This document shows, in pieces, positions 1-42,147 of a stretch of 42,147 bases of DNA (positions within the stretch are counted from its first letter, which is position 1; each line of letters opens with the position of its first letter). A program made the translations under genes and the position numbers. Where the stretch lies: the NCBI GenBank assembly GCA_001918155.1, contig MNFJ01000115.1:1-42147 (forward strand), given 5' to 3'. Source of the DNA: Deltaproteobacteria bacterium 13_1_40CM_4_68_19 (lineage in GTDB: Bacteria; Myxococcota; Myxococcia; Myxococcales; 40CM-4-68-19). The notes under the pieces were generated by a model. The model ran no database searches, was not told the origin of the DNA, and saw only the letters and a list, made by a program, of their open reading frames with translations.

Positions 1-108
1 CACGCCGAACGCCTCCAGGATGTAGCCTCGCTTCGCCTCCTTCAGCTGGACCAGCTTGACGGAGGAGGAGCCGATGTCCAGTCCGAGCGCGAGCTTGCTC
101 TTTGCCAT
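1..108 (-). CDS. pilM: Type IV pilus assembly protein PilM, N-terminal part (continues beyond window start)
   Basis: Reverse complement from ATG at 108 reads MAKSKLALGLDIGSSSVKLVQLKEAKRGYILEAFGV, the actin-like N-terminus typical of PilM; truncated by window edge, so absent from the ORF track. Confidence 0.88.
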   Translation of the reverse strand, partial: MAKSKLALGLDIGSSSVKLVQLKEAKRGYILEAFGV

Positions 109-165
109 GACTAGCTCAGCCCCCCTCCGCAAGACGTCAGCGGCCCCGCTTCGACGCTAACATCC

Positions 166-180
166 GCAACCGTGTCACCA
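166..180 (-). promoter_or_regulatory. Candidate sigma-54 (-24/-12) promoter for pilM
   Basis: Minus strand reads TGGTGACACGGTTGC (TGG-N8-TTGC, correct GG/GC spacing) between the XRE stop and pilM start; positions 6-7 deviate from TGGCACG. Confidence 0.35.
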
Positions 181-193
181 AAAAAAACGACCA

Positions 194-421
194 TCACTCT
201 CCTCCCGCCCGTTGCCGCGTCGCTCCGTTGTGGCGCGGGAAGAGTTTTCCGCTCTCCTGGATCGTGAGGCCGAGCGCGAAGAGGATCTTCCGCTTGGTCT
301 CCATGCGGCAGTCGTTCCCCGCTTCGATCCGGTCGATGGTCGACTCGGAGACCCCGGCCCTGCGGGCCAGCTCCGCCTTCGCCATCAGTGCGGCCTCCCG
401 GAACTTCTGCACTCGATTCAC
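194..421 (-). CDS. Small XRE-family helix-turn-helix transcriptional regulator
   Basis: VNRVQKFREAALMAKAELARRAGVSESTIDRIEAGNDCRMETKRKILFALGL: HTH_3-like. The ORF extends to ATG at 490, but GTG at 421 fits the domain start better. Confidence 0.75.
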   Translation of the reverse strand: MNRVQKFREAALMAKAELARRAGVSESTIDRIEAGNDCRMETKRKILFALGLTIQESGKLFPRHNGATRQRAGGE

Positions 422-490
422 GCGGCCCCTCCGCGAGCAGGAGTCGATCCTTGCGACGCTTCCATGTAGGCAGTCAAGGAACCGGCCCAT

Positions 491-511
491 TGAAGGGTCA
501 TTGACCCTTCA
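491..511. promoter_or_regulatory. Perfect inverted repeat TGAAGGGTCA-t-TGACCCTTCA upstream of the XRE gene (candidate operator)
   Basis: 10-bp perfect arms with a 1-nt centre, upstream of the HTH gene start. Confidence 0.6.
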
Positions 512-693
512 CTTGCCTATCATTGCACCTGCATTGAAATTGGATCGACTACATTTCCCTCGGGGGGAGGGGGGCGGCGGTAGCGCAGGCAGTCGCACCC
601 GCGCCCACGTTGTCGTCGATTGAAAGCGATTTCACGACTTCATGACGGGTACGAGCTGGAGGAGATGGTCGAAGCCGACTTCGCTGGCCGCGA

Positions 694-2052
694 CTACTCC
701 AACCCGTATTCGCGGATCTTGTAGAGCAGCGCGCGCGGCGAGAGCTCGAGCAGCTCCGCCGCCTTCGTGCGGTTGCCCTGGGTGCGCTCGAGCGCGCGGC
801 GGATCAGGTCGGCCTCGAGCAGGCGCTGCGCGCGCTTCACGGAGAGATCGTCGGGGTCGAGCTGCGCGGGCAGAGGCTCCGGCTGCACCTGCCCCTGCAA
901 GGCCTCGGGCAGCGACTCGGGTCCGATCTCCTCGTCCTCCGAAAGCACCAGCGCGCGCTCGAGCGCGTTCTCCAGCTCGCGCACGTTCCCCGGCCAGCGG
1001 TAGGTCTTCAGGAATGCGAGTGCGCGCGGCGAAAGGCGGCGCGGCGGCATTCCGAGCCTCTCGCCGTGGCGCGCGAGCAGCCGTTCCGCGAGCGCCGGGA
1101 TCTCCTCCTGCCGCTCGCGCAGCGGCGGCAGGCGCACCTGCACGACATTGAGGCGGTAGTAGAGGTCCTCGCGGAACCTGCCCGCGTGCACTTGCGCCGC
1201 GAGATCGCGATTGGTCGCCGCCAGTACCCGGACGTCGACGCGGGCGGAGCGCGAATCGCCCACCCGGCGCACTTCGCCCTGCTGCAGTACGCGCAGCAGC
1301 GCCGGCTGCACTGCCAGCGGCAACTCGCCGACCTCGTCGAGCAACAGCGTGCCGCCGTCGGCCTCCTCGAAGAGTCCGCGCTTGGCGGTTCGCGCGTCGG
1401 TGAACGCGCCCTTGGTGTGGCCGAACAGCTCGCTCTCGATCAGCGTTTCCGGGATGGCGCCGCAGTTCACCGCCACGAACGGCCGCTCGGCGCGCGAGGA
1501 GAGGTCGTGCAGCGCGCGGGCAACCAGCTCCTTCCCGGTCCCGCTTTCGCCCTCGATGAGGACGGTGGTGGGCGTGGGTGCGACCTTCTGCACCACCCGC
1601 AGCACCTCCTTCATCGCCGGCCCTTCCGCGAGCAGCTGCGGTGCCCGCCGCGACGCCTCTCGCCGCAGGCGCAGGTTCTCGCGGCGCAGCCGCTCGCGTT
1701 CCTCGGCCTTGCGCAGCACCAGCAGGACCTCGTCGGGCCGGAAGGGCTTGCCGAGGTAGTCGTACGCGCCGGCCTTCATCGCCTCGATCGCCAGATCGTG
1801 GGAACCGTACGCGCTCATCACGATGATGGTGGTCTCGGGCGAGGCCGTCTGCGCCGCGCGCACCAGGTCGAGGCCGTTCATCTTCGGCATGCGCACGTCG
1901 GTGACCAGCGCGTCGTAGTCGCGCGCGAAAAGCTCGCGCATCGCGTCCTCGCCGTCGGTCACCGCGCGAACTTCGTAGCCGCGCTCCTCGAGAAGCTCGG
2001 TGAGGACGTGGCGGATCGACTCTTCGTCGTCCGCGATCAGCACCCGGCGCAT
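694..2052 (-). CDS. Sigma-54-dependent NtrC-family response regulator (PilR2-like)
   Basis: [17 protein letters not shown] receiver, AAA+ with GESGTGKE and GAFTDA, C-terminal Fis-type HTH ([28 protein letters not shown]). Position next to XRE-pilM resembles M. xanthus pilR2. Confidence 0.9.
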
Positions 2053-2067
2053 GCATACAGTGTATGC
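2053..2067. promoter_or_regulatory. Inverted repeat GCATACA-g-TGTATGC in divergent intergenic region
   Basis: Perfect 7-bp arms abutting the regulator start codon, between genes at 2052(-) and 2148(+). Confidence 0.4.
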
Positions 2068-2147
2068 GGTTTCGCGAGGCCCGCACGCTTCCGTCCGCGG
2101 ATGTTTCCTTGGCAGGGCCCGCAACTGCGGCAGACAATGACGATCTC

Positions 2148-3647
2148 ATGAGCGGAAAGACGGTCGCGATCATCGGCGCCGGTCCGGCCGGTCTCACCGC
2201 CGCGTACTTGCTCTGCAAGGAAGGCGTGCCCGTGACGGTGATCGAAGCCGATCCCGAGCTGGTCGGCGGCATCGCGCGCACGGCGAGGTACAAGGGATAC
2301 CACTTCGACATCGGCGGGCACCGCTTCTTCTCCAAGTCGAAGGAGGTGGAGGACCTCTGGACCGAGCTCCTCCCCGGCGACCTGCTCGAGCGCCCGCGCT
2401 CCTCGCGCATCTTCTATCGCGGCAAGTTCTTCTCCTATCCGCTGCGCGCCGTGGAGGCGCTGCTCAAGCTCGGCATCGTCGAGTCGGCGCTGTGCGTGCT
2501 CTCGTATTTGAAGGCGCGCCTCTTCCCGGTGCGCAACCCCAGGAGCGTCGAGGACTGGGTGAGCAACCAGTTCGGGCGCAGGCTCTTCGGGATCTTCTTT
2601 CGCACCTACACCGAGAAGGTGTGGGGGATGAGCTGCAAGGAGATCTCCGCCGACTGGGCCGCGCAGCGCATCAAGGGCCTCGCCCTCGGCTCCGCCATCG
2701 CCAACGCGCTCTTCCCCAGGCGCAAGCCGAAACGGGGCGCGGCGGTGATCAAGTCCTTGATCGAATCGTTCCGCTATCCGCGCAAGGGCCCCGGGATGAT
2801 GTGGGAAGCCTGCGCCCGCCGGGTTCGCGAGATGGGCGGCCGCGTGCGCATGGGCGAAAAGGTCCTGGGCTGCGCATTCGATGCGGGGCGGCGCGAGTGG
2901 ACGCTGACGCACGTCGATCGCAGCGGCGTCCGTCACCAGACGCAGGCCGCGCACGTGATCTCCTCGGCCCCGCTGCGCGATCTGGCGATCGGGCTCACTC
3001 CCAGCCTGGAGGAGAACACGCGCGCGGCGGCGGCGCGGCTGCGCTATCGCGATTTCCTCACGGTGGTGCTGATCCTCAAGGACCGGGGCGTGTTCGACGA
3101 CAACTGGATCTACATCCACGATCCCGGGGTCCGCGTCGGACGCGTGCAGAACTTCAAGTCCTGGTCCCCGGAGATGGTGCCCGACGCGGCGATGACCTGC
3201 TACGGCCTCGAGTACTTCTGCTTCGAAGGCGACGGCATGTGGTCGATGAGCGACGCGGACCTCGTCGAGCTGGGCAAGCGCGAGCTGCAGCAGATCGGGC
3301 TCGCCTCCGCGGCCGACGTCGTGGACGGCTGCGTCGTGCGCCAGCCCAAGGCATATCCCGTCTACGACGACGGATACGCCCGGAACGTGGAGACCATCCG
3401 GCGGGAGATCGAGGCGCGCTTTCCCACCCTTCACCTGGTGGGACGGAACGGCATGCACAAGTACAACAACCAGGACCACGCGATGATGACGGCCATGCTC
3501 TGCGTGAAGAACATCCTCGCCGGCGGCCCGGTCTACGACTTGTGGCGCGTGAACGAAGACGCCGAGTACCACGAGGCGGGCGATCGCGGCGCGCAGGGGC
3601 AGGGGGGGACCGGACTGCGGGTGGTACCGCAGCGGGTGAGCGCCTGA
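2148..3647 (+). CDS. FAD-dependent amine oxidase/protoporphyrinogen oxidase-like or UDP-galactopyranose mutase-like oxidoreductase
   Basis: MSGKTVAIIGAGPAGLTAAYLLCKEGVPVTVIEADPELVGGIARTARYKGYHFDIGGHRFF: Rossmann GxGxxG and NAD_binding_8 signature. Confidence 0.85.
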   Translation: MSGKTVAIIGAGPAGLTAAYLLCKEGVPVTVIEADPELVGGIARTARYKGYHFDIGGHRFFSKSKEVEDLWTELLPGDLLERPRSSRIFYRGKFFSYPLRAVEALLKLGIVESALCVLSYLKARLFPVRNPRSVEDWVSNQFGRRLFGIFFRTYTEKVWGMSCKEISADWAAQRIKGLALGSAIANALFPRRKPKRGAAVIKSLIESFRYPRKGPGMMWEACARRVREMGGRVRMGEKVLGCAFDAGRREWTLTHVDRSGVRHQTQAAHVISSAPLRDLAIGLTPSLEENTRAAAARLRYRDFLTVVLILKDRGVFDDNWIYIHDPGVRVGRVQNFKSWSPEMVPDAAMTCYGLEYFCFEGDGMWSMSDADLVELGKRELQQIGLASAADVVDGCVVRQPKAYPVYDDGYARNVETIRREIEARFPTLHLVGRNGMHKYNNQDHAMMTAMLCVKNILAGGPVYDLWRVNEDAEYHEAGDRGAQGQGGTGLRVVPQRVSA

Positions 3648-3652
3648 CCGCC

Positions 3653-4783
3653 ATGCGCATCGCTCTCTTTTGCCACAACTACCCTCCGCATCCGGGCGGA
3701 CTCGAGGTGATGGCGCAGAACCTCGCGCGGGGCCTCGCCCGCGCGCACGACGTCGTGCTGGTCAGCTCGGGCTGGGAGGGGGCGCATGGGAAATCGCTGG
3801 AAGGCGGCGTCATCGTGCACCGCATCCCGGCGATCCACCTGACCGAGCGGTTTGGCGTGCCGTATCCGGTGCTCCTCGGCCCTGGTCTGCATTCCGCGCT
3901 GAAAGCGGCCGCCTCGGCCGACGTGCTGCACGCTCACGGCGCCCTCTACCCCAGCAGCATGCTCGCAGCCTGGACCAGCGCGCGAAGCCAGAAACCGCTG
4001 GTGCTCACCGAGCACGTCGGATTCGTCACCTACCGGCGCGCGCTGCTGAATGCGGTACAGCGGGCGGCCTGGATCGCGATCGGCGATCGCATCGTCCGCC
4101 GCGCGAGAATCGTGAACGCCTTGAACACCCGCGTCCAGGGCTGGCTGCAGGCCAGGTTCCCCGAACTGGCGGTCCGATACGTCGGCAACGGCGTCGACAC
4201 CGCGCTCTTTCGCCCGCGCGCAACGGGGGAGCGCGCGGCGATTCGCCGCCGGCTCGGCCTTCCGGCAGATGAGGTCCTCGCGCTGTTCGTGGCTCGCGCG
4301 TCCGAGAAGAAGAACCTCGACGCAGTGCTGGACATCCCCAGGCAGGATCATCACCTGGTGGTCTGCGGCGCGCGCCGCGACCTCCGGTTGCCGGGAGTGA
4401 CCGACCTCGGACTGGTGCCCTACGCGCGAATGCCCGACCTGTTCGGGTGCGTCGATGTGATGGTGCACGCGTCAGCCGGCGAGGGGCTGCCGCTCGCCGT
4501 CCAGGAAGCAATCGCGAGCGGATTGCCGGTGGCGCTGCTCTGGGACGAAGGCTACGCGGGATGGATTTCCCGCGAAGCAGTCATGGCTTGCGATTCGTTG
4601 GCAGAGGTGGACGCCGCCGTACGGCGGCTCACGGCATCGGCGGAGTCCCGCGCCGTACTTTCGGCGCGGGCGCGCGCCTGGGCGGAGCACAAATGGAGCT
4701 GGAACGAAACCGTGGCGCAGTACGAATCGCTGTACAGGGAGGCGCTCTCGAGGACGGACGAACCCTGCCGGAAGATCGCATGA
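3653..4783 (+). CDS. Glycosyltransferase family 4-like
   Basis: MRIALFCHNYPPHPGGLEVMAQNLARGLARAHDV N-terminus; C-terminal ASAGEGLPLAVQEAIASGLPVALL (GT-B E-x7-E). Confidence 0.88.
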   Translation: MRIALFCHNYPPHPGGLEVMAQNLARGLARAHDVVLVSSGWEGAHGKSLEGGVIVHRIPAIHLTERFGVPYPVLLGPGLHSALKAAASADVLHAHGALYPSSMLAAWTSARSQKPLVLTEHVGFVTYRRALLNAVQRAAWIAIGDRIVRRARIVNALNTRVQGWLQARFPELAVRYVGNGVDTALFRPRATGERAAIRRRLGLPADEVLALFVARASEKKNLDAVLDIPRQDHHLVVCGARRDLRLPGVTDLGLVPYARMPDLFGCVDVMVHASAGEGLPLAVQEAIASGLPVALLWDEGYAGWISREAVMACDSLAEVDAAVRRLTASAESRAVLSARARAWAEHKWSWNETVAQYESLYREALSRTDEPCRKIA

Positions 4784-5697
4784 GCAGCGCGGAGAAAGTG
4801 GCGGTGGTGATCCCCTGCCACAACGAGGCCTGCGCGATCGCCAAGGTCGTTCGGGACTTTCGCGCCGCCCTTCCGGGAGCGCGAATCGTGGTCGTCGACA
4901 ACGCCTCTTCCGACCAGACCGCGGAGATCGCGCGCAGCGCCGGAGCGGAAGTCGCCTTCGAATCGCGCCGCGGAAAAGGTTACGCCCTGCTGCGTGGATT
5001 CGCGATGACTCGCACCGCGGATTACGTGATCATGGTCGACGGCGACGACACTTATCCCGCGGACGATGCCCGCAAGCTGCTCGACTGCGTTCGCGCCGGG
5101 CTGGCGGACATGGCGATCGGGACCCGGCTGCAGACGTTTGCCGAGGATGCGTACCCGCCCTTGCACAACCTTGGGAATCGCCTCTTCGTCTTGCTCGTGC
5201 GGATCCTGTTCGGGGTCCGGACCACCGACCTGTTCTCCGGGTACCGGGCTTTCAGCCGCCGCTTCCTGGAGATCTCCCCGCTCATCGCCCAGGGGTTCGA
5301 GATCGAGACGGAGCTCTCGCTGCAGGCGCTGACCGCGAATTTCGTCGTCGCGGAGATTCCGGTGCACTATCGGGAGCGCGCCACCGGCAGCACCAGCAAG
5401 CTGAGGACCGTGCGCGACGGCTACCGCATCCTGCTCGCGCTGCTGGCGTTCTTCCGCGACTACCGCCCGCTGACGTTCTTCGGTGCGATCGCGCTCGCGT
5501 TCGCCGGATGGGGGTTCGGGATCGGCGGAGTGGTCGTCTCCGAGTACCTGCGCACGGGTCAGATCCTGCGCATTCCTTCGGCGATCCTCTGCATCGGGCT
5601 GATGATGCTATCCGCGGTCAGCGCCATCGCCGGTGTCGTCCTCTCTTCCATCAGCCGGCGCGCCTACGAGATCATGGCCCTCATCGGAAGGCGATGA
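4780..5697 (+). CDS. Glycosyltransferase family 2 (polyprenyl-phosphate sugar synthase type) with C-terminal TM helices
   Basis: VAVVIPCHNEACAIAKVVRDF, VDGDDTYPADD, and hydrophobic C-terminus; ATGA overlap with upstream GT4. Confidence 0.88.
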   Translation: MSSAEKVAVVIPCHNEACAIAKVVRDFRAALPGARIVVVDNASSDQTAEIARSAGAEVAFESRRGKGYALLRGFAMTRTADYVIMVDGDDTYPADDARKLLDCVRAGLADMAIGTRLQTFAEDAYPPLHNLGNRLFVLLVRILFGVRTTDLFSGYRAFSRRFLEISPLIAQGFEIETELSLQALTANFVVAEIPVHYRERATGSTSKLRTVRDGYRILLALLAFFRDYRPLTFFGAIALAFAGWGFGIGGVVVSEYLRTGQILRIPSAILCIGLMMLSAVSAIAGVVLSSISRRAYEIMALIGRR

Positions 5698-6428
5698 TCG
5701 TGCAGATCGAGCTTGCGCAGAGTGGGGACGCGCTCGGGGCGCATGCGAGCAGCAGATCCGCCCATTCGCCCGGGGAGCGCGTCAAGCCGTCCATCTTCCA
5801 GTACGATTACCTCGTCCTGAACGCGCTCAGCGCCGACGTCCGCCGCCTGATCGCCGCCACGCCGCCAGGCGCATCGCGTGCCCTGGACCTGGGCGCCGAC
5901 AAGAGCCCTTATCGCGCGCTCCTCGAGGCCAGGGGACTCGATGTGAAGACCCTCGACGTCTCGCCGGACTCGGGCGCCGACTATCAGGGCACGGTGGAGT
6001 CCACCGGGTTGCCGGACGAAAGCTTCGACGTCGTGCTTTGCACGCAGGTGCTGGAGCACTGCAACGACCCGTTCCGGGGGATCCAGGAGATCCGCCGCAT
6101 CCTTGCTCCGGGCGGGCACGCGATCGTGTCCGTCCCGCACGTCTGGTTCTTCCATCCACATCCGAGGGATCACTGGCGCTTCACGCAGCAAGGCCTGGCG
6201 CGCCTCTGCGAGAGCGCCGGGCTGGAGATGAGAATGCTGCTCGGACAGGGGGGCTCGATGCTCGCGGCGGCACAGGTCGCGAGCTTTCTCGCTTACGGGA
6301 TACTTCGCGGCGCGGGCGCCCCGCTGTATGCCGTGGCCAACGTTGCCGGGATGCTTCTCGACCGGCTGATCCGCAACGAGCTGTTCTGCATCAATTTCGC
6401 TTGCCTCGCGCGAAAGCGGGACCGCTGA
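5694..6428 (+). CDS. Class I SAM-dependent methyltransferase
   Basis: ALDLGADKSPY, VVLCTQVLEHCNDPFRGIQEIRRILAPGGHAIVSVPH; ATG at 5694 overlaps the GT2 stop. Confidence 0.85.
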   Translation: MIVQIELAQSGDALGAHASSRSAHSPGERVKPSIFQYDYLVLNALSADVRRLIAATPPGASRALDLGADKSPYRALLEARGLDVKTLDVSPDSGADYQGTVESTGLPDESFDVVLCTQVLEHCNDPFRGIQEIRRILAPGGHAIVSVPHVWFFHPHPRDHWRFTQQGLARLCESAGLEMRMLLGQGGSMLAAAQVASFLAYGILRGAGAPLYAVANVAGMLLDRLIRNELFCINFACLARKRDR

Positions 6429-6431
6429 TCG

Positions 6432-7103
6432 ATGCTAGAGAATCCGCCCGCCTGGCTGCCCGGCGACGATCGACTCCGCCGCTTCCTCGGCGACAGCGCG
6501 CTCTATCCGTTCTACCGCCTGAAGCTGACCGGATACGTCAGCAGCCTCCTCCCGCCGGGTCCCTGCTCCATCCTCGACGTCGGCGCCGGAGACGGTTCCC
6601 TCGGTCTGGTCTTCCAGACCTTCCGGCCCGGCACCACCGTCTTCGGCATCGAAGTGGCGCTCCGCGCTGCCACGCGCCAAGGCGTACGAATGGTTCGCTT
6701 CGATGGGCGGTCGATTCCGTTCCTGGACGGGTCGTTCGACGTTTCGCTGGTTTCCAACGTCCTTCACCACGCCTCCGACCCAGCGGCCCTGTTGCGCGAG
6801 GTGCGACGGGTCACGCGCAAGCGAATCATCGTGAAAGACCACCTCTCCGCAGGGCGTCTCGACGATCTGAAGCTCGCCGCGCTGGACGTGTTGGGAAACC
6901 TGCGGCTGGGCGCCCAGGTAGCGGCCGTGTATCTGACGCGGCAACGCTGGGACGAGCTCTTCGCATCGCTCCCCGGCGTCCGCGTGAGCACCTTCGAGCA
7001 CCTCCCGTTCCGGAGGGGCCTCCTCGAGCTCTTCTTCTCGAGCAGCCTGGAAGTGATCTTTGCGCTCGACATCGACCGCAGAGGAACGGCCCCTACCGCT
7101 TGA
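6432..7103 (+). CDS. Class I SAM-dependent methyltransferase
   Basis: SILDVGAGDGSLGLVF, FDVSLVSNVLHHASDPAALLREVRRVTRKRIIVKD. Confidence 0.85.
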   Translation: MLENPPAWLPGDDRLRRFLGDSALYPFYRLKLTGYVSSLLPPGPCSILDVGAGDGSLGLVFQTFRPGTTVFGIEVALRAATRQGVRMVRFDGRSIPFLDGSFDVSLVSNVLHHASDPAALLREVRRVTRKRIIVKDHLSAGRLDDLKLAALDVLGNLRLGAQVAAVYLTRQRWDELFASLPGVRVSTFEHLPFRRGLLELFFSSSLEVIFALDIDRRGTAPTA

Positions 7104-7171
7104 TGCAGCACCTGCCGGTGTAGTTGATGCGCAAGAGCACCGGAGATCTTGCCCCCAGTGCCGTGGAGCGC

Positions 7172-8902
7172 TCACTCGATCTGCCACAGCTCGGCGACCG
7201 CGGTGCGGACCACGCGGCGCGCATTCGGAAAGCGGGTCATGAACCTCGCATCTTCGTCGGACCCGCCGCTGAGCAGGACCCAGCGCGAACCGTCCAGAAA
7301 CGGGTCGTTCTGCACCAGGTCGATCGTGTAGTACCCGCGGTCCAGCCGGAGGAAGACGACTTCGAATCGCGCCGGCGCCGGAGCGGTCGGGATCTGGCGA
7401 AGCTGCCCGTCGATGAAGCCGCGGGCTTGCGAAAAGCGCATCGCGTTTGCTGCGATCAGGCTCCCCAGCGCGGCCGCCAGCACGGTCCTGCGCAGGATCG
7501 CCCCCGCGGACGCATGCTCGAGGGCCGCCGCTCCGAGGAGCGGCAGCGCTCCCCATGCGGCATGGAAATACCGGTATCCCCACCCGTGGCCCTGGTCGTA
7601 GGGAACGAACATGTATCCGACCAGCGTCAGCGCCGCCGACGCGCCCAGCAGCCGCACGGTGCTCTCCTCGCGACGCCACCAGGCGCCAAGGCACGCGAGC
7701 ACGAGCAGTCCCGGTACCGCCCAGAGGGCAAGCTCGGAAAGGTTCATGACGCGATGCCACAGCGAACCGAGCGACGGCAGCGCGAACGCGAGACGCGCGA
7801 GCGAACCGACCGCCGCCTCCGCGCCGCGCGCGGCCGTCTCCTCCGCGGCGCCCACCTGTGCCCGCACCCAGAACCAGCCCACGCCGAGGAGCAGCACGCC
7901 CGGGAGATATCCCGCGGCCAGCGCCGGGAGATTGCGAAGCCGGCCGGGCCGCAGCGCGAGCGCCGCGATCCACGGCAGCGCGAACAGGGTGTGCGGCAGC
8001 GGATTGTGCAGGGTGAGCGCGAGGGAGCCGACGGCGCCCGCGAGAACGAGCCGGCGCCGCGTCGGTTCGAGCAGAAGCAACGCAAAGCAGAGGGACGCCA
8101 GGAGGTGCGCCGGCATGGAGTAGAGGGAGATCGCGTTCACCGCGAAAGCCGGCGAGGCGGCGGCGAGCAGCAGCGCCCAGCCGGGTGCGGCGGTGCCTGG
8201 CCAGATCCTGGCCGCGATGCGCCAGATCGCGAACAGCGTCGCGCCGCCGATCAGAGGATTGAGCAGCCAGGGCACGCCCAACCATGCGAACGGCGTGAGC
8301 AGGAGCGCAAAGCCGGGCCAGTACGCCGACACGAGCCGCCCGTCGGCGGACGCTTCGATGAACCAGCGGACCGGCGGCACCAGCCTCGGCACCAACTCCG
8401 CGGGCACCTGCGCGATGAGCGAGCCCCGGGCAAAGACGCGCGCCTGGAACAGGGGCGCGTATTCGTCCATCGAGAGCGGGTGCGCGCGATAGACGAGCAG
8501 CGCGCTGGCCGCCAGCGCCGCGGTCGCGCAAACGATGAACGCCCGGGGATCCCTCGCCAGTGCCGACACGAACAGCCTGTCGGAGACGCGCCTGCACGCA
8601 GTTCCCAGGCTTGCGGCAGCAACGATCAACAGGCAGCTCAACCAGGCCGCCGGAGGTTCATCGCGCAAGAACAGGTACGTGAACGCGGGGGGCCGCGCCA
8701 TGCCGGGCGAGATGAGCGACCGCGCCAGGACCACCGTCAACGCGCAGACAGCGAGCGACGCGAGGACCAGGCCGGCCACGGGGCCGAGCGCGTCGCGGTC
8801 TGCCACGGACGACGTCGCACCGTGGCCAGGATCCGTTTGCGCTACTTCCAAGGCGAGCCCCCCATCGATCGCCGCAAACTCCAGTTGCGCGGCGACGCGC
8901 AT
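7172..8902 (-). CDS. Polytopic membrane protein, GT39/PMT-like (putative lipid-linked-sugar glycosyltransferase)
   Basis: Many TM segments; MDEYAPLFQARVFARGSL after TM1 resembles the acidic first-loop motif of GT-C enzymes; homologous to the 8959 gene. Start ATG 8902 inferred. Confidence 0.65.
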   Translation of the reverse strand: MRVAAQLEFAAIDGGLALEVAQTDPGHGATSSVADRDALGPVAGLVLASLAVCALTVVLARSLISPGMARPPAFTYLFLRDEPPAAWLSCLLIVAAASLGTACRRVSDRLFVSALARDPRAFIVCATAALAASALLVYRAHPLSMDEYAPLFQARVFARGSLIAQVPAELVPRLVPPVRWFIEASADGRLVSAYWPGFALLLTPFAWLGVPWLLNPLIGGATLFAIWRIAARIWPGTAAPGWALLLAAASPAFAVNAISLYSMPAHLLASLCFALLLLEPTRRRLVLAGAVGSLALTLHNPLPHTLFALPWIAALALRPGRLRNLPALAAGYLPGVLLLGVGWFWVRAQVGAAEETAARGAEAAVGSLARLAFALPSLGSLWHRVMNLSELALWAVPGLLVLACLGAWWRREESTVRLLGASAALTLVGYMFVPYDQGHGWGYRYFHAAWGALPLLGAAALEHASAGAILRRTVLAAALGSLIAANAMRFSQARGFIDGQLRQIPTAPAPARFEVVFLRLDRGYYTIDLVQNDPFLDGSRWVLLSGGSDEDARFMTRFPNARRVVRTAVAELWQIE

Positions 8903-8958
8903 GCGTTGGACTGTACGAGTCGGGTGGCGAACCAGGCAAGAAAGGGCGAGGTGCTCGA

Positions 8959-10485
8959 ATGCAAGGCCGTGTAGGTGGCGCGACGGGGCCCGATCGCCTC
9001 GACGCGCTGTCCGCAGCGCTCCTCGTCGTCCTCGGGACGTCGCTGGGCATGGTGACATTCTCCAGCGGCAAGTGGGGCGCGCGGCCGAGCACGGAAGACG
9101 AGTTCGTCTACCTCTTCCAGGCGAAGGCGCTCGCGGCTGGCCATCTCAGCTACCCCTCGCCGCCGCTGCCGGAGTTCTTCGAGGCAGCGCACGTGCTGGT
9201 CGTTCCCCGCTTCGCCGCCAAGTACCTCCCTGGCCATGCCGCCGTGCTCGCGCTCTTCGAGATGGCCGGCGCGCCGTGGCTCGGACCGTGCGTGCTCCTC
9301 GGCGCGACGGCCGCGCTGCTCCATCTGGCGGCGCGCCTGGCTGGCCTGACGCGGGCGGCGGCGCTCGGCGCTGCCGCGCTGCTCCTCGGCGCGACGAACG
9401 TGTTTCCGTTCTTCGCCAGCTACCTGTCGCAGAGCACCTCGCTCGCGAGCGTAGCGGCGTTCTTCGCCGCCGCGCTGGCGGTGGAGCGGCGTCCCTCCGG
9501 TGGCCGCATCGCCGCGCTCTTCTGCTGCGTCGTCTTCGCCGGGCTGGTCCGGCCATTCACCGGCGCAGCGGCTGCAGTCGCCGGTGCCGCCGTGCTGCTG
9601 CGGCTGCGCAAGCGCGTGCCGCTCGGCGCGCTCGCCTGGGCGCTGCCGCCGCTCCTCGCCGGCGCTCTCGTCTTCGCAACCGTGTGCAAAGCGACCACCG
9701 GATCGTGGACCACGCCACCGTGGTCGCTGTACGCGAGGCAGTACATGCCTTACGACGGGCCGGGTATCGGACCCGTCCGCGACCTGCGCGCGGAGCGTGG
9801 GTTTCCGAAGCATCTGGCGGGCTTGTACGACGGGTTTCTCGAGACACGCCGGAAGCACACCTGGTCGCACCTGCCGGGCGAGATGGTCCGGCGGCTGCGA
9901 CTGATCGCCGTGCTTCCGCCGGCGTGGGCCGTCATCCCCTTCGCGATCGCAGGCGCGCTCTGGCCGCCGCTCTGGGCCACGTCCGTGTTCGCGGCCGCGT
10001 TCTTCGCCGCATCGCTCACGTTCCACGTGGGCGGAGCGATCTACCACCTCGAGCTGTACCCGTGGATCGCGCTCGCCGCCGCCGCGGGATTCGAGATGGC
10101 GATTCGCGGCGCCCTGCGCCTGCGCCGTCCCCTCGCGCTCGCGGCCTGCGCGATCCTCGCCGTCCCGGCCGGGTGGACGGCGATGCGCGCGGTGACCGAG
10201 CTGAAAGCAGTCCTCACGAATGCGCACCGGCGTCCCTGGACGTACGCGCGCTGGGAGCCGGCTTTCGAGTGGCTGCGGCAGCAGCACGCGCTGGTGTTCA
10301 TCCGCTATCCCAAGGCTTGGGACGGAAACGTCGACCTGACCTACAACGAGCCCGACCTCGCGCACGCCGATCTGGTGCGCGCCATCGACAAGGGAGAGCG
10401 CGACGCGGAGCTCTTGCCCTACTTCCCCGACCGGCCCGCGTTCGTGCTCGACCCGCTCACGCTGCGCGCGGAGCAGATTCGCTGA
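8959..10485 (+). CDS. Polytopic membrane protein, GT39/PMT-like, paralogue of the divergent neighbour
   Basis: EDEFVYLFQAKALAAGHL aligns with DEYAPLFQARVFARGSL; YLPGHAAVLALFEMAGAPWL aligns with YWPGFALLLTPFAWLGVPWL; many TM segments. Confidence 0.65.
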   Translation: MQGRVGGATGPDRLDALSAALLVVLGTSLGMVTFSSGKWGARPSTEDEFVYLFQAKALAAGHLSYPSPPLPEFFEAAHVLVVPRFAAKYLPGHAAVLALFEMAGAPWLGPCVLLGATAALLHLAARLAGLTRAAALGAAALLLGATNVFPFFASYLSQSTSLASVAAFFAAALAVERRPSGGRIAALFCCVVFAGLVRPFTGAAAAVAGAAVLLRLRKRVPLGALAWALPPLLAGALVFATVCKATTGSWTTPPWSLYARQYMPYDGPGIGPVRDLRAERGFPKHLAGLYDGFLETRRKHTWSHLPGEMVRRLRLIAVLPPAWAVIPFAIAGALWPPLWATSVFAAAFFAASLTFHVGGAIYHLELYPWIALAAAAGFEMAIRGALRLRRPLALAACAILAVPAGWTAMRAVTELKAVLTNAHRRPWTYARWEPAFEWLRQQHALVFIRYPKAWDGNVDLTYNEPDLAHADLVRAIDKGERDAELLPYFPDRPAFVLDPLTLRAEQIR

Positions 10486-11776
10486 CGAACCGCAACTCGA
10501 ACACGGCTCCCCGGGCATCGGCGCGGTTCCGCGCCGAAATGCTCCCGCCGAACCGCTGCATGGTCGCATGGCAGAGCGCAAGGCCGAGCCCGCTGCCCTT
10601 CCCGGGCGCGGCGGTGCTGAAGAAGGGCTCGAACAGCCTGGGCAGGACGGCCGAGGGGATGCCGCTGCCGTCGTCTTCCACCTCGACCACCACGCCGGAT
10701 CCTGCAGCGCGGGCAGAGATGCGCACCCGGGATGCGCCGGCGCGGGCGGCGTTGGCCAGCAGATTGACGAAGATCTGGGCGAGATAATGCTCTTCGGCCC
10801 GCACCGCCGGCAGACCTTGCGGCAGGGCGTTCTCGAACACCACCCGGGCGTGCTGCGACGCGACCGAGGTCCGGGCGAAGTCCACCGCGCGCCGCAGGTC
10901 GAGGGACTGCAGCGGCGTTGGTGGACGCGCGAGATCGAGCAGGTCGCGGAGGATGCGGTCGATGCGCGACGCCTCGCCCTCGATGCGCTCCGCGTACCCG
11001 TCGACGTTCTTGCCTTGCGAGATCCGTTCGCGCATCAGCGCCGCATATCCGATCAGTGCCGACACAGGATTGCCCACCTCGTGTGCGACGCCCGCGGCGA
11101 GCCGCCCGATGCCGGCCAGCCGCTCGCTGCGCGCCAGGTCCTCGCGCACCTCGCGCAGCTTCTGGTTGGCGGCCTCGAGCGCCTCGATCTGGGAGCGCGT
11201 GCGGCCGCGCTCTTCCCGCAGCCGCTGCGCCAGGCGGTTCACCGCGGCCCCTACCCGGCCCACCGCGTCGCCGCCCTCCGGCAGCAGACCTGGTCCCTGC
11301 TGCTCCGCGCCCACGGCTTCCAACGCCGCGTCGATTCGCTCCAGCCTGCGGCCGAGGCCGCGTTCGAGGAGCCAGACCGCGACGGCGACCAGGATCGCCA
11401 CGAACAGCGCCAGCGTCGCGAGCAGGCGGCGGGAGAGCGTCCCGAGCTGTTCGCGCACAGGGCGCAGATCCAGCCCGAGCTGGATCGCCCCTCCGGGAAC
11501 GTCTTCGCAGAGCACCAGCAGCTCGCCGACCCGCGCGCTGCGGCCCGTGCACGGGCGGTCGAACTTCCTCACTCCGGGAGCTTCGGGACAATTTCCCTCG
11601 GAGCATCGCTGGAGCACGTCGGTGAGCCGCGCGCGCGCGTCGGCGATCGCGCGGCCGTAGATGCCGTCGCGCACCTGGAGGAGGAGCACGATCGAGAGCG
11701 GCGCCATCGGCACGAGCGCCGCTGCGAACACGATGGCGAAGAGCCGCAGGCGGAGGCTGGCGCGTTCGCCGGTCAC
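10457..11776 (-). CDS. Membrane sensor histidine kinase (PilS2-like)
   Basis: Two TM helices flanking a Cys-containing periplasmic domain, H-box GVAHEVGNPVSALIGYA, N/G boxes (NLLANAARAGA, VEVEDDGSGIP, GKGSGLGLALCHATM). GTG start at 11776 overlaps the pilD stop. Confidence 0.88.
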   Translation of the reverse strand: MTGERASLRLRLFAIVFAAALVPMAPLSIVLLLQVRDGIYGRAIADARARLTDVLQRCSEGNCPEAPGVRKFDRPCTGRSARVGELLVLCEDVPGGAIQLGLDLRPVREQLGTLSRRLLATLALFVAILVAVAVWLLERGLGRRLERIDAALEAVGAEQQGPGLLPEGGDAVGRVGAAVNRLAQRLREERGRTRSQIEALEAANQKLREVREDLARSERLAGIGRLAAGVAHEVGNPVSALIGYAALMRERISQGKNVDGYAERIEGEASRIDRILRDLLDLARPPTPLQSLDLRRAVDFARTSVASQHARVVFENALPQGLPAVRAEEHYLAQIFVNLLANAARAGASRVRISARAAGSGVVVEVEDDGSGIPSAVLPRLFEPFFSTAAPGKGSGLGLALCHATMQRFGGSISARNRADARGAVFELRFVSESAPRAA

Positions 11777-12630
11777 GAGAGCAGGCGGAGCAGCACGGAG
11801 TTCCAGGCGGACACGAGGCGATCGCCGAGGAAGAGGTACTCGAGGGCGCCGAGGGCCAGGAACGGCCCGTACGGAACCGCGTGCCTGGGGGGAACCCAGT
11901 CGTCGTCGGTGGAGGAAGCGGCCGTCTCGGCGGGAGACGGATCGGGATCGCGGCGGGTGGCGATGAGGATGGTTCCCACCACCGTGCCTTGCACCGCGGA
12001 CAAGAGCACCACCGGCAGCAGCGCGGGCCAGCCGAGCCACGCGCCGATCGCGGCGAGGAGCCAGACGTCGCCCCAGCCCATCGTCTCGCGCTTGAGGAGC
12101 CTCTCACCGAAGAGCGCGATGGCGGCAAAGCCGGCGAATCCCGCGGCGGCCCCGATGGCCGCGTCTGCCCAGGTGAGCCGCCGGTTCCAGATCGGCGAGA
12201 GCAAGCCGGCAGCGAGAAGCGGCCAGGTGATCTGATGCGGCAGGAGCCAGCTGTCCAGATCGATGTAGGACAGCGCCACCAGAGCCGCCACGAAGACGAA
12301 GTATCCGAGGGCGGTCCAGCTGGGCCCTGTATGCCGCAGCACCGCAACTGCCAGGATCCCCATCAGCAGCTCGACCAGCGGATAGCGCACGCTGATGGCC
12401 AGGCCGCAGCGGCGGCAGCGGCCGCGCAGCAGGATCCAGGAAAGGAGCGGAATGTTGTCGTACCAGGCGATGGGGTTGCCGCAGTGGGGACAGCGGCTCC
12501 CTGGGGAGACGATGCTCCGACGCTTGGGAACGCGCGCGATCACCACGTTGAGGAAGCTGCCCACCACGGTCCCGGTGACGAAGACCCAGATGGTGACGAA
12601 GACCGGCATGCCGCGGGCGAGTTCTTGCAT
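11773..12630 (-). CDS. pilD: Type IV prepilin peptidase / N-methyltransferase
   Basis: GSFLNVVIARVPKR, two CxxC pairs (CPHCGNP...CRRCG), downstream GWGDV-type aspartyl protease motif (METMGWGDVWLLAAIGAWLG). Confidence 0.93.
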   Translation of the reverse strand: MQELARGMPVFVTIWVFVTGTVVGSFLNVVIARVPKRRSIVSPGSRCPHCGNPIAWYDNIPLLSWILLRGRCRRCGLAISVRYPLVELLMGILAVAVLRHTGPSWTALGYFVFVAALVALSYIDLDSWLLPHQITWPLLAAGLLSPIWNRRLTWADAAIGAAAGFAGFAAIALFGERLLKRETMGWGDVWLLAAIGAWLGWPALLPVVLLSAVQGTVVGTILIATRRDPDPSPAETAASSTDDDWVPPRHAVPYGPFLALGALEYLFLGDRLVSAWNSVLLRLLS

Positions 12631-12644
12631 TCAGCGCCCCGACA

Positions 12645-13583
12645 CTAGGACGTCGCCGCCTTGCCGCGAGCGCGGGAGACGAACAGCTCCTCGAGCGACC
12701 GGCGATGCGGAGTGAGCGACACGATCGTCGCGCCCGAGGACACGGCCGCGGACAGCGCCGCCCGCGCGCGTCCCTCGTCGCGGAAGGTGAGCACGGTCGC
12801 GCGGTCGCGCTGCAGCACGCGCGTGCCGTCCTGCTGCAGGCGTGCCACCAGATCGGGTGAAGCGTTCTCCACCACGAGCTCCACCGCGCGCGCTCCCGGC
12901 GCCACCAGGTCCGCGAGCGCGCCACAGTCCGTCAACCTTCCCTCCACCAGGATGCCGACGCGGTCGCAGATCGCCTCGACGTCCGAGAGGATGTGCGTGG
13001 AGAAGAGGACCGTGCGGCCCTCGTCCCGGAGCTGGAGGATGAGATCGCGCACGTCCTTCCGCCCGATGGGGTCCAGGCCGCTCATCGGCTCGTCGAGGAT
13101 GGCGATGCGCGGGTCGCCGACCAGCGCCTGCGCGAGCGCCAGCCGTTGCACCATGCCCTTGGAGAACTTGCGGATGGGCCGGTCCGCGCGGCCGGCCAGA
13201 CCGACGCGCTCGAGCAGCTCGGCGGTCCGCTTGCGCGCGTCCGCGCGCGACAGTCCGCACAGGCGGCCAGCGAAGATGAGGTACTCGTCTCCGCGCAAGA
13301 ACTCGTAGAGCGCGGGGTTTTCCGGCAGGTATCCGAGCTGTCGCCGCGAGGCGACGGTTCCCGCCCGCCGGCCCGCGATGAAGGCGTGGCCCGAGGTCGG
13401 CTTCACGAATCCGAGCAGCATCTTCAACGTCGTGGTCTTGCCCGCGCCGTTCGGCCCGAGAAGGCCGAAGATCTCGCCCGCGCGCACTTCGAACGACAGA
13501 TCCTCCACTGCCCGCACCCGGCGCGCGAAGAAGCCGACCCGATAGGTCTTGCTCAGAGCCTCCGCGCGGACCTGCGCCTGCAT
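12645..13583 (-). CDS. pilH: ABC transporter ATP-binding protein (PilH-like)
   Basis: Walker [21 protein letters not shown], signature [15 protein letters not shown], Walker [20 protein letters not shown]; adjacent to pilD. Symbol by gene-order analogy. Confidence 0.8.
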
Positions 13584-13650
13584 CCCGCTCCTGTAGCGTG
13601 CCACGGCCCGCGCCGGCAACTTCTCGCGCCGGTCGGAGACTGCCGGTAAG

Positions 13651-16002
13651 GTGGCCGCGATCGTGATCGCGCGCGAACGACTCCTGCGCCTTGCGCCCAC
13701 CCTCCTCGGCCTCGCGCTGCTGGCGATCTTCTTCGCGCCGACCTTGGACCCGCGGGTGCAGCTCTACTACCGCGATACCGGCAGACTCTATTACCCGGTG
13801 AAGCTCTTCATCGCGGAGCAGCTCCGGGCGGGCCGACTGCCGTTCTGGGACCCGTTGACCGAGTGCGGAGTCTCGCTGCTCGGCCAGGTCACGCCGGCGC
13901 TGCTCCATCCGGCGACGCTCCTCTACCTCGTGTTTCCCTTCGACCTCGCCTTCAAGCTCAACCACATGCTCGGGCCGCTCCTGGCGGGGATCGGCGCCTG
14001 GCGGCTCGCGCGCCGGCTCGGTTCGAGCCCCTGGGCCTCGCTCGCGGGCGCCACGGCGTACGCGGGTTGTGGATACCTGGTCAGCGTGACCGGCTCGAAT
14101 CTGCCCTACGCCATCGGTGCGGGCAGCGTTCCCATCGCCGTCGACGCGGTGCTCCGGGTGGTGGAAGCGCCTTCGATCAAGCGCCTCGCCTGGGCGGGGG
14201 CGGCTTTGGCGTTGATCGCCTATGCGGGAGAGCCGCAGGCGATGCTCATCGCCGGCCTGCTTTCCGGCGCCTGGGCCCTCGGACTCGCCTTCCCGGACTG
14301 GCGCCGCGCCGCGCGCAACCTCGGGCTGGTCGCGAGCTGCGGCGTGCTGGCCGTCGCTTTCTCCGCCCCTGCGGTGTTCACGGCCGTCGTCGAGCTGCGC
14401 CGCAGCACCCGCGCGGACCCGATCACGGAGAAGGAGCGTGCCGTATTCGCGAATCATCCATTCCGGCTGGCGGGCCTTCTCGTTCCGCGCGCGTTCGACG
14501 ACGCGCCGGAGGCGGTCGGGGCGCAGCAGTCGACCGCCTCGCCGTACACGGAGTACTTCACCCAGGGAGATGCCGCCTTCGCCGACTCGATCGTGCTCGG
14601 CGCGCCCGCTCTCCTGCTCGCCGCGGCAGGGGCATCGGTGCGACGAAAGGGCGCCCTTCTTTTCTCGGGCGCGGTCTTGCTCGCGCTCGCATCGACCGGG
14701 CCCGCCCTCGGCATCGATCGGGTCCTTTTCGCACTCGTTCCGCTCGCCAGCATCTTCCGCTTCGCGGAGAAGCTGATCGCGCCCGCGTCGCTGCTGTTCG
14801 CCCTCGCCGCCGCGCTGGGCGCTGACCTGGCGCTGGGGGGCACCCGCCGCGCGGCGGTGCGGCTCGCCGTGGCCGCGCTGCTGGTCGGCGTGGGCGCAGC
14901 GGCGGCAGCGCTATGGATCGGCCGGAGCGCGCCGCACCTCGCGCAGGCCTTGGCGACGCACGGGAAGACGCACGGGCTCGCGTTCGCGACCGCTTTCTGG
15001 CGGGAAGCGCGCGCGGGTCTCTTCGATTGCGCCGGGCTGGCCCTGGTGGTCGCGCTGATCGCGCTCTGGCGCTGGTCGCGGCAGCAGCCGGCCACCCCGC
15101 TGGCGGCGGTGTGCTGCGCCGCTTCGGTTTTTGCTTCCTGCGGAGGTCTTCTCTACAGCGCTCCGCTCGCCGTCGTGCGCGGACCGTTCGACCTGGCGGA
15201 GCGGCTGCGCGCCCGGGCCGGTCCGAGCCGGGATCGCTGGCGGATCTTCGTCAACGACAAGGACCCGCTGCGCCTTTCCGGACTGTCGGCCCGCGCCTCC
15301 GTCACCGTGAGCATGTCGCAGGCCCTGCTGCCGCAGTTCAACTCCGTCGCGGGCATCGAGGGCATGGCCCCGTACTTCACCGCGAGCGATCCGGGATACG
15401 CGCGCGGGATCGTCGCCAGCCCGCGCACGTACTTCAATCTCTTCGGCGTTCGTTTCGTGATCGACATGCCCGGAGCGTTCAGCGCCCGCACGGCGCGCGA
15501 GCGCAACTTCCACAAAGTCGGATTCGGGTACTGGGTCGGCGAGTACGCGCTGCACCCGCGGTCGTTCGTCGTCGCACGCGCCGTGCGCGTCGGGAGCATC
15601 GCCGAGGGTCTGGCGCACGTAGCCGCCCCAGGATTCGACGTACGGCAAGAAGCCGTGATCCGCGGAGATGGTCTTCCAGACATGGTGGAAGGAGCGGCGG
15701 CGCCGGCCGAGTGGGAACGGATCGCGCCGGACCGGATGATGGTGCACGCGCGCGGTCCGGGGATGCTGGTGATCGGCGAGCACTTCGATCCCGGTTGGCG
15801 CGCGACGATCGACGGGCGACGCGCTCCGGTAGCCGAGGTGGATCTCGCGGCGCTCGGCGTCGTCTTGCCGCCCTCGGAAGTGAAGGTGGAGCTGCGGTTC
15901 GTTCCCGCGGGCTTGCTGCCCGGCCTCGCGATCGCGCTCGCCGCCGGCGCTGCGCTGGCCGCGGCGTCCTGGGGTCGCCGCAAGTGGGTCCGGGTGGGCT
16001 GA
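13651..16002 (+). CDS. YfhO-like polytopic membrane protein (putative extracytoplasmic glycosyltransferase)
   Basis: RAGRLPFWDPLTECGVSLLGQ, many TM segments and C-terminal FDPGWRATIDGRRAPV typical of YfhO-family proteins. GTG start 13651. Confidence 0.75.
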   Translation: MAAIVIARERLLRLAPTLLGLALLAIFFAPTLDPRVQLYYRDTGRLYYPVKLFIAEQLRAGRLPFWDPLTECGVSLLGQVTPALLHPATLLYLVFPFDLAFKLNHMLGPLLAGIGAWRLARRLGSSPWASLAGATAYAGCGYLVSVTGSNLPYAIGAGSVPIAVDAVLRVVEAPSIKRLAWAGAALALIAYAGEPQAMLIAGLLSGAWALGLAFPDWRRAARNLGLVASCGVLAVAFSAPAVFTAVVELRRSTRADPITEKERAVFANHPFRLAGLLVPRAFDDAPEAVGAQQSTASPYTEYFTQGDAAFADSIVLGAPALLLAAAGASVRRKGALLFSGAVLLALASTGPALGIDRVLFALVPLASIFRFAEKLIAPASLLFALAAALGADLALGGTRRAAVRLAVAALLVGVGAAAAALWIGRSAPHLAQALATHGKTHGLAFATAFWREARAGLFDCAGLALVVALIALWRWSRQQPATPLAAVCCAASVFASCGGLLYSAPLAVVRGPFDLAERLRARAGPSRDRWRIFVNDKDPLRLSGLSARASVTVSMSQALLPQFNSVAGIEGMAPYFTASDPGYARGIVASPRTYFNLFGVRFVIDMPGAFSARTARERNFHKVGFGYWVGEYALHPRSFVVARAVRVGSIAEGLAHVAAPGFDVRQEAVIRGDGLPDMVEGAAAPAEWERIAPDRMMVHARGPGMLVIGEHFDPGWRATIDGRRAPVAEVDLAALGVVLPPSEVKVELRFVPAGLLPGLAIALAAGAALAAASWGRRKWVRVG

Positions 16003-16034
16003 CAATTCGTGTCAGCGGCGGGACAGATCCTGTC
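16000..16034 (+). promoter_or_regulatory. Candidate PilR enhancer: TGACA-attcg-TGTCA (16000-16014) and GACAG-atc-CTGTC (16022-16034)
   Basis: Two inverted repeats with centres 21 bp apart, each containing (C/G)TGTC, 56-76 bp upstream of the -24 element. Confidence 0.6.
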
Positions 16035-16089
16035 GATGCGCGCGCGCAGCCCGGGGGGAAAGGCGGCGGAAGAAGACGTTTTCTTTGTC

Positions 16090-16105
16090 TGGCCTGCCGC
16101 TTGCT
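16090..16105 (+). promoter_or_regulatory. Sigma-54 promoter of pilA
   Basis: TGGCCTGCCGCTTGCT = TGGC-N7-TTGC with exact -24/-12 spacing, ~38 nt before the pilA ATG. Confidence 0.8.
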
Positions 16106-16142
16106 CTAACGTCCGGTGTCGTTACTTCACATGGAGATCCCA

Positions 16143-16730
16143 ATGAAGAAGCTCGTGCAGAAGGGCTTTACACTCATCGAGCTGATGATCGTCGTGGCGA
16201 TCATCGGCATTCTCGCGGCGATCGCGATCCCGAACTTCATCAAGTTCCAGGCGCGGTCGAAGCAGAGCGAAGCGAAGGCGAACCTCAAGGCCATCTTCAC
16301 GGCGCAGAAGGCGTTCTACCAGGAGAAGGACCGCTTCTCTACGCTGACCGGTGAAGTGGGCTTCGAGCCTGAGCGCAACAACCGTTATGCGTACTTCCTC
16401 GCCGCCACTGGCACCATCGAGCCCCGCACGGGCGCGACGCTGGTGCAGGCGACGACGTTCACCGGCGTTGCGGTGGATACGTTCAAGTACGGCAGCGCGC
16501 TCGATCAGACGTACGCTGCCACGGCCTGCACCTCGGCCGCCGGGTTGCTAGGCACGCCGGCCACGCGGTTCGACGCGCTGGCGCTCGGCAACATCGACGC
16601 CGACACCACCGTCGACCAGTGGAGCATCTCGAGCGAGTCGCGCACGTTCACGGCGGGCGGCAACTGCACGGCCGACGCGAACAACCCGTCGGGCGAGCCG
16701 GCCAACGACCAGAACGACGTGAACCTGTAA
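16143..16730 (+). CDS. pilA: Type IVa major pilin
   Basis: [65 protein letters not shown]: class III leader, Glu5, M. xanthus-like. SD GGAG at 16133. Confidence 0.96.
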
Positions 16731-16751
16731 GCGAAGCGAGCAGTGAAGAAC

Positions 16752-16791
16752 GCGGGGGTGGCCGGGAGGGGCCCACCCCCGCTTCTTTTTT
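16752..16791 (+). terminator. Rho-independent terminator after pilA
   Basis: GCGGGGGTGG (16752-16761) / CCACCCCCGC (16773-16782) followed by TTCTTTTTT. Confidence 0.9.
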
Positions 16792-16809
16792 GGGGCGCCG
16801 ACCGGGCGC

Positions 16810-17739
16810 TTGTACTATCGACCCGTGCCCCTCGCTGTTCGCGGCAGCGCCATCGTCCTGGCGTTCGCGGTCGCAGTCTTCGCCGCCGCGGTGCTGCGGA
16901 CTTCCGCGCAAAGCCGCGGGCCGGTGGCGATCGAGACCGTCCTCGACATCCCGCCCATTCCCGGCGACGTCGCGCGCGCGCTCACCTTCGGCTTCCGTTC
17001 GCTGCTCGCCGACTTCACGCTGCTGCAGGCCATCCAGGTGCTCCCGGCGCGCCATGGAGACATGCCGCCGGAGCTCGCGGCGCCCATCGACCGGCGGCTG
17101 TTCCGCTTGCTGGAGTATTCCGTGGAAATCGATCCGAAGTTTTCCGGTGCCTATCGCTTTGCGGCCGCGGCCTTGCCCCACGAGACCGGGGACGGGAAGG
17201 TCTACGGGGTCCTGGACGCGATCCAGATCCTGGAAAAGGGGCTGCGCGAGCGTCCCGACGAATGGCAGATGGGCTTCCTGCTCGGGTTTCTGCAGTCCTA
17301 CTACCTGCACGATTTTCCCGCCGCGGCGCGAAGCTTCGGGGCGGCCGCGGACCTGCCGCATGCTCCGGCCTTCGTCGGGCTCCTGGCGACGCGGCTCGCG
17401 GCGCAGGCTGGAGATCTGCAGATCGCGACCTCGCTCGCCGAGGCGATGCTGGCGCACGCGAACGAGGAGGCGACGCGCAAGGAGTGGCAGGACCGCGTCG
17501 ACGCGCTCCACATGGAACGCGACCTGCGCGGGATCGAGGAAGCAGCGCAGCGCTACCGCGAGGAGAAGGGCGTGTTGCCGCGCTCGGTGCATGCGCTGGT
17601 CGCGGCCGGCTTCCTTCCGGCGGCACCGCGCGAGCCTCATGGCGGACGCTACGTCCTGGAGGGTGACGGGAGCGCCCGATCGACGGCCACCGAACGCCTG
17701 CGCGCGTACGGCCTGGAGACGAGATTCGAGATCCACTGA
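16810..17739 (+). CDS. pilG: PilG-like protein of the T4P-associated ABC system (membrane-anchored, helical-repeat-like)
   Basis: N-terminal TM and TPR-like helical content; directly downstream of pilA and overlapping the permease. Start TTG 16810 or GTG 16825. Symbol by gene order only. Confidence 0.55.
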   Translation: MYYRPVPLAVRGSAIVLAFAVAVFAAAVLRTSAQSRGPVAIETVLDIPPIPGDVARALTFGFRSLLADFTLLQAIQVLPARHGDMPPELAAPIDRRLFRLLEYSVEIDPKFSGAYRFAAAALPHETGDGKVYGVLDAIQILEKGLRERPDEWQMGFLLGFLQSYYLHDFPAAARSFGAAADLPHAPAFVGLLATRLAAQAGDLQIATSLAEAMLAHANEEATRKEWQDRVDALHMERDLRGIEEAAQRYREEKGVLPRSVHALVAAGFLPAAPREPHGGRYVLEGDGSARSTATERLRAYGLETRFEIH

Positions 17740-18506
17740 TGAGCGCCGTCGTCGCCATCGCCGGGAACACCGTCCGCGAGCTCGTGCGCGGCAAGCTCCT
17801 CTACAACCTGCTGCTGTTCGCCGCTCTCTTCGTCGCCGGCTCGCTGCTCGTCGCGCAGCTCACAATCGGCAACTGGGTGCGCATCATCCTCGACATGGGA
17901 CTGGGAGCGATGGAGGTGGCCGGCGTGCTCCTCGCCATCGTGATCGGCGTCGGCATCGTGGCCGGAGAGGTGCAGCGCAAGACGATCCTTCCCACGCTGG
18001 CGAAGCCGGTGCCGCGCTGGAAGTTCTGCGCCGGCCGGTATGCCGGGCTGGTGCTGCTCCTGGTGGTGAACGCCGCGGTCATCCTCGCCGTCCTCGGGCT
18101 CGTCCTGCGCCTCGCCGGCTATTCTCTCGGCCGCACCACGCTCCAGGCCGTAGCCCTCCTCTGCGTGGAGTTCGCGGTGCTCGCGTCGGTGGCGGTCCTG
18201 TTCGCGAGCTTCTCCACGCCGATCCTCGCCGGCTCCTACGCTTTCGCGCTCTTCTTCATCGGCCACCTGCTGCCGGACCTGCGGGCATTCGCGGAGAAGT
18301 CGCAGAGCGCCCTGGGGGGGAACGTGGCGCGCGGTTTCTACCTGCTCCTGCCCGACCTGGAGCTGCTCAACCTGAAAGCACACGCCTCGAACGAGCTCCC
18401 CGTCGCCGCGGCATACGTCTGGCGCGCAGCCGGATATGGAACCGCATACGCGGCCGTGGTGCTGGCGGTGGCCATCCTGATCTTTTCCCGCCGCGACTTG
18501 AACTGA
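17739..18506 (+). CDS. pilI: ABC-2-type permease (PilI-like)
   Basis: MSAVVAIAGNTVRELVRGKLLYNLLLFAALFVAGSLLV with about six TM helices; 1-nt TGATG overlap with the upstream gene. Confidence 0.75.
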   Translation: MSAVVAIAGNTVRELVRGKLLYNLLLFAALFVAGSLLVAQLTIGNWVRIILDMGLGAMEVAGVLLAIVIGVGIVAGEVQRKTILPTLAKPVPRWKFCAGRYAGLVLLLVVNAAVILAVLGLVLRLAGYSLGRTTLQAVALLCVEFAVLASVAVLFASFSTPILAGSYAFALFFIGHLLPDLRAFAEKSQSALGGNVARGFYLLLPDLELLNLKAHASNELPVAAAYVWRAAGYGTAYAAVVLAVAILIFSRRDLN

Positions 18507-18540
18507 CCGGTCAGTCTTCAGATCGCAATATCTGCTTTGG

Positions 18541-19959
<1,419 letters not shown>

Positions 19960-19962
19960 GTC

Positions 19963-21633
19963 TCAGCCCACCGCCCCGACTCGATGAAGCGAGGGCGGCG
20001 CGATCGGCAGGGCAACCCGGAAGGTGGTGCCCTTGCCCACCTCGCTGACCACCGAGAGGTGGCCGCTGTGCGCCTCGACGATGCGATGCACGATCGCGAG
20101 CCCGAGGCCGGTGCCGCGCTCCTTGGTGGTGAAGAACGGGTCGAAGATCCGCTCCAGGTCCTCGTCCGCGATCCCGTGCCCGGTGTCGGCGACCTCGAGG
20201 ATGCCCTCTCCCGCCTGGCGCGAGATCCGGACCTCGACGCGGCCTCCCGGCGTGGTCGCGTCGGCTGCGTTCCCGAGCAAGTTCCAGAGCACCTGGCGAA
20301 GCTGCCCGGGATCGGCGCGGACGAAGACGGGCTCTCCTGCGCGCGCCACCAGCTCGATGCCGCGCTCGGCCACCTCCTGGCGGAACAGCTCTACCGTCTC
20401 GGTCACCGCCCGCGACCCGTCCAGGGCCTCGAACGCCGGGGAGATCGGTTTGGCGAACGAGAGGAACTCGCGGACTAGCGTCTCCAGCCGCTCCGCCTCG
20501 CTGCGCACCACGCTCATCAGCCGGCGCTCCTGCTCGTCCAGGCCCGGAGATGCCCCGAGCACCTCGATCGACCCGCACATCGACGCGAGCGGATTGCGGA
20601 TCTCGTGCGCAAGGCCCGCGGCGAGGCCGCCAACCACCGCGAGGCGGTCGGCGCGGCGCACCGCCTCTTCCATCTGGCGTAGATCGGTCAGATCCTGGAA
20701 CAGGATCACCTGCCCGCCAACGCCGCCGGCGAGCGGCGCCGTCGCGTAACCGAGGATCCGCTCCCGGCCGTCGTGGGCCCGCAGACGCACCTCCGGCCTC
20801 GGGCGCTCGCGCGGACGGGCGATGGAGCCCGCGAGCTCGGGCAGCAGCGTGGTCAGCGGCCGTCCACGCGCGATGCGGTCGGGGAGACCGGTCAGGTGCT
20901 CGGCGGCGGGATTCAGGTAGGTGATCCGTCCGTCCTCGCCGAGCGTGATGATGCCGCTGGCGATGGAGCGCACGACCGCGGAGTAGATGGCCTCGAGCGC
21001 TTCCAGCCGCGTCTCGCTGCGCAGCAACTGGCTGCGGGCGCCCTGGAGCTGCTCGGCGAGCAGCGAGGAGAGGCCGCCGACCAGCATGAACGCGGAGAGG
21101 TTCGCGGCCATGACCACCGCGAGCTTTCCGGGCGCCTGCGGAGCGCGTTCGAGGTCGCTGGCGGCGGGCACGATGATCCCGGTCTGCATGCTCCACGCCA
21201 GCACGCAGAAGGCGGTGCAGGATGCCGCTGCTCCCAGCGCTGCGCCGCGGCGGCCGAGGCCGATGGCGCCGCTGACGATGGCGAGCGGATAGAGGATCGT
21301 GAAGATGCTCTCGGCGCCGCCCGTCAGATACACGAGCCCGGTCGCCGCGATCACGTCCGCTGCGATCTGGCCGTGCGCGACCCATCCCAGATGCCGTCCT
21401 GTGCGGAGCAGGAACGTGCCGACCAGCGAGGCGAAGTAGATCAGGGCGATGATGGTGAAGAGAAGCGCCTCGACCGTGCGGGGAAATGGATCGTGGCGGA
21501 GCGTGGACCAGGCAGTGGCCCCGAGGAGCGCAGTCCCCACCGCGAGGCGGACCCCCGTGAGCAGGACCAGCTTGGCGTAGAGCCCCCTCTCAGGGCGCTC
21601 GCCGAGCGGCGAATAGACGCCCGCTTCCGCCAT
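19963..21633 (-). CDS. pilS: Sensor histidine kinase PilS
   Basis: Six N-terminal TM segments, PAS region, H-box GLAHEIRNPLASMCGSIEVLG, ATPase boxes. Confidence 0.92.
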   Translation of the reverse strand: MAEAGVYSPLGERPERGLYAKLVLLTGVRLAVGTALLGATAWSTLRHDPFPRTVEALLFTIIALIYFASLVGTFLLRTGRHLGWVAHGQIAADVIAATGLVYLTGGAESIFTILYPLAIVSGAIGLGRRGAALGAAASCTAFCVLAWSMQTGIIVPAASDLERAPQAPGKLAVVMAANLSAFMLVGGLSSLLAEQLQGARSQLLRSETRLEALEAIYSAVVRSIASGIITLGEDGRITYLNPAAEHLTGLPDRIARGRPLTTLLPELAGSIARPRERPRPEVRLRAHDGRERILGYATAPLAGGVGGQVILFQDLTDLRQMEEAVRRADRLAVVGGLAAGLAHEIRNPLASMCGSIEVLGASPGLDEQERRLMSVVRSEAERLETLVREFLSFAKPISPAFEALDGSRAVTETVELFRQEVAERGIELVARAGEPVFVRADPGQLRQVLWNLLGNAADATTPGGRVEVRISRQAGEGILEVADTGHGIADEDLERIFDPFFTTKERGTGLGLAIVHRIVEAHSGHLSVVSEVGKGTTFRVALPIAPPSLHRVGAVG

Positions 21634-21637
21634 GGCC

Positions 21638-22903
<1,266 letters not shown>

Positions 22904-22915
22904 TGCAGTCTCCTC

Positions 22916-24016
22916 TTAGCGGGCCTGGACGGGCCGGTTGACGCCCGGTTTCACGCCCGACGCGAGCATGTTGCGCAACTCCTCGGCGTCCGAGCTGCGC
23001 CCGAGGCCTTCCTCGAGCGTGATGAGGCCGCGCTGGATCAGCGATGCGAGCGACTGGTTGAAGGTCTGCATTCCGAACTTCGATTGGCCGACCTGCATCT
23101 GCGAGTAGATCTGGTGGACCTTGTCCTCCCGGATCAGGTTCCGGATGGCGGCGTTCGGGACCATCACCTCGATGGCCAGCACGCGTCCCGGCCCGCTCGC
23201 CTTGGAGATCAGGTTCTGCGTGACCACGCCCTCGAGCACGAAGGAGAGCTGTGCGCGGATCTGCGGCTGCTGGTAGGGCGGAAACACGTCCAGGATGCGG
23301 TTGATGGTCTGCACGCAGGAGTTGGTGTGCAGGGTCCCGAAGGCGAGGTGGCCGGTCTCGGAGATCACCAGGGCGGCCTCGATGGTCTCGAGGTCCCGCA
23401 TCTCGCCCACCAGCACCACGTCGGGGTCCTGCCGCAGGATGTACTTGAGCGCCTTCTTGAAGCTGTGCGTGTCCGCCCCGACCTCGCGCTGGTTCACCAC
23501 GCAGTTCTTGTGGGGGTGCAGGTACTCGATCGGGTCCTCGACGGTGACGATGTGCTCGTGCCGCTCGGTGTTGATCTTGTCGATGATCGACGCCAGCGTG
23601 GTGCTCTTGCCCGAGCCGGTCGGTCCCGTCACGAGCACCAGCCCACGCGGCTTCTTCGCCAGCTCCGCGATGATGGGCGGCAGACCCAGCTCGTGGAAGG
23701 TGAGGATCTTGAAGGGGATGGTGCGGAATGCCGCCGCCACCGCGCCGCGCTGCAAGAACATGTTGGCGCGGAAGCGGGAAAGGCCCTTCACGCCGAACGA
23801 GAGATCGAGCTCGTTCTCCTCTTCGAACTTGTGCTTCTGCGCGTCGGCGAGGATGGAGTAGCAGAGCTGCTTGGTCTCCACCGGGGTGAGCGGCGCGGTC
23901 TTGAGCGGGACCAGACTGCCGTCGATGCGGAGCTGCGGAGGCGAGCCGGTGGTGATGTGGAGGTCGGAAGCGCCCTTCTCCACCATCGCCTTCAGAAGCT
24001 GATGCAGATTGGGCAA
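22916..24016 (-). CDS. pilT: Pilus retraction ATPase PilT
   Basis: LHQLLKAMVEKGASDLHITTGSPPQLRIDG, GPTGSGKSTTLASIID, HLAFGTLHTNS, AIRNLIRE. Confidence 0.96.
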   Translation of the reverse strand: MPNLHQLLKAMVEKGASDLHITTGSPPQLRIDGSLVPLKTAPLTPVETKQLCYSILADAQKHKFEEENELDLSFGVKGLSRFRANMFLQRGAVAAAFRTIPFKILTFHELGLPPIIAELAKKPRGLVLVTGPTGSGKSTTLASIIDKINTERHEHIVTVEDPIEYLHPHKNCVVNQREVGADTHSFKKALKYILRQDPDVVLVGEMRDLETIEAALVISETGHLAFGTLHTNSCVQTINRILDVFPPYQQPQIRAQLSFVLEGVVTQNLISKASGPGRVLAIEVMVPNAAIRNLIREDKVHQIYSQMQVGQSKFGMQTFNQSLASLIQRGLITLEEGLGRSSDAEELRNMLASGVKPGVNRPVQAR

Positions 24017-24028
24017 GTGATCCTCTCG

Positions 24029-25738
<1,710 letters not shown>

Positions 25739-25850
25739 GCCTTGCACCCCGCGCGGTTTGAGGCGTCGAGTATAGGCGCACGCTCGTCGGCAAGGCGAGA
25801 AAGCAGGCGAACTCCTTGGGGGATTTTCGGGTGCGAAGTGCTCCGCAATG

Positions 25851-26816
25851 CTACACGCCGAGCAGCCTGCGCGCCTGGATGACGTCCTGCGTTATCTGCG
25901 CCTTCAGGGCCTCGATGCCGGGGAACCGGCGCTCCTCGCGCAGCCGGTGCACGAACTCGACGCGCACGCGCCGATCATAGATGTCCTGCGCGAAGTCGAG
26001 AAGGTGGACCTCGAGCGAGAGCTGCGGTTGCCCGGCCGCGCCTGCCAATGCGACATCGGGACGAAACGTGGGATTGAGACCGAGATTCGCGGCCCCGGCG
26101 ATCGGCGGACCATCGGGGAGCAGGCGCGCGCGCACGGCGTAGACGCCAACCGCGGGAAGGAGCTCGTTCGTGGTGCGGATGTTCGCCGTTGGCCAGCCCA
26201 GTTTGCGCCCGCGGCCAGCACCCCGCACCACGTCGCCGTCCAGGTCGAATGGCCGGCCGAGCAGCATGCTCGCAGCCTCCACGCGGCCCTCGAGCACGAA
26301 CTCGCGCACTTTCGTGCTCGAGCAGACGAGCCCGTTGACCGCGACCGGCGGGACGACGTGCAGGCGCACTCCGCGTTCGGCGAGCGAGACACGCAAGGTC
26401 TCCACGGTCCCCGCACGCGCCTTTCCGTACGTGAAGTCCTGGCCGACCACCACTTCGCCGACGCCGGTGCCGACGACCATCTCCACGAACGAGATCGGGG
26501 AATTGGCGGCGAAGGCCGCGTCGAAGGCCTGCTCTACCAGATCCGAGATGCCGCACCCGGCGATCAGCTCCCGCTTGCGCGGCTTCTCGCAGATCAACGG
26601 AGGCGCATAGCGCGGCGCGAGCAAGCGCGCAGGATGGGGCTCGAACGTCAAGGCGCTTGCCGGACCCCGGGCGTTGCGGCGTACCGCGGCAAATAGCGCT
26701 TGGTGGCCGAGATGCACGCCGTCGAAGTTTCCGATGGCCATCGCGCCGGCTTTGAGCGCCCCGGTCGCCGCGGCGAGGCCTGGGTGGATTCGCATCGCCG
26801 GGGGTTGCGGGCTCAT
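25851..26816 (-). CDS. ribF: Bifunctional riboflavin kinase/FAD synthetase
   Basis: AIGNFDGVHLGHQALF, LTFEPHPARLLAP, STKVREFVLEGRVEAASMLLGRPFDLDGDVVRGAGRGRKLGWPTANI. Confidence 0.95.
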   Translation of the reverse strand: MSPQPPAMRIHPGLAAATGALKAGAMAIGNFDGVHLGHQALFAAVRRNARGPASALTFEPHPARLLAPRYAPPLICEKPRKRELIAGCGISDLVEQAFDAAFAANSPISFVEMVVGTGVGEVVVGQDFTYGKARAGTVETLRVSLAERGVRLHVVPPVAVNGLVCSSTKVREFVLEGRVEAASMLLGRPFDLDGDVVRGAGRGRKLGWPTANIRTTNELLPAVGVYAVRARLLPDGPPIAGAANLGLNPTFRPDVALAGAAGQPQLSLEVHLLDFAQDIYDRRVRVEFVHRLREERRFPGIEALKAQITQDVIQARRLLGV

Positions 26817-27298
26817 GGCGAACGCCGTCCCCGCGCGGTGAGACGGACGCGCTCCGCCCCACGGTGGCCGTCCGCGGTCGTGCGCGCTCCCGCGCTGGCC
26901 GCTCGCCTGAGCGCGTCCGGGCCGAACGCATCGGGCAAGAGCGCCCCGACTTCCGTGGTCACGCTCCGCCCTCCGCTCGCCGCATAGATGACCGGCGTTC
27001 GCGGTGCGCAGAATTCCGCGAGCACCTGACGGCAACCGCCGCAGGGAGCGGCGGGCTGGTCCTCGCCGGCCACCACGGCGACAGCGTCGATGCGGCGATG
27101 CCCGGCGGCGACCGCCATCGCCACAGCATTGCGCTCGGCGCAGACGCTCAGCGGGTAGGCGCTGTTCTCCACGTTTCCCGCAGCGAAGACCCGCCCGCCC
27201 GCGAGCACGGCCGCCCCGACCTGGAATCCCGAATACGGCGCGTATGCCTTCGCGCGCGCGCGGCTCGCGGCACGCAGCAACGCCGGCAGCGAAGTCAT
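26813..27298 (-). CDS. cdd: Cytidine deaminase
   Basis: AYAPYSGFQVGAAVL, NVENSAYPLSVCAERNAV, APCGGCRQVLAEF. Confidence 0.94.
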   Translation of the reverse strand: MTSLPALLRAASRARAKAYAPYSGFQVGAAVLAGGRVFAAGNVENSAYPLSVCAERNAVAMAVAAGHRRIDAVAVVAGEDQPAAPCGGCRQVLAEFCAPRTPVIYAASGGRSVTTEVGALLPDAFGPDALRRAASAGARTTADGHRGAERVRLTARGRRSP

Positions 27299-28158
27299 CG
27301 CAAGCCCTGGCGCGGCGGAACGGCCGCGAATGCGCGGGGAACGAAGGCGCGCAGCAGGTCGAGGAACTTGCCCTCCATTGCCCGCGCCACCTCCACCACC
27401 TCCTGATGCGTCAGCGGATGCTGCGAGATGCCGGCGGCGAGATTGGTGATGCAGGAGATCCCGGCCACCGGAACACCCATCTGCGCTGCCACGATCACCT
27501 CGGGAACGGTGCTCATTCCCACCGCGTCGGCGCCGAACGAGCGGGCCATGCGGATCTCCGCGGGCGTCTCGTAGCTGGGGCCGTTCATCTGGATGTACAC
27601 GCCTGCCCGCAACGCCTGCCCCACGCTCCGGGCCGCTTCCTCGAGCGCACGGGCAAGCCGCGCGTCGTAGGCGTGGGTCAGGTCGGGAAAGCGCGGGCCC
27701 AGCCTGTCCTCGTTCGCCCCGGTCAGCGGATTGCGGCCGGTGAAGTTGATGTGGTCGGTGATGCGCATCAGGTCGCCCGGCGCGAACGAGGGATTGCAGG
27801 CGCCGGCTGCGTTCGTCACCACCAGCGCCCGCGCTCCGAGCGCGCCAAGGGCGCGGGCCGGGAATGCGACGGTCGCCGCATCGTGCCCCTCATAGGCATG
27901 GATGCGGCCTTGCAGCGCAAGCACGGGAATTTGTGCCACTTTTCCGTACACGAGCCGGCCCCGATGCCCCGGCACCGTCGCCCGGGGAAATCCCGGCAGC
28001 TCTGCGAAAGGGAGCGCGCGCGCCTCCTCGAGCGAATCGGCGAAGCCGCCCAGGCCCGACCCGAGCACGACCGCCAGGGCGGACTCGCCTTCCGGCAGGC
28101 GGAGCCCCTCTCGCGCAACCCGTGCGCATGCGAGGGCCAGCTCGGTCCAGGAAGGCAT
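27295..28158 (-). CDS. Purine-nucleoside phosphorylase
   Basis: VVLGSGLGGFAD, VVTNAAGACNPSFAPGDLMRITDHINFTGRNPL, GPSYETPAEIRMARSFGADAVGMSTVPE. Confidence 0.95.
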   Translation of the reverse strand: MPSWTELALACARVAREGLRLPEGESALAVVLGSGLGGFADSLEEARALPFAELPGFPRATVPGHRGRLVYGKVAQIPVLALQGRIHAYEGHDAATVAFPARALGALGARALVVTNAAGACNPSFAPGDLMRITDHINFTGRNPLTGANEDRLGPRFPDLTHAYDARLARALEEAARSVGQALRAGVYIQMNGPSYETPAEIRMARSFGADAVGMSTVPEVIVAAQMGVPVAGISCITNLAAGISQHPLTHQEVVEVARAMEGKFLDLLRAFVPRAFAAVPPRQGLR

Positions 28159-28219
28159 CGGGGCTGCTCTACCACGCCCGCCGGAAGGCGTCCGCCATTC
28201 CGCGTGTTAAACAAGTCCC

Positions 28220-28930
28220 ATGCACGAACTGGTCGAGATGATGAAGACCGGCGGCGCGGTGATGGTCGTCACCAAGCTGATCATCCTCGCCGGCTCCGTC
28301 GCGGCGGTGATCATCGGCATCGAGCGCTCGATGTTCCTGCGCGGGTTCTCGGCAAAGGCGCGCGAGCTGCACGAGCAGATCATCCGCGCGCTGCTGCGCG
28401 GCGATGCTGCCATCGCCCTCCATGAGTCCGATCGCTCCCACATCGCGACCGTCGCGCTCTACCGGGCAGCGTTCGACCGGGCGAACCGGCAGGAGCGGAT
28501 CGCGGATGCGGTCGATCGCGCCCGCCGCGAGGTGATCCAGGCGCTCCGCGCTCCCCTCTGGGTGCTCGGCACGCTTGGAGCCGTGATGCCGTTCGTCGGC
28601 CTCTTCGGGACTGTCGTGGGCATCCTCGGATCGTTCCGGCAGATCAGCCTCACCGGCCAGAGCGGATTTGCGGTGGTGGCGCCGGCGATCTCGGAAGCCC
28701 TGATCACCACGGCGGGCGGCATCGCGGTGGCGGTCGAAGCCGTCATCCTCTTCAACGTCTTCCAGGCGCGGATCTCCAGGGAGGCGTTCGACCTCACGCT
28801 GCGCGCCGACGAGCTCACCGAGGTGGTGATGGACCACGCCGGTGAGATCTCCGCCGCCATGCAGGCGCCCCGCTCGGCTCCCGCGCCGCACCTGGAGGCG
28901 CGCGCGGCCGTCGCCCAAGGGCACGCCTAG
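28220..28930 (+). CDS. MotA/TolQ/ExbB-family proton channel protein
   Basis: LWVLGTLGAVMPFVGLFGTVVGILGSF and ISEALITTAGGIAVAVEAVILFN signatures. Confidence 0.92.
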   Translation: MHELVEMMKTGGAVMVVTKLIILAGSVAAVIIGIERSMFLRGFSAKARELHEQIIRALLRGDAAIALHESDRSHIATVALYRAAFDRANRQERIADAVDRARREVIQALRAPLWVLGTLGAVMPFVGLFGTVVGILGSFRQISLTGQSGFAVVAPAISEALITTAGGIAVAVEAVILFNVFQARISREAFDLTLRADELTEVVMDHAGEISAAMQAPRSAPAPHLEARAAVAQGHA

Positions 28931-29386
28931 ATGGCCATCTCGGGACTTGGCCGCTCGAGCCACCACGACGAGGAGGAGTTCGGGCCTTCGGTCTTCAGCG
29001 ACATCAACATCACGCCGCTCACGGACATCTTCCTCGTGCTGCTGATCATCTTCATGGTCGGCAGCAGCATCGTGGTGGAGCAGGCGCAGGGCGGGGGGAC
29101 CGGCGTGCGCGTCGACCTTCCCAAGGGCGCGGCGAAGGAGCTGCAGGTCCAGGCTCGCGACTTTCCCGTCGCGGTGCTGAAGGACGGGACGGTGGTGACG
29201 GAGGGGAAGGCGATCGATCTCGATTCGCTGCGGGAGAGGTTCCAAAAGCTCGTGCGCGACGCGCCGGAGGCGCAGGTGATCATCCAGGCGGACGCGGGGG
29301 TGTCGCACGGGCGGGTCGTGGAAGTCATGGAGGTCGCGAAGGTCGTGGGAGTGCAGAGACTGGCGATCGCCACCGAGGCGCAGTAG
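28931..29386 (+). CDS. ExbD/TolR-family biopolymer transport protein
   Basis: FSDINITPLTDIFLVLLIIFMV single TM with conserved Asp; follows the ExbB-like gene directly. Confidence 0.92.
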   Translation: MAISGLGRSSHHDEEEFGPSVFSDINITPLTDIFLVLLIIFMVGSSIVVEQAQGGGTGVRVDLPKGAAKELQVQARDFPVAVLKDGTVVTEGKAIDLDSLRERFQKLVRDAPEAQVIIQADAGVSHGRVVEVMEVAKVVGVQRLAIATEAQ

Positions 29387-29390
29387 GGTC

Positions 29391-30488
29391 CTAACCCTCT
29401 TCCTCCGCGGGGATGCCGCGTGTCGCGGAGTCGAGGACGGATTCGAGCTTGGAGAGGAGATCTTCGTTGCCGTCCTGGGAGTAGCGGGAAAGATTGGACT
29501 CGAATTCGGGGATGCGGCGGAGGAATTCGGCGAGCCTGGGCTCCGTGATCTCCTCGGCGCAGAGACCGTAGCCCTCTTTTTCCAGATAGCGCGCGTTCAG
29601 GATCTGCTCGAACTGCTTTGCGACGGGCTCCGCCAGCAGGGGCTTGTGCAGGTAGACCGCTTCTCCCATCAGGGTGAATCCGCCGTTTGCGATGACGCCG
29701 CGGGCGGTGCGCAGATCTTCGATGAAGGCGGGCTCGCTGAACGGCTTGTAGATGAGGTTGCCGTCGCGCTCTTCCGCCTGAAGCTCGCGACGCAGCCCGT
29801 ACACACGGCACTCCAGCCCGGTCTGCTTCAGCATCTCGGGAAGCCGCTGGTTGGTGGTGTACGTCTGGTAGACGAGCAGGTGCGATCCCTGCTCGCTCCC
29901 GGCGGCGAGAATCTCCGGCCGCAGGACCGGCGGGTGGAGCGAGGTCCGCTTCTTGCGGATCGGCGGGCGGAAGAAAGTGGTGATCAGGTAGTGGTACGCG
30001 CCGGGCACCTTCGCCTTGATGATCCCCTTGGCGATCTGGAAGGAAGCCTCATGCCCCGCGATCATCTCCTTGTCGTGCCGGCAGCGGTTGACGATCTGCA
30101 TGTTGTCGACCGAGATCACGGGGACGCCATGGTTCACGGCGTACAGGTAGCTCCAGCTCTCGAAGTCGCTGATCACCGCGTCGGGACGGAAGCTCTCCGC
30201 GATCTCGAAGTAGGTCTTGATGTTCTGCGGCCATCCGCCGGTGAGGGCGCCCTTCACGTTCTCGAGGAGCGTGCGGAAGTTCCGCACTTCGTTGTCTTCG
30301 GTGACGATGGTGAAACCCCAGATCTTCTTCACTTGAAGATGGTCGCTGGCCCGCTTCGCCAGGTAGTCGTGGGCGCGGCCGGAGACCACCACCTGCACGT
30401 CGTGCCGCTGCACCAGCTCGTCGAGGACGACGCGAGAGCGGATGGCGTGTCCCATGCCCTCGCCGACCACGCCATAGAGGATCCGCAT
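29391..30488 (-). CDS. GT-B glycosyltransferase of the MJ1255/VC2487-like family
   Basis: MRILYGVVGEGMGHAIRSRVVLDEL and VIANGGFTLMGEAVYLHKPLLAEPVAKQFEQILNARYLEKEGYG. Confidence 0.75.
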   Translation of the reverse strand: MRILYGVVGEGMGHAIRSRVVLDELVQRHDVQVVVSGRAHDYLAKRASDHLQVKKIWGFTIVTEDNEVRNFRTLLENVKGALTGGWPQNIKTYFEIAESFRPDAVISDFESWSYLYAVNHGVPVISVDNMQIVNRCRHDKEMIAGHEASFQIAKGIIKAKVPGAYHYLITTFFRPPIRKKRTSLHPPVLRPEILAAGSEQGSHLLVYQTYTTNQRLPEMLKQTGLECRVYGLRRELQAEERDGNLIYKPFSEPAFIEDLRTARGVIANGGFTLMGEAVYLHKPLLAEPVAKQFEQILNARYLEKEGYGLCAEEITEPRLAEFLRRIPEFESNLSRYSQDGNEDLLSKLESVLDSATRGIPAEEEG

Positions 30489-30501
30489 GCGCGCCACTCT
30501 C

Positions 30502-31803
30502 CTACGCGATTCGCTCCAGGACCAGGGGGCGCTCGCCAGGCTCCGCGCCGATGGCCACGGCGGCGCGCAGGCGGCCCTCGCCGGCATCCAGGCGCGCCGC
30601 GGTCTTGGCGTGCAGCTCGGCGAGCACCTCTCCGGCAACCACTTCGTCCCCGACGCGCTTGCGCAGCAGCAGCCCCGCCGCGGGATCGACGGCGTCCTCC
30701 TTGCGTGCGCGGCCGGCGCCGAGCTCGACGGCGGCGAGACCGACCAGCTCCGCATCGAGCGCGCCGAGCACGCCCGACCGGTCCGCGATCACTTCACGAC
30801 GCAGTCGCGGCTGTGGCAGGCGCGAGGGATCGTCGGCGACGCGCGGATCGCCGCCCTGCGCTTCGATCAGTTGGGCAAACCGGCGCAGGGCGCTTCCATC
30901 GGCGAGCGATGCCTCCAGGCGCGTGCGAGCGACGCGCGCGTCGGCGACCCCACCGAGCCGCAACATCTCGACGCCGAGCAGCAGCGTCAGCTCCCGGACG
31001 TCGTCGGGGCCCCCGCCGCGCAGGACGTCGATCGATTCGCGCACCTCGACGGCATTTCCCACCGCGCTGCCGAGCGGCGCGTCCATGCGCGAGAGCAACG
31101 CGACACAGTCGCGCCCCACCGCCCTGCAGAGGTCGACCATGGTTCGCGCGAGGAGCCGGGCGTCCTGCGTCGTCTTCATGAATGCGCCCCGCCCGACCTT
31201 CACGTCGAGCACCAGCGCATCGATCCCTTCCGCCAGTTTCTTGCTCAGGATGCTGGAGGCGATCAACGGCACCGATTCCACGGTCGCCGTCGCATCGCGC
31301 AGCGCGTACAGCTTGCGATCGGCCGGCGCGATCTCGGCGGTCTGGCCGATCAGGCACACCCCGAGCCGGTCCACCAGCTCGGCGAACCGCGCGGCCGGCA
31401 GATCGACGCGGAACCCGGGGATGCTCTCCAGCTTGTCCAGTGTGCCGCCGGTGTGTCCGAGCCCTCTGCCCGACACCATCGGAACGCGCACGCCACAGAC
31501 GGCGACGAGCGGCGCGAGCGGAAGCGAGATCTTGTCGCCCACGCCGCCGGTGGAATGCTTGTCGACCTTGCGCCCCTCGATGCGCGACAGATCGAGCACC
31601 TCCCCGGAGTGCAACATGGCGTCGAGCCAGTGCGGCAGCTCGGCGCGCAGATCCATCCCGCGGAAGAAGACCGCCATGAGGAACGCCGCGAGCTGCTCGT
31701 CCGCGATCTCCCCGTTGGTGGCTCCGCGGACGATGAACCGGAGCTCCTCCGGGCTGAGAACGCCGCCATCGCGCTTCTTGCGGATCAGGTCGTAAGCGCG
31801 CAT
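30502..31803 (-). CDS. Thymidine / pyrimidine-nucleoside phosphorylase
   Basis: [52 protein letters not shown]. Confidence 0.94.
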
Positions 31804-31855
31804 GAAGCCTTTTAGCCGGTTTCCACCCTGGTGCGGGAGGGATACAACACCGTCC

Positions 31856-34000
31856 GTGAACATCGAGCCAGGACCCGGGGCGCAGGCCTTTTCCCACGAG
31901 CTGGCTGCGCGCCTGCAGGAAGCGATCGGGAGGCGGAAAGAGTTCCGCACGCACCATCTGCGCGAGGACGGCACTCCGCGGTGGACCAACCGCCTCGCGC
32001 TCGAGAGCTCGCCGTACCTGCTCCAGCACGCGCACAATCCCGTCGATTGGCGCCCGTGGGGCGACGACGCGTTCGCGGAGGCGCGCGCGCTCGATCGGAC
32101 CGTCTTCCTCAGCATCGGCTACGCCACCTGCCACTGGTGTCACGTGATGGAGGAGGAGTCGTTCGAGGCAGAGGACATCGCCCGCATGCTGAACGAGCGG
32201 TTCATCCCGGTGAAGGTCGATCGCGAAGAGCGCCCGGACGTCGATGCCATCTACATGCAAGCGGTTCAGATGCTCACGCAGCAGGGCGGCTGGCCGATGA
32301 GCGTGTTCCTCACGCCGGATCGCAAGCCGTTCTTCGCAGGCACCTACTTCCCGGCCCGGGACGGACAGCGGGGCGCCCGGGTCGGATTCGCCACCCTCCT
32401 GCTCGAGCTCGACCGTGTCTGGCGGGAGGAGCGCAGCCGCGCGACGCATTCCGCGGAGCAGATCGCCCAGGCGGTGCAGCAAAGCCTCGCGGCGGACGCG
32501 TCCACCGGGCTGCCCGAGCTGCACGTGCTCCACGGCGCGATGAGCTACTACGCGCAGGTGTTCGATGCCCGCGAGGGAGGCATCCGGCGCGCGCCGAAGT
32601 TCCCCTCCACCATGAACGTTCGCTTCCTCCTCCGCTACTGGAAGCGCACGGGGGACGAGCAAGCGTTGGCGATGGCGCGGCTCACGCTGGAGAAGATGGC
32701 GCTCGGGGGCATCTACGACCAGGTGGGCGGCGGGTTCCATCGCTACTCCACCGATGCGCGGTGGCTCGTCCCCCATTTCGAGAAGATGCTATACGACAAC
32801 GCGCTCTTGACGCTGGCGTACACCGAGGGCTGGCAAGCGACGCGGGAGCCGTTCTTCCAGCGGATCGCCAGCGAGGTGCTCGATTACGTCGTGCGCGAGA
32901 TGACGGATGCCTCGGGCGCATTCTGGTCGGCGACCGACGCCGACAGCGAAGGCGAGGAGGGGACGTTCTTCGTCTGGACCCCTGCGCAGCTTCGCGAAGC
33001 GCTCGGCGACGCGGACGGCAAGAGGGCGGCGGAGCTGTTCCGCGCCACCGACGAAGGCAACTTCGAGGGAAGCAACGTGCTTTCGCTGGCGCGCGTCCCG
33101 GACCGCGACGAGCTGGCGTTCCTGCAGCAGATCCGGCCGAAGCTGTATGCGGCCCGCGCGCGCCGTCCTCCGCCGCTGACCGACACGAAGATCCTGACCG
33201 CCTGGAACGGCCTGATGATCTCCGCCTTCGCCCGCGCCGGTCTCGCCTTCGCGCGCGAAGATTACCTCGAGCGCGCCGCGCGCGCCGCAGATGCGCTGTT
33301 GCGGATGCACGAAAGCGGCGGCGTCCTGCGCCGCACCGGCCGCCACCCGGGCATGCTCGAGGATCATGCTTTTTTCGCGGCCGGCCTGGTGGACTTGTTC
33401 GAGGCCACCGGCGAGGGTCGTTGGCTCGCGGCGGCGCGCAGTCTACACGACGCGCTCGCGCAGCGGTTCGCGCATCCGGACGGCGGGTTCTTCCGGACGC
33501 CGGCGGAGCACGAGGCGCTGCTGGCGCGCGAGAAGCCGGCGTACGATGGCGCGGAACCCACGGGCAACTCGGTCGCCGCCCTCACCCTGCTCCGCCTCGA
33601 GGCGCTGACCGGCGAGGCGGGTTGGCGCGAGCAGGCGGAGAAGCTGCTGCGTTCGTTCGGGTCGTTGCTCGCGGGCGCGCCCGCCGCGCTCGGCGAGATG
33701 CTGCTGGCGGTCGACTTCCTCCTCGCCGAGCCGGGCGAAGTGGTGCTGGTCCGGCCGGCGCAGGGGAACGACCGGGACCTGCTCGATGTCGTCCGGACGC
33801 GGTTCGCGCCCTGGCAGGTGCTCATCCGTCACCAGCAGGGTTCAACGCCAGTGACGCCACTGGCGCAGGACCGGCCCGCGCAGAAGGAAAAGACGACGGC
33901 GTACGTCTGCGTGCGAGGGGCCTGCCAGCTGCCGGTGACGGAGCCGGAGCCGTTCGCCGCCCTGCTCGATCGCATCCCCCGAGGGACGGCCGCATCCTAG
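31856..34000 (+). CDS. Thioredoxin-domain / DUF255 protein (YyaL, SSP411-like)
   Basis: [73 protein letters not shown] 31856 inferred; ORF open from 31802. Confidence 0.9.
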
Positions 34001-34004
34001 CCGC

Positions 34005-34275
34005 ATGCTGTTCGAGGCCCTGGAACTCCGGGAAGTGGTACTCCGCAACCGCATCGTCGTCTCGCCCATGTGCCAGTACTCGAGCGAGGACGGCTTCGCG
34101 AACGATTGGCATTTCGTGCACCTCGGCTCGCGCGCGGTCGGCGGCGCCGCGCTGGTGCTCACCGAAGCGAGCGCCGTGACTCCGGAAGGGCGCATCTCGC
34201 CGCAGGACCTCGGGATCTGGAAGGACGAGCACATCGCAGGGCTCGAGCGGATCGTGAAGTTCATCGACGCCGGTG
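34005..34275 (+). pseudogene. 5' remnant of an Old Yellow Enzyme / NADH:flavin oxidoreductase (YqjM-like)
   Basis: MLFEALELREVVLRNRIVVSPMCQYSSEDGFANDWHFVHLGSRAVGGAALVLTEASAVTPEGRISPQDLGIWKDEHIAGLERIVKFID then loss of OYE similarity; no QLAHAGRKA block follows, and the open frame runs out of frame through the next gene. Confidence 0.8.
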
Positions 34276-34344
34276 CCGCGTTGATTTTCAGCATCGGGGT
34301 GGGGAAGGCCGCGTTCCGACGCCGCCCTGATACAGTGCGCGGCA

Positions 34345-35457
34345 ATGAAGCGGATTGCCCTGTGCGTTTGTTTGATCGCGCTCCTGGGCTGCAGGAAGAA
34401 GCAGGCCCCGCACACCATCGGGCTCGCAGTGGACGTCGGGGGCCGGGGCGATCAGTCGTTCAACGACGGGGCGCTGCGGGGGCTCGAGATCATGGCCGCC
34501 GGCCTGCGCTACACGGCGCGCGGCTACGAACGGCTGGGCGAAGCGGAGTACCGGGCGCTGCTGCCATCGGATCTGCGCGAGATGCCCTTCCCGCATCTTG
34601 CCATCCCCGAGCCTCTCGTTCTTTCCGGCAAGGCCCAGGAGGATTACGAGCCCAACCTGCAGCTCCTGGTCGATCAGGGGGCCGAGCTGGTGGTCGCCGT
34701 CGGTTTCATGATGGAACCGGCGACGCGCGCCGTCTCCGCGCGCAACCCGAACGCCAGATTCCTGCTCATCGACAGTCCCCTGCTGGACGCATCGGGCAGA
34801 CCGACCACCGCCCCGAACGTCCGCGCCGTCGTCTTTCGCGAGAACGAAGGAACCTTCCTCGCCGGCGTCCTCGCAGGAACGCTCACCGCGGGCAAGATCG
34901 GATTCGTCGGCGGGATGCAACTCCCGCTGATCCGGAAGTTCGAGGCCGGATTCCGCGCCGGGGTGAGGCAGGCGAATCCCTCCGCCGAGGTCCTCGTGGC
35001 GTACACCGGCACGTTCGATGACGAAAGGAAGGGAATCGAGGTAGGACACGACCTGTACCAGCGCGGCTGCGACATCGTGTTCCACGCGGCGGGTCTCGAT
35101 GGCCTCGGCGTGATCAAGGCGGCGCAACAGGCAGGCAAGCTGGTGATCGGCGTCGACAGCGACCAGTCGCACGTCGCTCCCGGGAACGTCCTCACCAGCA
35201 TGGTGAAGCACGTGGACGTCGCGGTGTACCTGGCGGTGAAAGACGTGCTGGAGAAGAAATTCTCCGGCGGCGATATCGTGCTCGGCCTGCGAGAGGGCGG
35301 AGTCGGACTCGCTCCGATCGGCGGGATGGTCCCCGCTCCGCGGCGCGAAGCGATCGTCCTCGAGCTCGAGAAGCTCCGCGCGCAGATCGTGGGAGGGCAG
35401 CTGACGGTCCCTTCCACCCTCGACGAGCTGGCGAAGTTCGTGGCGGCGCGCCCGTGA
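34345..35457 (+). CDS. BMP-family ABC transporter substrate-binding lipoprotein (nucleoside-type)
   Basis: Lipobox MKRIALCVCLIALLGC; GRGDQSFNDGALRGLE; FRENEGTFLAGVLAGTLT; GFVGGMQLPLIRKFEAGFRAGV. Confidence 0.92.
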   Translation: MKRIALCVCLIALLGCRKKQAPHTIGLAVDVGGRGDQSFNDGALRGLEIMAAGLRYTARGYERLGEAEYRALLPSDLREMPFPHLAIPEPLVLSGKAQEDYEPNLQLLVDQGAELVVAVGFMMEPATRAVSARNPNARFLLIDSPLLDASGRPTTAPNVRAVVFRENEGTFLAGVLAGTLTAGKIGFVGGMQLPLIRKFEAGFRAGVRQANPSAEVLVAYTGTFDDERKGIEVGHDLYQRGCDIVFHAAGLDGLGVIKAAQQAGKLVIGVDSDQSHVAPGNVLTSMVKHVDVAVYLAVKDVLEKKFSGGDIVLGLREGGVGLAPIGGMVPAPRREAIVLELEKLRAQIVGGQLTVPSTLDELAKFVAARP

Positions 35458-36971
35458 ACGCGCTCGAGCTATCAGGGATCGTCAAGCGCTTCGGGCCGCT
35501 CACCGCCCTGGACGGCGTCTCGCTTGCGGTCGCGGCCGGCGAAGTCCTCGGGCTCGTCGGCGAGAACGGCGCGGGAAAATCGACGCTGGTCTCTGTGGCC
35601 TGCGGTCTCTACAGCGCCGACGGCGGCAAGGTGCGCGCGGACGGACGAGAGCTCCCGCCAGGCGATCCGCGGGCGGCCATCGATGCCGGGCTCGGCGTGG
35701 TCTACCAGCATTTCATGCTCGTGCCGCCGCTCACCGTCTGGGAGAACGTCATCCTCGGGCGCGAGCCGCGCCGGCTGGGCGCCATCGATCGGCGCCGCGC
35801 CCGCAGCCAGGTTTCCGCCGTCGCGCGCAGATCAGGCCTCTCCCTCGATGTGGATGCGCGCGCCGGCGATCTTTCCGTCGCCGCGCAGCAGCGGGTCGAG
35901 ATCGTGAAGCAGCTCTGGCGCGGCGCGCGGGTGCTCATCCTCGACGAGCCGACGGCGCTGCTCTCGCCGCAGGAGGCGGCCGCGCTGGTCGAGATCGTGC
36001 GCGCGCTGGCGGCCGAGGGTCGCGCGGTCCTCTTCGTCTCGCACAAGCTTCGTGAGGTGCTCGGGGCAGCTGATCGGATCGCGGTGATCCGGCGAGGCCG
36101 GCTGGTGCAGGTGTCGCCGCGCTCCCAGACGGACGCGCAGCAGCTCGCCGAGGCGATGACGGGCGGCGGGCGCGCCGGTGCGACCCGACCGCGGCGGCCG
36201 TCTCGCGACGGCGCAGTCGTCCTGCAAGCCCGCGAGCTCGCCGGCTTGTCGGAGCGCGGCGGACCAGGCCTGCGGGGACTGTCGCTCCATGTCCGCAGCG
36301 GCGAGATCCTGGGGGTGGCGGGCGTGGACGGCAACGGCCAGACCGAGCTCGCCGAGGTCCTGACGGGGCTGCGGCCCGTGCAGGGTGGGCTGACTCTCGA
36401 TGGCGACCCCGCTTTTCACGGCGACCCAGCGGCGGCGCGCCGCGCGGGAGTTGCCCACCTTCCCGAGGATCCCCGCCGCCGCGCGCTCTGTCTTCCGCTC
36501 AGCGTGGAGGAGAACCTGGCACTCGGGCGCCACGCGCAGGCGCCGTATGCGCTCGTCTTTCTCATCGATCGCGCTGGACGGCGCGAGATGGCGCACAAAC
36601 TGATCGAGCAATTCGACGTGCGCCCACCGGAACCGTCGGCGCGGACGGCGAACCTTTCCGGCGGGAACCAGCAGAAGCTCGTGGCCGCGCGCGAGCTCTC
36701 GGGAGGCAGTGCGCCTCGCCTGGTCGTCGCCGTCCACCCGACGCGGGGACTCGACCCGGGGGCCACCCGCCGGGTGCACGAAGCGCTGCGCGATGCGCGC
36801 GATCGGGGCGCCGCAGTCCTGATGATCTCGTTCGATCTCGACGAGCTGCGCGCCCTCTCCGATCGCATCCTGGTGCTCTTCGAAGGCCGTTCGGCCGGCG
36901 AGGCGCCGCCGGACGCGTCCGACGAGCAACTCGGCCGCATGATGCTAGGCCAGGTGCCCGCGCGTGCCTGA
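35454..36971 (+). CDS. ABC transporter ATP-binding protein with two ABC domains (nucleoside/sugar type)
   Basis: GLVGENGAGKSTLVSVACGLY and a second domain VDGNGQTELAEVLTGL ... NLSGGNQQKLVAARELS; ATGA coupled to the BMP gene. Confidence 0.92.
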   Translation: MNALELSGIVKRFGPLTALDGVSLAVAAGEVLGLVGENGAGKSTLVSVACGLYSADGGKVRADGRELPPGDPRAAIDAGLGVVYQHFMLVPPLTVWENVILGREPRRLGAIDRRRARSQVSAVARRSGLSLDVDARAGDLSVAAQQRVEIVKQLWRGARVLILDEPTALLSPQEAAALVEIVRALAAEGRAVLFVSHKLREVLGAADRIAVIRRGRLVQVSPRSQTDAQQLAEAMTGGGRAGATRPRRPSRDGAVVLQARELAGLSERGGPGLRGLSLHVRSGEILGVAGVDGNGQTELAEVLTGLRPVQGGLTLDGDPAFHGDPAAARRAGVAHLPEDPRRRALCLPLSVEENLALGRHAQAPYALVFLIDRAGRREMAHKLIEQFDVRPPEPSARTANLSGGNQQKLVAARELSGGSAPRLVVAVHPTRGLDPGATRRVHEALRDARDRGAAVLMISFDLDELRALSDRILVLFEGRSAGEAPPDASDEQLGRMMLGQVPARA

Positions 36972-38064
36972 GCTGCGCGCCCGACTCTTCTCTCCCGCGC
37001 GCGACACGCTCTGGGGCGCTTTCGCCGCGCTGATCCTTGCCCTGCTCATCAGCTTCGTCGCCATCGCGGCATCGGGGCGGGACGCCGCGACGGGCTTCGC
37101 CGACCTGCTGTCCGGCGCATTCGGAGGACCCGGTCCGCTGGGCGAAACGGCGATCAAGTCCGCGGTCCTGGTGCTCACTGGGCTCTCGGTGACCGTGGCG
37201 TTCACGGTCGGCCTGTTCAACATCGGGGCGGAAGGCCAGCTCATCTGGGGCGCTCTCGCCGCCGCGGTGATCGGGCAACGCGCCCTTCCGGGCGCGATGG
37301 CCCTCAGCCTGCTCGGCGCGGCCGTCGCGGGCGCCGGGTGGGGATTGCTCGCTGGCTGGTTGAAGGTTCGCCGCGGAGTGCACGAGGTGATCAGCACGAT
37401 CCTGCTCAACTGGATCGCCATCCACCTCGTCCACGGATGGCTCGTCGCAGGTCCGCTGGCCGCGGCCGGTTCGGGAGCCATGGTCAGCATCGCCGGCACG
37501 GAGCCGGTCAGTGCTTCCGCCTGGCTGCCCCGGCTGTTCGCCGGGAGCCGGCTCGATCTCGGATTTCCCCTCGCGCTGGCCGTCGCAGCGGCGGTCTGGT
37601 TCCTCCTCACGCGGACAGTGCGCGGCTTCGAATGGCGGGCGGTCGGCGCCGGGCGCGACGCCGCCCGGGCGAGCGGCATCCCTTCCTCCCGCTGCATCTG
37701 CGAGGGCATGGCGCTCTCCGGGGCTCTCGCCGGAATGGCCGGCGCGCTGCTCATCCTGGGGACCGAGCACAAGTATCCCGGCGTCTTCCGCACGGGTTAT
37801 GGCTTCGACGGCATCGCCGTCGCGCTCGTCGGCGGCGGCACCGCTCTGGGCACGACGGCCGCGGCGGTCGTATTCGGCGCGCTCCGCGCCGGCGCCACCC
37901 GCTTGCAACTGGTCGGCGTCCACCCGTCGTTCGCGGAGTTGACGCAAGGTCTCGCCGTCCTTCTGGTGGCGGCGCCGCGAATCTTCCAGCCGCTTCTGGC
38001 GCGGCTGCGCGGCCGTCCCTCCGCCGCCGCCAGCGCGCCGCCGGTGCCGACGGTGCAACCATGA
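36964..38064 (+). CDS. ABC transporter permease (BPD_transp_2 family)
   Basis: FNIGAEGQLIWGALAAAVIG signature, polytopic. Confidence 0.9.
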   Translation: MPELRARLFSPARDTLWGAFAALILALLISFVAIAASGRDAATGFADLLSGAFGGPGPLGETAIKSAVLVLTGLSVTVAFTVGLFNIGAEGQLIWGALAAAVIGQRALPGAMALSLLGAAVAGAGWGLLAGWLKVRRGVHEVISTILLNWIAIHLVHGWLVAGPLAAAGSGAMVSIAGTEPVSASAWLPRLFAGSRLDLGFPLALAVAAAVWFLLTRTVRGFEWRAVGAGRDAARASGIPSSRCICEGMALSGALAGMAGALLILGTEHKYPGVFRTGYGFDGIAVALVGGGTALGTTAAAVVFGALRAGATRLQLVGVHPSFAELTQGLAVLLVAAPRIFQPLLARLRGRPSAAASAPPVPTVQP

Positions 38065-38930
38065 GCCTCATCCTCGACTTCGCGCCGCCCCTGGTATTCG
38101 CGGCGCTCGGGGGCGTGCTCAGCGAACGGGCGGGCGTCGTCAACATCGGGCTCGAAGGCATGATGCGCTTCGGAGCATTCGCCGCGGCGGCCGGCGCGAT
38201 CTTCTCCGGTTCACCCTGGGTGGGAGTCGCCTGCGGCGCGCTGGCCGGCGCCGCAGCGGCCGGAGTGCACGCGCTGCTGTCGCTGCGCTTCCGCGCCGAT
38301 CAGGTGGTGAGCGGGATCGCGCTGAACCTGGTCGCCCTCGGCCTGGTGACATATCTGCTACAGGCGGTCTTCGGCTCCGCCGGCGTGAGCCCGCCGTCCC
38401 CCGCGCTATCGCGGGATCGCTTCGGACATTCCGCGCTCGCCTATGCGGCGCTCGCCGTGCCCGTGCTCTTCCATCTCTGGCTGGCGCACACGCCCGCGGG
38501 TCTGCGCGTGCGGGCGGTCGGCGAACATCCGCGGGCCGCGGCGACGCTGGGAATTCGCGTGCTGCCCCTGCGCGCGCTCTGCGTCGCCGGCAGCGGAGTG
38601 CTGGCCGGCATCGGGGGCGCGACGCTTTCGGTCGGCATCGTCGGCCAGTTCGATGCGCGCATGCCCGCCGGACAGGGATTCATGGCCCTCGCCGCGATGG
38701 TGTTCGGGAAATGGACTCCGCTCGGGGCAGCGGCCGCGGCGTTCTTCTTCGCCGCGGCGGACGCCTTGCAACGGCAGCTCTCGTTCTCGCTGCGCGCAGC
38801 CGACTTGCGCCTCGAAGGCATCTTCCTCGCACTGCCGTATGCCCTCACGCTGCTGGTGCTCGCGTCCGGAGTGGGCCGCACCCGCGCGCCCGCGGCGGAC
38901 GGGGTTCCGTACGAACCGGAGGGGCGCTAG
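38061..38930 (+). CDS. ABC transporter permease (BPD_transp_2 family)
   Basis: LSERAGVVNIGLEGMMRFGAF; polytopic; ATGA overlap with the preceding permease. Confidence 0.9.
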   Translation: MSLILDFAPPLVFAALGGVLSERAGVVNIGLEGMMRFGAFAAAAGAIFSGSPWVGVACGALAGAAAAGVHALLSLRFRADQVVSGIALNLVALGLVTYLLQAVFGSAGVSPPSPALSRDRFGHSALAYAALAVPVLFHLWLAHTPAGLRVRAVGEHPRAAATLGIRVLPLRALCVAGSGVLAGIGGATLSVGIVGQFDARMPAGQGFMALAAMVFGKWTPLGAAAAAFFFAAADALQRQLSFSLRAADLRLEGIFLALPYALTLLVLASGVGRTRAPAADGVPYEPEGR

Positions 38931-38982
38931 AGAGCCGAAAGCGCGGGTATGCGGCTATTGTTTTGGGGCCGCACAGAAGTGA

Positions 38983-39462
38983 TCACCCTTGGCCGACGCG
39001 GACGTTCTCTCCCTCCAACTCCAGCACCCGCTGCCGCCAGAACTCCGGCCAGGGCAGGCTGCGCATCGTCGCCATCTCGACGCAGACGATCACCGTCTCG
39101 GCGGTCACCGGGCGCAGTCCGGTGTCGACGTTGTCGACGATGTACTCGAGCCGCGCGCTTCGGTGGCCCAGCTGCGCCGTGCGCACGCGGATCGAGAGGG
39201 CGTCGTCGAACCGCGCCGGCGCCAGGTAGTCCACCACCGCCCGCCGGACGACGGCCTGGACGGGGCTGCGGGTCCCGCCTTCCAGCATGAGGCCGAGATA
39301 GCGCAGGTATTCGATCCGGCCCAGCTGAAGCAGGTTCAGCCAGCTGGCGTTCCCGACGATCCCCTGTGCATCCACTTCGTCGTAGCGCACGCGATGGCCG
39401 TGGCTGAAACGGAAGAGCGCGTCGAGGACCGGCCTCTCCGCTCCCTCGTGCGGCCCTCCCAT
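38983..39462 (-). CDS. Acyl-CoA thioesterase (4-hydroxybenzoyl-CoA thioesterase-like hotdog)
   Basis: HGHRVRYDEVDAQGIVGNASWLNLLQLGRIEYLRYLGL hotdog signature; start ATG 39462. Confidence 0.85.
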   Translation of the reverse strand: MGGPHEGAERPVLDALFRFSHGHRVRYDEVDAQGIVGNASWLNLLQLGRIEYLRYLGLMLEGGTRSPVQAVVRRAVVDYLAPARFDDALSIRVRTAQLGHRSARLEYIVDNVDTGLRPVTAETVIVCVEMATMRSLPWPEFWRQRVLELEGENVRVGQG

Positions 39463-40628
39463 CAGGCCACCGCGCCCAGGAAGCTCCTCCCCCGGGGCGC
39501 CCGTACGCCGAAGTACTCGGCGACCGTCGCCCCCAGGTCGCCGAAGCTCTCGCGCACGCCGAGGTCCGTTCCTTTCGCGCGCCCCGGCGAGTGCGCGAGG
39601 AGCGGGACGTACTCGCGCGTGTGGTCGGTACCAGGAAACGTGGGGTCGTTGCCATGGTCGGCGGTGAGGACCAGCAGATCGCCTGACCGCAGCGGCGCGA
39701 CGATCGAGGGCAGCGCCGCATCGATCTCCGCGAGGGCCCGCGCATATCCTTCCGGGTCGCGGCGATGCCCGTAGAGCATGTCGGTATCCACGAGGTTCAC
39801 GAACAGGAACCCGGGCGCCATGGATCCCAGGATCTCCGCGGTCTTCCGCAGCCCGTCGGCGTTGCCCTCGGTATGCACCGAGTCCGCGATGCCCTGCCGG
39901 TCGTAGATGTCCGGGATCTTTCCCACTCCGACGGTGCGCACGCCCTTCTCGGCGAGCAGGTCGAGCACCGTTCCTTTCGGCGGCGGCTGCGAGAAGTCGC
40001 GCCGATTGTATGTGCGTTCGAACTTGCCGCGCCCGTCGCCGACGAACGGCCGGGCGATGACCCGCGCAAGCCCGTACTCCTTGCCGACGGTGCGCGCCGC
40101 CTCGCACCAGGAATACAGCGTCTGCAGCGGCACGTTCTGCTCGTGCGCGGCGACCTGGAACACGCTGTCCGCGCTCGTGTACACGATGGGAAGTCCGGTG
40201 CGCAGGTGCTCCTCGCCGAGCTCGTCGAGGATCACCGTGCCGCTGGCGGCCTTGTTTCCGAGGTACCCGGGCGCGCCGGAAAGGCGCAGCCATGCGTCCA
40301 TCAGGGCCGGCGGAAACCCTCGCGGAAAGGTGGTGAAGCCCTTCTGCAGCAGGACGCCCATCATCTCCCAATGTCCGGTGGTGGTGTCCTTGCCCTGGGA
40401 CTGCTCGGACATGCGCCCGAACGCCGCCCGGGGAGAGTCCGTCGGCGGGCAGCCGGCGATGGCGGTGATGTTTCCCAGGCCCCACGTCTGGAGATTCGGC
40501 ACGCGCAGGCCGCCGACCTTGCGCGCGCAGTTTCCCAGCGTGTTCGCGCCGGCGTCACCGTACGCCTTCGCGTCCGGAAGCTCGCCCGCGCCGCACGAGT
40601 CGATCACGATGGCGATGAAGCGGCCCAT
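39462..40628 (-). CDS. deoB: Phosphopentomutase
   Basis: AIVIDSCGAGELPDAKAYGDAGANTLGN, GKDTTTGHWEMMG, VLTADHGNDPTFPGTDHTREYVPLL. Confidence 0.95.
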   Translation of the reverse strand: MGRFIAIVIDSCGAGELPDAKAYGDAGANTLGNCARKVGGLRVPNLQTWGLGNITAIAGCPPTDSPRAAFGRMSEQSQGKDTTTGHWEMMGVLLQKGFTTFPRGFPPALMDAWLRLSGAPGYLGNKAASGTVILDELGEEHLRTGLPIVYTSADSVFQVAAHEQNVPLQTLYSWCEAARTVGKEYGLARVIARPFVGDGRGKFERTYNRRDFSQPPPKGTVLDLLAEKGVRTVGVGKIPDIYDRQGIADSVHTEGNADGLRKTAEILGSMAPGFLFVNLVDTDMLYGHRRDPEGYARALAEIDAALPSIVAPLRSGDLLVLTADHGNDPTFPGTDHTREYVPLLAHSPGRAKGTDLGVRESFGDLGATVAEYFGVRAPRGRSFLGAVA

Positions 40629-40689
40629 GGGAACAAGTCTCATAACCGGTACAGCCTAAAGCAACAGTGGCCAAGCCGCCCTCGGCGGC

Positions 40690-41361
40690 CTAGCGGCTGA
40701 CGATGGCCACGCTGGCGCTCGCGCCCAGGCGATTCGCGCCCGCCTCGAGCATCCTCCGCGCATCGGCAGCGGTGCGCACGCCTCCGCTCGCCTTCACGCC
40801 GAAGTCCTCGCCGACCACCTGCCGCATCAGCGCGACGTCCTCGGCGGTCGCACCGCCCGGGCCGGATCCGGTGCTGGTCTTCACGAATGCCGCCCCGGCC
40901 GCCTTCGCCAGGGCGCAGCCGATCACTTTCTCGTCGCGGCCGAGCGCGCCCGTTTCGAGGATCACCTTCACGGGCCGCGGCGTCGTCGCTTCAACGACCG
41001 CCCGGATGTCGCGTTCGACGTAGGCGTAGTCCTTCGCCTTGAGCCGGCCCACGTGGATCACCATGTCGATCTCGGCGGCGCCCGCGCCGATCGCCTCGCG
41101 CGCCTCCGCCACCTTGGCCTCGGTCGTCTCCGTTCCGGAGGGGAAGCCGACCACCGCGATGGGCCGGATGCCGCTCCCCTCGAGGAGTTGGGCGCAAAAC
41201 GCCACGTTGTGCGAGGCGACGCAGACAGTTGCGAACCCGTAGGTGCGCGCCTCGTTGCAGAGCTTCACCAGGTCCTCGCGGCTCACCTCGGGTTTCAGCA
41301 GCGTGTGGTCGATGTAAGGAGCCAGATCCCGGTTGGTGCGGATGGCGATCCGATCGGGCAT
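40690..41361 (-). CDS. deoC: Deoxyribose-phosphate aldolase
   Basis: LAPYIDHTLLKPEVSREDLVKLCNEA, VKVILETGALGRDEKVIGCALAKAAGAAFVKTSTG, VKASGGVRTAADARRMLEAGANRLGAS. Start may be ATG 41382. Confidence 0.95.
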   Translation of the reverse strand: MPDRIAIRTNRDLAPYIDHTLLKPEVSREDLVKLCNEARTYGFATVCVASHNVAFCAQLLEGSGIRPIAVVGFPSGTETTEAKVAEAREAIGAGAAEIDMVIHVGRLKAKDYAYVERDIRAVVEATTPRPVKVILETGALGRDEKVIGCALAKAAGAAFVKTSTGSGPGGATAEDVALMRQVVGEDFGVKASGGVRTAADARRMLEAGANRLGASASVAIVSR

Positions 41362-41391
41362 GGCGACAGCCCGTTGTACCATGGCGGGTGC

Positions 41392-42147
41392 GTGCGCGCC
41401 GTTCTCATCGCCCTCCTCTGCGCCGGCTGTTGCGAGTTTTCCGGCCCGCGCTGGCACGGCCGGGTGACCGACCATTTCGACGGCGAGAGGTTCCACAACC
41501 AGATCCCGGGCGACCCGGCGCTGGCCGACCTCGTCCGCTGGCGGCGACACCGCGCTCCCGGCGCCTGGCCCGATTTCGCCGATGCCCCGCCGGCCCCTGC
41601 TCCTCCGATCCGCGTGACCGAGGGAGAGCTGCGCATCACGTTCGTCAATCACGCCACGGTGCTCATCCAGATGGACGGACTGAACGTGCTCACCGACCCG
41701 ATCTGGGGCGACGTGGCGGGACCGGTGCCCTACATCGCGCGCAAGCGTCGGCGGCCGCCGGGCATCCGGTTCGAGGACCTGCCGCCCATCGACGCCGTGC
41801 TGATCAGCCACGACCACTACGACCACATGGACATCGCCACGCTGCAGCGGATCTCCGCGGAGCACCACCCGCGCTTCGTGGTCGGCCTTGGGCAAGGGGC
41901 GCTGCTCGAGAGCTTCGGCTTCCACCGCGTCACCGAGCTGGACTGGTGGCAATGGACGAGCATCGGCGGCGTGCGGGTCTGGGGCGTTCCCGCGCGCCAC
42001 AACTGCCGCCGTGGCGCGTGCGACCGCAACGCGCGGCTCTGGCTCGGGTTCGTGCTGCGATCGCACTCCGGCGACGTCTACTTCGCGGGCGACACCGCGT
42101 ACGGGCCGCACTTCCAGGAGATCGCCGACCACTTCGGCGCGCCGCGG
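41392..42147 (+). CDS. MBL-fold metallo-hydrolase, NAPE-PLD-like putative lipoprotein (runs off window end)
   Basis: GTG-initiated VRAVLIALLCAGC lipobox-like leader; ITFVNHATVLIQMDGLNVLTDPIWGD, LISHDHYDHMD, FAGDTAYGPHF. Not in the ORF track because it is open at the window edge. Confidence 0.85.
   Translation, partial: MRAVLIALLCAGCCEFSGPRWHGRVTDHFDGERFHNQIPGDPALADLVRWRRHRAPGAWPDFADAPPAPAPPIRVTEGELRITFVNHATVLIQMDGLNVLTDPIWGDVAGPVPYIARKRRRPPGIRFEDLPPIDAVLISHDHYDHMDIATLQRISAEHHPRFVVGLGQGALLESFGFHRVTELDWWQWTSIGGVRVWGVPARHNCRRGACDRNARLWLGFVLRSHSGDVYFAGDTAYGPHFQEIADHFGAPR

Follow-up and report, generated by a model that had tools for sequence, protein, structure and literature searches.

Related Enhancer Systems

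Type IV pili drive the social motility of myxobacteria. The kind of control considered here for the major pilin gene pilA, in which an NtrC-family enhancer acts on a sigma-54 promoter, is already known. Ring assembly, DNA looping and activation are established for the NtrC family, and in the NtrC enhancer of glnA, dimer sites are paired roughly 100 bp upstream of the sigma-54 promoter and act by looping. Paired upstream sites are also found at the locus described here; the half-site and the target gene differ. Upstream of pilA in Pseudomonas aeruginosa, PilR sites composed of (C/G)TGTC units were reportedly described by Jin, Ishimoto and Lory in 1994. That system resembles the one proposed here in its PilR-family activator, its sigma-54 pilin promoter, its TGTC element and its several sites no farther than about 120 bp upstream, whereas the (C/G)TGTC units differ from the full 13-bp palindrome GACR-N5-YGTC of the present locus.

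In Myxococcus xanthus, pilA expression is abolished by deletion of pilR (PMC11841059), and the 186-bp stretch in front of pilA has been named its known promoter region (PMC11841059, PMC6211767). No definition of the M. xanthus PilR operator was found in the open literature searched. NmpR, an NtrC-like regulator of the same species, has paired sites GCGCA-N5-TGCGC upstream of sigma-54 elements, thereby sharing the pairing and the N5 palindrome geometry with the present locus (PMC11841059). In NmpR-bound promoters, the 15-bp sites are separated by 5, 14-15 and 24 nt (PMC11841059); computed centre to centre, the distances become about 20, 29-30 and 39 bp, near whole helical turns like the pilA sites. 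The half-site is GCGCA in NmpR versus TGACR here, and the regulon differs as well. Identity with an NmpR target was rejected, the N5 geometry alone being common to GACA-N5-TGTC and GCGCA-N5-TGCGC. Nla28 is a further NtrC-like activator at the M. xanthus pilA promoter, in which it resembles the role proposed here for PilR (PMC9765219). As far as the open literature searched shows, the Myxococcota operator sequence and the whole-turn spacing rule discussed below are new; no priority is claimed.

The pilA Promoter Region

The window, i.e., the whole stretch of DNA analysed, comprises 42,147 nucleotides from Deltaproteobacteria bacterium 13_1_40CM_4_68_19 and includes the following features.

694-2124, reverse strand: PilR2-type regulator (Pfam domains), rival and less favoured reader
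13651-16002, forward strand: YfhO-family membrane protein gene (PF09586, E=6.8e-12), its stop codon overlapping the distal site
16001-16013, no strand: distal palindrome GACA-ATTCG-TGTC, 89 bp upstream of the -24 element
16022-16034, no strand: proximal palindrome GACA-GATCC-TGTC, 68 bp upstream of the -24 element
16090-16105, forward strand: sigma-54 element TGGCCTG-CCGC-TTGCT (-24/-12), a pattern match kept in place in relatives
16143-16730, forward strand: pilA, major type IV pilin of 195 aa (Pilin_PilA PF14245, E=2.9e-26; N_methyl)
18541-19959, reverse strand: pilR, sigma-54 response regulator and proposed reader (Pfam: REC, AAA+ with GAFTGA, Fis-type HTH)
19963-21633, reverse strand: pilS, sensor kinase; six-helix membrane domain of the PilS type (6TM_PilS PF25323, E=1.6e-8; PAS, HisKA, HATPase)

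Comparison of these sequences with their relatives suggests that the pilA sigma-54 promoter has the two palindromes as its enhancer, or upstream activating sequence, and that PilR binds them, with an estimated probability of about 0.88. Orthologs of both PilS and PilR, the latter with the GAFTGA loop, are encoded in the window. The best NCBIfam model for the pilin is typeIV_PilA_Myxo, with a score under the model's cut-off. A second pilA-like gene of the host (G000:C34:8900-10010), cut by the contig end, carries neither a sigma-54 element nor the palindromes.

The paired repeats and the sigma-54 element reported in the original prediction are confirmed. A promoter had been placed at 16090; the full element occupies 16090-16105 (TGGCCTGCCGCTTGCT), is the sole exact match in the window to the pattern TGGCNNGNNNNTTGCW, and is conserved in relatives. 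On re-reading the sequence, the coordinates of TGACA-ATTCG-TGTCA (16000-16014, centre 16007) and GACAG-ATC-CTGTC (16022-16034, centre 16028) proved right, as did the distance of 21 bp between the repeats (starts 16001 and 16022) and the overlap of the first with the stop codon TGA (16000-16002) of the YfhO-family gene. The second repeat is a real inverted repeat, but its description as 5-3-5 is better replaced by GACA-N5-TGTC; because of that description, it had been missed that both repeats share one layout, namely the same 13-bp palindrome. Conserved outer T and A border the distal site. Both repeats had also been said to contain (C/G)TGTC. The C or G is present in three of the four half-sites, but relatives usually have A or T in this position, the core conserved among them being GACR/YGTC with outer T/A; the C or G is therefore not a conserved feature here, and the resemblance to the P. 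aeruginosa type appears incidental.

When the window was ranked with a matrix trained on families outside the host's own (consensus GTGACGAAATTCGTCAC), the distal site came first (19.9 bits) and the proximal site third (10.9 bits) of 42,131 positions, the distal match being much the stronger. Pattern searches of the host genome, whose draft of 3.46 Mb is about 75% complete, found the twin at its fixed 21-bp spacing once with up to 2 mismatches allowed; the next best twin-like places have 3 mismatches.

The overlap with the YfhO stop codon would also suit RNA hairpins terminating transcripts of the upstream gene, and both repeats do fold as hairpins. Their folding is unremarkable for their composition (z=-1.1), however, and across relatives the repeats follow the sigma-54 element and the helical phase, which makes a role in termination highly improbable. 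An intrinsic terminator, sought as a GC-rich hairpin with a T run, was rejected, as the site has no T run and is not terminator-like.

Conservation across Myxococcota

The two sites are the only exact copies of GACA-N5-TGTC in the window, against 0.35 expected, and two copies anywhere in it arose in 6 of 100 shuffles, so that the significance obtained from the window alone is modest. The case for the motif is made decisive by its conservation in relatives, from which pilA promoters were gathered and sigma-54 elements picked by score. A perfect GACR-N5-YGTC lies at most 135 bp upstream of the -24 element in 42 of the order's 54 sigma-54-type pilA promoters, compared with 0.74 expected from shuffles, and all 25 genera of the order have the motif with at most one mismatch. 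Conservation across related pilA promoters had been proposed as a check in the original prediction; phylum-wide, GACR-N5-YGTC is present in 67 of 91 sigma-54-type promoters and in 33 of 46 genera, and in the other classes, outside the order, 12 of 20 promoters contain it. The spacer length is specific: lengths of 0-12 other than 5 were found in 0-5 of the 91 promoters each, and permuted half-sites in 0-3, counting only forms that do not overlap the motif. RACG (34) and GRCA (13) are not valid controls, because both overlap the real motif. Since the sites are conserved in relatives and an independently trained matrix ranks them so highly, chance occurrence, for which the shuffled windows are the one argument, is already refuted for practical purposes. 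Conservation of the sequence, of its position and of the spacer length thus supports the earlier proposal of an enhancer upstream of the pilA sigma-54 promoter.

Exact GACA twins with a gap of 6-11 bp are rare, with four in 145 genomes, three of them at pilA. A site followed by a sigma-54 element at the right distance was found at eight places in 13 genomes, five of which are pilA promoters. Many pilA promoters have one strong site and a second that is weak or absent, and some relatives (G005 and others) have degenerate sites only. The fourth base of the half-site covaries with the recognition helix (A in families f1 and f5 with FRQFRHR, mostly G in f6 with FRSLRYR); this was set aside as confounded by phylogeny.

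A second perfect GACA-N5-TGTC twin, with a distance of 22 bp, was observed in another genome (L114, 1501-1535; G002:C342:12018-12052), where it and an RlpA-like (DPBB_1) gene overlap at the gene's stop codon. An imperfect sigma-54-like sequence, TGGCGCGAAACTTGAA, lies about 55 bp past the start of the second site, and the product of the downstream gene, an unassigned protein, looks secreted. This twin is possibly a second PilR target.

Helical Phasing

Spacings between sites were taken from a perfect site to a second one carrying no more than one mismatch, once per genus. Phylum-wide, they fall at 20-23 bp (12 genera), 29-33 bp (15), 40-42 bp (4), 47 bp (1) and 52 bp (3), with none at 14-19, 24-28 or 34-39 bp; they cluster around 2, 3, 4 and 5 helical turns and rarely lie between. 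When both sites of a pair are perfect, the cosine computed for 10.5 bp averages 0.80 (p=5e-6); like the other phase statistics, this one is somewhat overstated, because genera or families were treated as independent. The distances from site to -24 element in the order form clusters near 67, 78, 89, 99, 110 and 120 bp, with a best period of 10.5 bp. With families collapsed and the distal site only, the order gives p=0.003 at 10.5 bp (0.016 after the period scan). The other classes, a separate sample, give p=0.0045 at 10.5 bp (0.045 after the scan). The two independent samples agree on the 10.5-bp period. The preferred phase is 4.4 bp in the order versus 2.0 bp in the other classes, about 2.4 bp apart, and because the phase differs while the period is alike, no universal phase is claimed. 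The idea that the two-turn distance sets both dimers on one face of the helix is supported by the whole-turn spacings across the phylum together with the 10.5-bp period between site and promoter.

PilR and Other Candidate Activators

In a tree of 120 regulators with SH-aLRT support, the window PilR (18541-19959) falls into a PilR clade (support 99) together with the regulator directly upstream of Myxococcus-like pilA. The regulator at 694-2124 belongs to a separate PilR2 clade (support 100), which includes the Myxococcus regulator located downstream of pilA, presumably the PilR2 position. PilR was present in 16 of 16 genomes checked, and the recognition helix [FLM]R[SQ]xR[YH][RK] of its clade was found in all 16, including those with pilR remote from pilA. 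Searches of the PDB and of plasmids with PilR returned generic NtrC-family relatives only.

The original prediction left open which of the two regulators binds. A true enhancer could be read by the PilR2-type regulator, or by both: the window also encodes PilR2, an HTH-bearing member of the NtrC family that is conserved throughout the order, and in two genomes of that order (L209 in G054, L210 in G014) a PilR2-clade gene lies divergently just upstream of pilA. In these two genomes, which keep the sites, the distance between pilR and pilA exceeds 10 kb. Against PilR2 stands its recognition helix, which is of the RALLYK type and unlike that of PilR. The loop that contacts sigma-54 reads GAFTDA in 29 of the 33 PilR2-type regulators with a readable motif, in place of the GAFTGA or GSFTGA of nearly all PilR proteins. 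No PilR2 was detectable in G170, G171, G173 and G174 (families f22 and f23), where the best match of the PilR2 query is PilR itself; these genomes retain PilR and the pilA-type promoter motif, which is perfect in G173 and G174 and has one mismatch in G170 and G171. In M. xanthus, moreover, PilS2R2 has been tied to pilus assembly and PilR to pilA expression (PMC11841059). A reading by PilR2, with or without PilR, therefore appears unlikely. PilR is the better candidate on orthology, recognition helix and co-occurrence, as it shares a clade with the Myxococcus PilR encoded beside pilA, and as four lineages have PilR and the sites without detectable PilR2.

Another NtrC-like activator, e.g., a regulator of the Nla28 type, might bind the sites instead. 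The host genome encodes more than 20 sigma-54 activators, and Nla28 has been found to bind a fragment of the M. xanthus pilA promoter (PMC9765219). Its half-sites CT(C/G)CG(C/G)AG, however, are a different sequence, and those listed for pilA, GTGCGCAC-N10-ATGCGTAG, overlie the -24/-12 element, off the palindromes (PMC9765219). Compared by eye, they are unlike GACA/TGTC and absent at the window palindromes, and an Nla28 target was rejected there. NmpR does not bind the pilA promoter of M. xanthus (PMC6211767). An activator of this kind is thus a very unlikely reader, and PilR is retained as the predicted one.

The link to M. xanthus comes from one genome (L213 in G126), which carries exactly the sequence published upstream of M. 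xanthus pilR, TGGCACGTGACGTACG. The sigma-54 element published for M. xanthus, TGGCATG-N4-GTGCT, and the Nla28 half-sites published for it likewise occur in the pilA promoter of this genome, and since all three match, the genome is that of M. xanthus or of a very close relative. The candidate PilR sites in this promoter, GACAGTTATCGTC and GCCGAATTTTGTC, lie at a distance of 22 bp from each other; Myxococcus-like genomes have two sites at -179 and -157 from the ATG.

Proposed Mechanism and Implications

By analogy with the NtrC family, PilS would set the phosphorylation of PilR, dimers of which would sit on GACA-N5-TGTC through their Fis-type HTH. As the sites are two helical turns apart, the two dimers would lie on one face of the DNA, where they could nucleate an AAA+ ring. 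Across a short DNA loop, the ring would then meet sigma-54 RNA polymerase at 16090-16105 and spend ATP on opening the promoter, turning pilA on.

For M. xanthus, the motif provides a concrete candidate operator, namely TCGACAGTTATCGTCA and TGCCGAATTTTGTCA at a distance of 22 bp, within a promoter that has two published M. xanthus sequences, and PilR binding, a search for the regulon and helical-phase experiments therefore become directly testable. There is about an even chance that the Myxococcota PilR enhancer follows a helical-phase rule, with slides by whole turns (2, 3, 4 or 5) between sites and steps of about 10.5 bp relative to the promoter over 44-120 bp. If this rule is true, the loop through which the activator ring acts would be short, stiff and specific to one face, and promoters would evolve in jumps of whole turns. 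The whole-turn spacing pattern over the phylum gives a natural record of the ways in which an enhancer may move in evolution.
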